Position numbers and translations under genes: made by a program
Assembly (NCBI RefSeq): GCF_006716355.1
Contig: NZ_VFOW01000001.1
Coordinates: 5,146,001-5,210,000 of the forward strand
Origin: Stackebrandtia endophytica
GTDB taxonomy: Bacteria > Actinomycetota > Actinomycetes > Mycobacteriales > Micromonosporaceae
Direction: 5' to 3'
DNA: 64,000 bases
Shown here: positions 1 through 64,000 of the stretch, one piece after another
How the letters are laid out: every line of letters begins with the position of its first letter
Position numbering within the stretch: position 1 is the first letter of the stretch
The notes under the pieces: model-generated
The model's input: only the letters and a program-made list of their open reading frames with translations
What the model was told of the DNA's origin: nothing
Databases searched by the model: none

Positions 1-1
1 A

Positions 2-976
2 CACACCCCGGTGTGGTTCATGCGGCAAGCCGGGCGTTCCCTGCCGGAATACCGGAAGCTGCGTGAGGGCATCCCGATGTTGGAGGCGTGCCGCACCCCC
101 GAACTGATCTGCGAGATAACCCTGCAGCCGGTTCGGCGTCACAACGTCGACGCGGCGATCTTCTTCTCCGACATCGTGGTTCCGTTGGCCGCCGTGGGCG
201 TTGACGTGGACATCGTCCCCGGGACCGGACCCGTTGTGGCCGAGCCGATCCGGGACATGGCGGCGGTGGAGCGGCTGCGCGACCTCACCGAGGAGGACGT
301 CCCCTACATCACGCAGGCGGTTCGGCTGCTGCGCGACGAACTGGGCGCGACCCCGTTGATCGGATTCGCCGGTGCCCCGTTCACGCTGGCCAGTTACCTC
401 GTGGAGGGCGGACCCTCCCGTACTCACGCTCAAACCAAGGCGCTCATGTACGGCGCACCCGAGGTCTGGCACGCGCTGTGCGAGCGGCTGGCCGCCATCA
501 CCTCACGGTTCCTGCGAGTCCAGATCGACGCCGGCGCCAACGCCGTTCAACTGTTCGACTCCTGGGCCGGGGCGTTGTCGTTGGCCGACTACGAGACCTT
601 CGTGGCGCCGCACTCGACCCGAGTGCTGTCGTCGGTGGAGGGGCTGGGCGTTCCGCGTATCCACTTCGGAGTCGGAACCGCACACCTGTTGACCGCCATG
701 GGCGAGGCGGGCGCCGACGTCGTCGGCGTCGACTGGCGCACCCCACTGGACAAGGCCGCCGGACTCGTCGGAGGCCGGGCGGTGCAGGGCAACCTGGACC
801 CGTGCACCGTCATGGCGCCCGACGCCGTCCTGGAACGCGAAGTGCGCCGTATCCTCGCCGAGGGCAAGGCCGCGCCCGGGCACATATTCAACCTGGGACA
901 CGGGGTGCTGCCCGAGACCGACCCCGACGCGTTGACCCGGACCGTCGAACTCGTTCACGAGCACAGCGCCCGGTGA
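2..976 (+). CDS. hemE: Uroporphyrinogen decarboxylase HemE (5' partial)
   Basis: Decarboxylates the four acetate side chains of uroporphyrinogen III to give coproporphyrinogen III, a cytosolic step of heme synthesis. The reading frame is already open at base 2 and begins inside the family's N-terminal [10 protein letters not shown] signature, so roughly 20-30 residues lie upstream of the window. The [13 protein letters not shown] segment and the C-terminal [12 protein letters not shown] motif are both present, as expected for a complete UroD C-terminus. The stop is 4 bases before the hemY start, so hemE, hemY and hemQ very probably form one operon. Nothing looks damaged; only the 5' end is cut by the window edge. 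Confidence 0.96.
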
Positions 977-980
977 CACC

Positions 981-2369
981 GTGACACCACCGCGCAGCGT
1001 CCTGATCGTCGGCGGCGGCATCGCCGGACTGGCGGCGGCGCTTCGCCTGCGGGACACGCTGGGCGATGCCGCCGACATCACCGTGGTCGAACGCGCCGAC
1101 CGACTGGGTGGCAAACTCGCCACCGGTGAGTTCGCCGGCTCGCCGATCGAGACCGGCGCCGAGACCTTCCTGGTACGTCGTCCCGAAGCCGTCCGACTGG
1201 TCGAACGCGTCGGTTTGACCGATCGGCTGCGCCACCCCGCCGCCGTCTCCGCCGGGCTGGTCGTCGACGGGCGGCTGATCGACATGCCGCGCGGCACCAT
1301 GATGGGGATTCCGGCCGATGCGACCGGCGTCGCCGACGTCGTGGGGGAGGCTGCCCTGGCGCGGATCGCGGCGGAACCCGACACCGGACGACCGCTGCTG
1401 GGACCGGGCGAGGACATCTCGGTCGGGCACCTGGTACGCGATCGGCTGGGTGACGAGATCACCGACCGGTTGGTCGATCCGCTGTTGGGTGGGGTCTACG
1501 CCGGACGTGCCGACGACCTGTCGCTGGAGGTCGCGATCCCGGCGCTGGCCAAGGCCGCCCGGACCCACACCCGATTGACCGACGCGGTCGCCTCGCTGCT
1601 GCCGCCTCCGTCGACGGCCGCACCGGCACCGGTGTTCGGCACCCTCGAAGGTGGACTATCGACATTGGTCGAGGCGGTTGCCGAGGCGTCGGCGGCCGAC
1701 ATCCGGCTGGGGTTGCCGGTGCGGCGACTGGAACGGTGGAACACCGGGTGGCGCGCCGAGATCGGCTCCACCCGCGACCCCTACCACCTCACCGCCGACG
1801 CCGTCGTGCTCGCGCTGCCCGCCCGCCCGGCGGCACGACTTCTGACCGATGTGGACGAAGCGGCCGCGGAGCTGGTCGGGGAACTCGACTACGCCAGCCT
1901 CGGACTGGTCAGCCTGGCGATACCGGACGCCGACCTACCGGAGCGCTCCGGCTTCCTCGTCCCCGCCACCGAGGGCATGACCATCAAGGCGGCCACGTTC
2001 TTCACGAAGAAATGGCCACACCTCGACGGCGGCAACCCGTTGAGCATTATGCGCGCCTCGATCGGACGCTACGGCGACACCGAGGCACTCCGCCGTGACG
2101 ACGGTGCCCTCGTCGACATCACCCACCGGGAGCTGGCACGGGTACTCGGCGACGACCTGCCCCGCCCGGTCGCGGCGTCGGTGCGGCGATGGGGCGGCGC
2201 CCTCCCCCAATACCGTCCCGGACACCGAGAACGCATGATCCGCGCCCGGGAACGTCTTGCGGGGCAACCGATCGCGCTGGCCGGTGCGGCCTTCGACGGC
2301 GTCGGCATCCCCGCCTGCATCGCCTCCGGTGAAGCGGCGGCCGAACGGTTGCGGGAGGACCGGCCATGA
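981..2369 (+). CDS. hemY: Coproporphyrinogen III / protoporphyrinogen oxidase HemY
   Basis: FAD-dependent oxidase of 462 residues. An N-terminal dinucleotide-binding motif ([11 protein letters not shown], near residues 11-21) is followed at about residues 37-40 by the acidic residue that ends the Rossmann unit ([10 protein letters not shown]). In actinobacteria that also carry hemQ, this enzyme normally oxidises coproporphyrinogen III to coproporphyrin III (HemY, also called CgoX), rather than acting on protoporphyrinogen; that substrate choice is inferred from the neighbouring hemQ. The start is GTG at 981, five bases after the hemE stop. A C-terminal FAD-binding patch ([15 protein letters not shown]) is intact. 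Confidence 0.95.
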
Positions 2370-2454
2370 CCACTTCACCGTCCGGATCGACCGGACACGG
2401 CCCGTTCGCGCGGGCCACGCACATCCACAGGGAAAGTTGAGGAAGGATCTGGTC

Positions 2455-3162
2455 ATGTCAACAGGCGGCAATCCGAACGCGGCACGAATCAAGGAACTCA
2501 ACGACACGATCCGCTACACCATGTGGTCGGTGTTCAAGGCCACCACACCACTGCCGGGCCTGCGCGACGACCTGGCCAACGACGTCGAAGCCCTCTACCA
2601 CCAACTGGGGGAGCACGGTGTCACGGTCCGCGGCACCTACGACGTGTCGGGGCTGCGCGCCGACGCCGACCTCATGGTGTGGTGGCACGCCGAGAACAGC
2701 GACGACCTGCAGGCCGCCTACAGCCAGTTCCGGCGCACGTCACTGGGACGCCACCTCGAACCCGTCTGGTCGCAACTGGCGCTGCATCGGCCCGCCGAGT
2801 TCAACAAGAGCCACATCCCGGCGTTCCTCGCCGACGACGACCCGCGTGAGTACATCTGCGTCTACCCGTTCGTGCGTTCCTACGAGTGGTACCTGCTGGA
2901 AGACGCCGAGCGGCGCGAAATGCTGTCCGAGCACGGCAAGATGGCGCGGAACTACCCCGACGTGCGCACCAACACCGTCGCCTCATTCGCCCTGGGTGAC
3001 TACGAGTGGATGCTGGCCTTTGAAGCCGACGAGCTGCACCGACTGCTCGACCTGATGCGGACGCTGCGCGCCTCCCGGGCCCGCCGCCACGTCCGCGAGG
3101 AGACCCCGTTCTACACCGGACGTCGCCGGTCGATCGCCGAGATCGTCAACTCGCTGCCTTAA
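2455..3162 (+). CDS. hemQ: Heme synthase HemQ (chlorite-dismutase-like)
   Basis: Converts Fe-coproporphyrin III to heme b by peroxide-dependent decarboxylation of two propionates, the last step of the coproporphyrin-dependent pathway of Gram-positive bacteria. The 235-residue product starts at the ATG at 2455, behind a GAGGAAGGA ribosome site. An earlier in-frame start at 2257 would overlap hemY by more than 100 bases and add low-complexity sequence, so I reject it. The [10 protein letters not shown] segment carries the probable proximal heme histidine, and the N-terminal TMWSVFK matches actinobacterial HemQ. Its place after hemE and hemY supports the call. The 85-base gap to hemY may hold a secondary promoter. 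Confidence 0.94.
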
Positions 3163-3190
3163 AGCCCCCCGATGGGGGAGGACAGCCGAA

Positions 3191-3218
3191 AGCCCGTGGC
3201 GGTCACACGCCACGGGCT
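3191..3218 (+). terminator. Hairpin terminator after the hem operon
   Basis: A perfect 11-bp inverted repeat (AGCCCGTGGCG / CGCCACGGGCT) with a 6-base loop lies 28 bases after the hemQ stop. There is no clear T-run after it, as is common for high-GC terminators. Confidence 0.7.
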
Positions 3219-3284
3219 CACGCCATGATCATTGGTGAGCGTCCCGCCGCGTGTCGTGACCGAATCGGTCGGTCGAATGTGGGG

Positions 3285-3296
3285 TAATACTCCGCG
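3285..3296 (+). promoter_or_regulatory. Possible -10 box of a leaderless permease transcript
   Basis: TAATAC ends six bases before the ATG at 3297, and no Shine-Dalgarno sequence is visible. This spacing fits a leaderless mRNA starting at the A of the start codon. No convincing -35 was found. Confidence 0.35.
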
Positions 3297-4733
3297 ATGA
3301 GCACTACGCCACCGAACAACCCCCCGACGGCACCCGCGGTCACGACGAACGGCGAAGAGCCGCCTCCGACCGAACTCAAACGAGCCATCGGCCCCGGACT
3401 GCTGCTGCTGTTCATCGTCGGCGACATCCTCGGCACCGGCATCTACGCGCTGACCGGCCAGGTCGCCGTCAAAGTCGGTGGCGCACTGTGGATTCCGTTC
3501 GCGGTCGCCTTCATCGCGGCGTTCCTCACCGCGTTCAGCTACCTCGAACTGGTCGGCAAGTACCCGCGAGCCGCCGGCGCCGCCCTGTACACCCAGAAGG
3601 CGTTCGGCATCCACTTCCTGACCTTCATGGTCGCGTTCACCGTGATGTCCTCCGGGCTTACCTCGGCCGGGTCGGCGGCCCGTGCCGCCGCCACCGACTA
3701 CCTGCCGCAGGTCTTCGAATGGTTGCCCGACACCGAGACCGCCATCATCATCGTGGCCGCCGCGATGCTGGTCGTCTTCGCGCTGGTGAACCTTCGCGGT
3801 GTCAGTGAATCGGTGTGGGTCAACGTGGTGTTCACCCTCATCGAACTGACCGGCCTGTTCATCATCATCGTGGTGTCGGTGATGGCCGTGATGGGCGGTC
3901 AGGGAGACATCTCACGCGTCGTCGACATCGAACCCGCCCCGGGCCAGTCGGCGTTCTTCGCCGTCGTCGCCGGAACCTCACTGGCGTTCTTCGCGATGGT
4001 CGGTTTCGAGGACAGCGTCAACATGGCGGAGGAGACCACCAATCCGCGGATCTTCCCCCGCGCGATGCTGATCGGTATGGGGGTCGCCGCGAGTATCTAC
4101 ATCGCCGTGGCGCTGCTGTCCTCGTGGGTGGCACCGATCGACGTGCTCATCGGCGACGATCCCGAGGCGCCGGGAGCCGGTGCACTGCTTCGGGTCCTGG
4201 AACTGAGCGCACCCGGTTTTCCACTGTGGTTGTTCTCGGTGATCGGGGTCTTCGCCGTCTCCAACTCGGCGTTGATCAACATGCTCATGGCCAGTCGGCT
4301 CACGTACGGCATGTCGCGCGAGGGCGTCATCCCCAAGGTGTTCGGTCGGGTCGCGCCACTGCGACGCACCCCGTGGGTGGCGATCGTCTTCACCGCCGCC
4401 ATCGCGATCTGCCTGACCTCCTACGCCAATGTGGCGTTGTTGGGCGGAACGACTTCCCTGCTGCTGTTGGGGGTGTTCACCATCGTCAACATCGCCGTTC
4501 TGGTGTTGCGCCGCAAACCCGTGGAGCACCGGCACTTCAGGGCGCCGACCATCGTGCCGATACTCGGCGCCGTCATCAGTGCGTTCCTGGTGGGGCCGTG
4601 GTCGGGGCGCGCCGTCGACGAGTACAAGATCGCCGGCATCATGCTGGGCATCGGTGTCGTCCTGTGGGCGGTGACCTACTTCGCGCACCACCGCCGAAAC
4701 AACCGCGAAAAGGCGGACGCGTCAACCAGGTGA
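3297..4733 (+). CDS. APC-superfamily amino-acid permease
   Basis: An integral membrane transporter of 478 residues with about twelve hydrophobic helices. The first helix carries the glycine-rich stretch GDILGTGIYALTG that is typical of the amino acid-polyamine-organocation superfamily. A hydrophilic N-terminal tail of about 35 residues (Pro/Thr rich) precedes it, and the C-terminus is a short basic tail. The loop GFEDSVNMAEE between the sixth and seventh helices is typical of the cationic amino-acid transporter branch. Substrate cannot be read from the sequence. The gene stands alone between the hem terminator and a small conserved gene 13 bases downstream, which may be co-transcribed. Confidence 0.88.
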   Translation: MSTTPPNNPPTAPAVTTNGEEPPPTELKRAIGPGLLLLFIVGDILGTGIYALTGQVAVKVGGALWIPFAVAFIAAFLTAFSYLELVGKYPRAAGAALYTQKAFGIHFLTFMVAFTVMSSGLTSAGSAARAAATDYLPQVFEWLPDTETAIIIVAAAMLVVFALVNLRGVSESVWVNVVFTLIELTGLFIIIVVSVMAVMGGQGDISRVVDIEPAPGQSAFFAVVAGTSLAFFAMVGFEDSVNMAEETTNPRIFPRAMLIGMGVAASIYIAVALLSSWVAPIDVLIGDDPEAPGAGALLRVLELSAPGFPLWLFSVIGVFAVSNSALINMLMASRLTYGMSREGVIPKVFGRVAPLRRTPWVAIVFTAAIAICLTSYANVALLGGTTSLLLLGVFTIVNIAVLVLRRKPVEHRHFRAPTIVPILGAVISAFLVGPWSGRAVDEYKIAGIMLGIGVVLWAVTYFAHHRRNNREKADASTR

Positions 4734-4746
4734 CTCTCGTACCGTT

Positions 4747-5187
4747 GTGAAGATGAGCGGTTCACCCCCGGACGATGTGACACCACAGTGGTGTGTGATC
4801 GCGACCGTGCTGCCATATCCGTATCGGGCGGGGGAGAAGCAGCACTTTCGCAGTCACGGAATCTTTCCCGCCGGAGCGAAACTGTATGTCATCGGCGGTT
4901 TCGCCGGCATGGGATACGAGACGGTCACCGTGATCGGATACGGACATCACCGTCGTCGCCCGGTCACCGCCCACATTCAGGCGCATCACCTGGGTGGTTG
5001 GCGTGCCGGATTGGTGTATCGTCCTGCGATCCTTCGGCTGATCGCCAAAGCCGAGGCGACCGATCTCGGGACGAGCTGTCGCTGGCGCCGCGGGGAGTTC
5101 GACGACACCTCGTCGCCGGAGTACGGCGAACATCTCGCCGGGGTGGCCGCCTACTTCCAGTCGGAGTACCACGGCGAACCACGGTGA
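4747..5187 (+). CDS. Conserved protein of unknown function (146 aa)
   Basis: I do not recognise a named domain. The 146-residue protein is soluble, with no signal peptide or membrane helix. It contains a beta-rich core (FPAGAKLYVIGGFAGMGYET and VTVIGYGHH) that recalls a small conserved actinobacterial family of unknown role. Starts at GTG 4747 or ATG 4753 are equally possible; neither has a strong ribosome site. It lies 13 bases after the permease, which suggests co-transcription. It ends exactly where the convergent acetyltransferase gene ends, so there is no intergenic space for a separate terminator. Confidence 0.7.
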   Translation: MKMSGSPPDDVTPQWCVIATVLPYPYRAGEKQHFRSHGIFPAGAKLYVIGGFAGMGYETVTVIGYGHHRRRPVTAHIQAHHLGGWRAGLVYRPAILRLIAKAEATDLGTSCRWRRGEFDDTSSPEYGEHLAGVAAYFQSEYHGEPR

Positions 5188-5631
5188 TCAGGTCCGACGC
5201 ATCCGGATGTGCGGGATGTCGTCCTCAAGGAACTCCTCGCCCTCGGAAACGAATCCGAACCGGCTGTAGAACTCGCGCGCGTACGTCTGCGAGTCGAGGA
5301 CGGCCGGGGCACCACCGATCAGCTCCATCGCACGAGCCATGAGCAGCCGTCCCACGCCGTGGCCGCGAGACGGTGAGGCGGTGCAGACCCGACCGATCCG
5401 AAACCCGTCGGGCTCCGAGAGCACTCGCAGGTACCCCGCGACCTCGCCGTCCCGTTCCATCCACAGATGACGAGTCCCCGCATCGGTATCGCGGTCGTCG
5501 AGCTCCTGATACGGACAGTTCTGTTCGACGACGAACACCGCCACCCGAAGCCGCAACAACCGATACAACGTCGCGGCGTCCATCTCGTCGAACCGGCGAA
5601 CCGCCACCGCCTCCGAGGGAGGGACGGTCAT
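5188..5631 (-). CDS. GNAT acetyltransferase, ElaA-like
   Basis: A GNAT-fold N-acetyltransferase of 147 residues. The N-terminal LYRLLRLRVAVFVVEQNCPY followed by ELDDRD is the signature of the ElaA group. The acetyl-CoA-binding pyrophosphate loop reads SRGHGVGRLLM (near residues 88-98, a Q/RxxGxG/A type). Substrate is unknown for most members. The start overlaps the msrB stop by 4 bases (ATGA), so it is translated with msrB and may share a stress-linked role, which is only an inference from the coupling. Confidence 0.88.
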   Translation of the reverse strand: MTVPPSEAVAVRRFDEMDAATLYRLLRLRVAVFVVEQNCPYQELDDRDTDAGTRHLWMERDGEVAGYLRVLSEPDGFRIGRVCTASPSRGHGVGRLLMARAMELIGGAPAVLDSQTYAREFYSRFGFVSEGEEFLEDDIPHIRMRRT

Positions 5632-6014
5632 GCCGGGCGAAGCTTCAGACTGATTGAGTTGATGCAGTAGCGCTCATCGGGCATGTCCTTGGGCGCCAAG
5701 CCCTCACCACTGAACAGGTGACCCAGGTGGGAGTCGCAGTTGGCGCAACGGACCTCGGTGCGCAACATACCCATCGACCGGTCTTCGAGCAGTTTCACCG
5801 CCGCGTTCTTCGCATCGGCGAACGACGGCCATCCGCAACCGGAGTGGTACTTGGTGTCACTGGTGAACAGCTCGGCACCGCAGGCTCGGCAGCAGTACAC
5901 CCCGATGGTCTCGGTATCGGTGTACTCCCCGGTGAAGGCCGGCTCGGTGCCGCCCTGTCGCAGAACCCGGTACTCGGCATCGGTGAGTTTGTCACGCCAC
6001 GGATCGTTGGTCAC
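5628..6014 (-). CDS. msrB: Peptide-methionine (R)-S-oxide reductase MsrB
   Basis: Reduces the R-epimer of methionine sulfoxide in proteins, a repair step after oxidative damage. The 128-residue product has two zinc-binding CxxC pairs (CRAC and CANC) and the catalytic cysteine in RYCINSISL near the C-terminus, with the GCGWPSF motif between. I place the start at the GTG at 6014 rather than the GTG one codon upstream, because a TACGGT box sits exactly six bases before it, fitting a leaderless transcript. The downstream acetyltransferase gene overlaps its stop by 4 bases. Confidence 0.95.
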   Translation of the reverse strand: MTNDPWRDKLTDAEYRVLRQGGTEPAFTGEYTDTETIGVYCCRACGAELFTSDTKYHSGCGWPSFADAKNAAVKLLEDRSMGMLRTEVRCANCDSHLGHLFSGEGLAPKDMPDERYCINSISLKLRPA

Positions 6015-6026
6015 CACACCACCGTA
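6015..6026 (-). promoter_or_regulatory. Putative -10 box for leaderless msrB
   Basis: On the minus strand TACGGT (6021-6026) is followed by six bases and then the GTG at 6014. No Shine-Dalgarno is seen upstream of either GTG. Confidence 0.4.
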
Positions 6027-6207
6027 GCGCGGGCGATCATCAACGGATACCGGTAGTCATCACACTGGGTAGTCGCAAGCATGACATTGTGCCGAGTTGT
6101 GGCGGATACCCGACCAATGTGGTCACAGTCACGGTATCGATGTGGGAAGATCGCCCCGTGATCACGTTCAGACGACGTTGAACTCCTTTCAGGCGGAGGT
6201 GAGGACA

Positions 6208-6726
6208 ATGCCTGGCGCATTGCCCATCAGATACCGCCTGACGCCGCGCCAAACCCTGGTCCGCGCCCTCCGGATCGGACTGATCGCCGCGGTCGTGTCG
6301 ATTCCGCTGACCGTGGCCCTCCTCCTGCACGACGACATGCGCTGGCTGGAGCTGGTGGTTCCATTGTTGGTGTGGGCGACGGTGACGCTGGTGGCGCTGC
6401 CGTTGATTCGACGAGGCGGCATCATTCTCGACGAGGTCGGCATTCGTCCGTCGAACCCGTCCTCACGTCGCCAACAGGCCTCCTGGCACCTGATCGTCGA
6501 GGTCCGCGCCGAACGCCGCGCCGCCCGCACCGTCCCGGTGGTGTACCTGCGATCCGGCCGCACCTGGCGGCTGCGGGTTCCCTACAACGGCATGCTGCTG
6601 GGTACCGACCCCCGATTCGACGAGAAACTGTGCGTCATCAGGAACATGTGGGACACCTACCGCTCCTGGCAGCAACCACCGGGTCTGGTCGACGAAAGCT
6701 ACTCCAACACCTCCGTGGAGAGGTGA
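6208..6726 (+). CDS. Small membrane protein with PH-like domain
   Basis: A 172-residue protein with two adjacent hydrophobic helices (about residues 21-40 and 46-65), then a soluble beta-rich C-terminal half (GIILDEVGIRP, VPVVYLRSGRTW) that resembles bacterial pleckstrin-homology-like domains of actinobacterial membrane proteins. The domain name is an inference from the pattern. The start at 6208 has a clear GGAGGTGAGG ribosome site; the frame stays open upstream to 6097 but without support. No function is known. The neighbour downstream is a DUF418 membrane protein on the same strand. Confidence 0.72.
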   Translation: MPGALPIRYRLTPRQTLVRALRIGLIAAVVSIPLTVALLLHDDMRWLELVVPLLVWATVTLVALPLIRRGGIILDEVGIRPSNPSSRRQQASWHLIVEVRAERRAARTVPVVYLRSGRTWRLRVPYNGMLLGTDPRFDEKLCVIRNMWDTYRSWQQPPGLVDESYSNTSVER

Positions 6727-6854
6727 CCCCGGCGGTCGCTCGTCGGCATCCACCGATCGGTTGATGCGTCGAATCCATCAACGAACCGATTCGGCGTCGG
6801 CCCGTGACCTCGAAGATGGAGGTATTCCATTTTCGACACCTCCTGGAGGTCCAC

Positions 6855-8048
6855 GTGTCCTCATCCGCCTCGACGGCTCGTGCCGCACCCACGGTCATCG
6901 GCCCGGTCACCGGCGCCCAACGCATCGCCGCCCCCGACCTGGCTCGTGGCCTGATGCTGGCGTTCGTCGCATTGGCCAACTCGGTGATCTACCTGTACGA
7001 CAGGCCCTACGGTACCCGACAGCACATTGTGGAGGATGGCTCGTTCGATCGGATCACGGCCTTTCTCACCACGATCCTGGTCGAGTGTCGGGGATACCCG
7101 CTGTTCGCCGCGCTGTTCGGTTACGGGATCGTGGGGGCTTACCTGAGGCGGCGGGAGGCGGGGTACGGCGACGCCGACGCCCGTCGGATGTTGCGGCGCC
7201 GCGGCTGGTGGCTGGTCGCCTTCGGCGCCGCACACGCGCTCCTGCTGTTCTCCGGCGACATCCTGGGGTTGTACGGACTGTTGTCGCTGTTGTTGCTGAC
7301 GATGTTGAAACTGCGTGACCGCACCGTCCTGTTCATCGCCGCCGGCTGGCTCGTCATCGCCGGGCTGTTCCAGGGATTGGCCTACAGCGACTCCGGTCCA
7401 CATGAGGAACGCTCGTTCTTCTGGTCGTTCGCCATCGCGGACCCGGTGACGGCGGCCGGATCACGGGCCGTGGAGTGGTTGATGACCCCGTTCGGGCTGC
7501 TGGGCGTCTTCACCGCGGCCCTCGCCGGGATGTGGGCGGCCCGCCGTGACCTGTTGGCGAGACCCGATCGGCACCGACGCCTGCTGCGAACCGTGGCGTT
7601 CGTCGGTGTGACCGCATCGATGTTGGGAGGACTACCGGTGGGATTGCAAGTGGCACATGTGATCCCGTCGACCTCGTTCGTCACCGACTACGCGTTCTCC
7701 ACGCTGCACGTGGTCACCGGAGTTCTCGGTGGCCTGGGCTATGCGGCACTGATCGGGCTGGTGGCCCACCGCTTCACCGCCGACGGCGGCGGCCCGATCA
7801 CCCGGGCGATCACCGCCTGCGGGCGACGGTCGCTGAGTTGCTATCTGTTCCAATCGATTGTCTTCGTCGCGCTGTTCGCCCCGTACACCCTGGGCATGGG
7901 GGCGTGGCTGGGGTCGGCGGCCACCGCCGGGATCGCGTTGGCGACCTGGGCGCTCAGTGTCGGGTTGGCCGAACTGATGCGTCGGGCGGACCACCCCGGC
8001 CCCGCCGAGATGCTGCTGCGCCGACTCGGCGGCAGTCGGCGGATTTGA
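6855..8048 (+). CDS. DUF418 family membrane protein
   Basis: A 397-residue integral membrane protein with about nine to ten hydrophobic segments. The opening IAAPDLARGLMLAFVALAN and the LFGYGI and FGAAHALLLF stretches are characteristic of the YeiB/DUF418 family, whose biochemical role is not established and which may be a transporter. I prefer GTG 6855 because GGAGGT stands four bases before it; the ATGs at 6804 and 6816 lack a ribosome site. It is followed 12 bases later by a histidine kinase gene and could share its transcript. Confidence 0.85.
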   Translation: MSSSASTARAAPTVIGPVTGAQRIAAPDLARGLMLAFVALANSVIYLYDRPYGTRQHIVEDGSFDRITAFLTTILVECRGYPLFAALFGYGIVGAYLRRREAGYGDADARRMLRRRGWWLVAFGAAHALLLFSGDILGLYGLLSLLLLTMLKLRDRTVLFIAAGWLVIAGLFQGLAYSDSGPHEERSFFWSFAIADPVTAAGSRAVEWLMTPFGLLGVFTAALAGMWAARRDLLARPDRHRRLLRTVAFVGVTASMLGGLPVGLQVAHVIPSTSFVTDYAFSTLHVVTGVLGGLGYAALIGLVAHRFTADGGGPITRAITACGRRSLSCYLFQSIVFVALFAPYTLGMGAWLGSAATAGIALATWALSVGLAELMRRADHPGPAEMLLRRLGGSRRI

Positions 8049-8060
8049 CAGACTGATCCG

Positions 8061-9287
8061 ATGACCTCGCTCGACAATCGACTGTTCAGGGATGTCGACC
8101 AGTGGAACCGGGTCTGGGTGCTGTTGGTCTATGTCGTCCTCGTCCCGATCACCGTGGTGGCCGCCTTCCGGGCGGCGGATTGGACGCTGCGCGTCGCCGT
8201 CATCGGGCTGCTGTCGCTGCTGATCGCCTGGCACGCCTGGTTCATCACGGCGCACCCACATTGGTGGGAGGAGGCGCTGCTGCCGATGGTGGTCTACTTC
8301 GTCGGTGTCGTCGCGGTGTTGGCGCTGTTGATGCCGCTCGACGGGGTGCTTCGCTTCGCGGTGGCCGCCTTCTTCCCGATGGCGTTCGTGGCGTTGCCCG
8401 GCTGGTGGTCATATCCCGGCGTGCTGTTGTTGAGCCTCCTGATGGTTGAGGAAGGCCTGGTGAGTCTGTGGCGCGGCGAGATCGCCGTCGGTGGCTTCGG
8501 GTTCGCGGCTGCGACGACGGTGGCGATCGGATTGATCGGCGCGATGATGCGGGTGATCGAGCGAGAGGCGATCGAGAGCAACCGGATCAACGCTCGGCTG
8601 ATCGACATCGCCCAGGAGAACGTCGCCCTGCACCGTCGATTGCTGGAACGCGCCAGACTCGCGGGTGTCGCGGCGGAGCGGGCTCGATTGGCCCGCGACA
8701 TGCACGACACCGTGGCCCAGGGCCTCACGGGGATCGTGACCCAGTTGGAGACCGTCGAGGTCGAATCCACGTTGGACGAGTCGACGCGGCGGCGGCTGGT
8801 GATGGTTCGACGGTTGGCCCGTGACAATCTGGTCGAGGTTCGCCGGGCCGTCGCGGCGTTGCGGCCCGCGGCACTGGAGAACGCCGATCTGGCCGATGCG
8901 TTGGCCGCCGAGGTCGCCCTCTGGCGGCAACGGAACGAGGTGACCGCCGATTTCACGGTCACCGGGACACCGCAGGCCGTCGACGCCGCCGTCGCCGAGG
9001 CGATGCTGCGCGCGACCCAGGAGGCGTTGTCCAACGTGGCACGACATGCCGGTGCGCGTCGGGTCGGTGTGACTCTGTCGTACCTGGGCGAGGCGATTGG
9101 GGAGGATCTGCTGGTGCTGGACGTACGCGACGACGGTGGCGGATTCGTGGTCGGTGAGCGTCCCGGCTTCGGCTTGATCGGGATGCGGCAGCGAGTCGAT
9201 CCGCTGGGAGGCCGCGTCGAGATCGAGTCGACACAGGGTGTCGGTACCGCGATCAGCGTCAGCCTGCCGCTGGGTGGTGGGGGATGA
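8061..9287 (+). CDS. NarL-type sensor histidine kinase
   Basis: A membrane sensor kinase of 408 residues. About five hydrophobic helices fill residues 18-170 and no large extracellular domain is visible, so it may sense within the membrane. A short coiled coil leads to the HisKA_3 dimerisation domain; the phospho-accepting histidine is in ARDMHDTVAQG (H215). The ATP-binding domain has the N-box near EALSNVARHA and G-boxes DVRDDGGGF and GFGLIGMRQR. It overlaps the response regulator gene by 4 bases (ATGA), so the two are a cognate pair. The signal is unknown. Confidence 0.93.
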   Translation: MTSLDNRLFRDVDQWNRVWVLLVYVVLVPITVVAAFRAADWTLRVAVIGLLSLLIAWHAWFITAHPHWWEEALLPMVVYFVGVVAVLALLMPLDGVLRFAVAAFFPMAFVALPGWWSYPGVLLLSLLMVEEGLVSLWRGEIAVGGFGFAAATTVAIGLIGAMMRVIEREAIESNRINARLIDIAQENVALHRRLLERARLAGVAAERARLARDMHDTVAQGLTGIVTQLETVEVESTLDESTRRRLVMVRRLARDNLVEVRRAVAALRPAALENADLADALAAEVALWRQRNEVTADFTVTGTPQAVDAAVAEAMLRATQEALSNVARHAGARRVGVTLSYLGEAIGEDLLVLDVRDDGGGFVVGERPGFGLIGMRQRVDPLGGRVEIESTQGVGTAISVSLPLGGGG

Positions 9288-10030
9288 CCGTGCGAATCCT
9301 GATCGTCGACGACCATCCGGTGGTCCGTGACGGCCTGCGGGGAATGTTGGCGTCCCAACCGGACTTCACGGTGGTGGGCGAGGCCGGCGGTGGTGCGGAG
9401 GCACTGGCGTGGTTGGCCAAACCCGTCGCCGTGACCTCGGCCGATCAGCCGGACGGCTCCTCCGTCGACGCGCCCGCCGTCGGCCCGGAGCGTGCATCCG
9501 TCGGGGTTTCGGGCAGGTTCGCCGTCCCGGAACCGGCTGCTTCCGTCGACCTGGTGCTGACCGATCTGCGGATGCCGCCGCCGGCCGGCGCCGCATTGAT
9601 CCGCCTGATCCGTCGCGAGTATCCGACGATCCGGGTACTCGTGCTGACCACGTACGACACCGACGCCGACATCATCCCGTCCATGGAGGCCGGGGCGGTC
9701 GGATACCTGCTCAAGGACACCCCGCGGGAAGAGCTGTTTCGGGCTGTCCGACTGGCTGCCATCGGACAGACCGTACTGTCACCGCCGGTGGCCGACCGAC
9801 TGGTCAATCGGTTGCGCACCAACGGTGAGCGTCCGACCTTGAGCGGACGAGAACGCGAGGTCATCGCCTTGGTGGCCGCCGGCAACTCCAACCGGGACAT
9901 CGCGGCGGCACTGTTCATCAGCGAGGCGACCGTCAAGACCCATCTGGTTCACATCTACACCAAGCTCGGTGTCAACGACCGTGCCGCCGCGGTGGCGGCA
10001 GGCTACGACACCGGCATCCTGGGAGGTTGA
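9284..10030 (+). CDS. NarL/LuxR-type response regulator with receiver insertion
   Basis: A 248-residue DNA-binding regulator, presumed partner of the overlapping kinase. The receiver has the acidic pair DD at residues 9-10, phospho-acceptor D94 (LVLTDLRMP), the conserved Thr in LVLTTYD and Lys in YLLKDTP. A C-terminal LuxR helix-turn-helix follows (LSGREREVIALVAAGNSNRD, then VKTHLVHIYTKLG). The phospho-acceptor normally lies near residue 54; here about 40 Pro/Ala/Ser/Val-rich residues (roughly 46-87) are inserted between the second helix and third strand of the receiver. Reading frame and GC pattern through the insert look normal, so it is probably genuine. Confidence 0.92.
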   Translation: MTVRILIVDDHPVVRDGLRGMLASQPDFTVVGEAGGGAEALAWLAKPVAVTSADQPDGSSVDAPAVGPERASVGVSGRFAVPEPAASVDLVLTDLRMPPPAGAALIRLIRREYPTIRVLVLTTYDTDADIIPSMEAGAVGYLLKDTPREELFRAVRLAAIGQTVLSPPVADRLVNRLRTNGERPTLSGREREVIALVAAGNSNRDIAAALFISEATVKTHLVHIYTKLGVNDRAAAVAAGYDTGILGG

Positions 10031-10037
10031 GCCTCGG

Positions 10038-10706
10038 TCAGGCCCCGGGGTTCACCGTGGCGGAGTCATCCTGTGGGTGTCGAATGCCGGGATGGTCGGC
10101 GGGAAGATTGCGACGCAGCACCCACCAGCTCACCGCCAGGCACGCCGCGATCAGTGGCCAGGTCATCGCCACTCGTGCGGCGGTCAACGCGCCCACCGCG
10201 CCGGCGAGCCACAATGGAATGAAGACCAGTAGTCGCAGAACATACTGGGCGACCCAGATCCAGCTGGCGCGGCCGTACGCCCTCACCAGCGCCCGGTCTC
10301 GGCGCCACCGAGTCTTCTGACCGAGCACGGTGCCCACCACGACACCCAACAGCGGCCACCGGATCACGATGCTGATGATCCAGGCCAGGGCGCTGGCGCC
10401 GTTGCTGAGCAACTGAAGCAGGAAGAAGTCTTCGCCCCGCCCGGTGTACAGCGCGATGAGTCCGGCCACGCAGACCCCCGCCAGGCCGATGAGGACCGAG
10501 CGGGGTTTGTCGCCCCGGCGCAGCCGCCAGACGGCCAACAGGGCACCCACCACGACGGCGACACCGACGCCGATGCCGACGGAGCCGTCGGACAACCACC
10601 AGCCCAGTCCGAAGGCCACCGGGGGAAGCGTCGCGTCTATCGCTCCGCGTTTGCCACCCAACAGGGCGGCCAGGGATTCTGGCTGATCGCCACTGGGTGC
10701 GGTCAC
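10038..10706 (-). CDS. DUF3159 family membrane protein
   Basis: A 222-residue membrane protein with about five to six hydrophobic helices. LAALLGGKRGAIDATLPPVAF near the start and WPLLGVVVGTVLGQKTRWRRD in the middle match the DUF3159 family found across actinobacteria; no function is established. The GTG start at 10706 has a GAGGAT ribosome site. The gene converges on the response regulator with only 7 bases between stops, so no separate terminator is visible there. Confidence 0.82.
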   Translation of the reverse strand: MTAPSGDQPESLAALLGGKRGAIDATLPPVAFGLGWWLSDGSVGIGVGVAVVVGALLAVWRLRRGDKPRSVLIGLAGVCVAGLIALYTGRGEDFFLLQLLSNGASALAWIISIVIRWPLLGVVVGTVLGQKTRWRRDRALVRAYGRASWIWVAQYVLRLLVFIPLWLAGAVGALTAARVAMTWPLIAACLAVSWWVLRRNLPADHPGIRHPQDDSATVNPGA

Positions 10707-11066
10707 CGGATCATCCTCGATCGACTCCTAGACGGGTTGCGGGTATCGGGCGGGTTGCGTGTCGGCCGGGGACGGAGTCGAAGCGTCGTCGTCATGGGCA
10801 CGTCGCACCTTCCACCTCTACAGCCGCCGACCGCTCGTGCCATGAGTCGGACCGACTGGACCGGGCCCATCTCGGTCGGGTTAGGCAAGCCTAACGCCTC
10901 CTCGATCTAGTGATCTTGTCCGTTCGGGTGGGTCGGATCCAGCTCACTTGTTTGGTCACGAAACCGTGGGCGCGTGCGCGCGATTTGACGGAGCTGCTAG
11001 GTTGCCGGAGCGGACAACAAGCGGCCCGCTTTTCGCCCGCCGGGCCGGGATGGCAGTATGCGCTAG
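10707..11066. other. 360-base divergent intergenic region
   Basis: Separates the DUF3159 gene (minus) from the 11067 gene (plus). Apart from the palindrome at 10880-10895 and a possible -10-like CAGTAT seven bases before the ATG at 11067, I see no gene, RNA or repeat in it. Confidence 0.6.
10880..10895. promoter_or_regulatory. Palindrome resembling a DtxR/IdeR iron box
   Basis: GTTAGGCAAGCCTAAC is a perfect 16-base palindrome with 7-base arms around AA. It shares the TTAGG and CTAAC blocks with the actinobacterial iron-regulator consensus TTAGGTTAGGCTAACCTAA, matching about 12 of 19 positions when aligned from the left. It lies about 170 bases from each divergent start, which is far for a repressor site, and neither flanking gene is an obvious iron gene. 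Confidence 0.4.
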
Positions 11067-12077
11067 ATGCTGGGTACTAAACGGTTGACGGAGCAGCAAC
11101 TGACTGACCTGCTGCGTCGACTCCAGCGTGTCGAGTTCGGCAAATGGGGCGAAACCGACATTACCACCGCAATCGGTGCGTTGGGTTGGGAACTGCAGCA
11201 CGGCGAAGTCGACGTCGGAATGTGGCGCGCCGAAACCGGATACGAGACCGGTGCCGCCATCATCGACCGCGTCCCACCTCAACAGAACCTCGCCAGCCGT
11301 GCCCAGTTCTACGCCATCGAACTGATGGTGCTGCGCTCGGCGGTACGCGGTGAAGCCGGTGAGAACCACCGCACCATCGTCTTCCGCGAGGTGCTGCGCA
11401 TCATGCTTCGCGAGTTCGGTCAGCCGGACGTGCGCGGTGGCGATGGGGGTCCCTGGGTGCGCTGGCGTGACCCGGTGCTGACCGTCGAACTTCACCTGCG
11501 CCGCTTCCACGGCGGCGTCAGCCTGCGGCTGTTGGCCACCGAACCGCTGGAACAGATGGAGGCCAACGCCATCCGGCGCGGCGACGTGTCGGGTTGGACC
11601 GCCTACTCGCAGCGGCCCGAATTGCCGCTGGAACCGGCCGTCAGCGACATGGGCGAGTTCACCGCACGCCTGTCGGGTGTTCTCATCGACCTTGCCGGGG
11701 ACGTCCCGGTCGTCGACACCGCCGGCACCGTCGTGCTTCGCACCAGCGACTGGTCGGCGCGTTACGTGTTGGCCGCGGTCGACGGTGGCTTGCGGGTCGA
11801 GGCGTCCGCGGCGGTCAAGGGATCGCACCGGGAAGGCCTCGGATACCTGTCGGGGTTGGGATATCAGCAGCCCTCGGGCAAGATGCCCAACTGGTCGCGC
11901 CGTTTCGGTGACGGCAGCCGGGATTCGGCGTCGGCGGCGGCCCACATGATGGTCGACGCGTTGCGCGCCTTCGGTATCGACGACCTGTATGACATCGTCT
12001 ACGACGCGTTCACCGCCGACGGAGAGCGGATGTACCTGCCGGTTCTGGGTATCGCCAGCGCCGACTCGATGACCTGA
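11067..12077 (+). CDS. Conserved actinobacterial protein of unknown function (336 aa)
   Basis: A soluble 336-residue protein with no signal peptide or membrane helix. I do not recognise it with certainty. An N-terminal part (LTEQQLTDLLRRLQ, about residues 7-130) and a C-terminal part ending in MPNWSRRF and a helix with ALRAFGIDDL and YDAFT suggest two modules. The C-terminal pattern recalls the TY-Chap type domains described as type III chaperone-like in actinobacteria; this is a resemblance only. No ribosome site precedes the ATG at 11067, but CAGTAT lies seven bases before it, so translation may be leaderless. It converges on trpS. Confidence 0.65.
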   Translation: MLGTKRLTEQQLTDLLRRLQRVEFGKWGETDITTAIGALGWELQHGEVDVGMWRAETGYETGAAIIDRVPPQQNLASRAQFYAIELMVLRSAVRGEAGENHRTIVFREVLRIMLREFGQPDVRGGDGGPWVRWRDPVLTVELHLRRFHGGVSLRLLATEPLEQMEANAIRRGDVSGWTAYSQRPELPLEPAVSDMGEFTARLSGVLIDLAGDVPVVDTAGTVVLRTSDWSARYVLAAVDGGLRVEASAAVKGSHREGLGYLSGLGYQQPSGKMPNWSRRFGDGSRDSASAAAHMMVDALRAFGIDDLYDIVYDAFTADGERMYLPVLGIASADSMT

Positions 12078-12173
12078 TCCCCTGTGGATGGTCCCGCCCC
12101 GGTCCGTTCGTGATCCGGTGACCGCCGATGCGGCCACTGTGGTCGGTCCGAGGCGAGACGAGTCGACGACCGT

Positions 12174-13205
12174 TCAATAACTGGTGCCCATGGCCCGGCG
12201 GACTTCGGCCAGTCGACGGTCGGCGATCTCCTCGGCACGGGCATTGCCCTCGGCCAGGATGCGGCCGACGATCGACGGATCGGCGGCGAATTCCCGGCGG
12301 CGCTGACGTATCGGCGCGAAGTACTCGTTGACGTTCTCGGTCACCAGTCGTTTCAACGCGGCGGCCCCACCGTCCCCGACCTGCTCGGCCACCGCCTCGG
12401 GAGTCGTTCCGCCGCACAACGCCGCCAACATGACCAGATTGGACACCGCGGGGCGGTTCTGCGGGTCGTACTCGATTCGTCGATTCGAGTCGGTGGTGGC
12501 CGATCGGATCAATGCGGCGGTCTCGTCACTGTTGGCCGCCAACGGAATGGCGTTACCACGGCTCTTGCTCATCTTCATCGTTCCGTCGGTACCCAGTAGA
12601 CGGGGAGTGGTCGACAACAGCGCCTCCGGCGGAGTGAACAGCGGTGCGTAGCGTTCGTTGAAGCGTCGGGCGATGGTGCGGGTCAGTTCCAGGTGTGGCA
12701 GCTGGTCCTCGCCGACCGGGACCAGGTTCGCGTCGCAGAACAGGATGTCGGCGGCCTGGTGCACCGGGTAGGTCAGCATGAGGCCGCTGACACCGGCGCG
12801 TCCGCTGCTGTCGATCTCCTCCTTGACGGTGGGGTTGCGCGACAGCTCGGACATCGACACCAGGCTCAGGAACGGCAGCATCAGTTGGTTCAACGCGGGA
12901 ACGGCGCTGTGGGCGAAGATGGTGGTCTCATCCGGGCGAAGCCCGACGGCCAGATAATCCAGGACGACCTCCCGCACCGTTTCGCCGATGTTTCCGGTGG
13001 TGTCTCGGTCGGTGATGGCCTGGTAGTCGGCGATCAGGACGAACATGTCGATGCCCTGATTCTGCAATCGAACCCGGTTCTGCAGACTGCCGAAATAGTG
13101 GCCGATGTGCAGTGAACCGGTCGGACGGTCGCCGGTCAACACCCGGTGCGCAGTGGGTGCCGACAGCACCGTGGAAGGCAGGCGCAATGTGGTTGTGGTG
13201 GTCAC
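12174..13205 (-). CDS. trpS: Tryptophanyl-tRNA synthetase TrpS (attenuator-controlled)
   Basis: Class I synthetase that charges tRNA-Trp. The HIGH motif reads SLHIGHYFG and the KMSKS motif TMKMSKSRGN. With the GTG at 13205 as start (GGAG six bases upstream) the product is 343 residues; ATG 13217 and GTG 13244 are in frame but 13244 lies inside a hairpin. The RVLTGDRPTGSLHIGHYFG type resembles the auxiliary TrpRS group, whose Streptomyces member is, as I recall, indolmycin-resistant and attenuation-controlled; I cannot confirm resistance from sequence. Upstream lie a Trp-rich leader peptide and three hairpins, listed separately. A second, housekeeping trpS may exist elsewhere in the genome. 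Confidence 0.94.
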   Translation of the reverse strand: MTTTTTLRLPSTVLSAPTAHRVLTGDRPTGSLHIGHYFGSLQNRVRLQNQGIDMFVLIADYQAITDRDTTGNIGETVREVVLDYLAVGLRPDETTIFAHSAVPALNQLMLPFLSLVSMSELSRNPTVKEEIDSSGRAGVSGLMLTYPVHQAADILFCDANLVPVGEDQLPHLELTRTIARRFNERYAPLFTPPEALLSTTPRLLGTDGTMKMSKSRGNAIPLAANSDETAALIRSATTDSNRRIEYDPQNRPAVSNLVMLAALCGGTTPEAVAEQVGDGGAAALKRLVTENVNEYFAPIRQRRREFAADPSIVGRILAEGNARAEEIADRRLAEVRRAMGTSY

Positions 13206-13224
13206 GATGTTCTCCATGGATAAC

Positions 13225-13242
13225 GGCCGTCCCGCGACGGCC
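13225..13242 (-). promoter_or_regulatory. Third GGCCGTC/GACGGCC hairpin at the trpS translation start
   Basis: Stem GGCCGTC (13236-13242) with GACGGCC (13225-13231) and a 4-base loop. It is the third copy of the same stem in the leader and ends 20 bases before the preferred GTG start, so it may affect translation or offer an alternative partner for the upstream stems. Confidence 0.6.
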
Positions 13243-13252
13243 ACTCATGGCG

Positions 13253-13280
13253 AACAAGAAGGCCGTCGGTTAAGACGGCC
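13253..13280 (-). terminator. Attenuator terminator in the trpS leader
   Basis: On the minus strand, GGCCGTC (13274-13280), a 6-base loop and GACGGCC (13261-13267) are followed at once by TTCTTGTT (13253-13260). This stem plus T-rich run is the best intrinsic terminator shape in the leader. Its 5' arm can pair instead with GACGGCC at 13304-13310. Confidence 0.7.
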
Positions 13281-13303
13281 TGGTTTCTTGACATGCGTCG
13301 ATG

Positions 13304-13322
13304 GGCCGTCGCTAGGACGGCC
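13304..13322 (-). promoter_or_regulatory. Pause hairpin overlapping the Trp codons of the trpS leader
   Basis: GGCCGTC (13316-13322) pairs with GACGGCC (13304-13310) across a 5-base loop. The 5' arm starts in the second Trp codon and covers the last codons of the leader peptide, so a ribosome stalled at the Trp codons would mask it. This frees GACGGCC to pair with the 5' arm of the terminator. Confidence 0.7.
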
Positions 13323-13350
13323 ACCAGAACATGCTCACGCATTGACGCAT
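13312..13350 (-). CDS. trpS leader peptide MRQCVSMFWWPS
   Basis: A 12-codon reading frame ending in TAG lies 107 bases upstream of trpS. It contains two consecutive Trp codons (13321-13326) right where the first hairpin begins, the hallmark of ribosome-mediated attenuation. No Shine-Dalgarno precedes the ATG, but TACATT is exactly six bases upstream, so the transcript is probably leaderless and starts at this ATG. When charged tRNA-Trp is scarce the ribosome should stall here, favour the 13304-13310 / 13274-13280 antiterminator pairing, and let transcription reach trpS. The regulatory model is inferred from the sequence. Confidence 0.75.
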   Translation of the reverse strand: MRQCVSMFWWPS

Positions 13351-13356
13351 GAACTG

Positions 13357-13387
13357 AATGTATCACCGGTGCCGTCGATACGGCCAA
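13357..13387 (-). promoter_or_regulatory. Putative trpS leader promoter
   Basis: On the minus strand, -10 box TACATT (13357-13362) lies six bases before the leader ATG. A possible -35 TTGGCC (13382-13387) is 19 bases further up, slightly long. It runs into the end of the nurA-like gene at 13407. Confidence 0.5.
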
Positions 13388-13406
13388 CGCGCTGAGCTCG
13401 GTCGAC

Positions 13407-14333
13407 TCAGCCTCGGCGCAGGTTGCGCAGCAGCAGCCGCGGGTCGCCGAGTTTGGCGCGCAACATCCGTTCCAGCCCCGCGATCGGAGTGAGGTTCTGG
13501 GGCGCGCGGGGATCCTTGTGCGCTACCGACGCCAACCGGGGCAGCATGAGGGCCGACACGTCGGCCAGCGCGGTCACGTCCTTGATGGGTAGATCGGGAT
13601 TGGCCTCCAGCCGTGCGATACCGGCCCATGAACCGCCGCCACCACCCGGCAGTCGCAGATACCAACTGCGGCGCCGCCAGTTGGTGCGGATTTCGAAGAT
13701 CGGAGTGCGTTCACCCGGCTGCAACCGGTTCACCAGTTCCGAGTGGGAGTCGGTGAGGTATCGACGTTGGTGAGACTTGATGAAGCCGACGGCCCGAGGC
13801 AGGTGCTCGCGTCGGCGTAGCGCACCGTCCAGAACCAGCAGGTCGGCATCGCCCGGTTGAGCCGCGTTGGCGACCTCCACCTCCAGGAAGGTCAGCCGTT
13901 CCTGGACCGCGTTGATCAGGTCGCCGGGGTCGTTGGCGCCGACCCGGCGGGCTCGATAGGACGCGACCGGACCGGCCGACAGGTCGGCGTCGGCGACGGA
14001 GCTGAACAGGCCGCGTTCGATGCGGCTGGCGGCCAACTGTGCGTTGGGGGAGTCCGCGGCCAGGTCACACACCACGACCCCGGCGGCGTAGGACGCACAC
14101 AGTCCCGGGGCCGGGGCCTGTCCGGGGACGTCGATGTCGACGCGGGCGTCCAGCCGACGGACGCCGTCGACCAGCAGGACCCGTGGAACCGTGGTGGTCG
14201 GGTCCGGTGTGCGGGGGTGCCAGTCGGTCGCGGGCACCTCGACATCGAGGTCCACTTTCGCCCTGTTGGCGTCGCCGACCCGTTCGGAGGTCTCGGCGTA
14301 ACCGGGATCCCATGCGCTGACACTGATCCGCAT
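13407..14333 (-). CDS. NurA-like DNA nuclease
   Basis: A 308-residue protein with the NurA nuclease pattern: LLVDGVRRLD (D56), then LLVLDGALRRRE (D169) followed by GFIKSH, and a late HKDPRAPQN (H272). In archaea NurA is the 5'-3' nuclease that, with HerA, Mre11 and Rad50, resects DNA ends. The frame is open up to 14549 but the extra part is low-complexity and unsupported; ATG 14333 begins the conserved region although its ribosome site is weak. It is the last gene of the minus-strand block herA-sbcD-sbcC-nurA. The gap of 228 bases to sbcC holds nothing I recognise. Confidence 0.75.
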   Translation of the reverse strand: MRISVSAWDPGYAETSERVGDANRAKVDLDVEVPATDWHPRTPDPTTTVPRVLLVDGVRRLDARVDIDVPGQAPAPGLCASYAAGVVVCDLAADSPNAQLAASRIERGLFSSVADADLSAGPVASYRARRVGANDPGDLINAVQERLTFLEVEVANAAQPGDADLLVLDGALRRREHLPRAVGFIKSHQRRYLTDSHSELVNRLQPGERTPIFEIRTNWRRRSWYLRLPGGGGGSWAGIARLEANPDLPIKDVTALADVSALMLPRLASVAHKDPRAPQNLTPIAGLERMLRAKLGDPRLLLRNLRRG

Positions 14334-14561
14334 CTGAATTAACCCTGTCTGTTGAACGGTGTCCGACCCGGTGGGAGGTGAGAACTCACGCCCCCGGTGC
14401 CCGACACCGACTGCTCGGTACCCCCGCTGACAACGTTCCGGTCGATCCTGGGCGGCGGTGTCCGGCGACTTCGGAGTGAGCGCGCCCGTGCCGATGAGCA
14501 CGGCGTTCGGCGCGCTCCGCACCGTGGCCACCACCGACGAGTCGAACACCCCGAGGCTCCC

Positions 14562-16994
14562 TTATACGTCCACTCTGGTCACGTGAGAACCCGAGGCGTT
14601 CTTCTCCACCTCGTACCGCACCGGAATACGCTCGGCCAGCCCGGCGACGTGTGTCACCACGCCCACCATGCGGCTGCCGGAGGTGGCCAGGTTCTCCAGG
14701 TTGGCCGCGACCTGATCGAGAGTCGCCGCGTCCAGGGTGCCGAACCCCTCGTCCAGCAGGATGGCCTCCAGGCAGGCGCCCTGTGAGGACATGCCCGCCA
14801 GCTGATCCGACATGGCCAACGCCAGCGACAGCGAGGCGGCGAAGGTCTCCCCGCCCGACAACGTCTTGACCGGGCGGGTCAGATCGGCGTCGTGGTGGTC
14901 GATGACGTAGAACTCACCGTCCACATAAGCCAGATCGTACTGGCCGCTGGTCAACGTGTACAGAATGCGGGAGGCGCCGTCTACCAGGTCCTCCAGCGCC
15001 TCAGTCAACAACCAGCTCACGAACTGCCGGGTCCCCAGGTGCTGGTGCAGGTGTTTGGCGACCTCGGCGTGACCGGCCTGCTCCGACCGCTGCCGGGCCA
15101 GCTCGATGTGGCGATCGCGCGCGGTGGTCAACTGCTCCAACCGAGAGGTCGCCGCATGCCGTTCGGCGGTGACGATCTCACTGAAGTCCTCGGTGCCACT
15201 GCTCGGTGAGAACGGCACCTCGGCCTCGATCAGCTGCGCCGACAGTTCGTTCCGGATGATCCTGGTCTGCTCGTCGAGTTCGTCGCGGGCGGTCAGATGC
15301 GCGGCGCGACGCTTCTTGCGCACCGCCAACTGTTCGGTGGCCCATTCGGACAACTCCCGCCAGGCCGCCCGAAGATCCGCCCGGTCGGTGGGCGGCGGTG
15401 CCAGACGGGCCACCCGATCCCGATGGTGGTCGAAGCGCTGCCACTCCGAGGTGAGTCGATCCTGAACAGCCGAGTGAGTTTTCTCGGCGCGCCGCAACTC
15501 ATCCCGGGCGACTCGTACCGCCGTCGACGCCTGGCTCAGTTCGGATCGGGCCGCTTCGGCGGTCTCCCGCTCCGCCTTGAGCTCGGCCTCGGTGGGTGCG
15601 TCGCGGAGCTTCTCGGTGAGGCGTTCACGACGTTCGACGAGTTCATCCAGGCGGCTCCGGTACTGAATCGCCTTGGTCTGCACAGTGGACAGTTCGCCGG
15701 TGCGGGCGTCGACCGCCTTTCGGGCAGCGGCCTCATGTTGCCGCGCCCTGTCCACGTCGGAGCGCTGATGGTCCGCCAGATCGGCCGGGATCGGTCGCTC
15801 GCAGACCGGGCAGGCGTCACCGGTGGTCAGATTCGCGCGCAACGAGGCCGCCAGGTCGGCGTCGCGGGCGGCTTGATGAGCCGACTCGGCCGCGGCCAAC
15901 TCGGTGCGCGCCGCCTCGCAGGCCCGCTGCGCCTCCGCGACGCGCTCCTCGGCCGACTCGGTCAGGGGCGTTCCCTTGGCGATGCCCTCGGCCAGTTCGG
16001 CATCGGTGGCGTAGTCGGCCAGCAGCTGCTCGATCCGTGCGATGTCGACACCACCGGCGGCGTTGCGAAGCCGCTCCTCGACCTCCTCCCGGTCGAGCAC
16101 CGACTGCCGGGATTTCTCCACCACCTCGGCGGTCTCGGTCAACTCCCCGGCGATGGAATCCACATCGTTGGGTTGGCGGATGTAGGTCAGGAGCGAGTGC
16201 TCCTCATCGACGATCTTGAGTTCGGCGTCGGAGTCGGCGGCGCGGCGAGCCAACTCGGCCAGCTTCGGAACCGTCTCACGCACCACCCCGTCCAGCTCGT
16301 GCAGCTGTTCGATGCGCCGCTTCGCGGCGGACAGGTCGGTATCGGTGACCTGCGGCGACTGAGCCAGTTGCGAGTCGATGTGCCCCAGCACCGCCTCGGC
16401 CTGCCGCTGTTCCTCTCCGGCGGCGGTCTGGATCTCCCGGTAGACCGAGTAGCCGAGCAGGCTCTCCAGAATCTTGCGGCGTTCGGTGGCACTGGAGTGG
16501 AGGAAGTCGGCGAAGGCGCCCTGCGGCAACAGAACGCACTTGGTGAACTGTTCGAACGGCAGACCGATGATCCGTTCCACCTGGTCGGTGAGGCTCTTGG
16601 CCGAACCGGCCAGCGAGGTCCCGATGACACCGCTGATGTCACCGGGTGAAGCCGGGTCCACATCGGCGGGCAACCGTTCCAGTGCGGCGCTGGCGGTCGA
16701 CACCCGCCCCTTACCGCCCCGCTTCACGACCCGGGTGGCCACATAGACGCGACCGGCGGCCGAGAAGACCAACTGGACCTTTCCGCTGGTGGCCGACGGC
16801 GCCAGCGAGTACTCGATGCCGGTGCCCCAGCGCGGAACCCGGCCGTAGAGGCCGAAGCAGATCGCGTCCATCACCGTCGACTTACCGGCGCCGGTCGGTC
16901 CCACGAGCGCGAAGAAGTCCGCACCGACGAAATCGACGGTGGTGCGCTGCGAGAAGGTTCCGAAACCCTCCATCTCCAGTCTCAGCGGTCGCAT
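14562..16994 (-). CDS. sbcC: DNA repair ATPase SbcC (Rad50-type)
   Basis: An 810-residue SMC-like ATPase that, with SbcD, cleaves DNA hairpins and processes double-strand ends. Walker A is GPTGAGKST (residues 32-40). Long coiled coils flank a central zinc-hook CPVC near residue 395, and the C-terminal signature LSGGETFAASL and Walker B ILLDEGFGTLD are intact. It is shorter than E. coli SbcC (1048 residues) because the coiled coils are shorter, as is usual in actinobacteria. The start overlaps the sbcD stop by one base (TGATG), indicating translational coupling. Confidence 0.96.
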   Translation of the reverse strand: MRPLRLEMEGFGTFSQRTTVDFVGADFFALVGPTGAGKSTVMDAICFGLYGRVPRWGTGIEYSLAPSATSGKVQLVFSAAGRVYVATRVVKRGGKGRVSTASAALERLPADVDPASPGDISGVIGTSLAGSAKSLTDQVERIIGLPFEQFTKCVLLPQGAFADFLHSSATERRKILESLLGYSVYREIQTAAGEEQRQAEAVLGHIDSQLAQSPQVTDTDLSAAKRRIEQLHELDGVVRETVPKLAELARRAADSDAELKIVDEEHSLLTYIRQPNDVDSIAGELTETAEVVEKSRQSVLDREEVEERLRNAAGGVDIARIEQLLADYATDAELAEGIAKGTPLTESAEERVAEAQRACEAARTELAAAESAHQAARDADLAASLRANLTTGDACPVCERPIPADLADHQRSDVDRARQHEAAARKAVDARTGELSTVQTKAIQYRSRLDELVERRERLTEKLRDAPTEAELKAERETAEAARSELSQASTAVRVARDELRRAEKTHSAVQDRLTSEWQRFDHHRDRVARLAPPPTDRADLRAAWRELSEWATEQLAVRKKRRAAHLTARDELDEQTRIIRNELSAQLIEAEVPFSPSSGTEDFSEIVTAERHAATSRLEQLTTARDRHIELARQRSEQAGHAEVAKHLHQHLGTRQFVSWLLTEALEDLVDGASRILYTLTSGQYDLAYVDGEFYVIDHHDADLTRPVKTLSGGETFAASLSLALAMSDQLAGMSSQGACLEAILLDEGFGTLDAATLDQVAANLENLATSGSRMVGVVTHVAGLAERIPVRYEVEKNASGSHVTRVDV

Positions 16995-18157
16995 CAGGCG
17001 ACCTCCTCTTCCGCCACAGTGGAAACCCGATCGTAGAGTCGGTCGAACAGTGCGGTCACCGCCGGATCCTCCACGCCCTTCTCGGTCAGATAGTCGCCGA
17101 AGAGTTGTCGAGGTGTTCGACCCGCACGCGTCGGTCTGGCCGGACGTTCGTCCCCGGCGGTCATGGACGGGTCGATTTGGACGGTGAGCGCGCGGGGGAA
17201 CAGCTCTTGCAGTTCGTCGCGCAACCCGGCCCGCGACTTCTCCTTGGCGTAGACCCGAAGCCAGGCACGCGGATCGGTCTTGGCCTCCCGCAACTCCGCC
17301 AGCGTGCCGCGCAGCGTCTGCAACGGCACCGCCTCGGTCAACGGGACGTGCCGCACCTGCGCCGGGGTGTCCGCCGTGACATCGACGATCAGGACACCCG
17401 GTGTGTAGCTCTCCTCACCGAAGTCGACGGCGATCGGCCCGCCGCTGTAGTGCACCGGGCAGCCCGCGGTGATCTTCTGCCGTCGGTGGAGGTGGCCCAG
17501 TGCCACGTAGTGCGTCGTCGGCGGGAAGATCGTGGCGGGCACCGCGTAGTCGGCCACGGTGTGGGCTTCTCGTTCACCGCCGCCGACCTTGCCGCCCACC
17601 ACCGTCAGGTGCCCGGTGACCAGGTTGACCGAGTCGGGGGTGAACGAGGTCGACAACGCCGTGACCAGCCGACGCAGGTGGTCGGTATAGGACTGGCCGG
17701 TCTCGGCCGAGGTGAGTTCGAACAGCTCGGTCGCGCGAACCGCGTACCGCTGCGACACGAACGGCAGTGCCGCGCACCGCCACTGTTCACCGTCGGCGGT
17801 CCGTCCAGTGATCAGGTGGTCGGCCGCACTGCCGATGGTGCCGCGCAACGTGATGCCCGCCGCGTCCGCCCAGCCGCGCAACGCGTCCAGGGCCGCACCG
17901 TGGTCGTGATTGCCGGCCACCGCGATGACGTCGGCACCGGTCTGCCGCAAAGTGGACAGTGTCCTCACGAGCAGCTTCTGCGCCGCCGCCGAGGGGGCGG
18001 CGGTCTCGAACAGGTCACCGGCGACGATGACCAGGTCGGGCCGTTCGGCGCGGGTGATCTCCACCAGCTCCGCGAACACCTGGTACTGCTCGGGCATCCG
18101 GGACTGACCCTTCAGGGTCGCCCCGATGTGCCAGTCGGAGGTGTGCAGGATTCGCAA
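16994..18157 (-). CDS. sbcD: DNA repair exonuclease SbcD (Mre11-type)
   Basis: A 387-residue calcineurin-like metallo-nuclease, partner of SbcC. The metal-binding motifs are in order: HTSDWHIG (residues 5-12), IVAGDLFE, AVAGNHDHG and, further on, YVALGHLHR. A capping domain follows residue 280. It overlaps sbcC by one base. Upstream, 137 bases separate it from the HerA-type ATPase gene on the same strand; no terminator hairpin is evident in that gap, so co-transcription is likely. Confidence 0.96.
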   Translation of the reverse strand: MRILHTSDWHIGATLKGQSRMPEQYQVFAELVEITRAERPDLVIVAGDLFETAAPSAAAQKLLVRTLSTLRQTGADVIAVAGNHDHGAALDALRGWADAAGITLRGTIGSAADHLITGRTADGEQWRCAALPFVSQRYAVRATELFELTSAETGQSYTDHLRRLVTALSTSFTPDSVNLVTGHLTVVGGKVGGGEREAHTVADYAVPATIFPPTTHYVALGHLHRRQKITAGCPVHYSGGPIAVDFGEESYTPGVLIVDVTADTPAQVRHVPLTEAVPLQTLRGTLAELREAKTDPRAWLRVYAKEKSRAGLRDELQELFPRALTVQIDPSMTAGDERPARPTRAGRTPRQLFGDYLTEKGVEDPAVTALFDRLYDRVSTVAEEEVA

Positions 18158-18294
18158 GTTCGGCTCCTCGAACGGCGTCGGTCGGTTCGGTTCACAGGTC
18201 GCTCGTGCGGTGACGCGGTGACCCTAAGCTCTCGGTGTGACAGGGTCGCATGTCGAACACCGTCGCATGTCGATCGGCACACCTTCGCGGGACG

Positions 18295-20028
18295 TCAGAA
18301 CGGAATGTCGTCGTCCTCGTCCCCGGCGGCGAGTGCGAACGGGTCGATCGTCTGGGTGACTGATCGCAACGCCGAGGCCGGAGGTGCCCCCGCTTCGGCG
18401 GGCCGGGTCGCCCACGCCGGGAACGGGAAGTTCACCACCAGCGGCACCGGCAGTTCCGGTTGAGCCACGAACATGGTCCCGGGTTTGGCCATCAACGCGC
18501 GTTGGCGTTGACCGGTCGCCAGGAACCCGTACTCGGGTCGGTTGGCCTCGGCCGGGTCCAGACGGCCCACCACTCGGATCGCGCTGTTGGCGGCGATGCG
18601 CCGCTCGACCTCGCTGGCGGTCTGCTGCGCACCGATCAGGATCACTCCGAGGGACCGCCCGCGTTCGGCGATGTCCAGCAGGATCTCCTTGATGGGGCTG
18701 GTGCCGTCACGGGGTGCGTACTTGTTCAACTCGTCCAGTACGACGAACTGCAGCGGCCGGGCACTTCCGGCCTTCTCCTTGCGTTCGAACTCGCTGCGCA
18801 GCGTCACACCGACGACGAACCGCTGCGCCCGATCGGGGAGGTTGTGCAGGTCGACGACGGTGACCTGTGCGTCGTGATCGGTGCCGACCCCGTGGACCCG
18901 CTTCGGCGGAAGGTCCCCACGTACCAGGCGGCCGATGTCACGGGTGGACGAGATGAGCCGCCGAATGAAGGCGTTGACGGTTCCCAACCCGACCGCCGAC
19001 CCCGCCCACGTGCCGCGGGTGTCGTCGTCGGAGAGCCGGTCACACACCAGGTCGACCAGGCCGCCGTAGGAGGAGACCAGTTGGCCGTCGATGACCGCGC
19101 CGCCGTCGTCCTTCGGTTTGGCCTCGCGGTGCAGCTTGGCGGTCACCTGATGGACGACCATCGTGTACTGCTGGCGCTCGTCGTCGGCGTCGGCGAACAC
19201 GAACGGCAGCAACCGATCCGAGCAGAACTGCGCGATGGTCCAGTAGAACGACTCCACCCCGGTGGAACGGCACGCGACGTCGGGCACGCCGTTCTTGTCG
19301 CCGGCGCGTGGCGGCGCCATCACGGTCACCGAGCTGAACGCCTTGGCCGGAACTCCGAGGCGCTCGTAACTCGATCGCATCGCATCGTCTAGTTTGGAGT
19401 TTTCGTGGTCGAGCAGCAGCAAGTCCTCTCCCTTGACGTTGAAGATCAACGCCTTGGTGTTGACCGCCTCGGGCCCGATCGCGTCGGAGTGCAACAGCGA
19501 GTACAGCAACCAGGTCGCGAAACTCGTCTTGGTCGCCACGCCCGAGATCCCCGAGATCGACACGTGCGCACCGCGGGTGCCGTCGAGGAAGTCGGCGTTG
19601 AGGAACACCGGTTCGCCGTCGCGGGAGAAGCCCAACGGCACCTGCCGGACCATCTGGTCGAAGTACAGCGCGGCGTCGCGTGCCTGCCCGGCGGCCCGCA
19701 TCACCGGGTCACCCGGCCGGGGCGGCACGAACACCTCGGGTTCGACTCGGGTCACCGTGATCTCGGCGGCCTCCTGCACCTGAGCGGGCAGATGACCGTC
19801 TGAGATGGCGAACACGTCCGAGTCGAACTGCGCCCCCTCGTGTCGGGACCGCACCGCGGTGACCACACCCGACACCGTGACCGGGTCCCGCCCGGCCACC
19901 TCGCGGCGGGTCACGACGACATCGTCCAATTGCAGGTAAGCGTCGGGGGCGATGGCCACCCAGAACGTCAACGGCGTGGCGTCCTCGGTGCCCAACACCC
20001 GCCCGACCACATCTTCGGCTTCAGCCAT
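18295..20028 (-). CDS. herA: HerA-type ATPase (DUF87) with altered P-loop
   Basis: A 577-residue FtsK-HerA superfamily ATPase, presumed hexameric DNA translocase that loads or powers the NurA nuclease. An N-terminal beta-rich HAS-barrel-like part (residues 1-100) precedes the ATPase core. Walker B reads FVVLDELNKYAP, and the region GVILIGAQQTASEV fits sensor and arginine-finger elements. The P-loop reads GISGVATKTS (residues 160-169): K167 and T168 are kept, but the expected Gly before Lys is Thr. I believe some actinobacterial homologues share this, so activity may remain. It lies 8 bases after the RibD-like gene and heads the sbcD-sbcC-nurA block. Confidence 0.85.
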   Translation of the reverse strand: MAEAEDVVGRVLGTEDATPLTFWVAIAPDAYLQLDDVVVTRREVAGRDPVTVSGVVTAVRSRHEGAQFDSDVFAISDGHLPAQVQEAAEITVTRVEPEVFVPPRPGDPVMRAAGQARDAALYFDQMVRQVPLGFSRDGEPVFLNADFLDGTRGAHVSISGISGVATKTSFATWLLYSLLHSDAIGPEAVNTKALIFNVKGEDLLLLDHENSKLDDAMRSSYERLGVPAKAFSSVTVMAPPRAGDKNGVPDVACRSTGVESFYWTIAQFCSDRLLPFVFADADDERQQYTMVVHQVTAKLHREAKPKDDGGAVIDGQLVSSYGGLVDLVCDRLSDDDTRGTWAGSAVGLGTVNAFIRRLISSTRDIGRLVRGDLPPKRVHGVGTDHDAQVTVVDLHNLPDRAQRFVVGVTLRSEFERKEKAGSARPLQFVVLDELNKYAPRDGTSPIKEILLDIAERGRSLGVILIGAQQTASEVERRIAANSAIRVVGRLDPAEANRPEYGFLATGQRQRALMAKPGTMFVAQPELPVPLVVNFPFPAWATRPAEAGAPPASALRSVTQTIDPFALAAGDEDDDIPF

Positions 20029-20036
20029 GCGCTACA

Positions 20037-20783
20037 TCATCGCAGGCGGATGTAGCGCAGTAGCAGGTTGCCATTGGCATGCAGTGCCTGCGCCAGTCGC
20101 ATCCGGCGAAGTGGAGAGCTCGGGCCGTCGGTGATGCGGCCGGAACCGGCGCCGGCCAGGACCGGGGACAGCGTCAGACACAACTCGTCGACCAGGTCGG
20201 CGGCGGTCAATTCTCCCAGAATGTGCGGCCCACCCTCGCACAACTGTTGCCGCAGACCCCGTTCCTCCAACAAATCCAGGGCGGTGGCGAAGTCGACGCC
20301 GTCGTCACCGGCGACCAGCACGTCGGCGACCTCCTCGGCGGCCAACCGCCGCTCCACCGGGGCCCGCTCGCAGGTGATCACGATGGGACGCTGCGGAGCC
20401 TGGGTGAACAGCGGCATGGACAGGTCGAGGTCGGCGCTGCGGGTGACCACGGCCATGACCGGGTGATCGGGTAGCCCGTGGGCGCGACGCCACTCCACCC
20501 GTTCGGGGGACATGCGCAGGGCCTGGTAGCCGTCGGTGCGCACCGTTCCGGCACCCGTGATCAACACGTCACAACGCATCCGGATGAACCGGAATGCCCG
20601 CATGTCGTCCTCACTGGACAGGGCGTGTGAGTTGCCGTCCACCTCCACGGCGCCGTCGGCGCTGGAGACGAAGTTGACCCGCAGCCAACGGGTCGCCTCC
20701 GGTGGTGGAGCGTAATGCTCGATCAGGGTGGCGTCGTCTAGTTCACCGGATGCGGTCTCGGGTACCGGAAGAATCAACTCCAT
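20037..20783 (-). CDS. RibD C-terminal-type reductase (pyrimidine reductase family)
   Basis: A 248-residue stand-alone homologue of the reductase half of RibD, the dihydrofolate-reductase-like fold. WLRVNFVSSADGAVEVDG near the start and LCEGGPHILGEL and DELCLTLSPVLAG near the end are the family landmarks for NADPH and substrate binding. There is no deaminase domain, so it may reduce a different substrate from the riboflavin intermediate; such stand-alone genes are common in actinobacteria. I use ATG 20783; CACAAT lies six bases before it, a weak leaderless -10. It sits immediately upstream of the herA gene and may be its first operon member. Confidence 0.85.
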   Translation of the reverse strand: MELILPVPETASGELDDATLIEHYAPPPEATRWLRVNFVSSADGAVEVDGNSHALSSEDDMRAFRFIRMRCDVLITGAGTVRTDGYQALRMSPERVEWRRAHGLPDHPVMAVVTRSADLDLSMPLFTQAPQRPIVITCERAPVERRLAAEEVADVLVAGDDGVDFATALDLLEERGLRQQLCEGGPHILGELTAADLVDELCLTLSPVLAGAGSGRITDGPSSPLRRMRLAQALHANGNLLLRYIRLR

Positions 20784-20935
20784 GCCGCTATTGTGCAAGG
20801 TCGTCGCGGCGAACGCCGGTCACCGCCGTCCCCCGGCCGAGTCCGGCACCCCGTTTCGCGGAGTCGACTATGGAGCGATTATGTCCCGTGATGGTAGGAA
20901 TGGCCCCTCCCCGCCCCCACCACCGAGGAGAGCCG

Positions 20936-21892
20936 ATGCGCTCGACCCGATACCTCGCCGCGGTGTGCACCGCGGTCGTCGCCGTGGTCGCGACGCTGAT
21001 CCTGGCGGTGTCGACCGGCGAAGCCGATGCCGACCCGATCGAGACGCGGTCTGAGCAGACCTACAACGTCTGGCTGCAGAACATCGCCGGATGGAAGATG
21101 CACCGCGCCTCCACGACCAACGGTCTGGTGGCGGCGGTCACCGCCTCCATTCGGAATCGCGACGCCGATTTCGTGGCCTTCAACGAGATGTGCCGCCAGC
21201 AGTACAACGCGATCATCGGTGAATTGCGGGCGGCGGGCTGGCCGCAGGACTCGACGAACTTCGCCAGATTCGGTGCCGTCCGCTCCGACGTCTGCGATGG
21301 ACAGGACTTCGGCAACGCGATCTTCTCCCGAGATCCGTTGGGCAACGCCGAAAGGTTGCCACTGCCCGATGACGGTTCGGTCGCCGACCACACCGTTCTG
21401 TGCGCGCCACTTCAGGTTCAACCGACCGTGCGGTTCTGTACCACGCACATCACCACCAGCAACGAGGTGATCGACGGGGTGAAGGCCAACCAGCGGCAAC
21501 TGGACGCCGCCAACGTCCACATGGAGGACTACCACCGCGCCGGTGAGACGGTGATCATCGCCGGAGACTTCAACGCCCAGCCCAACTACGGCCGGATGAA
21601 CGGTTGGTATTCCGCCAATCTCGACACCCCGAACAATTCGGACAACACCGGGTACTACCGCGAACTCGACGACGACGATGAACAGCACTGCCTCGGGTAC
21701 GGCGAGCCCACCGTCGGCGTCGGCGACCCGCCGGGACAGTGCGTCCCGGAGAAGAAGATCGACATGATCTTCGTGCGCGAGAACCGAATCGTGGGTGACT
21801 ACTGGGCCGACGCATTGGCGATCTCGCAGAACTGCGGTGGTCCCTGCTCCGACCACAAGATCCTCATCGGACAGGTGACGGTCGCGGTCTGA
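20936..21892 (+). CDS. Secreted endonuclease/exonuclease/phosphatase family protein
   Basis: A 318-residue exported protein with a DNase-I-like fold. A signal peptide covers about residues 1-33 (basic start, long Ala/Val core). The catalytic landmarks are FNEMC (metal-binding Glu), CTTHI, GDFNAQPNYG (general-base region) and CSDHKIL (SDH motif) at the C-terminus. Six or more cysteines suggest disulfides outside the cell. Substrate could be DNA, RNA or phospholipid; the sequence does not decide. ATG 20936 has a GAGGAGAG ribosome site. It is followed by the cobalamin riboswitch of the next gene, from which it appears independent. Confidence 0.85.
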   Translation: MRSTRYLAAVCTAVVAVVATLILAVSTGEADADPIETRSEQTYNVWLQNIAGWKMHRASTTNGLVAAVTASIRNRDADFVAFNEMCRQQYNAIIGELRAAGWPQDSTNFARFGAVRSDVCDGQDFGNAIFSRDPLGNAERLPLPDDGSVADHTVLCAPLQVQPTVRFCTTHITTSNEVIDGVKANQRQLDAANVHMEDYHRAGETVIIAGDFNAQPNYGRMNGWYSANLDTPNNSDNTGYYRELDDDDEQHCLGYGEPTVGVGDPPGQCVPEKKIDMIFVRENRIVGDYWADALAISQNCGGPCSDHKILIGQVTVAV

Positions 21893-21933
21893 CCGGCGGT
21901 GAGACGGCTCATAACCGCACCGATGGGAGTGGA

Positions 21934-22060
21934 CAGCCGGTGCCTCGCCTGACATTCTGGCGAGGCAACATCACGAACTGTGGGGGAAGTCCGGTCGAAA
22001 TCCGGCGCTGACCCGCAACGGTGGATGCCTCTGGCATGAGCCCGAATACCCACAGCGCGT
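21934..22060 (+). ncRNA. Cobalamin (B12) riboswitch
   Basis: Conserved blocks are in the expected order: GGTGCC (21939-21944); GGGGAAG followed by CCGGTCGAAATCCGG; CTGACCCGCAACGGTGG; and the B12-box-like GAGCCCGAATACC. CTGTGGG (21978-21984) can pair with CCCACAG (22049-22055), closing the core. A 9-bp hairpin at 21941-21967 lies at its 5' side. Together these fit an adenosylcobalamin-type element that lowers expression when B12 is plentiful. It ends about 130 bases before the ATG of the toroid protein, leaving room for an expression platform. Confidence 0.88.
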
Positions 22061-22190
22061 GCACCCTGTCAACTTCCCGTCGAGGTCTACGGGATGGCAA
22101 CGTGGGTGCGCGTCGACGACCTGCCCCCACGTCGTCCCGCCACCGACGCTCCCACCCTGGCGGCCCGGCCTGCCCTTGAAAGGCCACCCC

Positions 22191-23342
22191 ATGTTGTCCA
22201 AAGTCCTGGGCCGAACCGCCGTCGTCGCGGCGTGTGTCGGCCTGTCGGTCACCCTCACCACCGGAACCGCCGCCGCCAGCACGTCGCAGGCGCGCGGTGC
22301 GGTCACCTGGTTGGCCGCGCAAGCCCATGACGACGGTGGATTCGGCGACGCCGGACTCACCGCCGACGCGATCTTCGCGTTCGTGTCGGCCGACGCCGGA
22401 TCGCAGTACACCGCCGCCGCCGTCGAGTTCCTCTCCGATCGTTCGGTCCTCGATGGATACATCGGCACCGCCGAGGCCGGTTTCCGGGCGCCTCAGACCG
22501 CCAAGATTCTGCTGGCCGCCCAGGCCGCCGGTGCCGACGTCACCGACTTCGGCGGGGTGAACCTGGAGGCCGCGCTGCGCGGGCTGGAGGGCACCGACGG
22601 ACGGTTCAGCGGCGTCCTGGCTCAGCAGCTGTCGGTGCTGGTGCTGGCCCGAAGCGATCAGGGCGTCTCCTCGGCGGCCGTCGATGCGTTGGCGGGCATG
22701 CAATGCGACGACGGAGGTTACAGCTGGAGCACCACCGGCGGTGCCTGCACCGGAGACGTCGACTTCACCGCCTACGCCCTGGCGGGGTTGCTCGCCGCCG
22801 GCGAGGGCGTCGCATCCGAACGTGCACTGAACTGGCTGGAGTCGGTGCAGGGTGAGTCCGGTGGGTTCACCGCCGGGTTCCCCGGTGCGCCGGAGAACAG
22901 CAACTCCACCGGCCTGGCCGCCGGCGCGTTGGCCAGTGGTGGTCGACAAGCCGCAGCCGATAAGGCCGTCGCGTTCGTGCTCAGCCTGCAACAGGGCTGC
23001 GACGCACCGGCCGATGAACAGGGCGGTATCGCCTACGACGCGTCGGGATTCCAGCCGGGTAACGCGATCATGGCCACCGCTCAATCCGTCACCGGACTCA
23101 CCGGGGAGTTCCTGGACACCTTGGACTTCTCCGATGACACCGCCGAACTGCCGGGATTGGACTGCGGTTCGGAAACCACCCCCTCCGAGGGTGAGGCGAC
23201 CGACGCCGCCGGCGGCCCGGTGGCTCAGCTGCCGGTCACCGGTTCCTCCCTGACCATCCCGGTGATGGCGGGAGTTCTCGCGCTGCTGGTCGGTGCGACT
23301 CTGCTGGTGGTCAGCCGACGTCGAGTCACCGCCACCGGTTGA
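22191..23342 (+). CDS. B12-controlled, sortase-anchored alpha/alpha-toroid surface protein
   Basis: A 383-residue exported protein. A signal peptide (cleavage near residue 28-30) is followed by four or more helical repeats with GGF/GGY turns (HDDGGFGD, CDDGGYSW, ESGGFTAG, EQGGIAYD). This is the prenyltransferase/squalene-cyclase type alpha/alpha toroid, also seen in vertebrate intrinsic factor and transcobalamin. C172/C186 and C270/C325 could form disulfides. LPVTG (347-351), a hydrophobic helix and an RRR tail form a sortase signal, so it should be linked to the cell wall. The upstream cobalamin riboswitch suggests a role in B12 capture; that function is inferred, not shown. Confidence 0.82.
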   Translation: MLSKVLGRTAVVAACVGLSVTLTTGTAAASTSQARGAVTWLAAQAHDDGGFGDAGLTADAIFAFVSADAGSQYTAAAVEFLSDRSVLDGYIGTAEAGFRAPQTAKILLAAQAAGADVTDFGGVNLEAALRGLEGTDGRFSGVLAQQLSVLVLARSDQGVSSAAVDALAGMQCDDGGYSWSTTGGACTGDVDFTAYALAGLLAAGEGVASERALNWLESVQGESGGFTAGFPGAPENSNSTGLAAGALASGGRQAAADKAVAFVLSLQQGCDAPADEQGGIAYDASGFQPGNAIMATAQSVTGLTGEFLDTLDFSDDTAELPGLDCGSETTPSEGEATDAAGGPVAQLPVTGSSLTIPVMAGVLALLVGATLLVVSRRRVTATG

Positions 23343-23374
23343 TTCGGCCCCCACGGCTGGGAATAATCACGGCC

Positions 23375-24211
23375 ATGTCCATTCGGTCGGGTATCAAGAT
23401 CGTGCTGGTTATCGCCGTGGTGTTGCTGCTGTTGGTGGCGTTGGCGTGGATGTTTCAACGGAAGTTGATCTATCTGCCCGACGCCACCGCCCCCTCTGAG
23501 GATCAGCGCCCCGCTTCGGCGGTCGACGTCACCCTCCACACCGAGGACGGACTCCGACTGACCGCGTGGCTGGTGCACCCCACCGACCGGGACCGCGGTA
23601 TGGCGGTCCTGGTCGCGCCGGGTAATGCGGGCAATCGCGCCGGGAGAGCCGATCTCGGGCAGCGTCTGGCCGCCGAGGGGTTCACCGTGTTGCTGTTGGA
23701 CTATCGCGGCTACGGGGGTAATCCCGGTTCACCGGATGAGACCGGACTGCGAAAGGACGCTCTCGCCGCCTGGCGATATCTCCACGACGAGGCCGGGTTC
23801 GACAACGGTCGCATGATCTACTTCGGAGAGAGCCTGGGTGGGGGAGCGGTCAGCCACCTGGCGACCGTGGAGCCGCCCGCGGCGATGCTGCTGCGTTCGC
23901 CGTTCACCGATCTGGCCGCCGCCGGGCAGCGCGCCTTCCCGTTCCTGCCGGTGCGGGCGCTGCTGCACGACCGATTCCCGGTGGAATCCGATGTCGCGGC
24001 ATCGGCCGTGCCGCTGACGGTGGTGATCGGCACCGAGGATTCCATCATCCCGGCGCAGCAGAGCCGAGACGTCGCAACCTCGGCCGAACAGGCCGGCGCG
24101 ACGGTCACCGTCGTCGAGATCGCCGCCGATCACAACGATGCCGTGTTGGCGTTCGGACCGGAGGTGGTTCAGGCGGTCGTGGATCTGTCCATCCACTGTG
24201 GTGGTTGTTGA
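23375..24211 (+). CDS. Membrane-anchored alpha/beta hydrolase
   Basis: A 278-residue serine hydrolase with one N-terminal membrane helix (about residues 7-27), active site probably outside. The nucleophile elbow is FGESLGGG, the oxyanion region LDYRGYGGNPG, with the acid in IGTEDSIIP and the base in AADHND. This matches the BEM46/ABHD13-like group, whose substrates are mostly unknown. The frame opens at a TTG overlapping the previous stop, but ATG 23375 begins the conserved part; AATAAT lies seven bases before it. It follows the B12-controlled gene by 32 bases and may be co-transcribed with it. Confidence 0.85.
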   Translation: MSIRSGIKIVLVIAVVLLLLVALAWMFQRKLIYLPDATAPSEDQRPASAVDVTLHTEDGLRLTAWLVHPTDRDRGMAVLVAPGNAGNRAGRADLGQRLAAEGFTVLLLDYRGYGGNPGSPDETGLRKDALAAWRYLHDEAGFDNGRMIYFGESLGGGAVSHLATVEPPAAMLLRSPFTDLAAAGQRAFPFLPVRALLHDRFPVESDVAASAVPLTVVIGTEDSIIPAQQSRDVATSAEQAGATVTVVEIAADHNDAVLAFGPEVVQAVVDLSIHCGGC

Positions 24212-24303
24212 CCGCCGGAGAGGTCGCCGTCGCCCCCGGTTCGTCGGGCAGGGTCGTCGTGCAAGGTCGTTGTGCAACGGCGGATGTAAGAGAACCACCG
24301 AGG

Positions 24304-25299
24304 TCAGTCGCGTCGCCACACGCCCGAGCGGACCTGCCAGGCGACCCCCCGCGCCAAACCGTCGGCCAACACCCGGCGGAGGGTGGAGTCACGGGGCAGC
24401 GCCGCCGCATCGTACGGTCCGATGTGGTCGAAAACGAACTGGAGGACGTCCTTCTCCCCGTCGACGGCGGCGGTCGGTGATGCCGCGACGAGGTCGAAAC
24501 ACCGTCCGAACCGAACGATGTTGGCCTCGACGGGCAGATGGTCGCCCAATTGCGGGTCCAGCAGCCACGAGGTGCAGGTGTACATCGGGTCGGCGGGAAC
24601 CAGGTCACCGAAATGCTCCGGGAAGAAGCGATCGGCCCACTCGACCGACTCCCGACACGACGCCGCCGACAGCGGTCCGCCCTCGCCCGGGATGTGCATG
24701 CCCAGGGTCATCTCACCGGCCCGGTGACCGGTGAACGGATGGGAGTCTCCGAGTCGCTCCATCGCGAACTCCAAGCGCCCCAATCGGAAGATCGATCCCC
24801 GGAAGTGCAGGGTGAACCAGAACACCACGGCCAGGCCGGGTTCGCCGTACCGGGCCCGGTTGAGTCGAAGCTTCTCACCGACATTGCCCAGCGTCGCCCA
24901 CGTCACCTCTTGCGGGACACCACGGGAGCGGTGGTACTCCAGGGTCTGCGGCAGCACGGCCAGCAGCGCCCACAGGTACACGAACCGCCCGGTCGCCCCC
25001 AGGTCTTCGGGCAGCTTGGGCCACAACAACATGCCCACACCGCCCATGTCGTCCGACAACTGCCGGTAACACCGGTCCAGCACCCACCACAGCTCCGGAT
25101 CGCGCCGCGGGTCGGGTCGGGCGGCCGCGACCGCCGCCGCGTCCACCGGGTCGGCGCCCAACCGCTCCACCAGGAGACGCTCGGCCTCTGACGCGGTCGG
25201 CAGCGGGACGGGGTCGGTCGACGGTGGCAGCCCGTTCCACCGCTGGTACCAGTCGGTCTCCGCCAGGCCGAGTCGGTCGATCAGGTGTTGTGACTCCAT
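24304..25299 (-). CDS. Acyltransferase with GNAT-like C-terminal domain
   Basis: A 331-residue soluble protein. The N-terminal helical part and the GNAT-like C-terminal part (GLAVVFWFTLHFRGSIFRLG, then LGMHIPGEGGPL and CTSWLLDPQLGDHLP) match the two-domain actinobacterial N-acyltransferase family described by NAT_N and GNAT_C domains. Substrates are not established. The start at 25299 has a strong CAGGAGG ribosome site; the frame stays open far upstream but without one. It converges on the alpha/beta hydrolase, with 92 bases between stops and no clear terminator. Confidence 0.78.
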   Translation of the reverse strand: MESQHLIDRLGLAETDWYQRWNGLPPSTDPVPLPTASEAERLLVERLGADPVDAAAVAAARPDPRRDPELWWVLDRCYRQLSDDMGGVGMLLWPKLPEDLGATGRFVYLWALLAVLPQTLEYHRSRGVPQEVTWATLGNVGEKLRLNRARYGEPGLAVVFWFTLHFRGSIFRLGRLEFAMERLGDSHPFTGHRAGEMTLGMHIPGEGGPLSAASCRESVEWADRFFPEHFGDLVPADPMYTCTSWLLDPQLGDHLPVEANIVRFGRCFDLVAASPTAAVDGEKDVLQFVFDHIGPYDAAALPRDSTLRRVLADGLARGVAWQVRSGVWRRD

Positions 25300-25461
25300 C
25301 GATGCCTCCTGGCAGAAGAACCTATCCGGTCCGGAAAACGTCCGCCGACCACCCGCGCCCGGCGGTTCGAGGAGGTGGGGTGAACCACACACCGAACGTG
25401 AGCGGCTGTGAGCTCGAACCTCGCGGCGGGACCTGGCGACGCGCTCGACATCGGTTCCGCA

Positions 25462-25473
25462 TACTCTGGCAAC
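25462..25473 (+). promoter_or_regulatory. Putative -10 box of a leaderless transcript
   Basis: TACTCT (25462-25467) is followed by six bases and the GTG at 25474, with no Shine-Dalgarno sequence. Confidence 0.45.
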
Positions 25474-25905
25474 GTGGCCAGGTTTTTCACACCCGGCTGG
25501 GTGTTGCGGCATGTATTGATGGTGGTCGTCACCGCCGGCTGTTTCGGCATGGCCTATTGGCAGTGGACCAGGGCCTTGGAAGGCAGCATGCTGAGCTGGG
25601 GCTATTCGTTCCAGTGGCCGCTGTTCGGTCTGGCTGCGGTCGCGCTGTGGGTCCGCGAGGTTCAGATGACGCTGCGGGAGAGCCGTGGCGAGTCCGTCCA
25701 ATCGGAAGAGCCACCGCTGGTGTCCCCCTTCGATCGTGGAGACACCGTGCCGGTCGGCGCCACCTCGGAGCAGCGCGTGCTCGTCGCGGCGACTGATACC
25801 GTGACCGGCACCGAGGACGCCGCCGACTCGTATAACCACTATCTCGCGTGGCTGGCGGCCAACCCCGATCGCCGTCCTACCGAGTACCCCGGCGTACCGA
25901 CGTAG
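25474..25905 (+). CDS. Conserved actinobacterial membrane protein (partner of DUF3817)
   Basis: A 143-residue protein with two hydrophobic helices (RHVLMVVVTAGCFGMAYWQW and WPLFGLAAVALWV) separated by a short loop with SWGYSFQW, then an acidic, disordered tail. Homologues of this N-terminal pattern sit next to a DUF3817 gene in many actinobacteria, as here. They are sometimes mislabelled as transcription regulators; I see no DNA-binding domain. The GTG at 25474 is chosen because TACTCT stands exactly six bases upstream. No function is known. Confidence 0.75.
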   Translation: MARFFTPGWVLRHVLMVVVTAGCFGMAYWQWTRALEGSMLSWGYSFQWPLFGLAAVALWVREVQMTLRESRGESVQSEEPPLVSPFDRGDTVPVGATSEQRVLVAATDTVTGTEDAADSYNHYLAWLAANPDRRPTEYPGVPT

Positions 25906-25976
25906 TCCGAACCGGCGACCGGGTCACAGGTGTACCCCCACCGTCGGCCTACCAACACCAGAACGAAGGAAGCCCA

Positions 25977-26348
25977 GTGGATATCGATCCCCAGCTGAAG
26001 TCGGCACTGAAGCGGTTTCAGATCATCGCCTACATCGTCAGCGTCCTGCTCATCATTCTGATGTTCGTCGCGGTGCCGATGAACCACCTGTGGGGGCAGC
26101 CGGCACTGTCGGCGGCCATCTCGCCGGTGCACGGGCTCGGGTACATGATCTACCTGGCGATGGCCTTTGACCTGGCGCGGCGAGCCGACTGGCCGTTGTG
26201 GCCCCGGATGGTGGGCCTGTTGCTGGCCGGCACGGTCCCGATCGTGTCGATCATCGTCGAGCGCTGGTGCACCCGCACCATTCGCGCCGAGGGCGTCCTG
26301 AACAAGTCCGACGGCGAACCGGCCACCGCCACTGAATCGGCTTCCTGA
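25977..26348 (+). CDS. DUF3817 membrane protein
   Basis: A 123-residue integral membrane protein with three hydrophobic helices. ISPVHGLGYMIYL and the paired LRFFRIIAYI-like start (LKRFQIIAYIVSVLL) identify the DUF3817 family, widespread in actinobacteria and of unknown function. I chose the GTG at 25977, which is preceded by a GAAGGAAG ribosome site and begins at MDIDPQLKSALKRF; the open frame upstream overlaps the previous gene. It follows its usual partner by 71 bases. Confidence 0.85.
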   Translation: MDIDPQLKSALKRFQIIAYIVSVLLIILMFVAVPMNHLWGQPALSAAISPVHGLGYMIYLAMAFDLARRADWPLWPRMVGLLLAGTVPIVSIIVERWCTRTIRAEGVLNKSDGEPATATESAS

Positions 26349-26370
26349 CGCTTACGCCGGATCGGTCGGA

Positions 26371-26913
26371 CTACGACTGGGTGCTTATCTCTGCGTAGGG
26401 ACCGTCCCACCACATCGTGTCGATGACGACCTCGGTGGCCGAGGACGAGAAGTAGATCAGCAGGCGATCGGCCTGCGCCTGATCGATGTCGGCGGTGTAC
26501 CCCTCCGCCGGGCTAGCGGAGATCAACACGGCCTCGTCGGGGTTGACCTGGACGACCGCCGTGCCGCCCTCGGTGGTGAAGCGTCCCTCATAGGTGTTCT
26601 CGGTGACCCACGTCCACCCGTCGTGCTGCTCGGGGGTCTCCTTTTCGTCGGGAAAGGACGACAGCGGTTCGGGGTCGGGAGTCGACGTGGTCGGATCCGG
26701 CTCCGGTTCGGGGGAGGAGGTCGTCGGCGCCTCCGTCGGTGGTGGCGCGCTGCTGGCCTCGGCGGCGACCAAGGTGTCGGCGTCGAGGCGGTCGGAACCC
26801 ACCGGCAGGACCGCCGCCAGACTCAACCAGGTTCCCAGTGCGGCGACCGAGGTCACCGCGCTCCAGGCGAGCACAGCGGTGAGACTGCGTATCCAGGCCG
26901 AACGGTGGAGCAT
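26371..26913 (-). CDS. Exported or membrane-anchored protein of unknown function
   Basis: A 180-residue protein with an N-terminal hydrophobic helix (about residues 12-36) that could be a signal anchor. A Pro/Thr/Glu-rich linker of about 40 residues (PPPTEAPTTSSPEPEPDP) follows, then a compact C-terminal domain (ENTYEGRFTTEGGTAVVQV to VVIDTMWWDGPYAE). The linker suggests it spans the wall. I do not recognise the domain. It is divergent from the two-component system starting at 26959, with 45 bases between, so it may be a sensed factor or a regulon member; this is inference. Confidence 0.65.
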   Translation of the reverse strand: MLHRSAWIRSLTAVLAWSAVTSVAALGTWLSLAAVLPVGSDRLDADTLVAAEASSAPPPTEAPTTSSPEPEPDPTTSTPDPEPLSSFPDEKETPEQHDGWTWVTENTYEGRFTTEGGTAVVQVNPDEAVLISASPAEGYTADIDQAQADRLLIYFSSSATEVVIDTMWWDGPYAEISTQS

Positions 26914-26922
26914 GACCGTATC

Positions 26923-26958
26923 TTGTCAGAACGTCTCGGGCAACGGTAGAGTGCCGCC
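26923..26958 (+). promoter_or_regulatory. Promoter of the leaderless two-component regulator gene
   Basis: -35 TTGTCA (26923-26928), an 18-base spacer and -10 TAGAGT (26947-26952), then six bases to the GTG at 26959. This is the best promoter in the window and predicts a transcript that starts at the start codon. The -35 lies ten bases from the divergent start at 26913. Confidence 0.6.
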
Positions 26959-27669
26959 GTGGCGAGGGTGCTCCTGATCGAAGATGACGCGAATGTTCGC
27001 GCTGCCTTGACCCGGGCGCTGACGAAGGCCGGTCACCGGGTTCAGGCCGAAAGTGCGGCCCTGACGGGATTGCGGCAGGTGACCGCCGCCGCACCCGATG
27101 TGGTCATTTTGGACCTTGGATTGCCCGATGTGGATGGTGTCGACGCGCTTCGTATGCTGCGTGGCATATCCAACGTCCCGGTGATCATCGCCAGTGCGCG
27201 TCGTACCGAGTCCGACATCATCCAGCTCTTGAACGCCGGGGCCGATGACTATGTCACCAAACCGTTCTCGGCGGCGCACCTGCAGGCACGCATCTCCGCG
27301 GTGTTGCGTCGACGTGAGGCACCCGGTCCCGTCGACTCGGTGATCGTCGTCGGCCCGTTGAGTATCGACCAATCGCGCCATTTGGCGATGTTGGACGACG
27401 CTCAACTGGAACTGACCCGTCGAGAGTTCTCACTGCTGGCCTACCTCGCCCGCCACGCCGGCCGGGTGGTGTCGAAGCAGGAACTGGTGGAACAGGTGTG
27501 GCAGCAGCCCTACATCGGCGCCGAGGCCACAGTGGATGTTCATGTGTCCTGGCTGCGACGCAAACTGGGGGAGACCGCCGCGCAACCCCGGCTGTTGCGC
27601 ACCGTGCGCGGCGTCGGCATCATGCTGTCGGACGAGCATCCCGGCGGCGACGACCCCGCCGACCAATGA
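26959..27669 (+). CDS. OmpR-type response regulator
   Basis: A 236-residue two-domain regulator. The receiver has DD at residues 8-9 (LLIEDDANV), phospho-acceptor Asp in VVILDLGLPDVDG and Lys in YVTKPFSAAH. A winged-helix DNA-binding domain follows (LTRREFSLLAYLARHAG, VHVSWLRRKLGE, LRTVRGVGIML). It is followed 21 bases later by a histidine kinase, its presumed partner. GTG 26959 lacks a ribosome site but has a complete promoter six bases before it. Confidence 0.94.
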   Translation: MARVLLIEDDANVRAALTRALTKAGHRVQAESAALTGLRQVTAAAPDVVILDLGLPDVDGVDALRMLRGISNVPVIIASARRTESDIIQLLNAGADDYVTKPFSAAHLQARISAVLRRREAPGPVDSVIVVGPLSIDQSRHLAMLDDAQLELTRREFSLLAYLARHAGRVVSKQELVEQVWQQPYIGAEATVDVHVSWLRRKLGETAAQPRLLRTVRGVGIMLSDEHPGGDDPADQ

Positions 27670-27690
27670 CGCGGTGGCCCTCGGGCTCGA

Positions 27691-28989
27691 ATGGACGGGC
27701 AGACGATGAGATGGGCACTGGCCAAGGTCGCGATAGCGACCACGTCGATGGTGGCGCTGGCATTCTGCATCCCCTTGGCGTTGGTCACTCGACAGATCGC
27801 CGAGGACCGCGCGATGATGGAGGCGCGGGAGTCGGCCGGCTCGATGGTCACGGTCCTCGCCGCCACCGAGGACCCGATGGCGGTGGGCCGGGCGGTGGCC
27901 GCCGATCACGCCGGCGCAACCGGACGATTGGCCGTCCACCTGCCCGATGAACCGATCATCGGCAACAGCCACGCCGACCTGGACGAGGTCCGAAGCGCCG
28001 CGACCGCGGCCCAGACCACCACGGTGACCACCGAGGAGGGTCTGATCTACCTGCGGGCGGTGCTGCTGCCCACCGATCGTGTCGCCGTCATCGAGGTCTA
28101 CCTCCCCGCCCCGATGCTGACCGACGGGGTGACCACGTCATGGCTGACCCTGTTGGGCATCGCCACCACCCTGGTGGGCATCAGCGTCGTGATGGCGGAT
28201 CGATTGGCGGCCAAGGTGGTGCGGGCCAGCAGATCGCTCGCAGAGGGCGCGACACGGCTCGGGGCCGGTGACCTCTCGGTGCGGGTCCATCCGGCCGGTC
28301 CCGAGGAACTCAAGGACGCCGGCGAGGCGTTCAACGCCATGGCCGACCGAGTGGTGAGTCTGGTCGACGCCGAACGCGAACTCACCGCCGATCTCTCACA
28401 CCGGCTACGCACCCCGCTGACCGCGCTGCGGTTGGATACCGAGGCTCTGCCCGACCGGCCCGATTGTAATCGCATCAAGGCGTCGGTGGACGCGTTGGAG
28501 GCCGAAGTCGACGCCGTGATCGCCGGTGCCCGCCGGTCCGTGGTGGATCGGCCGGTGCACCCGAGCGAGGTGGGGGAGGTGCTCGCCGAACGGATGGCGA
28601 TGTGGGGGGTTCTGGCCGCCGACCACGGTCGGCGGTTCGAGATGTTCGGCACCGACGAACCGGTGTGGGTCAATGTGCCTCGGGAGGAGGTCGTCTCCTG
28701 CATCGACGCGCTGATCGGCAACGTGTTCGCCCACACGCCGCAGGACGCCCCGTTCCGGGTCGGGCTGGAGTCGGCGACCGCGCGGCTCATCGTCGAGGAC
28801 GGCGGTCCCGGTATCGCCGATCCGATGACTGCGCTGACCCGAGGTGAAAGTGGTGCGGGTTCATCGGGACTCGGGCTCGACATCGTGGCGCGGGTCGCCC
28901 GCACCGGCAACGGTCGACTGCGGATCGGTCGCAGTCAACTGGGGGGAGCACGCATCGTGTGGACCTTCGGTGACGCTCACATCAACTGA
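27691..28989 (+). CDS. Sensor histidine kinase, HAMP/HisKA type
   Basis: A 432-residue membrane kinase. A first helix (about residues 8-30), an extracytoplasmic region to about residue 147 and a second helix near residues 148-170 are followed by a HAMP domain (AKVVRASRSLAEGATRL). The phospho-acceptor His is in ADLSHRLRTPLTAL. ATP-binding motifs are VEDGGPGIAD and SGLGLDIVARV. ATG 27706, five codons in, is an equally good start and matches the usual MRxAL opening. The cognate regulator is directly upstream. The signal is unknown. Confidence 0.92.
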   Translation: MDGQTMRWALAKVAIATTSMVALAFCIPLALVTRQIAEDRAMMEARESAGSMVTVLAATEDPMAVGRAVAADHAGATGRLAVHLPDEPIIGNSHADLDEVRSAATAAQTTTVTTEEGLIYLRAVLLPTDRVAVIEVYLPAPMLTDGVTTSWLTLLGIATTLVGISVVMADRLAAKVVRASRSLAEGATRLGAGDLSVRVHPAGPEELKDAGEAFNAMADRVVSLVDAERELTADLSHRLRTPLTALRLDTEALPDRPDCNRIKASVDALEAEVDAVIAGARRSVVDRPVHPSEVGEVLAERMAMWGVLAADHGRRFEMFGTDEPVWVNVPREEVVSCIDALIGNVFAHTPQDAPFRVGLESATARLIVEDGGPGIADPMTALTRGESGAGSSGLGLDIVARVARTGNGRLRIGRSQLGGARIVWTFGDAHIN

Positions 28990-29022
28990 GCCGGTGAAGG
29001 TCCACACGAGAGTGCGGTTCGT

Positions 29023-30264
29023 TTAGTTCTGCTCCGAGGTGGTGGTGTCCGGCGGGGGCAGGTAGCTGCCGGCCAGGAAGTCCTCCCAGGTGAGGTCCCA
29101 CGCGGTGAAACCGTCGCCGTAGGGAAGCGGCACCTCGGTGCCGGTCACGACCACCGGGTCGCCGATGCGGGTGAAATTGAAGATCCACTCCGAGTCCGAC
29201 GGCGAGGCGTTGATGCAGCCGTGCGAGACGTTGCGAACACCCTGGTCACCAACCGACCACGGTGCGGAGTGAATGAACTGACCACTCCACGTGAGGCGTT
29301 GGGCCCACTCGATATCGGTGATGTAGCAGTTCTCGCCGTCTTCCTTGCCGTCGCAGCCGGGTTCGTTGGTGGTGTCGAACACCGTCTCCTCAAGCTTCTC
29401 CATCACGACCATCGTGCCGTAATAGGACGGTGTACTGGCCTTACCGAGGCTGACCGGCATGGTCTTGACGACCTCACCGTTCTTCTTCGCGGTCATGGTC
29501 TTGGTGCTGTTGTCGACCTCCACGACCCGGGCGTCGGCACCGATCTTGATGGTGCTGTTGATGTCGGTCTCGCCGTACAGGTCACCACCAAGCGGCAGGC
29601 CACCCAGCCCGAAGCGGACGGTGATCACGGTGCCGGGCTGCCAGTAGTCCTTGGGGCGATACTCCAGGTGGTTGCCGCTGAACCAGTGCCAGGCACCGGG
29701 TTGAGCCGGGTCGCTCTCGACGAACAGCCGCCGTTCGACGTTGGCGCGTTCCTCCTCGGGAACCGAGAAGCTGCGGTCGAAGTCGAGCATGATCGGTACG
29801 GCCTGCCCGTACTCGTACTCGGACCCGTTCCACAGCGACCCCCACACCCGGTTGGACGGGCTGGACATCGTGGAGAAGGTGGTCTCCTGGACCTCCGGGA
29901 TCTCGAACTCGTCCAGCGCGGTGACGGTCGCGGTGTAGGTGGTGTCGTACGACAACGGCGACGTCGGTACCCAGCTGGAACCGTCGGCACGCATACGACC
30001 CTCGACGGTGTCGCCCTCGGCCGACTGCAAGACGACCTCGGAGAGCTCCCCATCGGTCACCTCGATGTCGATCTCGGTGCTCACCGGAGCCTTCTCGGTA
30101 CCGTCTTCCGGTCCAACGCTGATGGATGCGATGGACTCGGGCGGTTCCTCCTCGCCCTGTCCATTGACGAATTTTGCATCCGTGCCGCATGCGACCAGCC
30201 CGGCGCCGATAAGCACCCCGGCGCTGGCCATTGTCAAGACACGACGAACTGTCCGGCTTCCCAT
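29023..30264 (-). CDS. L,D-transpeptidase lipoprotein
   Basis: A 413-residue wall enzyme that forms 3-3 cross-links between peptidoglycan stems. The N-terminus is a lipoprotein signal with lipobox LVAC (C26). Two Ig-like domains (about residues 40-255) precede the YkuD catalytic domain. Its active site is the histidine in FIHSAPWS and the motif SHGCINAS with the nucleophilic Cys. This is the layout of mycobacterial LdtB/LppS. The start is ATG 30264, with TACCGT eight bases upstream. It is in line with a second wall-remodelling gene 77 bases upstream on the same strand. Confidence 0.93.
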   Translation of the reverse strand: MGSRTVRRVLTMASAGVLIGAGLVACGTDAKFVNGQGEEEPPESIASISVGPEDGTEKAPVSTEIDIEVTDGELSEVVLQSAEGDTVEGRMRADGSSWVPTSPLSYDTTYTATVTALDEFEIPEVQETTFSTMSSPSNRVWGSLWNGSEYEYGQAVPIMLDFDRSFSVPEEERANVERRLFVESDPAQPGAWHWFSGNHLEYRPKDYWQPGTVITVRFGLGGLPLGGDLYGETDINSTIKIGADARVVEVDNSTKTMTAKKNGEVVKTMPVSLGKASTPSYYGTMVVMEKLEETVFDTTNEPGCDGKEDGENCYITDIEWAQRLTWSGQFIHSAPWSVGDQGVRNVSHGCINASPSDSEWIFNFTRIGDPVVVTGTEVPLPYGDGFTAWDLTWEDFLAGSYLPPPDTTTSEQN

Positions 30265-30341
30265 GGGTAGCAACGGTACACACCTGGTGCGCGCACTGTC
30301 GCGTCCCTGTGGGCGCAATCAAGCCCACAGGATGCCGGATA

Positions 30342-31517
30342 TCACGATGAATCTAGCGCTATGTCCACCGTTTGGGCCGCTGACACGACCGATTCAGGCG
30401 GTTTTATCGGATTGATGGCGGACCTGGCCACGTGCGGTAATCGCATGGAGAGATGCACGTGGTTGGTGTGGTCGCTGTTGGGATCACCACCGCCGCCGGT
30501 GTAGGCGACCCAACCTTGCGCGGGGTCCCAGTACTGGTGGTACCAGATCACATACATCACGCCCAGTGCGCTGGCGTTCTCGACGAACCAGGCGGCCAGG
30601 TTGTCACCGTAGGCCTTCTCCTCGCCGTAGGCGATGCCACCGAACCCCTGCGAGGCCTGCACCGAGAGGTCGCAGGCCCGCCCGAGCGGGTGCTCACCGA
30701 AGGTGCCACCCCGGTAACACGACACGTATCGCTGGAAGCCGCTGATCTGGGCCTGCTGCAACGCGTGCAGGGTCCGAGGGGTGAGACATCCGTTGGCCGG
30801 GGTCGGGTCGTCGACGGAACAGCTCTCGTAGGGGAGCGAGCCGTCGGGGTTGCGAGGTGCCGGATCGGCGGCCCGGAACTCGCCGGGCGAGGGGCCGGGA
30901 GTCGAGTTGCCACCGTTGGCGGCGATCGCCGACGCCGCGTCGTTGCGCGCCTGTAGGAGGTCGTCCATCGCGGTCTTGGCCGCTTCGACGGCGTCCTCGA
31001 GGCCCTGTTCCTCGGCTTCCAGGTCCAGCTTCGACTGCTTCAGCTCGGCCAACTTCGCGCCGCTTTGATCACCGAGGTAGCTGACGACGGTGAGCCCGTT
31101 GATCGCCTTGTCGGGAGAACCGGCCGCCAACAGCGCGCCCACCGAGGACAGCTGCTGATTCATGTAGATGCTCTCGGCGAAGTCGTTGACCTCCTTGGTC
31201 AACGACTTGATCTCGGCCTTGCTCTCCTTGATGGTTTTGGCGATGTCCTTCTGGCGTTGTTCGGCGGCCGCCAGGTCCTCCTCGGCGGCCACGTAGTCCT
31301 CGATGGCCTGCGTGAGGTCACCGCCGAGGTCGGATTCGCCCTCCACGGGATCGGCGACGCCCGGTGACGTCGTGAACATGATCATCGCCAGCGTCATGAC
31401 GAAACCGAGCGCCAAGAGTCGCCGCAGGGCGACGACCAGCGGCAGGTAGGCAACCGGTCCAGGTCGGCGCCGGTCGGGGTGACCGGCACACTGGTGCCTG
31501 TCAGGGGTCACATGCAC
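30342..31517 (-). CDS. Exported coiled-coil cell-wall protein with ARB-07466-like domain
   Basis: A 391-residue exported protein. A basic start and hydrophobic segment (about residues 24-50) act as signal or anchor. A long coiled coil follows (about residues 68-200, rich in EEDLAAAEQRQKDIAK repeats), then a Pro-rich linker and a C-terminal domain with SCYRGGTFGEHPLGRACDLSV and NSDHTNHVHLS. The two His/Asp motifs resemble metallopeptidase-like sites of the ARB-07466-type domain. It is likely a peptidoglycan hydrolase or its activator. The start is GTG 31517 or GTG 31511 (AAGGA upstream). A c-di-AMP riboswitch precedes it. Confidence 0.82.
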   Translation of the reverse strand: MHVTPDRHQCAGHPDRRRPGPVAYLPLVVALRRLLALGFVMTLAMIMFTTSPGVADPVEGESDLGGDLTQAIEDYVAAEEDLAAAEQRQKDIAKTIKESKAEIKSLTKEVNDFAESIYMNQQLSSVGALLAAGSPDKAINGLTVVSYLGDQSGAKLAELKQSKLDLEAEEQGLEDAVEAAKTAMDDLLQARNDAASAIAANGGNSTPGPSPGEFRAADPAPRNPDGSLPYESCSVDDPTPANGCLTPRTLHALQQAQISGFQRYVSCYRGGTFGEHPLGRACDLSVQASQGFGGIAYGEEKAYGDNLAAWFVENASALGVMYVIWYHQYWDPAQGWVAYTGGGGDPNSDHTNHVHLSMRLPHVARSAINPIKPPESVVSAAQTVDIALDSS

Positions 31518-31527
31518 GTCCTTCTCT

Positions 31528-31690
31528 TCGTCCGCCTACCGGGTTAGCTGTCGGGTTCGGGCCGAAGAACGCCCTACCGCAGTGCGCGGATTCACCCCGG
31601 TGCTTCGCACTGCGAAGCGGTGGGTCCCCGGTTCGCCTCATGGGGCGATTCGGCAGTGGCCGCCCTACGCGCGGTCGCGCGACGTCATGG
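31528..31690 (-). ncRNA. Cyclic di-AMP (ydaO/yuaA-type) riboswitch
   Basis: Read on the minus strand, the leader of the coiled-coil wall gene contains GAACCGGGGACCCACC, a hairpin GCTTCGC/GCGAAGC, then CGGGGTGAATCC, GGTAGGGCG, and the characteristic 3' block AACCCGACAGCTAACC followed by GGTAGGCG. These blocks in this order are diagnostic of the ydaO class. In actinobacteria this class is usually in front of wall-hydrolase genes, as here. High c-di-AMP should reduce expression. It ends about 10 bases before the start codon. Confidence 0.85.
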
Positions 31691-31711
31691 GTGTGACGGC
31701 CAGGCGCCAGC

Positions 31712-33418
31712 CTAGAACCCGGTGGTGAACCCGGTTGATCCGGGTCCACCACCGTTACAGGGACGTTCGCGGTCACCGCCGCTCGCAGCGCGTGAGTGGC
31801 CGGTGGCACCTAAATCCCTCAGCGACGCCTTGACCTCGGCGACTCCGGCGTCGTCGTGAATCTCGACGAAGATCTCCAGCGCCTGCTCCAACGAGGCGAT
31901 GGCGGCGGCCTCATCACTCCAACATCGATGCAGATCGGCGAATCGCTGCCGCACATGCGCCTCTCGGTGTCGGTCCTTGGAGTCGATCGCCAACTGCAGC
32001 GCCCGATCCAGTTCGGTCTTGGCGCCGGCGGTGTTGTCCAACGAGATGAACGATCCCGCCAGCGCCCACCGCGCGTACGCCTCTCCGAACGGATCGGCGG
32101 CCGAACGCAGTTGCTCCGCCGCATCCCGAAACAGCGACGCGGCCTCGGCGTTGTCACCGGTGAACCGGGCCACCGCGCCCAGGCCGCACACGGCCAGAGC
32201 GGCTTCACGTTCGTTGCCCAGAGCCCTGGCCAACACCCGGGCGACGTCGAAGCACTCGTTGGCGCCGTCGAAGTCGTCGGTGTAGATGTGCCACTGCCCC
32301 AGACCGCGCAACATGGTGGCCTCGCCCTCGGTGTCTCCGCACTTACGGGCGGCGACCAGTGCGATTCGTGCGCAACGACGCCAATCGTCCAACCTGATCT
32401 TGAAGTCCAGGTAGGGGACCAACGCCGCCGACAACCGCCACGCCGAGGACGCCAGCCCCGCGGTCGCCGCCTGCCGGACCAACGCCATGATGTCGTCACA
32501 GTTGTCGGCCAGCCAGGTCAACGGTTCCGGTGGAGCAGGGACCGTCTTCACCGACGGACCCATGATGGTCATGGCGAACTGGCTGGCGGGCAGTCTGGCC
32601 ACCGCCGCCTCGACGAGTGCCTGCTTGTCGGCGCAGATGCGACGAAGCTCGGCGGTGCGGACGTCGGTATGCCGGGCGCGCGCGGTGGGCGCGCCGAGCA
32701 GGCGCCGATGCACCTGTTGAGACTCCTCGCTGGGTTCGATTCCCAACTCGTCGGCGAGGGTGGATCGTAGTTTGGCGTAGGTGTCGATCGCTTCGGCACG
32801 CTGACCGGCACTGGATTGCGCCGTCATCAGTTGCCGCCAAAGACTCTCACGCAACGGGTGTTCTGCTATGAGGCCGCGCAGTTCGCTGATGGCGTCACTA
32901 TGTTGCCCGTTATGGACGTACAGAACCGCACGTTCTTCAAGTGCGTCCAGCCGGGTGTCAATGAGTCGCTGGATATATGGAATCCACGGTGGTGGACCCT
33001 TGATATCGGCCAGCGGCTCACCACGCCACAGCTTCAGTGCGCGATCATAGACCGTGATCGATTCAGCGATGTGTCCCTGGCTCGCGTCGTGCCGGGCTTG
33101 CGCGAGAAGGTCGGTGAACACCTGAACGTCGAGCTCACCGGGTTTGACGTGAAGGACATAGCCGCTGCGCAGTCTGTTCAAACGGCCGTGCAACGCCCTG
33201 CGCAGCACGGTGACGTACGAGTACAGATTCGCGCTGGCCGACTTGGGCGGCTGGGCGCCCCAGACGACGTCGACGAAACGGTCAAGTGGGAGTTGTTCAC
33301 CGGGGGTCAACAGAAACGTCGCCAACATGCGGCGCGGTTTCAAACCGCCCAACGGAGCGTCGTGCCCATTTACCCTCGCGGTGAGTGCTCCTAAAAGGCC
33401 GAATTCGAACTCAGGCAT
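31712..33418 (-). CDS. SARP-type transcriptional regulator (BTAD + TPR)
   Basis: A 568-residue regulator. An OmpR-like winged helix (about residues 1-92; GGLKPRRMLATFLL, LYSYVTVLRRAL) and a bacterial transcriptional activator domain (about 95-245; YDRALKLWRGEPLADIKG, ADELGIEPSEESQQVHRRLL) define the SARP/AfsR family. The NB-ARC ATPase of AfsR is absent; residues 300-545 are TPR-like helical repeats. SARPs usually activate nearby genes, often antibiotic clusters, but no such cluster is visible. It is divergent from murE. Codon use looks ordinary. ATG 33418 lies just downstream of an AT-richer leader. Confidence 0.9.
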   Translation of the reverse strand: MPEFEFGLLGALTARVNGHDAPLGGLKPRRMLATFLLTPGEQLPLDRFVDVVWGAQPPKSASANLYSYVTVLRRALHGRLNRLRSGYVLHVKPGELDVQVFTDLLAQARHDASQGHIAESITVYDRALKLWRGEPLADIKGPPPWIPYIQRLIDTRLDALEERAVLYVHNGQHSDAISELRGLIAEHPLRESLWRQLMTAQSSAGQRAEAIDTYAKLRSTLADELGIEPSEESQQVHRRLLGAPTARARHTDVRTAELRRICADKQALVEAAVARLPASQFAMTIMGPSVKTVPAPPEPLTWLADNCDDIMALVRQAATAGLASSAWRLSAALVPYLDFKIRLDDWRRCARIALVAARKCGDTEGEATMLRGLGQWHIYTDDFDGANECFDVARVLARALGNEREAALAVCGLGAVARFTGDNAEAASLFRDAAEQLRSAADPFGEAYARWALAGSFISLDNTAGAKTELDRALQLAIDSKDRHREAHVRQRFADLHRCWSDEAAAIASLEQALEIFVEIHDDAGVAEVKASLRDLGATGHSRAASGGDRERPCNGGGPGSTGFTTGF

Positions 33419-33637
33419 TTGTAGGTTCCTCTCTAGGGGTTATTGGGGATACTGATGTTGTAGAGCATTTATATACACCGCAGAGCAGGTCGTTGGGAAC
33501 CCCTGAGAACGGGAAACATTCTGAAATTTCATAGATGGCCGTTATTACGTAGGCGTCGTCGATCGGTTTCTCGGGCCGATCGAAGCGGATTTCGCGGTAC
33601 CTCGGCGGTGATCCGGTACCCGGACCGGACGGCGGGG

Positions 33638-33649
33638 TAGTGTCGCGTG
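33638..33649 (+). promoter_or_regulatory. Putative -10 box for leaderless murE
   Basis: TAGTGT (33638-33643) is followed by six bases and GTG 33650. The region 33419-33637 is AT-richer than its surroundings but I find no other clear site in it. Confidence 0.4.
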
Positions 33650-35248
33650 GTGCTTGGTTTTCCACGTCCCACTAAGACCCGCCCGGTCCAGCTGGCCGAC
33701 CTGGCGGAACGCCTCTCGGTGTCGGTCGACACCGATGTCTCGATCACCGGAGTGAGTCTCGCGTCCGGCCGGGTCCTGCCCGGCGATCTGTACGCGGCGC
33801 TGCCGGGCAGCCGCAATCACGGCGCCCAGTTCCTCTCCGAAGCCGTGGAGCGTGGTGCGGTCGCGGTGCTGACCGACGAGGTGGGTGGGAAGATCGCCGA
33901 TGAGCACGGCGTACCCACCATCGTGGTGGCCGATCCGCGTTCGGCGGTCGGGCCGGTATCGGCTTATGTCTACGGAGACCCGACGCAGACCCTGTCGGTC
34001 ATCGGGATCACCGGCACCAACGGTAAGACCTCCACCGCCTACCTCGTCGAAGCCGGCCTCCGCGAGGCCGGACGCCGCACCGGTCTGATCGGCACGGTCG
34101 AGACCCGCATCGGCGACGAGACCATCGAATCCGAACGCACCACCCCCGAGGCTCCGGAACTTCAAGCCCTGTTCGCCTATGCGTTGGAGCAGGGCGTCAC
34201 CGACATGGTGATGGAGGTGTCGAGTCACGCGCTGGCGCTGCACCGCGCCGACGGCATCCGCTTCGTCGCCGGTGGGTTCACCATGTTCGGCTTGGACCAC
34301 CTGGACTTCCACCTCGACGTCGACGACTATCTGGCCGCCAAGTCGATGCTGTTCGACGGACGCAGCCGCACCGAGATCATCAACCTCGACGAGCCTGCCA
34401 CGGCCGGGCTGATTCAGCCCGAGACCGTGACCTACTCGGTGTCCGACGACTCGGCCGACTGGTGGGCGTCCGACATCGACGGAGTCGGCTTCGACCAGTC
34501 CTTCATCGCGCATTCACCCGACGGTGGCGCGCACGCGGCGGCGGTGCGACTGCCCGGGCGTCACAACGTCGCCAACGCGCTGTTGGCGTTGGCCTCGTTG
34601 ACCGCCGTCGGGGTGGACACCGCGACCGCCGCGGCCGGGATCGCGGCCTGTTCCGGCATCCCCGGTCGTATGGAGTTGGTCTCCGGTGACGGTCCGATCC
34701 GCGGGGTGGTCGACTACGCACACAAGCCGGACGCGATCACCGCGGTGCTGGATGCGTTGCGCCCCATCACCCCCGGCCGGATCATCGCCGTGCTGGGTGC
34801 CGGCGGCGACCGGGACACCGGTAAACGTCCCATCATGGGTGCGGCGGCGGGCGAGCGTGCCGACCTCGTCATCGTCACCGACGACAACCCGCGCAGCGAG
34901 GACCCTGCGGCGATCCGCGCCGGTGTGCTGGCCGGTGTGGGGGAGACCGAACACCTGGACGTGCCGGGACGAGCCGAAGCCGTCGACGAGGCCGTGAGGC
35001 TGGCTCGGCCGGGCGATACCATCGCATTGCTGGGCAAGGGGCACGAAACCGGGCAGGAACTCGCCGACCGCACCGTGCCGTTCGACGACCGCCTCGCGTT
35101 GGCGGCCGCGTTGCGCGACGCGGCGGATTCGGTCGACTCGTTACCGCCACCGGCGGCCGTGAGGTGGCGGGTCCGGTTGGTGCGACCAAGGCCTGCGATC
35201 ACGACCCGATTGACTGGCCATAGTGTACTAAAGGAGCGCCCCACGTGA
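33650..35248 (+). CDS. murE: UDP-MurNAc-tripeptide synthetase MurE (meso-DAP type)
   Basis: Adds the third residue of the peptidoglycan stem to UDP-MurNAc-L-Ala-D-Glu in the cytosol. The 532-residue enzyme has the Mur ligase P-loop GITGTNGKTS and, near residue 410, DDNPRSEDP, the motif that selects meso-diaminopimelate. Start is GTG 33650 (or GTG 33647), supported by TAGTGT six bases upstream. A C-terminal extension of about 40 basic residues after the ligase fold (VRLVRPRPAITTR) is not typical. It overlaps murF by 4 bases and opens the dcw cluster; ftsI is not upstream. Confidence 0.96.
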   Translation: MLGFPRPTKTRPVQLADLAERLSVSVDTDVSITGVSLASGRVLPGDLYAALPGSRNHGAQFLSEAVERGAVAVLTDEVGGKIADEHGVPTIVVADPRSAVGPVSAYVYGDPTQTLSVIGITGTNGKTSTAYLVEAGLREAGRRTGLIGTVETRIGDETIESERTTPEAPELQALFAYALEQGVTDMVMEVSSHALALHRADGIRFVAGGFTMFGLDHLDFHLDVDDYLAAKSMLFDGRSRTEIINLDEPATAGLIQPETVTYSVSDDSADWWASDIDGVGFDQSFIAHSPDGGAHAAAVRLPGRHNVANALLALASLTAVGVDTATAAAGIAACSGIPGRMELVSGDGPIRGVVDYAHKPDAITAVLDALRPITPGRIIAVLGAGGDRDTGKRPIMGAAAGERADLVIVTDDNPRSEDPAAIRAGVLAGVGETEHLDVPGRAEAVDEAVRLARPGDTIALLGKGHETGQELADRTVPFDDRLALAAALRDAADSVDSLPPPAAVRWRVRLVRPRPAITTRLTGHSVLKERPT

Positions 35249-36645
35249 TACCCATGTCCCTGGCCGACATCGCCTCGGCCGTCGGTGGCCGACTCACCGG
35301 CACCGACGATCCCGATCAGCGGGTCACCGGCCCGGTGGCACACGATTCCCGCGAGATCACCGCCGGTGGACTGTTCATCGCCTTCGCCGGCGAAAACGCC
35401 GACGGCCACGACTTCGCCGACTCGGCGTTCGAGTCGGGTGCGGTGGCGGTGATGGGCAGCCGACCCGTCGACGGCCCCACGATCGTGGTCGACGACGTGC
35501 TGGTCGCATACGGCCGGTTGGCGCGTGCGGTGGTGGACCGGCTGCCCGGGCTCACGGTGATCGGCATCACCGGTTCCTCAGGTAAGACGTCCACGAAGGA
35601 CATGATCGCGCAACTGTGTGAACGCATCGGGTCCACCGTGGCCCCCGAGGGCAGCCTGAACAACGAACTCGGGATGCCCTACACGGTCTGCAAGGCCGAC
35701 GAGTCCACTCGCTACCTGGTCTTGGAGATGGGCGCCCGCGGTCTGGGTCACATCAAGTATCTGTGCGACATCGCCCCGGTCGACCTCGCCGTCGTCCTCA
35801 ACGTGGGCACCGCCCACCTGGGGGAGTTCGGTTCGGTGGAGGCCATCGGCATCGCCAAAGCCGAACTGCCGCAGGCGGTTCCGGCCGGTGGCGCGGTCGT
35901 CCTCAACGCCGACGACCCGGTGGTCTCGGCCATGGGCGACGACCTGCCGGCCACCGTGGTGCGCTTCTCCACGGAGGAGGCACCCGGAGCACAGGTCGGC
36001 GCCTCCCACCTGACGGCGGTCAACGGCCGATTCTCCTTCGTGCTGACCACCCCGCAGGGACAGTCTGAAGTGGAGCTTCGGGTCCACGGGGCGCACCAGG
36101 TCGCCAACGCGTTGGCGACAGCCTCCGTCGGCCACCAGCTGGGTATGACCGCGGCCGACATCGCCGCCGCGCTCGACACCGTCGAGACGCGATCCTCCCG
36201 ACGGATGGACGTCTTCACCCGCGAATCCGACGGCATCGTGGTCATCGACGACACCTACAACGCCAATCCGTCCTCGATGGCCGCCGCCCTGCGGGGACTG
36301 GCCGACATCGGACAGGGGCGCCGCAAGATCGCGGTGCTGGGTTACATGGCCGAACTGGGCGAGGCCGAACGTGCCGCGCACGAGGAGGTCGGCCGACTCA
36401 CCTCGGAGGCCGGTGCCGAACTGGTCATCGTGGTGGCTCCCGAGGCCGAGGGCATCGCGGTCGGCGCGGCCGCCTGTGGCGTCTCCGTCGAACGTGCCGC
36501 CGACCAGGATCAGGCGATCCGATTGATCGACGAGCTGTCACGTCCCGGTGACACGGTGCTCGTCAAGGCGTCTCGCTACCGCACGTGGCGTGTGGCCGAC
36601 TATCTTCGTAGCACTCAGACCCTGACGAAGGAGGCCCGCGCATGA
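35245..36645 (+). CDS. murF: UDP-MurNAc-tripeptide:D-Ala-D-Ala ligase MurF
   Basis: Attaches the D-Ala-D-Ala dipeptide to UDP-MurNAc-tripeptide, completing the soluble precursor. The 466-residue protein has P-loop [12 protein letters not shown] and [11 protein letters not shown], the usual MurF signature. GTG 35245 has an AAAGGAG ribosome site and overlaps the murE stop (GTGA); ATG 35254 is in frame as an alternative. It overlaps mraY by 4 bases, so the cluster is translationally coupled here. Confidence 0.97.
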
Positions 36646-37742
36646 GGGCGGTAATCGTCGCCGCGTTCGTGGCATTCGCGATCTCCCTGTTCTTCACACC
36701 CCTTGCGGCCAAAGGATTTCGCAAGCTGAAGGCCGGGCAGCCCATCCGGACCGACGGACCACAATCCCACCTGGGTAAGCAGGGCACCCCCACCATGGGT
36801 GGCGTGGTGTTCATCCTGGCCACGGTACTGGCCTACCTGGCCGGACACGCGGTCCTCATCGCACTGCCGGAGGGATACAACCGTCCACAGGGATTCACCG
36901 CCACCGGAATCGTCCTACTCGGACTATTCGTCTTCATGGGATTGGTCGGCTTCCTCGACGACTTCCTGAAGGTGCGGCGCAAGAACTCCGGCGGACTCAA
37001 CAAACGCGGCAAGCTCATCGGCCAGATCGTGGCCGCGGCGGGCTTCGGCTACGTCGCGTTGTACTACGAGGGTTCCATCGGCATGACCGTGGCCAGCGAC
37101 CATCTGTCGTTCATCCGCGACATCGACTGGCTGCAACTGTCCAAAATCGGCGCCGTCATCATGTTCGTCTTCGTCGTGATCGCCACCTCCAACGGCGTCA
37201 ACCTCACCGACGGACTGGACGGACTGGCCACCGGGGCATCGATCATGGCCCTTTCCGCCTACGTCATGATCGCGTTCTGGCAGTACCGCCACTGGTGCTA
37301 CGGGGAGAACCCGCCCTCGGCGCTGTACTGCTACGACGTTCGCGACCCGCTGGAGATCGCACTGATAGCCGGGGCCGCCGCCGGAGCATGTTTCGGATTC
37401 CTGTGGTGGAACACCTCCCCGGCCCAGATCTTCATGGGCGACACCGGAGCCCTTGGACTGGGCGGCCTCATCGGCGGTCTGGCCCTGGCGACCAAGACCA
37501 TCATGCTGCTGCCGATCATCGGCGCGCTGTTCGTCATCATCACCTTCTCGGTCATCATCCAGGTCATCTCCTACAAGACGACCAGACGACGGGTGTTCCG
37601 CATGGCTCCACTGCAACACCACTTCGAACTGGCCGGGTGGAGTGAGGTCAACATCGTCGTCCGGTTTTGGATCGTGGCCGGTATCGGTGTGGCCATCGGC
37701 ATCGGGCTGTTCTACGCGGACTTCCTTCAGGTGGTCGGTTAG
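36642..37742 (+). CDS. mraY: Phospho-MurNAc-pentapeptide transferase MraY
   Basis: Transfers phospho-MurNAc-pentapeptide to undecaprenyl phosphate to form lipid I at the inner membrane face. The 366-residue protein has about ten membrane helices. The catalytic region includes [16 protein letters not shown], the [12 protein letters not shown] motif and [12 protein letters not shown], all intact, and the C-terminal [13 protein letters not shown] signature. It overlaps murF by 4 bases and murD by one base. Confidence 0.97.
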
Positions 37743-39109
37743 TGACGCGATACCTGGTAGCGGGGACCGGCATCGCGGGTGCCGAGTCGGTGCGCGTACT
37801 GACCCGGATCGGCCACGAGGTGGTGGTCTACGACCAGGCGGAGTCACCGCGGCTCGCTGAACTGGAGCCGCTGGCCGCCGCCGTCGTCACCGGCGACCCG
37901 ACGGCCTCGGCGGTCACCGACGCCATCGCGTCGGTCGACGAGGTGGTGCTGTCACCGGGTATCCCGCCCCACCACGCGTTGGCGCGGACCGCCGAACGAC
38001 TGAACCGTCCGGTCTACAGTGAACCCGAACTCGCGTGGCGACTGCGGCCGACCGGTGCCGCGCCCTGGTTGGCGGTGACCGGAACCAACGGAAAGACCAC
38101 GACCGTCACGATGCTCGCGGCGATCCTGTCCGCCGCCGGACTGCGCACCGAGGCGCTGGGCAACATCGGCCGGGCGTTGGTCGACGCGGTCTTCGACGAC
38201 TACGACGCGCTGGTGGTGGAGTTGTCCAGCCAACAGCTGCATTGGTCGCAGACCCTGGCACCGCAATTCGGAGCACTGCTCAACCTCGCCGACGACCACC
38301 TGAGCTGGCACGGCGACGCCCACTCCTACATGCACGCCAAAACCGCGATCTGGCGTGGCGCGGTCAACATCGGCAACCTGGACGACCCCCAGGTCGCGAA
38401 GCTGTTGAGCGCTGCCCCGGGCCGACACCTCGGGTTCACCCTCGGCCCGGCCTCCCCGGGAGGCTTCGGGGTGACCGACGGCGTGATCGTCGACCATCGG
38501 GACGGCGAGCCGGTTCCGTTGATCGAGGTGGACCGCATTCGGCCGCCGGGCCGCCATCACGTCGCCAACGCGTTGGCGGCCGCCGCGATGGCCCGTGCCT
38601 TCGGTGTCGACGCGGCCGCCGTGGCGGCCGGGTTGGCCGGCTACGAACCACAACCGCACCGCAACGTGCTGATAGACACTGTGGATGGTGTCCGTTACGT
38701 GGACGACAGCAAGGGAACCAATCCACACGCCGCCGCAGCGGCACTGGCCTCCTACGATCGCATCGTATGGATCGCCGGGGGACAGCTCAAAGGCGTCGAC
38801 GTCGATCCACTGGTCGCCTCGGCCGCCGATCGACTGCGCGGCGCGGTGCTGTTGGGTGTCGACCGGGCCGAATTGGCCACCTCGCTGTCACGACACGCCC
38901 CCCGGATACCGGTGATCGAGGTGGCACGCGGAGATGATGAAGCGATGACCGAGGTGGTGAAGGCGGCGGCGGCCATGGCCCAGCCGGGTGACGTGGTGTT
39001 GCTGTCGCCGGCGGCGGCCTCCTATGACATGTTCAGCGGTTATGCCCATCGAGGTCGGCGCTTCGCCGAAGCCGTGGCGGCGTTGACGTCGACACCGGAA
39101 TCGGCATGA
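37742..39109 (+). CDS. murD: UDP-MurNAc-L-alanine:D-glutamate ligase MurD
   Basis: Adds D-glutamate to UDP-MurNAc-L-Ala. The 455-residue protein has an N-terminal Rossmann part (VAGTGIAGAESVRVL), the P-loop AVTGTNGKTTTV and the DDSKGTNPHA motif of MurD. The start GTG 37742 shares its first base with the last base of the mraY stop; the open frame to 37667 lies within mraY. It overlaps ftsW by 4 bases. Confidence 0.96.
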   Translation: MTRYLVAGTGIAGAESVRVLTRIGHEVVVYDQAESPRLAELEPLAAAVVTGDPTASAVTDAIASVDEVVLSPGIPPHHALARTAERLNRPVYSEPELAWRLRPTGAAPWLAVTGTNGKTTTVTMLAAILSAAGLRTEALGNIGRALVDAVFDDYDALVVELSSQQLHWSQTLAPQFGALLNLADDHLSWHGDAHSYMHAKTAIWRGAVNIGNLDDPQVAKLLSAAPGRHLGFTLGPASPGGFGVTDGVIVDHRDGEPVPLIEVDRIRPPGRHHVANALAAAAMARAFGVDAAAVAAGLAGYEPQPHRNVLIDTVDGVRYVDDSKGTNPHAAAAALASYDRIVWIAGGQLKGVDVDPLVASAADRLRGAVLLGVDRAELATSLSRHAPRIPVIEVARGDDEAMTEVVKAAAAMAQPGDVVLLSPAAASYDMFSGYAHRGRRFAEAVAALTSTPESA

Positions 39110-40377
39110 CGACTCTGACCAGACGCCCCCGATCCGGTTTCGCCGCGCTACGGGGACTGCTGGATCGACCGTTGGCCTCGTACTTCCTGCTGCTGGCCTC
39201 GGCGGGACTCCTGCTGATCATCGGCCTGGTCATGGTGTTCTCGGCGACCATGGTCCGTGCCTACGAACTCGAGGGCAACGCGTTCTCGGCGATCATGCGG
39301 CAGAGCCTGTGGGCACTGGTGGGTCTGGTCGCCTTCTGGATAGCGCAGCGGCTGCCGGTGCGCACCTACCGGCGCGTCGGGCGGCCGATGCTCGTGGTCA
39401 CCGGCCTGTTGTTGGCGGTACTCATGATCGCCCCCAATGCGGGCGGCGCGGCACTGGGAACCGCTGAGGGACACTGGATCGCCGTCGGCCAGTTCCAGTT
39501 TCAGCCGTCCGAACTGATGAAGCTGGCGTTTCTGCTGTACGCGGCCGCGTTGTTGGCCAAGACCGGCCCCAAGGTCGGATTGTGGCGTGAGTTGGCGGTC
39601 CCATTGTTTCCGGTCGCCGCCGTGGTGTTTCTGCTGGTCGGGTACAGCGACCTGGGAACCATGCTCTGCCTCGTCGCGATGTTCTTCGGACTGCTGTGGG
39701 TCGCCGGTGTGCGGCTGCGGGTCTTCGGCGCCATGTTGTCGGCGGCGTTCGCCGGCGTCATCGTGTTGGTCCTGGTCGCCAGCTACCGCATGGAACGGTT
39801 CATCTCGTTTCGCAACCCCGAGGAGTACGCCTCGGACTGGGGATACCAGGCCGTCCAGGGCTACTACGCCATCGCCACCGGCGGATGGTTCGGTGTGGGG
39901 CTGGGGGAGAGCCGCCAGAAATGGGAATGGCTTCCCAACGGCCACAACGACTTCATCTTCGCTCTCATCGCCGAGGAACTCGGTGTGGTCGGGTGCGGGG
40001 TCGTGGTGATCCTGTTCATGGTCCTGACGTATTCGGGCATGCGGATCGCCGCCCGGGTCGACGATCCGTTCCGGCGACTCGCCGCGGCGGGCCTGACCAC
40101 CTGGATCAGCATCCAGGCCGTCATCAACGTCGGCGGTGTGGTGGGCCTGCTGCCCATCACCGGCCTGCCGCTACCGTTGATCTCCGACGGGGGCACCGCG
40201 CTGGTCGTCGTCCTAGCGGCCCTTGGGATGCTGGCATCCTTTGCGCGTGCCGAACCCGATGCGGCTCGCGCACTGCGCGCTCGAAACCCCGGGCGATGGG
40301 TGCGCCTGCTATGGGCCCCGTTGCCTCCCAAACCCCAACCGGCTAGAACCGGGAAGACGAGGAGAAGCGAGACTTGA
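39106..40377 (+). CDS. ftsW: Septal peptidoglycan polymerase FtsW
   Basis: SEDS-family glycosyltransferase that polymerises lipid II at the division septum, normally with FtsI (PBP3). The 423-residue protein has about ten membrane helices; the conserved NGHNDFIFALIAEELG in the large loop and the late LPLISDGGTALV are SEDS landmarks. The C-terminal 45 residues form a basic cytoplasmic tail. Its usual partner ftsI is not in this window. It overlaps murD and murG. Confidence 0.95.
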   Translation: MTTLTRRPRSGFAALRGLLDRPLASYFLLLASAGLLLIIGLVMVFSATMVRAYELEGNAFSAIMRQSLWALVGLVAFWIAQRLPVRTYRRVGRPMLVVTGLLLAVLMIAPNAGGAALGTAEGHWIAVGQFQFQPSELMKLAFLLYAAALLAKTGPKVGLWRELAVPLFPVAAVVFLLVGYSDLGTMLCLVAMFFGLLWVAGVRLRVFGAMLSAAFAGVIVLVLVASYRMERFISFRNPEEYASDWGYQAVQGYYAIATGGWFGVGLGESRQKWEWLPNGHNDFIFALIAEELGVVGCGVVVILFMVLTYSGMRIAARVDDPFRRLAAAGLTTWISIQAVINVGGVVGLLPITGLPLPLISDGGTALVVVLAALGMLASFARAEPDAARALRARNPGRWVRLLWAPLPPKPQPARTGKTRRSET

Positions 40378-41483
40378 GTCAGCTGCGATCAGTGGTCTTG
40401 GCAGGCGGAGGCACGGGTGGACACATCTACCCCCTACTGGCCTTCGCCGACTGTCTGAGGCGCCACGACCCGAACATTCGGATCACCTGTCTGGGCACCT
40501 CCAAGGGGATGGAGAACGACCTCATACCCCCCGCCGGTTACGACCTGCGCAACGTTCCCGCCTACCAGTTGCCGCGCAAGGTCAACATGGACCTCGTCAA
40601 GACGGCCCCCCGGATGATGCGGGCGACGAAGGCGACCCGGGCCATCCTGGAGGAGGTCGAAGCCGACGTCGTCGTCGGCTTCGGTGGGTACGTCTCGGTA
40701 CCGGCCTACCTCGCCGCCTGGCGACGCAAGACCCCGATGGTCGTCTTCGAGTTCAACGACCCGCCGGGTGTCGCCAACCGGCTGGGAATGCGGTTCGATC
40801 ACCAACTGGCCCTGGGTTTCCCGCACCTGCCGCAGACCGTGCCGGCCCTGAAGGACGGCGTCGTGACGGGCGTTCCGTTGCGGACCGCGATCTCGCGACT
40901 GGACCGTCCCGCGCTTCGCGCACAGGCTCGTGCCCACTTCGGTCTGGACCCCAATCGCCCCACCCTGTTCGTCTTCGGAGCCTCCCAAGGCGCCAACTCG
41001 ATCAACCAGGCCGTGGCCGGTGCGGCCAAGGCGATCACGGCCGCGGGTGGCCAGGTGCTGCACGTGATCGGCGCCCGTCGGGACGAACCGGTCGAGGTCC
41101 CCGCCGACCTCGACGGACCCTACGTGACCCTGCCGTTCCTGCGTGAGATGGAACTGGGATACGCCGCCGCCGACCTGGTGTTGTGCCGAGGTGGCGCGAT
41201 GACCTGCGCCGAGGTCGCCGCCGTCGGGCTTCCCGCCGTCTACGTCCCCCTGCCGTGGGGTAACCGGGAGCAGTACAAGAACGCCGGTCCGGTGGTCGCC
41301 GCCGGTGGCGGTCTGTTCTGCGACGACACCGACCTCTCCCCTCAATGGATTGAACGCGAACTGATCCCGTTGCTGACCGACGGACACCGACTGGCCCAGA
41401 TGGGCGCCGGTGCCGCCGCGTTCGGTAGGCGAGACGGTGACGAGGCACTGCGTGAACTCACATTGCGAACGGTGGAGCGATAA
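40374..41483 (+). CDS. murG: Lipid II synthase MurG
   Basis: UDP-GlcNAc transferase that turns lipid I into lipid II on the inner leaflet. The 369-residue GT28 enzyme has the glycine-rich VVLAGGGTGGHIYP (G loop 1) and GASQGANSIN (G loop 3), and the GGAMTCAEVAAVGLPAVYVP substrate-binding block. The start is a TTG at 40374, behind a strong GAGGAGAAG site and overlapping the ftsW stop; this is one of the few TTG starts in the window. It ends on the first base of the murC start. Confidence 0.96.
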   Translation: MSQLRSVVLAGGGTGGHIYPLLAFADCLRRHDPNIRITCLGTSKGMENDLIPPAGYDLRNVPAYQLPRKVNMDLVKTAPRMMRATKATRAILEEVEADVVVGFGGYVSVPAYLAAWRRKTPMVVFEFNDPPGVANRLGMRFDHQLALGFPHLPQTVPALKDGVVTGVPLRTAISRLDRPALRAQARAHFGLDPNRPTLFVFGASQGANSINQAVAGAAKAITAAGGQVLHVIGARRDEPVEVPADLDGPYVTLPFLREMELGYAAADLVLCRGGAMTCAEVAAVGLPAVYVPLPWGNREQYKNAGPVVAAGGGLFCDDTDLSPQWIERELIPLLTDGHRLAQMGAGAAAFGRRDGDEALRELTLRTVER

Positions 41484-42892
41484 TGACGATGACATCTCCC
41501 ATGGATGAGGGCACCACGGCCGAAGACCTCGGCCATGTGCTCTTCATCGGAGTCGGCGGAGTGGGCATGAGTGGGCTGGCCCGGCTCTATGCCACCCGTG
41601 GACTTCCCACGTCGGGAAGCGAACTCCATGACTGGCCGTCGTTGCCGGAACTGGCGCGGCTGGGAGTCACGGTGCATCGCGATCACCGACCGGAGAACCT
41701 CGACGGTGTCGACACCGTGGTGCGTTCAACGGCCCACCCCGACGACCACATCGAACTGGCCGAGGCCCGTCGCCGTGGACTGCGGATCTACCACCGTTCT
41801 GAAGCCCTCGCCGCGGCGATGACCGGGAAGACCTCCATCGTGGTCACCGGAACTCACGGCAAGACCACCACCACCGCCATGATCCAGGAGATGCTGGCCA
41901 ACTGCGGACTCGATCCGTCGTTTGTCAACGGTGGTGAATCCCCCGACGGACGAAGCGGCGGACACGGCGGTGGAGTCCACTTCGTCACCGAGGCCGACGA
42001 GAGCGACCGGTCGTTCCTGCGGTACCGGCCCGACATCGCGATCCTGACCAACATCGACGCCGACCATCTGAACAACTACGGTTCGGTGGACGGCCTGGCG
42101 GACGGATTCGCCGAGTTCCTGCGTGGCACCACATCCGGTGGGTCGATCGTGGTGTGCGGCGACGATCCCCGTGCGGCGGAGGTCGGTCGACGGTTGGCGG
42201 ACGAGGGCCGCGACGTCGTCAGTTACGGAATCGCCGACACCGCCGACCTCCAGGTCCTCAACCTGTCCTCGACCACCGAGGGCGTGTCGTACCGGGCGGT
42301 CTTCGGTGGAAGGGACCTGGGCGAGTTCCGGGTCCCGGTACCGGGCGCCCACCTGGGTCTCAACAGCGCGGCCGCGGTGTTGACCGGGCTGCGGTTGGGT
42401 CTGGACGTCGACGACATCCGCAAAGGACTGTCGACCTTCTCCGGCGTGCGCCGCCGGTTCGAGTTGACCGGCACCGTCGCAGGTGTCCGAGTGTACGACG
42501 AGTACGCCTACCACCCGACGGCCATGACCGCCGCGTTGACGACGCTGAAGGAACTGGCGGGAGACTCGCGACTGCTGGTGGTGTTCCAGCCGTACCGGGC
42601 CTACCGGACCAGGGACTTCCTCTCCGAGATCGCCGACGCCCTCGGCATCGCCGACATGGCGGTGGTCATGGAGGTGTTCGGTCCGGGCGAGGCCATCGAA
42701 CCCGGCAAGGGTGGTCTGGGGGTCTGCGAGGCGATCGACCTGCCCGACGACCACAAGTGGTTCGTGCCGCAGTGGGATGAGATCCCACCGTTGGTGAAGC
42801 GCCTGACCCGGCCCGGTGACGTCGTGGTCACCATGGGTGCGCCGCCGATCTCGTTGATGCCGGCCGACATCCGCGCCGCGTTGGCGGACTGA
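41483..42892 (+). CDS. murC: UDP-MurNAc:L-alanine ligase MurC
   Basis: Adds the first stem residue, L-Ala, to UDP-MurNAc. The 469-residue protein has the N-terminal FIGVGGVGMSGLARL and the P-loop VTGTHGKTTTTAM, with the MurC-type YDEYAYHPTAM motif (EYAHHPTE in most species; His and Glu vary here). ATG 41483 overlaps the murG TAA by one base; ATG 41489 is an alternative. As in other actinobacteria, murC precedes ftsQ directly with no murB or ddl between. Confidence 0.95.
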   Translation: MTMTSPMDEGTTAEDLGHVLFIGVGGVGMSGLARLYATRGLPTSGSELHDWPSLPELARLGVTVHRDHRPENLDGVDTVVRSTAHPDDHIELAEARRRGLRIYHRSEALAAAMTGKTSIVVTGTHGKTTTTAMIQEMLANCGLDPSFVNGGESPDGRSGGHGGGVHFVTEADESDRSFLRYRPDIAILTNIDADHLNNYGSVDGLADGFAEFLRGTTSGGSIVVCGDDPRAAEVGRRLADEGRDVVSYGIADTADLQVLNLSSTTEGVSYRAVFGGRDLGEFRVPVPGAHLGLNSAAAVLTGLRLGLDVDDIRKGLSTFSGVRRRFELTGTVAGVRVYDEYAYHPTAMTAALTTLKELAGDSRLLVVFQPYRAYRTRDFLSEIADALGIADMAVVMEVFGPGEAIEPGKGGLGVCEAIDLPDDHKWFVPQWDEIPPLVKRLTRPGDVVVTMGAPPISLMPADIRAALAD

Positions 42893-42915
42893 CTGTCACC
42901 GACGGGGGGAAGACG

Positions 42916-43614
42916 ATGACCTGGAAACTGATCCGTGTGCGAACGGCCACCGGCCGCCGTTGGCTGGTGGTGTCGGTGCTGGGCGTCGTCTTCGTCGCGG
43001 GATTCCTGGTGTGGCTGGGATACGGGTCGGGAGCGTTCGCCGTCAACCGCGTCGAGGTTCGCGGCACTACGTTCACCGACCCGGAGAAGGTTCGTGCCAG
43101 CGCCGCGATACCCGACGGGATCTCGTTGCTGTCGGTCGATGCGGACGCGGTCGCCCACCGGGTCGCCGAACTGGCCGAAGTGGAGATGGTGACGGTGAGT
43201 CGGGACTGGCCCCAGACCATCGTCATCGACATCACCGAACGCACACCTCATCTCGCGGTGCCGAACGGGGACGTGTTCATTCTGGTGGATCGCTCCGGTG
43301 TGGCGTTTCGTACGGTGGATGAACCTCCGGCCGACACGGTTCTGGTCACATTGGATGATCCGGGGCGTCACGATCCGGCTACCGCGGCTGTCCTGACTGT
43401 ACTGTCGTCGCTCACTCCTCAACTGGAGGACGCACTTGTGGAAGTCGAGGCCGAAGCGGCGACTCGCATCACGTTGCTACTGTCGGATGACCGCACGATC
43501 TTTTGGGGCGATGCGTCTCGATCGGATCGCAAGGCCGAGGTCGCCACGGCGCTTCTGTCCCTGTCCGAGCGACATTTCGACGTCAGCGCACCAGACGTTC
43601 CCACGGTGAGCTAA
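42916..43614 (+). CDS. ftsQ: Divisome protein FtsQ
   Basis: A 232-residue bitopic divisome protein. A short cytoplasmic tail, one membrane helix (about residues 16-36), an extracytoplasmic POTRA domain beginning at FAVNRVEVRGTTFTDPEKV, and a beta-rich FtsQ domain follow. It normally bridges FtsL/FtsB and the septal synthases. It is 23 bases after murC, with a GGGGGAAG site. The stop is followed by a 204-base gap before ftsZ, likely carrying ftsZ promoters. Confidence 0.93.
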   Translation: MTWKLIRVRTATGRRWLVVSVLGVVFVAGFLVWLGYGSGAFAVNRVEVRGTTFTDPEKVRASAAIPDGISLLSVDADAVAHRVAELAEVEMVTVSRDWPQTIVIDITERTPHLAVPNGDVFILVDRSGVAFRTVDEPPADTVLVTLDDPGRHDPATAAVLTVLSSLTPQLEDALVEVEAEAATRITLLLSDDRTIFWGDASRSDRKAEVATALLSLSERHFDVSAPDVPTVS

Positions 43615-43818
43615 GTTGAATTGCGTGTATCGGCTGATGCGGCATAGAAGATTGTCAAGATCGACGACACGCCGAAACACATCCGTGGCCAGGCCGTCCA
43701 CAAGCCATACGTTGCGGACAACGACATACTGGAACCGTGATCACCACGGCGCGTGGTTGTTCACAAGGACCGGACTCACCTCTTGCCGTTGGGCCAGCAG
43801 AGGAAGGACAGGGGAGAA
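43615..43818 (+). promoter_or_regulatory. ftsQ-ftsZ intergenic region
   Basis: A 204-base, relatively AT-rich gap. In actinobacteria ftsZ promoters usually lie here, but I could not fix a convincing -35/-10 pair. Only the ribosome site GGACAGGGGAGAA before ATG 43819 is clear. Confidence 0.4.
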
Positions 43819-44943
43819 ATGACACCACCGCACAACTACCTGGCAGTCATAAAGGTCGTTGGCGTCGGCGGCGGCGGTGTCAACGCCGTCAACCGGATGA
43901 TCGAAGCGGGACTCAAGGGCGTTGAGTTCATCGCGATCAACACCGACGCGCAAGCACTTCTGATGAGTGACGCCGACGTCAAATTGGACGTCGGCCGGGA
44001 ATTGACTCGTGGGCTGGGCGCGGGGGCCAACCCCGAGGTCGGCGCGAAGGCCGCCGAAGATCACCGCGATGAGATTGAAGAGGTCCTCAAGGGCGCCGAC
44101 ATGGTGTTCGTGACCTGTGGCGAGGGCGGTGGCACCGGAACCGGTGGCGCACCGGTCATCGCCAACATCGCGCGCAAACTGGGCGCACTGACCATCGGTG
44201 TCGTGACACGTCCGTTCACCTTTGAGGGCAAGCGTCGCCAGACTCAGGCCGTCGAGGGCATCGAGGAACTGCGCAACGAATGCGACACCCTCATCGTCAT
44301 TCCCAACGACCGTCTGTTGCAGACCGGTGACCGTGGAATCACCATGATGGACGCGTTCCGGCTGGCTGACCAGGTACTGCTGTCGGGTGTTCAGGGAATC
44401 ACCGACTTGATCACCACCCCGGGTTTGATCAATTTGGACTTCGCCGACGTGAAGAGCGTCATGAGCGGCGCCGGTTCGGCCCTGATGGGGATCGGCAGCG
44501 CGCGAGGGGAGAACCGAGCGGTCGAAGCCGCCAAGGCGGCGATCGCCTCCCCGCTGTTGGAACAGAGCATGGAGGGTGCTCGAGGTGTCCTGTTGTCGAT
44601 CGCGGGCGGATCGGACCTGGGACTGTTCGAGATCAATGACGCCGCCGAACTGGTCAGCGACTGCGCACACGCCGACGCCAACATCATCTTCGGTGCGGTC
44701 ATCGACGATGCGCTGGGCGACGAGGCACGGGTCACCGTGATCGCCGCCGGGTTCGACAACGACGACGCGTCCTTCGAGATGCCGGAGCCGATTCGGATCT
44801 CCAAGCCGGCCGAGCCGATCGCCGAGCCGCCGAGCCAGCCGAGCGAACCGAGCCCGGCGTCGCGGCCCGGAAGCGCGCCGCCGCCCCGGAAGGTGCTGTT
44901 CGACGACGTCGACGTCCCGGACTTCTTGAAGAACGGTTCGTGA
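43819..44943 (+). CDS. ftsZ: Cell division GTPase FtsZ
   Basis: The tubulin-like GTPase that forms the Z-ring. The 374-residue protein has the GTP-binding [13 protein letters not shown] tubulin signature, [14 protein letters not shown] at the start and the T7-loop [12 protein letters not shown] Pro/Ser/Glu-rich linker follows residue 318, ending in the C-terminal peptide [10 protein letters not shown] that docks SepF or other partners. I chose ATG 43819 (strong ribosome site) over the upstream in-frame ATG 43753, which would add non-conserved residues. It overlaps yggS by 4 bases. Confidence 0.98.
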
Positions 44944-45710
44944 CCATCGACGCCGATTCACCCCTCCAGTCCGGTTCGCGACCGGACGACGACTCGCCAT
45001 CGTCACGGCGGCAACAGATCGCCGAGGCGTTGCGGGACACCGACACCGAAATCGACGACGCCTGCAAGTCGGTCGGCCGTGACCGCGCCGAGGTGAAGTT
45101 GGTCGCGGTGACGAAGAACTTTCCGGCCGACGACGTGGTGCATCTGGCTCGACTGGGTGTCACCGACGTGGGGGAGAACCGTGACCAGGAGGCGGCGGCG
45201 AAGGCCGCCGAGGTGGCGCGGCGAGCCGTCGAGGTTCGGTGGCATTTCGTGGGACGGTTGCAACGCAACAAGGCCCGCTCGGTCGCCGAGTACGCGCACC
45301 TGGTTCAGTCGGTTGACCGCGAGAGTCTGGCACGGGCATTGGATACCGCGGCCACCCGGTTCGATCGGCGGCTGGGCGTGTTGATCCAGATCAGTTTGGA
45401 CGGTGACCGCGACCGCGGCGGTGTCGTCCCCGGGGAGCTGTCGGCCTTGGTCGACGTGGTGCAGAACGCGGCGTCGCTGTCACTCGAGGGTGTGATGGCG
45501 GTGGCCCCGAAAGAGTGGGAACCGGTCAGGGCCTTCGAGGCGTTGGCCGAGCATTCTCAAGTGGTGCAACGGCTTGCGCCGCAAGCCACTGAGATCTCAG
45601 CGGGAATGAGTGGGGACTTTCGCGAGGCGATCGCGTGCGGTGCCACGATGGTCCGTTTGGGAGCGAAATTGCTCGGGCCCCGACAAGATGTCGGGTACCC
45701 TGTGCGCTAG
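44940..45710 (+). CDS. yggS: PLP homeostasis protein YggS
   Basis: A 256-residue YggS/PLPBP-family protein, a single-domain alanine-racemase-like barrel that binds pyridoxal phosphate and buffers its levels. The PLP lysine is in [13 protein letters not shown], and [23 protein letters not shown] and [20 protein letters not shown] are the family motifs. GTG 44940 overlaps the ftsZ stop. In most actinobacteria a yfiH/pgeF gene lies between ftsZ and yggS; here there is no room for it. Confidence 0.93.
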
Positions 45711-45769
45711 ACGCAAAGAAGTACATCGCTGTAATTTGGCGACACCAGGCCGGGAGGGAGCAGGAGTCG

Positions 45770-46342
45770 ATGGGCGCGATGCGCAAGGCGGGCGTCTGGC
45801 TCGGCTTGATCGAGGATGAAGAGGACCGTCAATACGACGAATTTGACGACTCCGATGAGTTCGACGATCGTGCCGACCGCGCAGCCAGCAGCCAGTCACG
45901 AGTGAGGCGGCTCGACCGCGCCGACCGATCCAGTGGTGAACGCACCACGGTGCGCCAGTTGTCGCGGCAGTCGGCGTCGGTGACCCCGTTGACCCGGGAC
46001 AGCCTCGCGCTGGCACCGGAACCGACGGTGCGTGACCGGCCGATGTTGGTGAGTGACAATCCGGAGTATCGGATCACCACGGTGCATCCGACGACGTACA
46101 ACGAGGCCAGGACGGTGGGCGAGGCCTACCGTGACGGCACTCCGGTGATCATGAACCTGTCCGAACTGGATGAGTCGGATGCCAAGCGGCTGGTGGACTT
46201 CGCGGCGGGCTTGGTCTTCGGTCTCCGTGGTAGTTTCGACCGGGTCACCAACAGGGTGTTCCTACTGTCTCCGGCCAACATCCAGGTGACCGCCGAAGAC
46301 AAGGCGAAGATCGCCGAGGGTGGGTTCTTCAACCAGAGCTGA
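45770..46342 (+). CDS. sepF: Z-ring membrane anchor SepF
   Basis: A 190-residue protein that links FtsZ polymers to the membrane. An N-terminal amphipathic helix (MGAMRKAGVWLGLIED) is followed by an acidic disordered stretch with many Asp residues, and the folded SepF domain begins near residue 100 (YNEARTVGEAYRDGTPVIMNL, then AAGLVFGLRGSFDRV). Start ATG 45770 has a GGGAGGGAG site. The gap of 59 bases after yggS could hold a minor promoter. Confidence 0.95.
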   Translation: MGAMRKAGVWLGLIEDEEDRQYDEFDDSDEFDDRADRAASSQSRVRRLDRADRSSGERTTVRQLSRQSASVTPLTRDSLALAPEPTVRDRPMLVSDNPEYRITTVHPTTYNEARTVGEAYRDGTPVIMNLSELDESDAKRLVDFAAGLVFGLRGSFDRVTNRVFLLSPANIQVTAEDKAKIAEGGFFNQS

Positions 46343-46357
46343 ACGAGGTAGCGCGGA

Positions 46358-46717
46358 GTGTTGTCGGAAGTGTGGCAGGTTGTCTACCTGGCGTTGTACG
46401 TGTTCTACCTTTTGTTGCTGGCGCGGTTGGTTGCCGGCGCGGTGGTGCGTTTCTCTCGCCGGTGGGAGCCAGGCCGATCCGCTGCGATAGCACTGGAAAT
46501 CGTATTTTCGGCTACTGATCCCCCCCTGAAAGGCTTGCGTCGAGTCATACCAACCGTGAGGCTTGGTAACGTGGCCCTTGACCTTGGCTTCCTTGTGCTC
46601 TTGATTATTGTCATAGTGCTGAGGATCTATGTGGTGGCACCTTTGATGTACCTTCCCTTAGGTCTCATGGAGGAATCCATGGCAAGGCAACCTGATGTGG
46701 TCACTTCAGACCGCTGA
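46358..46717 (+). CDS. YggT family membrane protein (SepG-like)
   Basis: A 119-residue protein with two hydrophobic regions (VYLALYVFYLLLLARLVAG; ALDLGFLVLLIIVIVLRIY) joined by a loop with ATDPPLKGLRRVIPT, the YggT-family landmark. In Streptomyces the gene at this position is sepG, a partner of SsgB in division; orthology here is inferred from position. GTG 46358, 15 bases after sepF. Codon use is slightly richer in A/T than its neighbours. Confidence 0.88.
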   Translation: MLSEVWQVVYLALYVFYLLLLARLVAGAVVRFSRRWEPGRSAAIALEIVFSATDPPLKGLRRVIPTVRLGNVALDLGFLVLLIIVIVLRIYVVAPLMYLPLGLMEESMARQPDVVTSDR

Positions 46718-46737
46718 CCGAAATGTAGGAGTAATCG

Positions 46738-47505
46738 ATGCCGCTGACCCCGGCCGACATTCATAGCATCTCGTTTAAGAAGGCCCCGATCGGCAATCGC
46801 GGGTACAACGAGGATGAAGTCGACAACTTTCTCGATGAGGTGGAGCGCGAACTGGAGCGACTCATCGAGTTCAACAACAAGCTGAGGGCTCAAAACGAGC
46901 AGCTGCTGTCGGGTGCCCCCGCCGGTACCGCCGACAACGCCGAACTCCTCGCCGAGTTCGAGCGGCTCCAGCGCGAGAAGAACGCCGCGGAGCAGGCCGC
47001 TCACGCTGCGGAGCAGGAGCTGGAAGAACTGCGCCACGCCGGTGGCATGCAGGGTGGCGCCGCCGCCGGACCCGAAGGTGGGGAGCAGCAGGCGCTGCGC
47101 CTGCTGATGGTCGCGCAGCGTACCGCCGACGAGCACATGGACAGTGCTCGCAGCGAAGCCGACACGGTGCTGACCGAGGCCCGGACCAAGTCCGAGGAGA
47201 TGGTCTCGCAGGCCCGCACCCAGGCCGAAACCATGGAGCGTGAGGCTAAGCAGCGTCACCAGGAGATCATGGGCAACCTGGAGGCGAAGCGTTCGGCTCT
47301 GCACAAGCACATCGAGGAGCTCAAGACCTTCGAGCGTCAGTACCGCACCCGGTTGAAGGCGTACCTGGAAAGCCAGCTGCGCGATCTGACCGGACGTGGC
47401 GAGGGCGTCATCGAGGGAGAGGCCGCTGATGCGCAGCCGGAGATCCGCGGTGCCGGAACCCCCGCCGCGATCCTGAGTCAAGCCCCGGCAGAGGCCGTTC
47501 GCTGA
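46738..47505 (+). CDS. divIVA: Polar growth / division scaffold DivIVA (Wag31)
   Basis: A 255-residue coiled-coil protein that marks curved membrane and directs polar wall growth in actinobacteria. The N-terminal lipid-binding module ([34 protein letters not shown]) is followed by a first coiled coil, a Gly/Ala linker (about residues 98-118), and a second long coiled coil with repeated [17 protein letters not shown]. It is essential in relatives. Start ATG 46738 is behind TAGGAG. It closes the co-oriented division block. Confidence 0.96.
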
Positions 47506-47663
47506 CCTGGGAGAGTAACCCATTCGCCGCTCGGACGTTGTTAATACGAAAGGTTCCGCGTGTCTACCGCCTTGAGAGCTGGGTCACCGGGATGCCGTAG
47601 GGTGTGTGTCTCCACGAGGTGCCGCACCGCCAACATCGTCTATGTGGGGGGTTGATACACATC

Positions 47664-48248
47664 ATGATCGTCGGTAGTTTACTGCTCTTGGTTGCTGGAG
47701 CCGGGTTCCTGATCACCGGGCTCGCGATCGGCAATGACTCATTCTTGATCGGGACGATCGCCGCGAGCCTGCTCGCCGCGGTGTGCCTCTACGTGGGGTC
47801 GCGTCCTGCGCGGCGACCGGAGGAACGCCTTCGCGATCGTGACGAGTACTCCCTGGACAGGCAAGAAGACGATCGGTTGCGTTCGACGGGTCGGCGTCGC
47901 TATGACGCCGACGAGTGGAACCGTGCCGACGATCCCGACGGTATCCCCAGTGGACGCGGATCGGGCCGAGAAGATTATCTGGACATCGATGTCGACACCA
48001 GTATGGTGCCCTCGGACGAACCCGGCGAGGTTCCGATGTCCAGCGTCGAGGCCGCCGCGCTGATGCGGATGGATACCGAGGTCGAGGTCGTCGACGGGCG
48101 GCCCCGGTTCCACTTGGGCGGCTGTGTGCATCTGATCGGCCGCGACAGTGAATCCTTGCCGGCCTATGAGGCGGTTGAACTGGGCTTCAGCGCGTGCGCG
48201 CTGTGCCGCCCGGCGCAGTCGCTGCTGAGGGAGCCCACCCACCGCTGA
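47664..48248 (+). CDS. Conserved membrane protein of unknown function
   Basis: A 194-residue protein with two N-terminal membrane helices (MIVGSLLLLVAGAGFLITG and FLIGTIAASLLAAVCLYVG) and a long charged cytoplasmic part. The C-terminal HLGGCVHLIG and GFSACALCRP form paired CxxC-like cysteines that might bind metal. Members of this family often follow divIVA in actinobacteria, as far as I recall. The start at 47664 is inferred from the beginning of the first helix; no strong ribosome site is seen. The 158 bases before it may hold a promoter. Confidence 0.7.
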   Translation: MIVGSLLLLVAGAGFLITGLAIGNDSFLIGTIAASLLAAVCLYVGSRPARRPEERLRDRDEYSLDRQEDDRLRSTGRRRYDADEWNRADDPDGIPSGRGSGREDYLDIDVDTSMVPSDEPGEVPMSSVEAAALMRMDTEVEVVDGRPRFHLGGCVHLIGRDSESLPAYEAVELGFSACALCRPAQSLLREPTHR

Positions 48249-48299
48249 GCGGTCGATGTTCCCGCGCGGTGAGTGACGGGGTTGGGCTGACACACGATG

Positions 48300-48340
48300 G
48301 AGCACGCCTGGAGACATCCAGGCGTGCTCTGCGCTTTTGC
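48300..48340 (+). terminator. Strong bidirectional terminator between the division block and narI
   Basis: A perfect 13-bp stem (GAGCACGCCTGGA with its complement) and 4-base loop, followed by a run ending CTTTT. It lies 5 bases before the end of narI and 52 bases after the last division-side gene, so it can stop transcription from both sides. Confidence 0.9.
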
Positions 48341-48344
48341 GGGG

Positions 48345-49079
48345 TCACCAACCCCGGTGGATGGGTCGCCTGCTCTGGTCCTCTGTGGTGTCGCGGGTCC
48401 GGTAGACGATGTAGGGACGGAACAGGTATCCCACGGGTGCGCTGAAGGCGTGAACCAGCCGGGTGAACGGGAACAGCGTGAACAGTGCCAGGCCGACGAG
48501 TACATGCGCCTTGAACGCGGTGCTGGCCGCCGACATCGCCGAGACGTCCGGTTGCAGCACCCAGATGCTGCGAAACCACACCGACACGGTCTGCCGGTAG
48601 TCGACCTCCGGCGTGCCGCGCAGTTCGGCGATGGCCGACAGTCCGGTCGCGGCGAGCCCCGCGAGGATGGCCGCGACCAATACCAGGTACATCGTCTTGT
48701 CGTTGTTGGTGGTGGCGGTGAAGACCGGCCCGACGGTCCGTCGCCGCCAGATCAGTAGCGCGATGCCGGCCAGCGTGGCGATCCCCGCGACGAGTCCCAG
48801 TGACAACGCCACGATGTGGTAGGCGGTGTCGGAGACACCCAGCGCCAACGTCCACGACTGCGGGATGAGCAGGCCGACGACGTGTCCGATGATGACCACC
48901 AGGATGCCGAAGTGGAACATCGGACTGCCGATACGCAGCAGCCGGGATTCATACAGTTGTGAGGATCGAGTGGTCCAGCCGAATCGGTCATATCGGTACC
49001 GCCACACGGTGCCGCCGATGAAGATCGCCAGCACCACGTAGGGAAGAACACCCCACAGTAGAAACGACAGTGCGGTCAT
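48345..49079 (-). CDS. narI: Respiratory nitrate reductase gamma subunit NarI
   Basis: A 244-residue b-type cytochrome membrane subunit that takes electrons from menaquinol and passes them to NarH. About five membrane helices carry the heme-ligand histidines, including FHFGILVVIIGHVVG and the late LVHAFSAPVGYL. Last gene of narGHJI. It overlaps narJ by 4 bases (ATGA) and ends at the strong terminator. Confidence 0.95.
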   Translation of the reverse strand: MTALSFLLWGVLPYVVLAIFIGGTVWRYRYDRFGWTTRSSQLYESRLLRIGSPMFHFGILVVIIGHVVGLLIPQSWTLALGVSDTAYHIVALSLGLVAGIATLAGIALLIWRRRTVGPVFTATTNNDKTMYLVLVAAILAGLAATGLSAIAELRGTPEVDYRQTVSVWFRSIWVLQPDVSAMSAASTAFKAHVLVGLALFTLFPFTRLVHAFSAPVGYLFRPYIVYRTRDTTEDQSRRPIHRGW

Positions 49080-49741
49080 CGTGGGCTCCCGTCCCGTGAA
49101 CTCGGCATTCCCAGGGCCACCGGCACAGTCGACCGGGGTTGTCCGGGGCTCGTCGGTCGCGGGTAGGGGTCGAGGCCGACGGCTTCGCCCGGTGGCCCGG
49201 ACTCGGCCAACAGCAGCGCCTGATCACGTTGCGCCGCATCACAGGCCGGAAGCGTGTCACCGACGGCGTCCAAGACCACCGCGTACGGCGAATCGGCCAG
49301 CGCGAGCCGCAGCAGTTCCACGCTGGGGCGCAGCTCCCCGAGAATGCGTTCACCGATGTCGGGTGCGTGGGCGCTGAACTCCAGGATCACGGTGAGGTGA
49401 TCGGGTAGTTCGTCGGTGGGCGGCAACCATCCGGCGTCGCGGTAGACCCGGTTGAGCCGCGCCAACGCGGGTCCACGTCGCCGGGTGTCGCCGTCGGTGT
49501 AGTAGGTCAGGTGCAGGGTGCTGCGTCGACGCAGGTCGAAGGTCGCGACGTAGTCGGCGGCCAGCTCCGCTGAGGGGCGTCGTCGGCACCGCGCGGTGAA
49601 CTCGACCAATCCGGTGACCGCCGGCGACGCGGGTTGCTCGATCAACGCCTCCTCGACCAGTGGCAGACGCTCCGCGAATCGCCGGTCGGGATACTGCAAC
49701 AGCATGGCCGCCGCCATGCGGATGACCGCTCGTTCCATCAT
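49076..49741 (-). CDS. narJ: Nitrate reductase assembly chaperone NarJ
   Basis: A 221-residue cytosolic chaperone that inserts the molybdenum cofactor into NarG and holds the complex before membrane docking. Typical TorD/NarJ helical family pattern: LLQYPDRRFAERLPLVEEAL, YVATFDLRRRSTLHLTYYTDGDTRRRG with the conserved FDL and HLTY, and DELPDHLTVILEFSA. Overlaps narH by 4 bases and narI by 4 bases. It is not part of the final enzyme. Confidence 0.95.
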   Translation of the reverse strand: MMERAVIRMAAAMLLQYPDRRFAERLPLVEEALIEQPASPAVTGLVEFTARCRRRPSAELAADYVATFDLRRRSTLHLTYYTDGDTRRRGPALARLNRVYRDAGWLPPTDELPDHLTVILEFSAHAPDIGERILGELRPSVELLRLALADSPYAVVLDAVGDTLPACDAAQRDQALLLAESGPPGEAVGLDPYPRPTSPGQPRSTVPVALGMPSSRDGSPR

Positions 49742-51429
49742 GGTTGCGACTTGTCGTTGTCGGGGAACAGTCCCGGCGGCCGACCGTTGCCGTCCCAGTT
49801 GAGCAGATTCACCCGGCCGGACAGGTCACCGTGGTCGTCGCTGGACTGCCGGATTCGCAGGGCGTGGAAGTTCTCGACGGTGGCCGGGGTGGCTCGCCCC
49901 GAAGCCTCGCCCAGGGCACCCGAGGCGGAGAAGCCCGACATGCCTGGGCCGCCCTCGAAGTCGAGACTGCATCCCATCTCCTCGATGACACCCCGGTCGG
50001 CGTCGTCGACGCCGTAGGCGGTGGGAATGACATAACGGTCGTCGTACTTCGCCAGGGCCAGCAGCCGGTACATGTCGGTGATGTCCCTGGCCGTCAATCC
50101 GACCCGGTCGGCGATATCGGGGTCGGGCGTCTGTTCCAGGTTGACCGCTCGCATGTGAGAACGCATGGCGGCCAACCGTTGTAGTGCGGCGGTGACCGGT
50201 GCGGGGTCTCCCGCCGAGAACAGTTCCGCCAGGTACTCCACCGGGATTCGCAGTGTGTCGATCGCGGCGAACAGGTTGTCGGCGTCCTCACCGTCGTGGC
50301 CGGTGCGACTCAACGCGTCGACCACCGGTGACAGCGGTGGGATGTACCAGACCATCGGCATGGTGCGGTACTCCGGATGCAGCGGCAGCGCCAGACGGAA
50401 TCGTTTGGCGAGGGTGTAGATCGGCGACCGGGCGGCGGAGTCGATCCAGTGTTGCGGAATCCCGTCACGCAACGCCGCCTGCCTCACCCGCTGATCCATG
50501 GGGTCCAGGAACAAGTCCAGCTGGGACTCGTAGAGGTCGTGCGGGTTCTCGACGGCGGCCGCCTCGCCCACCCGGTCGACGTCGTAGAGGATCACGCCGA
50601 GATATCGAAGCCGCCCCACGCAGGTCTCCGAGCAGACCGTGGGCATCCCGACCTCGACTCGCGGGTAACACAGGGTGCACTTCTCGGCCTTGCCGGTCTT
50701 GTGGTTGAAGTAGACCTTCTTGTACGGGCAACCGGTGACGCACATGCGCCACCCTCGGCAGCGATCCTGGTCGACCAGCACGATGCCGTCCTCGGCGCGC
50801 TTGTACATCGCTCCGCTGGGACAACTGGCCACACAGGAGGGGTTGAGACAGTGTTCGCAGATGCGGGGCAGATAGAACATGAACGTCTCGGCGAACTCCA
50901 TGCGGACCCGCTCGCCCAGTTGCTGCACCACCGGGTCCTGGGTGGCCAGCTGCGGCGCGCCGCCCAGATCGTCGTCCCAGTTGGCGCTCCAGGTGATCTC
51001 GGTCGGTTTGCCGGTGATCAACGACTGGGGTCGGGCCACCGGAAAGTCATCACCCAGTGGGGCGTTGACCAGGTTGTCGTAGTCGTAGGTCCACGGCTCG
51101 TAATAGTCCTGGAGACGGGGCAGCTTCGGGTTGGCGAAGATGGTGGCGAGTTTCTTCAACTTCCCGCCGGCGACGAGTTTGAGTCGCCCACCGGCGGTGC
51201 GTTTCCAGCCGCCCTGCCAGCGCTCCTGGTCCTCGTACCGACGCGGATATCCTTGACCGGGACGGGTTTCGACGTTGTTGAACCACACGTATTCGACGCC
51301 GCTGCGGTTGGTCCAGGCCTGTTTGCAGGTGACCGAACAGGTGTGGCAGCCGATGCACTTGTCCAGGTTCATCACCATCGCGACCTGTGCCATGACTCGG
51401 CCGATCGGGCGGGGCTCTCGTTGCGCCAT
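49738..51429 (-). CDS. narH: Nitrate reductase beta subunit NarH
   Basis: A 563-residue iron-sulfur subunit carrying electrons from NarI to NarG. The four cluster motifs are in order: CIGCHTCSVTCKQAW, CEHCLNPSCVASCPSGA, CRGWRMCVTGCPYKK (Trp in place of Cys, as for the usual 3Fe-4S cluster) and CTLCYPRVEVG with CSETCVG. The long C-terminal helical domain is intact. ATG 51429 lies one base after the narG stop. It overlaps narJ by 4 bases. Confidence 0.97.
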   Translation of the reverse strand: MAQREPRPIGRVMAQVAMVMNLDKCIGCHTCSVTCKQAWTNRSGVEYVWFNNVETRPGQGYPRRYEDQERWQGGWKRTAGGRLKLVAGGKLKKLATIFANPKLPRLQDYYEPWTYDYDNLVNAPLGDDFPVARPQSLITGKPTEITWSANWDDDLGGAPQLATQDPVVQQLGERVRMEFAETFMFYLPRICEHCLNPSCVASCPSGAMYKRAEDGIVLVDQDRCRGWRMCVTGCPYKKVYFNHKTGKAEKCTLCYPRVEVGMPTVCSETCVGRLRYLGVILYDVDRVGEAAAVENPHDLYESQLDLFLDPMDQRVRQAALRDGIPQHWIDSAARSPIYTLAKRFRLALPLHPEYRTMPMVWYIPPLSPVVDALSRTGHDGEDADNLFAAIDTLRIPVEYLAELFSAGDPAPVTAALQRLAAMRSHMRAVNLEQTPDPDIADRVGLTARDITDMYRLLALAKYDDRYVIPTAYGVDDADRGVIEEMGCSLDFEGGPGMSGFSASGALGEASGRATPATVENFHALRIRQSSDDHGDLSGRVNLLNWDGNGRPPGLFPDNDKSQP

Positions 51430-51430
51430 G

Positions 51431-54400
51431 TCAGTACCTCACCTCGGATCGCCGTTTTCGCACCACTGTGATCTCGTCGCGCTGATTCCCGGTGGGGCCG
51501 ATGTAGTTGAACGCGTAGGACTGCTGCGCGTAGCCGCCGATCAGATGGGTCGGTTTGACCAACAGCCGGGTGAGCGAGTTGTGAATGCCACCGCGTCGGC
51601 CGGTGGTCTCCGCTTTCGGTACGGCGATGACCCGTTCCTGCGCGTGATACATGTAGACGGTTCCCGTCGGCATCCGATGGGAGACGATCAATCGCGCCGC
51701 CACCACACCGTTGCGGTTGACGGCCTCGACCCAGTCGTTGTCCGCCGCCCCGATGACCGCGGCGTCGTCGGGGCTCATCCAGATCGTGGGACCGCCGCGT
51801 GACAACGTCAACATCAGCAGGTTGTCCTGATACTCCGAGTGGATCGACCACTTCGAGTGCGGTGTCAGGTATCGCACCGTGACGGTGGCCTGCGGTCCGG
51901 GGCCGAACTCCGGTTCGCCGAACAGACGGGACATGTTCAACGGTGGTCGGTAGATCGGCATCGACTCACCGAACCAGTGCATCCAGTCGTGGTCCAGATA
52001 GAAGTGCTGACGACCGGTGAGGGTGTGCCACGGCTTGTCGTGTTCCAGGTTGATCGTGAACGGTGAATACCGCCGCTGCCGAGACTCCTTCCCCGACCAC
52101 TCGGGGCTGGCGCCCACCGGTGTGGGGCCGCGCTGGGTGTCGGAGAACATGACTCGCCGATCGGTGCCGTCGCTGATCAGTTCGGACAGATCGCAGCCGG
52201 TCCGCTCGGCCAGCCGTTGAAAGCCCTGGATCGCGAGCCTGCCGTTGGTGGTGCCCGATAGCGCCAGGATCGCCTCACAGGCTTTGACATCGGTGTCCAA
52301 CCGTGGCCGCCCGGCCGCGACGCCGTCGTCGACGGTGCCGCCCGCGTTGGCCAGCCACCCGACCTCGACATCGGGGGTGAAACTGACCCCCTTGACCGGC
52401 AGGCCCGATTCCTCCGCCAACGGCCCCAGCGCGGTGAGCTTCTCCGCGATCGCCGCGTAGTCCCTGGTCACCGTCACGATCTGTGGCAGGTTCCGGCCAG
52501 GCACGGGGGTCTGGCCGTCGGCTCGCCAATCGGGAACCGTTCCGCCCGGTTGCGCCAGCTCCCCCGGGGTGTCGTGCTGCGGTGGGACCGCGACGACGTC
52601 GGACACGGTGCCGAGGTGGTCTTCGGCGAGGCGACTGAACACCTTCGACAGTCCGACGAACGCGTCGAAGTCGGAGCGTGCCTGCCACGGTGGATCGATG
52701 GCGGGCGTGAACGCGTGCACGAACGGGTGCATGTCGGTGGTGGACAGGTCGTACTTCTCGTACCAGGTCGCCGCCGGCAGCACGATGTCCGACAGCAGCG
52801 TGGTGCTGGTCATCCGGAAGTCGATGGACAGCAACAGATCCAGTTTTCCGGTCGGTGCCTCGTCCCGCCACCGCACCGAGGTCGGTCGATGCGCCGGGGG
52901 CGCCTCGGCGCCCTGCACACTGGAGTCGGTCCCCAGCAGGTGGCGCAGGAAGTACTCGTCACCCTTGGCCGAGGAACCCAACAGATTGGCCCGCCACACG
53001 GTCAGCACCCTGGGCCAGTTCTCGGGCGCGTCCGGGTCGTCGGCGGCGAAGCCGAGTCTGCCGGCGGCCAGTTCGGCCGCCACGAAGTCCGCCGGATCGG
53101 TGTCGGCCTCCCTCGCCTGCTCGGCCAACGTGATCGGGTTGCGATCGAACGTGGGATACGACGGCATCCACCCCATGCGTGCCGAGGCCGCCACCAGGTC
53201 GGCGGTATGCCGCCCGGTCATCTTGTCGGGAAAGACCGGTGACGCCAACGCGTCGGCGGCATAGGCGTCGTACCGCCATTGGTCGGTGTGCAGATACCAG
53301 TACGGGGTGGCGGCCATGAACCTCGGTGGGCGGGACCAGTCCATTCCGGAGGCGTAGGTGGCCCAACCGGTCTGGGTTCGGCACTTCTCCTGGCCCACGT
53401 AGTGTGCCCAACCACCGCCGTTGACCCCCTGGCAACCGGTCAACAGCAGCAGGCTCAGAAACGCCCGGTACATCGCGTCGCCGTGAAACCACTGGTTGGT
53501 TCCGGCGCCCAGGATGATCATGGCGCGGCCACCGGAATCGCGTGCGGTGGCGGCGAACTCCCGGGCGATCTTGACGGCCCGGTCGGCCGACACCGACGTC
53601 ACCGTCTCCTGCCACGCGGGAGTGTAGGGACTGTCCGCGTCGTCGTAGCCGGTCGGCCAGTCACCGGGCAGTCCCGGCCGGGACACCCCGTACTGGGCCA
53701 GTAGGAGGTCGTAGACGGTGGTGACCAGGTGACCGTCCACTCGCATCACCGGGACACCGCGAACCAGCGTCTCGTCCTCGGCATCGAACCGTGGCAGCGC
53801 GACGGTCGCCGTGTCGTCGGTGTGGCCGTGGCCGCTCAGGCGGGGACGGATGTCGCCCAACTTCAGGTTCCACTCGCCCGGCTCGCCCCAGCGATGTCCC
53901 ACCGAACCCGTCGGGACGGCCGTCGACCCGGTGGCCTCGTCGAACATGACCGGTTTCCAGGCCGCGTTGTCGGTCGAGCGGTGCTCGGCCAGGTCGGCTG
54001 CCATCAGGAACTTGCCGGGGACGTGATGGTCGCCGTGTTCGTCCAGCCGCACCAGGAACGGCAGGTCGGTGTAGCGGCTGACGTAATCGGTGAACGCCGG
54101 CACCGGTTTGTCCACAAAGTATTCCTTGAGGATGACGTGCCCCATCGCCATGGCCAACGCCCCGTCGGTGCCCGGATGCGGTGCCAGCCACTCGTCGGCG
54201 AACTTGGTGGCGTCGCTGTAGTCGGGAGAGACCACCACGACCTTCTGACCCCGGTAGCGGGCCTCGGCCATCCAGTGCGCGTCCGGGGTCCGGGTCACCG
54301 GAACGTTGGAACCCCACAGGACCAGGTAGGCCGCGTCCCACCAGTCGGCGGACTCGGGCACATCGGTCTGGTCGCCGAACACCTGCGGCGAGGCGACCGG

Positions 54401-55099
54401 AAGGTCGGCGTACCAGTCGTAGAACGACAGCATCGAGCCGCCGATCAGGTTGACGAACCGGGCTCCGACGCCGTGCGACACCTGTGACATCGCCGGAATG
54501 GGGGAGAACCCGGCGATCCGGTCGGGACCATGCTGCTTGATGGTGTGGACGTGCGCGGCGGCGGCGATCTCCAACGCCTCGTCCCAGTCGATGCGCACCA
54601 ATCCGCCCTTGCCGCGTGCCGACTGATAACGACGCCGCCGCTGCGGATCCGCCATGATGTCGGCCCACGCCGCCACCGGGTCCCCGGTCCGGCGGCGTGC
54701 GTCGCGATACATCTCGATCAGCACCGCGCGTCCGTACGGATAACGGACCCTGGTGGGTGAGTACGTGTACCAGGAGAACGCCGCGCCCCGAGGGCATCCG
54801 CGGGGCTCGTACTCGGGACGATCCGGTCCCACCGACGGGTAGTCGGTCGCCTGGGTCTCCCAGGTGATGATGCCGTCCTTGACGTAGACGTTCCAGGAAC
54901 AGGAGCCGGTGCAGTTGACGCCGTGGGTGGATCGCACGACCTTGTCGTGGCTCCACCGGTCGCGGTAGAACGCGTCACCCTCTCGGCCGCCCGAATGGAT
55001 CACGGCCCGCAGATCCGGCGTCGCCTGCGACCTCGTGAGATGGACTGCCGTGTTCAGCAACGCCCGTGAGGCACGGCCACCGGTGGTTTCCGCCGTCAT
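51431..55099 (-). CDS. narG: Nitrate reductase alpha subunit NarG
   Basis: A 1222-residue molybdo-bis-MGD enzyme that reduces nitrate to nitrite. The FS0 cluster ligands follow the NarG pattern H59-x3-C63-x3-C67 (STHGVNCTGSCSW) with a fourth Cys in PRGCPRGAAF. Length and the GWAHYVGQEKCRT and C-terminal MYHAQERVIAVPK blocks are typical. There is no Tat signal, as expected for the membrane-bound, cytoplasm-facing form. Divergent from narK across 146 bases that must hold both promoters. The gene set suggests growth under low oxygen. Confidence 0.97.
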   Translation of the reverse strand: MTAETTGGRASRALLNTAVHLTRSQATPDLRAVIHSGGREGDAFYRDRWSHDKVVRSTHGVNCTGSCSWNVYVKDGIITWETQATDYPSVGPDRPEYEPRGCPRGAAFSWYTYSPTRVRYPYGRAVLIEMYRDARRRTGDPVAAWADIMADPQRRRRYQSARGKGGLVRIDWDEALEIAAAAHVHTIKQHGPDRIAGFSPIPAMSQVSHGVGARFVNLIGGSMLSFYDWYADLPVASPQVFGDQTDVPESADWWDAAYLVLWGSNVPVTRTPDAHWMAEARYRGQKVVVVSPDYSDATKFADEWLAPHPGTDGALAMAMGHVILKEYFVDKPVPAFTDYVSRYTDLPFLVRLDEHGDHHVPGKFLMAADLAEHRSTDNAAWKPVMFDEATGSTAVPTGSVGHRWGEPGEWNLKLGDIRPRLSGHGHTDDTATVALPRFDAEDETLVRGVPVMRVDGHLVTTVYDLLLAQYGVSRPGLPGDWPTGYDDADSPYTPAWQETVTSVSADRAVKIAREFAATARDSGGRAMIILGAGTNQWFHGDAMYRAFLSLLLLTGCQGVNGGGWAHYVGQEKCRTQTGWATYASGMDWSRPPRFMAATPYWYLHTDQWRYDAYAADALASPVFPDKMTGRHTADLVAASARMGWMPSYPTFDRNPITLAEQAREADTDPADFVAAELAAGRLGFAADDPDAPENWPRVLTVWRANLLGSSAKGDEYFLRHLLGTDSSVQGAEAPPAHRPTSVRWRDEAPTGKLDLLLSIDFRMTSTTLLSDIVLPAATWYEKYDLSTTDMHPFVHAFTPAIDPPWQARSDFDAFVGLSKVFSRLAEDHLGTVSDVVAVPPQHDTPGELAQPGGTVPDWRADGQTPVPGRNLPQIVTVTRDYAAIAEKLTALGPLAEESGLPVKGVSFTPDVEVGWLANAGGTVDDGVAAGRPRLDTDVKACEAILALSGTTNGRLAIQGFQRLAERTGCDLSELISDGTDRRVMFSDTQRGPTPVGASPEWSGKESRQRRYSPFTINLEHDKPWHTLTGRQHFYLDHDWMHWFGESMPIYRPPLNMSRLFGEPEFGPGPQATVTVRYLTPHSKWSIHSEYQDNLLMLTLSRGGPTIWMSPDDAAVIGAADNDWVEAVNRNGVVAARLIVSHRMPTGTVYMYHAQERVIAVPKAETTGRRGGIHNSLTRLLVKPTHLIGGYAQQSYAFNYIGPTGNQRDEITVVRKRRSEVRY

Positions 55100-55245
55100 C
55101 TACCCGCCCCCGTCTCCGTCGCACCGCGACGACTTTCTGCACCGTAATGCATCCAACCGGTGACAATGGCTGATTCCGGTTTCACCAGCACACGGGGGCG
55201 CACGAGCTCTACTGTGAACCGATCCGACATCGCCAGGGGGAGCCG
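55100..55245. promoter_or_regulatory. narG-narK divergent promoter region
   Basis: A 146-base gap between divergent starts. TACTGT (55210-55215) is a possible -10 for narK, and AGGGGGAG (55235-55242) is its ribosome site. I found no convincing FNR, NarL or GlnR site. Confidence 0.4.
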
Positions 55246-56463
55246 GTGACCGCCCAGAGCCAGACGACGACCGCGCCGGGAGCGGTGAGGAATCTCGTAC
55301 TCGCCACCTCGGCGTTCGCGTTGACGTTCTGGGTATGGAACCTGGTCGGTCCACTGTCGAAGACCTACACCCAGAACCTCGATCTGTCACCGACCCAGAC
55401 CTCCATCCTGGTGGCGTTTCCCGTTCTGGTCGGCGCCTTGGGCCGGATCCCGGTCGGTGCGTTGACCGACCGATTCGGCGGCCGGGTCATGTTCACGGTC
55501 ATCTGCTGGGTCAGCATCATTCCGACCCTTCTGGTGGGAATGGACCACGACTCCTTCACCACGCTGCTCATCTGGGGATTCCTACTGGGAATCGCCGGAA
55601 CCTCGTTCGCGATCGGGATTCCGTTCGTCAACTCGTGGTTTCCGCCGCATCGGCGTGGTTTCGCCACCGGCATGTTCGGTGCCGGCATGGGCGGGACCGC
55701 GTTGTCGGCGTTGTTGACGCCGCCGATGGCCGCGCAGTTCGGCGTGTGGCCGACCCACGCGCTGCTCGCGGTCGCGCTGGCCGTCATGGGGGTGGTGATG
55801 TGGGTGTTCAGCCGAAACGCCCCCGCCTGGCAGCCGAGCACCGAGCCGGCGTGGCCGCGGTTGAAGGACGCGTTGCGGTTGCCCACCACCTGGCAGATGT
55901 CGCTGCTGTACGCGATCGCCTTCGGTGGGTTCGTCGCCTTCTCCACCTATCTGCCGACGCTGTTGACCACCGCGTACCACTTCGCTCAGACCGATGCGGG
56001 CATCCGTACCGCGGGATTCTCGCTGGCCGCGGTGATCGCCCGACCCGTGGGCGGGGTGTTGTCCGACCGCTGGGGTCCGGCCAAGGTCTGTCTACTGTCG
56101 TTCTTCGCAACGGCGGTGTTGGCGGTGGCCTTGGCCTTCCAACCGCCGCCGGAACTGCCTGCCGGGGCGGCGTTCGTCCTGATGGCGGTCGCGTTGGGGC
56201 TCGGTACCGGTGGGGTCTTCGCGCTGGTGGCGACCCTGGTCGAACCGGCCCGGGTGGGAACGGTGACCGGGCTGGTCGGCGCCGCCGGCGGTCTGGGCGG
56301 CTACTTCCCACCGTTGGTGATGGGTGTGGTGTTCCAGTTGACCGACTCGTATGTGATCGGCTTCGTCCTGTTGGCCGCCACCGCGCTGGCCGTCGGGATG
56401 TTCACGCTCGCCAAGTTCGGACGAGGCCGTTCTTCATCCATTTCGAACGGTCCCGGAGGGTGA
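55246..56463 (+). CDS. narK: Nitrate/nitrite MFS transporter NarK
   Basis: A 405-residue major-facilitator protein with twelve helices. The start FALTFWVWNLVGPLSKTY, the loop PVGALTDRFGGRVMFT and GIPFVNSWFPPHRRGFATGMFGAGMGG, the nitrate signature of the NNP family, identify it. It exchanges nitrite for nitrate or imports nitrate with protons. GTG 55246 has a strong ribosome site. Divergent from narGHJI, so likely co-regulated. Confidence 0.94.
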   Translation: MTAQSQTTTAPGAVRNLVLATSAFALTFWVWNLVGPLSKTYTQNLDLSPTQTSILVAFPVLVGALGRIPVGALTDRFGGRVMFTVICWVSIIPTLLVGMDHDSFTTLLIWGFLLGIAGTSFAIGIPFVNSWFPPHRRGFATGMFGAGMGGTALSALLTPPMAAQFGVWPTHALLAVALAVMGVVMWVFSRNAPAWQPSTEPAWPRLKDALRLPTTWQMSLLYAIAFGGFVAFSTYLPTLLTTAYHFAQTDAGIRTAGFSLAAVIARPVGGVLSDRWGPAKVCLLSFFATAVLAVALAFQPPPELPAGAAFVLMAVALGLGTGGVFALVATLVEPARVGTVTGLVGAAGGLGGYFPPLVMGVVFQLTDSYVIGFVLLAATALAVGMFTLAKFGRGRSSSISNGPGG

Positions 56464-56747
56464 CAGGATGTTGGCGTCAAGTGATTGCTTGTGTGACTGT
56501 TGTGGCGTACCATGGGCGATTAACCGCGCGGCAACTGCCGCGCGGCGCCTCGTACCTGGGGCGTTCTCCACCGATCATTCTTACAAAGACTCGACACGTG
56601 CCGGGGGGCGGTCATGACCGAGCAGTGCTGTCGCGGCAGTCGCGAAACCAGCCGGTCCTGGCTATCGTCACCTGGCCGCGGCCCAATTCCGGGATCGACG
56701 GGCCCCGAGGATGCCATGTCCACGCCGACCCCTCCTGAGAGCGCGCG
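56464..56747 (+). other. 284-base intergenic region with a GC-rich hairpin
   Basis: Between narK and the traR/dksA-like gene. The only feature I see is CCGCGCGGCA / TGCCGCGCGG at 56524-56545 (10-bp arms, 2-base spacer), about 60 bases after narK, probably its terminator. The rest shows no gene; the promoter of the next gene must lie here. Confidence 0.55.
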
Positions 56748-57239
56748 ATGACTACGAAGAAGACTGCCACCAAGGCCAAGCAGCCCACCAGTAGTGCTGC
56801 CTCCGACCGCAAGAACGCCGACACCAAGAAGTCACCGGCCAAGCCGTCCGCCACCGCGACGAAACCGACGCCGGTGCGCTCCGAGGCCGAGATCGCCGAG
56901 ATCCGGGCCGCGTTGGACGAGCGTCTGCAAGAGTTGCGTGACGAATATCAAGAGGCGATCGTGGGCATCAGTGAGATGCAGAAGGAGCGGTTGTCGGACT
57001 CGGCCGGCGACGACCAGGTGGACTCCGGATCCAAGACTGTGGAACGCGAGCAGGAGATCAGCCTGGCCAACAGCGTCCGTGATCGCATGATTCAGGTCGA
57101 GCGTGCGCTGGAACGCCTCGACGACGGTGACTACGGCATTTGTGAGCGCTGTGGAACCGCGATCCCCGCCGCACGCCTGGCGGCTTTCCCATCGGCTACG
57201 CTTTGCGTCAATTGCAAGCAACTGGAGGAACGACGCTGA
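56748..57239 (+). CDS. TraR/DksA-type zinc-finger protein
   Basis: A 163-residue protein. A Lys/Ala/Thr/Pro-rich, probably disordered N-terminal tail (residues 1-42) precedes a coiled coil (EAEIAEIRAALDERLQELRD) and a C4 zinc finger, CERCGTAIPAARLAAFPSATLCVNC, shown here only as its CERC and CVNC halves in meaning. Family members bind RNA polymerase through the secondary channel or act as general zinc-finger proteins; the acidic DksA tip is not obvious, so the role is unsure. It is followed at once by lspA and rluD. Confidence 0.85.
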   Translation: MTTKKTATKAKQPTSSAASDRKNADTKKSPAKPSATATKPTPVRSEAEIAEIRAALDERLQELRDEYQEAIVGISEMQKERLSDSAGDDQVDSGSKTVEREQEISLANSVRDRMIQVERALERLDDGDYGICERCGTAIPAARLAAFPSATLCVNCKQLEERR

Positions 57240-57277
57240 GCACCCGAGATGACACTGCCGACGATGCCGAGGTGGTG

Positions 57278-57823
57278 ATGGAGCCGCAGCAGGCCCCGAG
57301 CCGTAGGTCACGCTTCATGTGGCTTTACGCTGCCGTGGGCCTGGGAATCGTGGTGTCGGACACGATCACCAAGATTCTCGTGGTGACCAATTTGAGTCCC
57401 GGTGAATCGGTGACGGTCATTCCGGGCGTGGCGTACCTGTTCCTCACTCGAAACAGTGGAGCGGCGTTCAGCCTGGCCACTGACTTCACCTGGTTGCTGT
57501 CGAGTCTGGCGGTTCTGGTGGTCATCGCGATCACCTGGTACGCGTTTCGTCAGTTGGCGTCCAAACCCTGGGCGATCGGCCTGGGATTGATCGCCGGTGG
57601 TGCGACGGGCAACCTGATGGACCGGTTCTTCCGCGCCCCCGGCTTCATGCACGGGCACGTGGTGGACTTCGTCAGTGTGTTCAATGAGTACGGTCAGGGT
57701 TTCCCGGTGTTCAATGTGGCTGATTCCTCACTGGTCATCGGAGTGGGATTGGTGATTTTGTTGGAGCTGACCGGGCGCCGTATCGACGGCACGCGGCATG
57801 TGAGTTCTCAGGACGATTCGTGA
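57278..57823 (+). CDS. lspA: Lipoprotein signal peptidase LspA
   Basis: Removes signal peptides from prolipoproteins at the lipobox Cys. The 181-residue protein has four membrane helices; the catalytic Asp pair lies in NLMDRFF and FNVADSSLV, and [10 protein letters not shown] is the conserved loop. I prefer ATG 57278 (GAGGTG just upstream) since no ATG/GTG earlier in the frame is better; a longer version overlapping the previous gene is possible. It overlaps rluD by 4 bases. It would process the L,D-transpeptidase lipoprotein found at 29 kb. Confidence 0.93.
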
Positions 57824-58755
57824 GCCGTCAACTGCGGGAGCTTCCGGTTCCCGACGGCTTGGAAGGCGTCCGGCTGGACCAGGTCATCTCTCGGATGTTC
57901 GGCCTGTCGCGCACCGTCGCCGCCGACTTGATCGTCGACGGTGACGTCACCGTCGACGGGAAGCAGTGTCCGAAGTCGACCCGCGCCAGCGCCGGTACCT
58001 GGCTGTCGGTGTTGTTGCCCGAGCCGCCCTCGCCGATCGGTCCACCGGTCGCCGAACCGGTCGACGGCCTGGACATCGTCTACGCCGACGACGACATCGC
58101 GGTCGTGGACAAGCCGGTGGGCGTGGCCGCCCACCCCAGTCCCGGCTGGACGGGCCCCACCGTGATCGCGGGTTTGGCCGCCGCCGGACACCGGGTCAGC
58201 GTGCACGGACCGGCCGAACGTCAGGGCGTCGTGCACCGGCTGGACGTGGGCACCAGCGGGTTGATGGTCGTGGCCAAGAGCGAGCGCGCCTACTCGGCGT
58301 TGAAGCACGCGTTCAAGTACCGCGAGGTCGACAAGCGATACCGCGCGGTGGTCCAGGGGCATCCCGATCCGTTGCGCGGCACCATCGATGCACCGATCGA
58401 CCGTCACCCGGGCCACGACTACAAGTGGGCGGTGCGCTCGGGTGGCCGGGCCAGCATCACCCACTACGACACGTTGGAGGCGTTCCCGGCCGCCAGCCTG
58501 GTCGACATTCACCTGGAAACCGGTCGCACCCACCAGATCCGGGTGCACTTCTCGGCGTTGCGCCATCCGTGTGCCGGTGACTTGACTTACGGCGCCGACC
58601 CGACGCTGGCCGACCGGCTCGGTTTGACCAGGCAGTGGTTGCACGCCTATCGGCTCGGGTTCACCCACCCGGGCACCGGCGAACCGGTGGAGTTCCGCAG
58701 CCCCGATCCGGCGGACCTGGCCCGGGCGCTTACCATTCTGCGCGGCGAGGACTGA
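57820..58755 (+). CDS. rluD: 23S rRNA pseudouridine synthase RluD-like
   Basis: A 311-residue pseudouridine synthase. An S4 RNA-binding domain ([20 protein letters not shown]) is followed by the catalytic domain with [17 protein letters not shown], which carries the catalytic Asp, and the [10 protein letters not shown] motif. RluD modifies helix 69 of 23S rRNA; exact targets here are inferred. GTG 57820 overlaps the lspA stop. It ends a three-gene block with traR/dksA and lspA. Confidence 0.94.
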
Positions 58756-59106
58756 GAACCCGTCCCGATGTGCCGCCGGATCAGTCCGGCGGCATCGGTG
58801 ATTTGCCCGAGATGCGGCGGATCGAGGGTCGTCGGTTCACCCGATCCGTGCTAGGGCGTGCGCCGACGCGGCTTTCGGGTACCCTCGGGGCCGACAAGGC
58901 CGGGTCGCGGGATCGGTTGGTGCCTGAGGCTTCCTGGTCGTAGGTGACCCAAGCCGGTCGGTGAGACGCCCCACCGATCGACGGTCGGCGTAAAACGGTT
59001 CCGCGACGACACGTGCCCTGTCGCATTGTCGATTCGTTCCGTAGCCTGTAAGGCACAGACAACCGCGCGGACCTACTCCGCGCCCGTCCCCCAAAGGGAG
59101 GTGAGC
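58756..59106 (+). other. 351-base gap with a terminator
   Basis: Contains the hairpin at 58771-58794 and the strong ribosome site AAAGGGAGGTGA before GTG 59107. No gene, RNA or repeat otherwise recognised; the promoter of the ParA-like gene should lie in it. Confidence 0.6.
58771..58794 (+). terminator. Hairpin terminator after rluD
   Basis: TGCCGCCGGA and TCCGGCGGCA form a perfect 10-bp stem with loop TCAG, starting 16 bases after the rluD stop. There is no T-run. Confidence 0.7.
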
Positions 59107-60111
59107 GTGGGTTCCATCGATGGCTGGTCCGCCAAGCAGCCCGAGCCGGTGCCACGATGGCGCACCCTGCTGAGTCGAGGCCGTCAACGCGGTGACGATC
59201 CCTCGGCTGTTCTCGACCCACCATCATCGTCGTATCCGGTCGTCGGTACCGGAGCCACACCACGACAGGTGACCGCGTGGACGGCCAACGACGCCGGTCT
59301 CGATCCGGCGTTGCATCCCGCGCTTCCCATGCTGCGCAGGGATCTGGGCCGTCCCCGGGTCATCGCGTTCGTCAACCCGAAGGGCGGGGTCCACAAGACC
59401 ACGGCCACCGTCTTGACCGCCGCCGCCTTGGGCAGCGCCCGAGGCGATGGAGTCATCGCCTGGGACGACAACGAACTGCGAGGCACCCTGGGCTTGCGGG
59501 CGGGCACAGCCCGACACGCCCGCACCATCCGCCACCTGGTCTCCGACATCGGTGAGGTCGAGGCGGCCGGAACCCAGTTGGCCGAGGTCGCCGACGACTA
59601 CCTGCGCCACTCCTCGGACGGTTCGTTCGACGTGCTCGCCGGTGACGAAGACCCGAAGTTGGCGCGGCAACTGGATCCCGAGACGGTCCTTCGGGTGTTG
59701 GACATCCTCACCCGCACCCACGACGTCATCTGCATCGACACCGGAAACAACGTCGAAAGCCCCAACTGGCGCACCATCGTGTCCTCCGCCGACCAGCTGG
59801 TGGTCACCTCGGTTCCCCGTGAGGATGCCGCCTTCACCGCCGACTGGATGCTCGACCTGCTCGAGGCGGACGGCTACAACGACCTGGTGCAGAACGCGGT
59901 CACCCTGCTGTCGTGTCCCACACCGCGACCGGGTCCGTTGTTGGACGACCTGGTGCGTCATTTCCAGACCCGCACACGAGACGTCGCCGTGGTGCCCTAC
60001 GACCCGACCCTGGAGCCCGGCTCGGCGATCAAGTACTCCGAACTGCGGGTCTCGACACGCTACGCGTGGCTGAGCGCGGCGGCGACCATCATTCAGCGGT
60101 TCGCGAAGTGA
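59107..60111 (+). CDS. ParA/MinD-like ATPase with His in the P-loop
   Basis: A 334-residue protein. The first 80 residues are Pro/Ser rich and probably disordered. The deviant Walker A reads VNPKGGVHKTTAT (residues 89-101): the Gly before the second Lys is His (H96). Both lysines (K92, K97) remain. Later motifs CIDTGNNVESPNWRTI (switch II region) and QLVVTSVPREDAAFTAD fit the ParA/MinD/SIMIBI fold. Such proteins occur in actinobacteria near secretion or partition genes, but nothing here shows its cargo. GTG 59107 has a strong ribosome site. Monocistronic by context. Confidence 0.82.
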   Translation: MGSIDGWSAKQPEPVPRWRTLLSRGRQRGDDPSAVLDPPSSSYPVVGTGATPRQVTAWTANDAGLDPALHPALPMLRRDLGRPRVIAFVNPKGGVHKTTATVLTAAALGSARGDGVIAWDDNELRGTLGLRAGTARHARTIRHLVSDIGEVEAAGTQLAEVADDYLRHSSDGSFDVLAGDEDPKLARQLDPETVLRVLDILTRTHDVICIDTGNNVESPNWRTIVSSADQLVVTSVPREDAAFTADWMLDLLEADGYNDLVQNAVTLLSCPTPRPGPLLDDLVRHFQTRTRDVAVVPYDPTLEPGSAIKYSELRVSTRYAWLSAAATIIQRFAK

Positions 60112-60178
60112 GGGGTGCCGTGATGGATCGCCACGGGCGTGCGAGTTGTCCCGATGCGTCATGGAATGATCTGAGGTC

Positions 60179-60952
60179 GTGAGCCAATCCCCACATACCC
60201 CCGACGTCCCCGGCCCGGCACCCGTTGACGCTGGGGCACCGCCGAGCCCGCCGCTCGACGCCGGATTGGAGCCGCCTCGCACCACCGGCGCCGATCTGCG
60301 CGCCGCGGGACTGGTCGTGGCGGTGCTGGCATTTCTCGGGCTGCCGCTGGGCGCGGTGTGGGGTTGGTTGACCCCCAAGGTCGAACTGGTGCGGGTAGCC
60401 GCCGGGTTCGGCCTGACGAAGGAGAACCCCGAGGAGTACATGGCCGCCGACGGCGTCTTCGCGCTGTTGGGGTTCGGTGCCGGCATCGTGGCGGCGGTCG
60501 TGGTGTGGGCGTTGCTGTCGGCCCGTCGTGGCCCGTGGTTGTTGGGTGGTCTGGTGGTCGGTTCGATCGGCAGCCAGGTGATGGCCTGGCAGTTCGGGAA
60601 GATCGGGCGCGACGAGTATCTGGCCACACTGGACCAGATCCCGGTGGGCTGGCACGTGTGGCGCGCCCCCGAACTGAAGATGGTGTCCTTCGACGTCGGC
60701 GCGGCGTTCGAGGCGTTGGCCGGGGGTGACATTCCCGGCATGTTCGCGAATCTGTCGATCGGGGTGCTGGCGACGATGGCGTTCTCGGCGGCGTTCGTCT
60801 ACACCGTATGCGCTGGTTGGTCGCGGTATCCCCGACTGCGTGCCGCCGAGGAGCCGGTCGAGGCGCCGTCAATGTCACACGACACGCCTCCCATGATTCG
60901 AAACGCGGAGGCGACTCCGCCGGAGGGCAGACTACCCTCGTTAACGTGCTGA
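60179..60952 (+). CDS. DUF2567-like membrane protein
   Basis: A 257-residue protein with a Pro-rich N-terminal tail (about 37 residues), four membrane helices ([70 protein letters not shown]) and an acidic C-terminal tail. The [12 protein letters not shown] and [14 protein letters not shown] segments resemble the actinobacterial DUF2567 family; identification is by pattern. No function is known. The 3' end overlaps the hisD start by 7 bases, and GTG 60179 has no obvious ribosome site. Confidence 0.7.
60933..60945 (+). promoter_or_regulatory. Putative -10 box for leaderless hisD
   Basis: TACCCT (60933-60938) is followed by seven bases and GTG 60946. It lies inside the end of the DUF2567-like gene, so hisD could be transcribed from within it. 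Confidence 0.45.
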
Positions 60953-62235
60953 AACGCATTGATCTGCGAGGGTCCGACGACGTCGCGCGTGGTCTGCTGC
61001 CACGCGCCCAGTTCGACGTGGCGGCGGCGATGGCCGAGATACAGCCGCTGCTGGACCGGATTCGGCATCATGGCGCGGAGCCGATCAGACGGATCACGGC
61101 CGAACGCGACGGCGTCACCCTGGGCCGTCTGCGGGTACCCGCAGACGCGCTCGCGGCCGCCGAGCGCGATCTCGACCCGAACCTTCGTGCCGCGATCCTG
61201 GCGTCCATCGAGCGGGTGCGCACCGCGCACCGCCCGCAGCGGCGCGGTGATCTGGTCACCGAAGTGGTCTCCGGGGGCACCGTCACCGAACGGTTCGTCC
61301 CAGTCGGTCGTGTCGGCCTCTACGTACCCGGGGGATTGGCGCCGTTGGCGTCCAGCGTCGTCATGAACGTGGTCCCGGCTCAACTGGCGGGGGTGGAACA
61401 CATCGCGGTCGCCTCGCCGCCGCAGCGCTCCACCGGACTGCCGGATGCGACGATCCTGGCGGTGTGCGCCATTCTGGGCGCCGACGAGGTCTACGCGGTG
61501 GGTGGGCCCGCAGCGATCGGCATGTTCGCCTACGGCACCGATGAGTGCGACCCGGTCGACATGATCACCGGCCCCGGAAACATCTTCGTCACCGCCGCCA
61601 AGCGCGCGGTGCGCGGCATCGTGGGTATCGACGCCGAGGCGGGAACGACCGAGATCGCCGTCCTGGCCGACGACACGGCCGATCCGGTGCACGTGGCCGC
61701 CGACCTGATCAGTCAGGCCGAGCACGACCCCCAGGCTGCCAGCGTCCTCGTGACGCCGTCGGTGGAACTGCTGGAGGCGGTGGAGGTGGAGCTGAAGCGT
61801 CAGGTCGACGCCACTCGTCACCGCGACCGGGTGACCAAAGCGCTGGCGGGCTCGCAGTCGGGCGCGGTACTGGTGACCGATGTGGAGCACGGACTGGCCG
61901 TCGTCGACGCCTACGCCGCCGAGCACCTGGAGATCCAGACCCGGGATGCTCGGGAACTGGCGATGCGGGTTCGCAACGCCGGCGCGATCTTCGTCGGTCC
62001 CTACTCTCCGGTGTCCCTTGGGGACTACTGCGCCGGCTCGAACCACATCCTGCCCACCGGCGGGTGCGCCAGGCACTCCTCGGGGCTGTCGGTGGCGTCG
62101 TTCCTGCGCGCCATCCAGGTCATCGAATACGACCGGGCCGCGCTGTCGGAGGTCGCCGAGCACGTGGTCACCCTGGCCGAGGCCGAGGGCCTTCCGGCGC
62201 ACGGTCAGGCGGTTCGAGTGAGGTCGTCCAAGTGA
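60946..62235 (+). CDS. hisD: Histidinol dehydrogenase HisD
   Basis: Oxidises L-histidinol to L-histidine in two NAD-dependent steps, the last of histidine synthesis. The 429-residue enzyme has [35 protein letters not shown], and [15 protein letters not shown], the zinc and catalytic region of HisD, followed by the helix starting [15 protein letters not shown]. The GTG at 60946 begins the conserved MLKRIDLRG. It overlaps hisC (GTGA). No his-leader peptide or T-box was seen upstream. Confidence 0.96.
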
Positions 62236-63311
62236 ACTCCATAGACAGGTTGCTGCGTCCCTCGCTGCGCGGTCGCCGTCCCTACGGTGCGCCGCAGTTG
62301 GACGTGTCCGTTCGGCTCAACACCAACGAGAACTCCTACCCGCTGCCGCAGCCGGTCGCCGACGCCGTCGTCCGGGCCGTCGCGGAGGCGGTTCCGCACC
62401 TCAACCGCTATCCCGATCGCGATGCGGTGGAACTGCGCACCGAACTGGCGGACTACCTGGGGCACGATCTGACGATCGACCAGGTGTGGGCGGCAAACGG
62501 TTCCAACGAGATTCTTCAGCAGCTGTTGCAGGCGTTCGGCGGCCCCGGGCGTGTTGCGCTCGGTTTCACGCCGTCGTACTCGATGCACCCGATCCTGGCC
62601 GCCGCCACCGGAACCGACTGGCGTGACGGTGGACGGGATGAGGACTTCACCGTCACCGCCGAGCACGTGGTGGCTCAGATCGAGCGACACAAGCCCGACG
62701 TGGTGTTCCTCTGTTCCCCGAACAATCCCACCGGGACCGCGCTGGACCCGGCGGTCGTCACCGCCGCCGTCGAACACGGCGACGCCTTGGTCGTGGTGGA
62801 CGAGGCATACGCCGAGTTCGCGCGTGCCGGAACCGTCGGCGCGCTGGAGTTGCTGCCCGGCCGCCTGCGCCTGGTGGTCACCCGCACCATGAGCAAGGCG
62901 TTCGGCCTGGCCGGTGCCCGCCTGGGATACCTCGCGGCCGATCCGCAGGTCGTCGACGCGGTGCAGTTGGTCCGGTTGCCGTACCATCTGTCCACTCTGA
63001 CTCAGGTCACCGCAGTGGCCGCACTGCGTCACCGGAAAGCTTTGTTGGCCAATGTGACCGTGATCCGTCACGAACGCGATCGGCTCGTGCGCGAACTGTC
63101 CGACCTCGGGTTGCTCGTGGCGCCCAGCGATGCGAACTTCGTGTTGTTCGGTGGTCTGGCCGATTCCGCCGCGGTGTGGCAATCGTTGGTGGATCGAGGA
63201 GTGTTGATTCGTGATGTGGGAATCGACGGATGGCTACGGGTCACCGCCGGTACCCCCGGCGAGAACGACGCCTTCCTGTCGGCGCTGGCGACCGTGCTCA
63301 AATCCGCATGA
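62232..63311 (+). CDS. hisC: Histidinol-phosphate aminotransferase HisC
   Basis: PLP-dependent transaminase making L-histidinol phosphate from imidazole acetol phosphate. The 359-residue fold-type I protein has [11 protein letters not shown] and [12 protein letters not shown] near the start, [17 protein letters not shown] and the PLP lysine in [17 protein letters not shown]. It overlaps the hisD stop by 4 bases and is followed by hisB after a gap of about 50 bases. Confidence 0.96.
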
Positions 63312-63364
63312 CCGGCCGATCGCTTCGGCCGCCCAGTGAGAGTTGTGATGAAGGGATGGCCGTG

Positions 63365-63976
63365 ATGAGCCGTACCGCCGTAATCGAACGCACCACCGGT
63401 GAGACGAAGGTGCACGTCGCCGTCGATCTCGACAGCCGAGCCGGGCATGTCGACATCGCCACCGGCGTCGGGTTCTTCGATCACATGCTGCACCAGGTCG
63501 GCAAACACGGTGGGATCGATTTGACCGTGCGCACCGAGGGTGACCTGCACATCGACGCACATCACACGATGGAGGACACCGCGATCGCGTTGGGCGCGGC
63601 ATTGGCCGAGGCGCTGGGGGACAAGGTGGGGATCCGCCGCTACGCCGACGCCTCGGTGCCGCTGGACGAGGTGCTGGCCCGCGCTGTGGTGGACGTGTCG
63701 GGCCGCCCCTACGCCGTTCACGAGGAGCCGCTGGACCTGGCGCCGACCATCGGCCCGGATTACCCCACGAGCATGACGCGGCATATCTTCGAGTCCCTCG
63801 CACACCACGCCCGCATCACCTTGCACGTATCGGTCCTTCGCGCGGCCAACCCCGGTCAGCGGCCCGATGCGCACCACGTAGTAGAGGCGCAGTTCAAGGC
63901 GTTCGCTCGGGCGTTGCGCGGCGCGATCACCCTGGATGGCTCCGCAGGTGTGCCCTCGACGAAGGGTGTGCTGTAA
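63365..63976 (+). CDS. hisB: Imidazoleglycerol-phosphate dehydratase HisB
   Basis: Dehydrates imidazoleglycerol phosphate to imidazole acetol phosphate using a Mn cluster. The 203-residue protein has FFDHMLHQVGKHGGIDL, IDAHHTMEDTAIALG and the C-terminal RPDAHHVVEAQFKAFARAL, giving the metal-binding histidines. ATG 63365 matches the usual MSRTA start; ATG 63356 is three codons upstream with AAGGG nearby. This is the mono-functional type without the HisB-N phosphatase, as in other actinobacteria. Confidence 0.95.
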   Translation: MSRTAVIERTTGETKVHVAVDLDSRAGHVDIATGVGFFDHMLHQVGKHGGIDLTVRTEGDLHIDAHHTMEDTAIALGAALAEALGDKVGIRRYADASVPLDEVLARAVVDVSGRPYAVHEEPLDLAPTIGPDYPTSMTRHIFESLAHHARITLHVSVLRAANPGQRPDAHHVVEAQFKAFARALRGAITLDGSAGVPSTKGVL

Positions 63977-64000
63977 GTGGAAGATCTGTGGCCGATCGTT
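63977..64000 (+). CDS. Start of next gene (partial, 8 codons)
   Basis: A GTG directly after the hisB stop opens a frame reading MEDLWPIV before the window ends. Too short to identify; it does not look like the start of hisH, which would carry a DYGSGN motif early. Confidence 0.3.

Follow-up and report, generated by a model that had tools for sequence, protein, structure and literature searches.

How Gram-positive bacteria concentrate a scarce and large vitamin at the cell wall is largely an open question, and the surface B12 binders with demonstrated binding among the matches listed were lipoproteins of Bacteroidetes. A locus of Stackebrandtia endophytica raises the question in a specific form, as a cobalamin riboswitch stands before a gene for a wall-anchored alpha/alpha toroid protein, here designated P0001, for which an earlier note made from the sequence alone had proposed a role in B12 capture. 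The locus was analysed in a window of 64,000 nucleotides, which is the whole stretch of DNA examined, and compared with the remainder of the genome and with relatives. The analysis yields a real and well-supported lead in which binding by P0001 itself is predicted.

The riboswitch and the wall-anchored toroid

The locus has the following features, in window positions.

21958..22104 (+): cobalamin (AdoCbl-type) riboswitch aptamer, from RF01482 and the R2 covariance model; core at ~21961-22071 and a 3' hairpin with loop CGAGG to ~22104 (+)
22178..22183 (+): Shine-Dalgarno-like GAAAGG, 7 bases 5' of the ATG, from reading of the sequence
22191..23342 (+): gene for the exported, wall-anchored alpha/alpha-toroid protein P0001, 383 aa, from translation
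22191..22277 (+): signal-peptide-like N-terminus, residues 1-29, with cleavage near AAA-S, by eye from the translation
22275..23168 (+): alpha/alpha toroid domain, residues ~29-326, with Cys172, Cys186, Cys270 and Cys325, from the AlphaFold2 model, fold matches and conservation
23229..23339 (+): LPVTG sorting signal, hydrophobic stretch and basic tail, from TIGR01167

A cmscan of 21850-22300 placed RF01482 (AdoCbl) at 21958-22104 (+) with 41.1 bits and E 3e-6 against a gathering score of 50, and the genome search with RF00174 gave the site 30.9 bits against a cut-off of 31.5. Both scores fall below the Rfam gathering cut-offs, at which a scan of the whole window missed the riboswitch. The covariance model R2, constructed from the leaders of nine relatives with none taken from the S. 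endophytica genome, scored the site at 82.3 bits (E 6e-20) while the second-best site in the window reached 12.8 bits. The R1 model, which has this leader in its own training set, gave 87.4 bits. The R2 and RF01482 results indicate that the conserved core and paired elements of a cobalamin riboswitch are present directly before the gene, in agreement with the earlier reading. The core in an alignment of eleven leaders, the window leader included, is GGGGGAAGTCCGGT...CGCTGACCCGCAACGGT...GAGCCCGA, and for 16 of the 28 predicted pairs at least one sequence had both sides altered with pairing retained. An L5-L13 loop pairing, CCTC with GAGG, was recognized by eye in the window leader and was not seen in that of the closest relative, Stackebrandtia albiflava (locus L035). 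A chance motif is ruled out by the R2 score together with retention of the riboswitch upstream of the toroid in relatives. The toroid gene is thus almost certainly under B12 control, presumably by repression.

The P0001 reading frame starts at the ATG at 22191 and its stop codon ends at 23342. The LPVTG motif occupies residues 347-351 and is followed by a hydrophobic stretch and an RRR tail; this region scored 18.5 bits with TIGR01167 (LPXTG) against a cut-off of 15.9, 26.6 bits with NF058582 (cut-off 27) and 12.9 bits with PF00746, below the cut-off of 20. Two sortases are encoded in the genome. P0001 therefore has what is expected of an LPXTG sortase substrate, namely a signal peptide (by eye), the motif, the hydrophobic stretch, the basic tail and a sortase in the same genome, and its description as an exported, LPVTG-anchored protein held.

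The AlphaFold2 model of the region encoded by 22275-23216 (pLDDT 93.6, pTM 0.90) contained 13 helices arranged as the helical toroid that had been proposed, and the protein sequence matched Prenyltrans and TED_complement weakly. The further proposal of an intrinsic factor or transcobalamin fold stands for the fold class, as the model is an alpha/alpha toroid like that of the animal cobalamin-binding proteins, but not for the nearest solved folds: in structure comparison the model is closer to squalene and terpene cyclases than to intrinsic factor or transcobalamin. P0001 gave no match to PF01122 at E up to 5, while nine of the 68 aligned rows matched it with a best E of 0.0072. The beta domain is absent from the P0001 chain, and the sole partner gene in the genome is separate. 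The ectodomain contains four cysteines, of which C172, C186 and C270 occur in all 68 aligned rows and C325 in 46, the other 22 having gaps at that position; these residues presumably form disulfides.

A Pfam scan of seven ORFs between 17.0 and 27.7 kb, one of which had no match, revealed no B12 transporter adjoining P0001, as the earlier note had stated. The nearest genes encode RibD_C, Exo_endo_phos, alpha/beta hydrolase and GNAT-type proteins, all unrelated. The Exo_endo_phos gene, at 20936-21892 (+) directly 5' of the riboswitch, scored 52.5 bits with PF03372 and its product has a signal-peptide-like start by eye.

The B12 regulon in the genome and in relatives

A search of the 5.66-Mb genome with RF00174 revealed three sites well above the rest, the next scoring 15.8 bits. 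Two of the three lie outside the window.

C1:3470260: RF00174 site, 38.6 bits, the only one above the cut-off, 5' of BtuFCD-like genes
C1:435150 (-): RF00174 site, 27.3 bits, 5' of the second toroid gene, P0002

The R2 model recovered the same three sites, with 56 bits at C1:435150 and 39.2 bits at C1:3470260. The latter precedes genes for a binding protein, a FecCD permease and an ABC ATPase, read from sequence as BtuFCD. The former is followed in order by genes for P0002 (447 aa, also with LPVTG), the exported protein P0003 (305 aa), a CbiQ-like T component, a double ATPase and the ECF S component P0004. A B12 importer under the same riboswitch control elsewhere in the genome, as had been envisaged, was therefore found twice. 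The ECF importer cluster lies 4.7 Mb from P0001 along the contig, or 0.93 Mb if the chromosome is circular. Its specificity for B12 rests on the riboswitch and context, and a profile search found no sequence match of P0004 to any solved chain. Genes for CbiC/CobH and CobS, the two biosynthesis markers searched for, were not found in the genome, and three proteins with B12-binding domains were; these results fit an organism in which B12 is used but has to be taken up as the finished vitamin.

The best Rfam families of the two toroid leaders differ: that of the window leader is AdoCbl (RF01482), and that of the paralogue leader (L009:10190-10306, -) is AdoCbl-II (RF01689; 32.8 bits, cut-off 36.5). 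Two riboswitch subclasses may thus control the two toroids of one genome.

Genome searches found two toroids of the P0001 family, P0001 and P0002 sharing 31% identity, and one P0003-type protein. P0003 matched the partner family profile with 199.5 bits, and through this match is linked to the model of a family member from locus L042, whose fold resembles the beta domain found in transcobalamin, intrinsic factor and haptocorrin, these proteins taking ranks 1-17 in Foldseek. None of 56 partner family members matched the SLBB or transcobalamin Pfam family at E up to 5, and profile searches of Pfam and of solved structures with the partner alignment found nothing. The best named families for the toroid and P0003 are SCO2321 (NF053823) and SCO2322 (NF040672) of NCBIfam, both far below cut-offs and with names that carry no function; P0001 scored 93.6 bits against a cut-off of 300, outside the family, and P0003 28.8 bits against 85.

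A scan of the GTDB genome collection provided 79 loci from the best 80 of 184 relatives. The riboswitch immediately preceded the toroid in 67 of these loci, or in 63 of 75 when four loci overlapping R1 training contigs were set aside; an ECF S or T gene was within the locus in 59 and the partner domain in 63. The earlier note had likewise placed similar toroid genes near B12-regulated ECF transporters in some actinobacteria. With Rfam, a sense cobalamin-class leader (E up to 0.01) was upstream in 16 of 20 smaller loci, the paralogue of S. endophytica included, and 12 of those 16 leaders reached the gathering score. Toroid and partner are joined in one open frame in five ORFs (L029, L033, L060, L077 and L106).

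Nine of the loci from the best 80 of 184 relatives have neither partner nor ECF genes nearby, the sequence on either side being 9 kb or longer, and six of the nine have the riboswitch directly upstream. The partner is encoded elsewhere in all nine genomes. These solo loci include that of S. albiflava, where the toroid also stands alone with riboswitch and anchor kept. Among 150 genomes of the order, both families were present in 35, the toroid only in two, the partner only in two and neither in 111, such that the two occur together in 35 of the 39 genomes having either. A broader NCBIfam model detected the toroid in 28 of the 150 genomes; the partner was present in 26 of them and absent from G026 and G133.

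The main toroids of many relatives (L036-L113) stop only a few residues after the last cysteine, have no sorting signal and are probably released, which suggests that they are released B12 carriers. Two further arrangements were observed. Micromonospora-type loci (L062, L063, L069, L072 and L110; ~9.7-14.3 kb) have two tandem toroid genes before the ECF genes, each under a separate cobalamin riboswitch and followed by a partner gene. Amycolatopsis loci (L064, L068, L083, L101, L102, L108 and L109; ~9.6-10.0 kb) carry a divergent pair of back-to-back cobalamin riboswitches, one 5' of a solo, apparently released toroid and the other 5' of a large ECF-cluster toroid protein that in several of these loci contains two toroid domains.

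Proposed role of P0001 and alternatives

The role that best explains these results is that P0001 belongs to B12 uptake, which is very probable, and more specifically that it is the surface-capture arm of a B12-repressed cobalamin uptake regulon with the importer encoded elsewhere, which is probable; direct binding of corrinoids by P0001 itself is considered rather likely. At low levels of coenzyme B12 inside the cell, expression of the toroid gene would be permitted by the riboswitch, and the product, once exported, would be attached to the wall by sortase. The central cavity of the toroid would bind external cobalamin, which would be handed on, directly or with the P0003 partner, to the ECF importer and possibly also to BtuFCD. 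For the first and last of these steps we rely on how cobalamin riboswitches and ECF importers are known to behave; we infer capture and hand-over from the fold, linkage, fusion and co-occurrence. Computation supports this reading through the riboswitch itself, the fold of the toroid, its signals for export and anchoring, the further cluster in which a toroid, a partner and an ECF importer follow a riboswitch, the conservation of this linkage among relatives, and a set of genes that fits B12 import. The capture role first proposed for P0001 thereby gains strong independent support, by a paralogue with its own riboswitch, ECF importer and transcobalamin-beta-like partner and by the frequency of the riboswitch in the best 80 of 184 relatives.

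The toroid and beta-domain-like partner beside an importer suggest a two-part bacterial counterpart of transcobalamin. Put forward tentatively is a wider scheme in which actinobacteria would possess a split, modular transcobalamin, with alternative toroid "cups", anchored or apparently released, that have a beta-domain "lid" and an ECF importer in common and are controlled by B12 riboswitches, and in which the solo anchored cup of Stackebrandtia would have diverged to widen or shift the cobamide range. If so, the released toroids of other genera would be diffusible B12 carriers, like transcobalamin in blood.

The divergence of P0001 bears on the first alternative, that within the uptake regulon the toroid catches something other than cobalamin, for example cobalt, an incomplete corrinoid or a different cobamide, or that its cavity has shifted in the lineage. 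In a quick tree P0001 and its S. albiflava homologue paired on a long stem, outside a 32-row clade containing P0002; long branches were flagged in this tree, the P0001 stem included. The pair lacks an acidic loop that follows residue 139 in comparison with 66 relatives, and differs at positions conserved in at least 60 of the 66, including W80, Y99, G101, Q198 and R294. Loss of these residues and the loop could, judged from sequence, reflect an altered ligand range or a solo form that has given up docking with the partner. P0001 nevertheless retains the four cysteines, D191, N236, T240 and Q298, and without CobS and CbiC an incomplete corrinoid or cobalt could hardly be put to use. This alternative is accordingly regarded as unlikely.

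It is very unlikely that P0001 is a structural, adhesive or complement TED-like thioester protein unrelated to B12 binding, with a riboswitch inherited from a lost operon neighbour. The PF07678 (TED_complement) cut-off is reached (23.9 versus 22 bits) and the gene is alone among unrelated neighbours, but no CGEQ-type motif, the internal thioester motif of complement and macroglobulin TED, was found in the P0001 translation, including around its cysteines, and the thioester domain was rejected because this motif is missing. The riboswitch is moreover kept in S. albiflava, where the toroid is solo too.

Equally it might be argued from the lost loop and conserved residues, and from the position of the second toroid with the importer, that P0001 is a paralogue losing function whose B12 control was kept by ancestry. 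This is highly improbable: the frame and the export and anchor signals are intact, and identity with the S. albiflava homologue, which has riboswitch and anchor, is 72% in alignment A3 (69% in the best segment). Nor is a recent duplication of P0002 supported by the tree, in which the P0002 clade is apart from P0001 with 98% SH-aLRT.

That P0001 is a secreted enzyme of the class II terpene or squalene cyclase type, with incidental B12 control, is extremely improbable; this was rejected as the main reading, despite the top fold match, because the DxDD motif of class II terpene/squalene cyclases is incomplete (DVDF in P0001, with Phe replacing the last Asp, which is found in one of 68 rows) and the context is that of B12 uptake, the protein being exported and wall-anchored and its family tied to an ECF importer and transcobalamin-beta-like partner.

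Relation to known B12-binding systems

The animal cobalamin carriers transcobalamin, intrinsic factor and haptocorrin are single chains, whereas the Stackebrandtia system has two separate genes and a wall-anchored toroid that does not match PF01122 and is closer to squalene cyclases. Bacterial proteins combining an exported toroid with a beta-grasp (SLBB) domain, some of them wall-anchored, were described by Burroughs et al. in 2007 (PMC1796856), who predicted B12 scavenging from operons that hold a CbiO-like ATPase and a CbiQ-like protein. The exported toroid, beta-grasp domain and CbiO/CbiQ-like genes are shared with Stackebrandtia. Besides animals, the members named in the available text of that paper are low-GC Gram-positives, planctomycetes and euryarchaea, and the word "riboswitch" gave no match in the text; the Stackebrandtia system differs in being actinobacterial and riboswitch-linked with a solo toroid gene. 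A caution for the earlier reading is that the general idea was predicted in 2007 (PMC1796856), while no description of the actinobacterial, split, riboswitch-linked form was found among the matches listed in the main texts of open-licence PMC papers. The P0001 and P0003 genes are not named in the available main text of PMC2667541, PMC5997447, PMC4350170, PMC13398666 or PMC3766115, the regulon tables of the last being supplementary. To that extent the split, actinobacterial, riboswitch-linked, solo anchored form is new.

P0001 also differs from the Btu lipoproteins of Bacteroides in being sortase-anchored with an ECF importer in the genome. BtuG, BtuH and BtuJ are outer-membrane lipoproteins of folds other than the toroid. 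They bind B12 at the surface, raise uptake and belong to riboswitch-regulated loci (PMC13398666), and B12 binding by Bacteroides surface lipoproteins from such loci is likewise described in PMC8941943. ECF-CbrT is an ECF-type B12 transporter with S, T and ATPase modules (PMC5997447), all three of which are common to the Stackebrandtia importer, in which the S component P0004 differs by having no sequence match to solved chains.

If the proposed role is correct, bacteria would have in the split cup-and-lid carrier an equivalent of transcobalamin and intrinsic factor, with a bearing on the origin of the animal proteins, and widespread exported "prenyltransferase-like" proteins of actinomycetes would acquire a testable role; the ectodomains are small and confidently modelled.

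Elsewhere in the window, a 391-aa protein encoded at 30342-31517 (-), exported and coiled-coil-like by eye, had no Pfam match at E up to 0.001. Its gene is directly preceded by a c-di-AMP (ydaO) riboswitch at 31519-31665 (-), scoring 83.7 bits.
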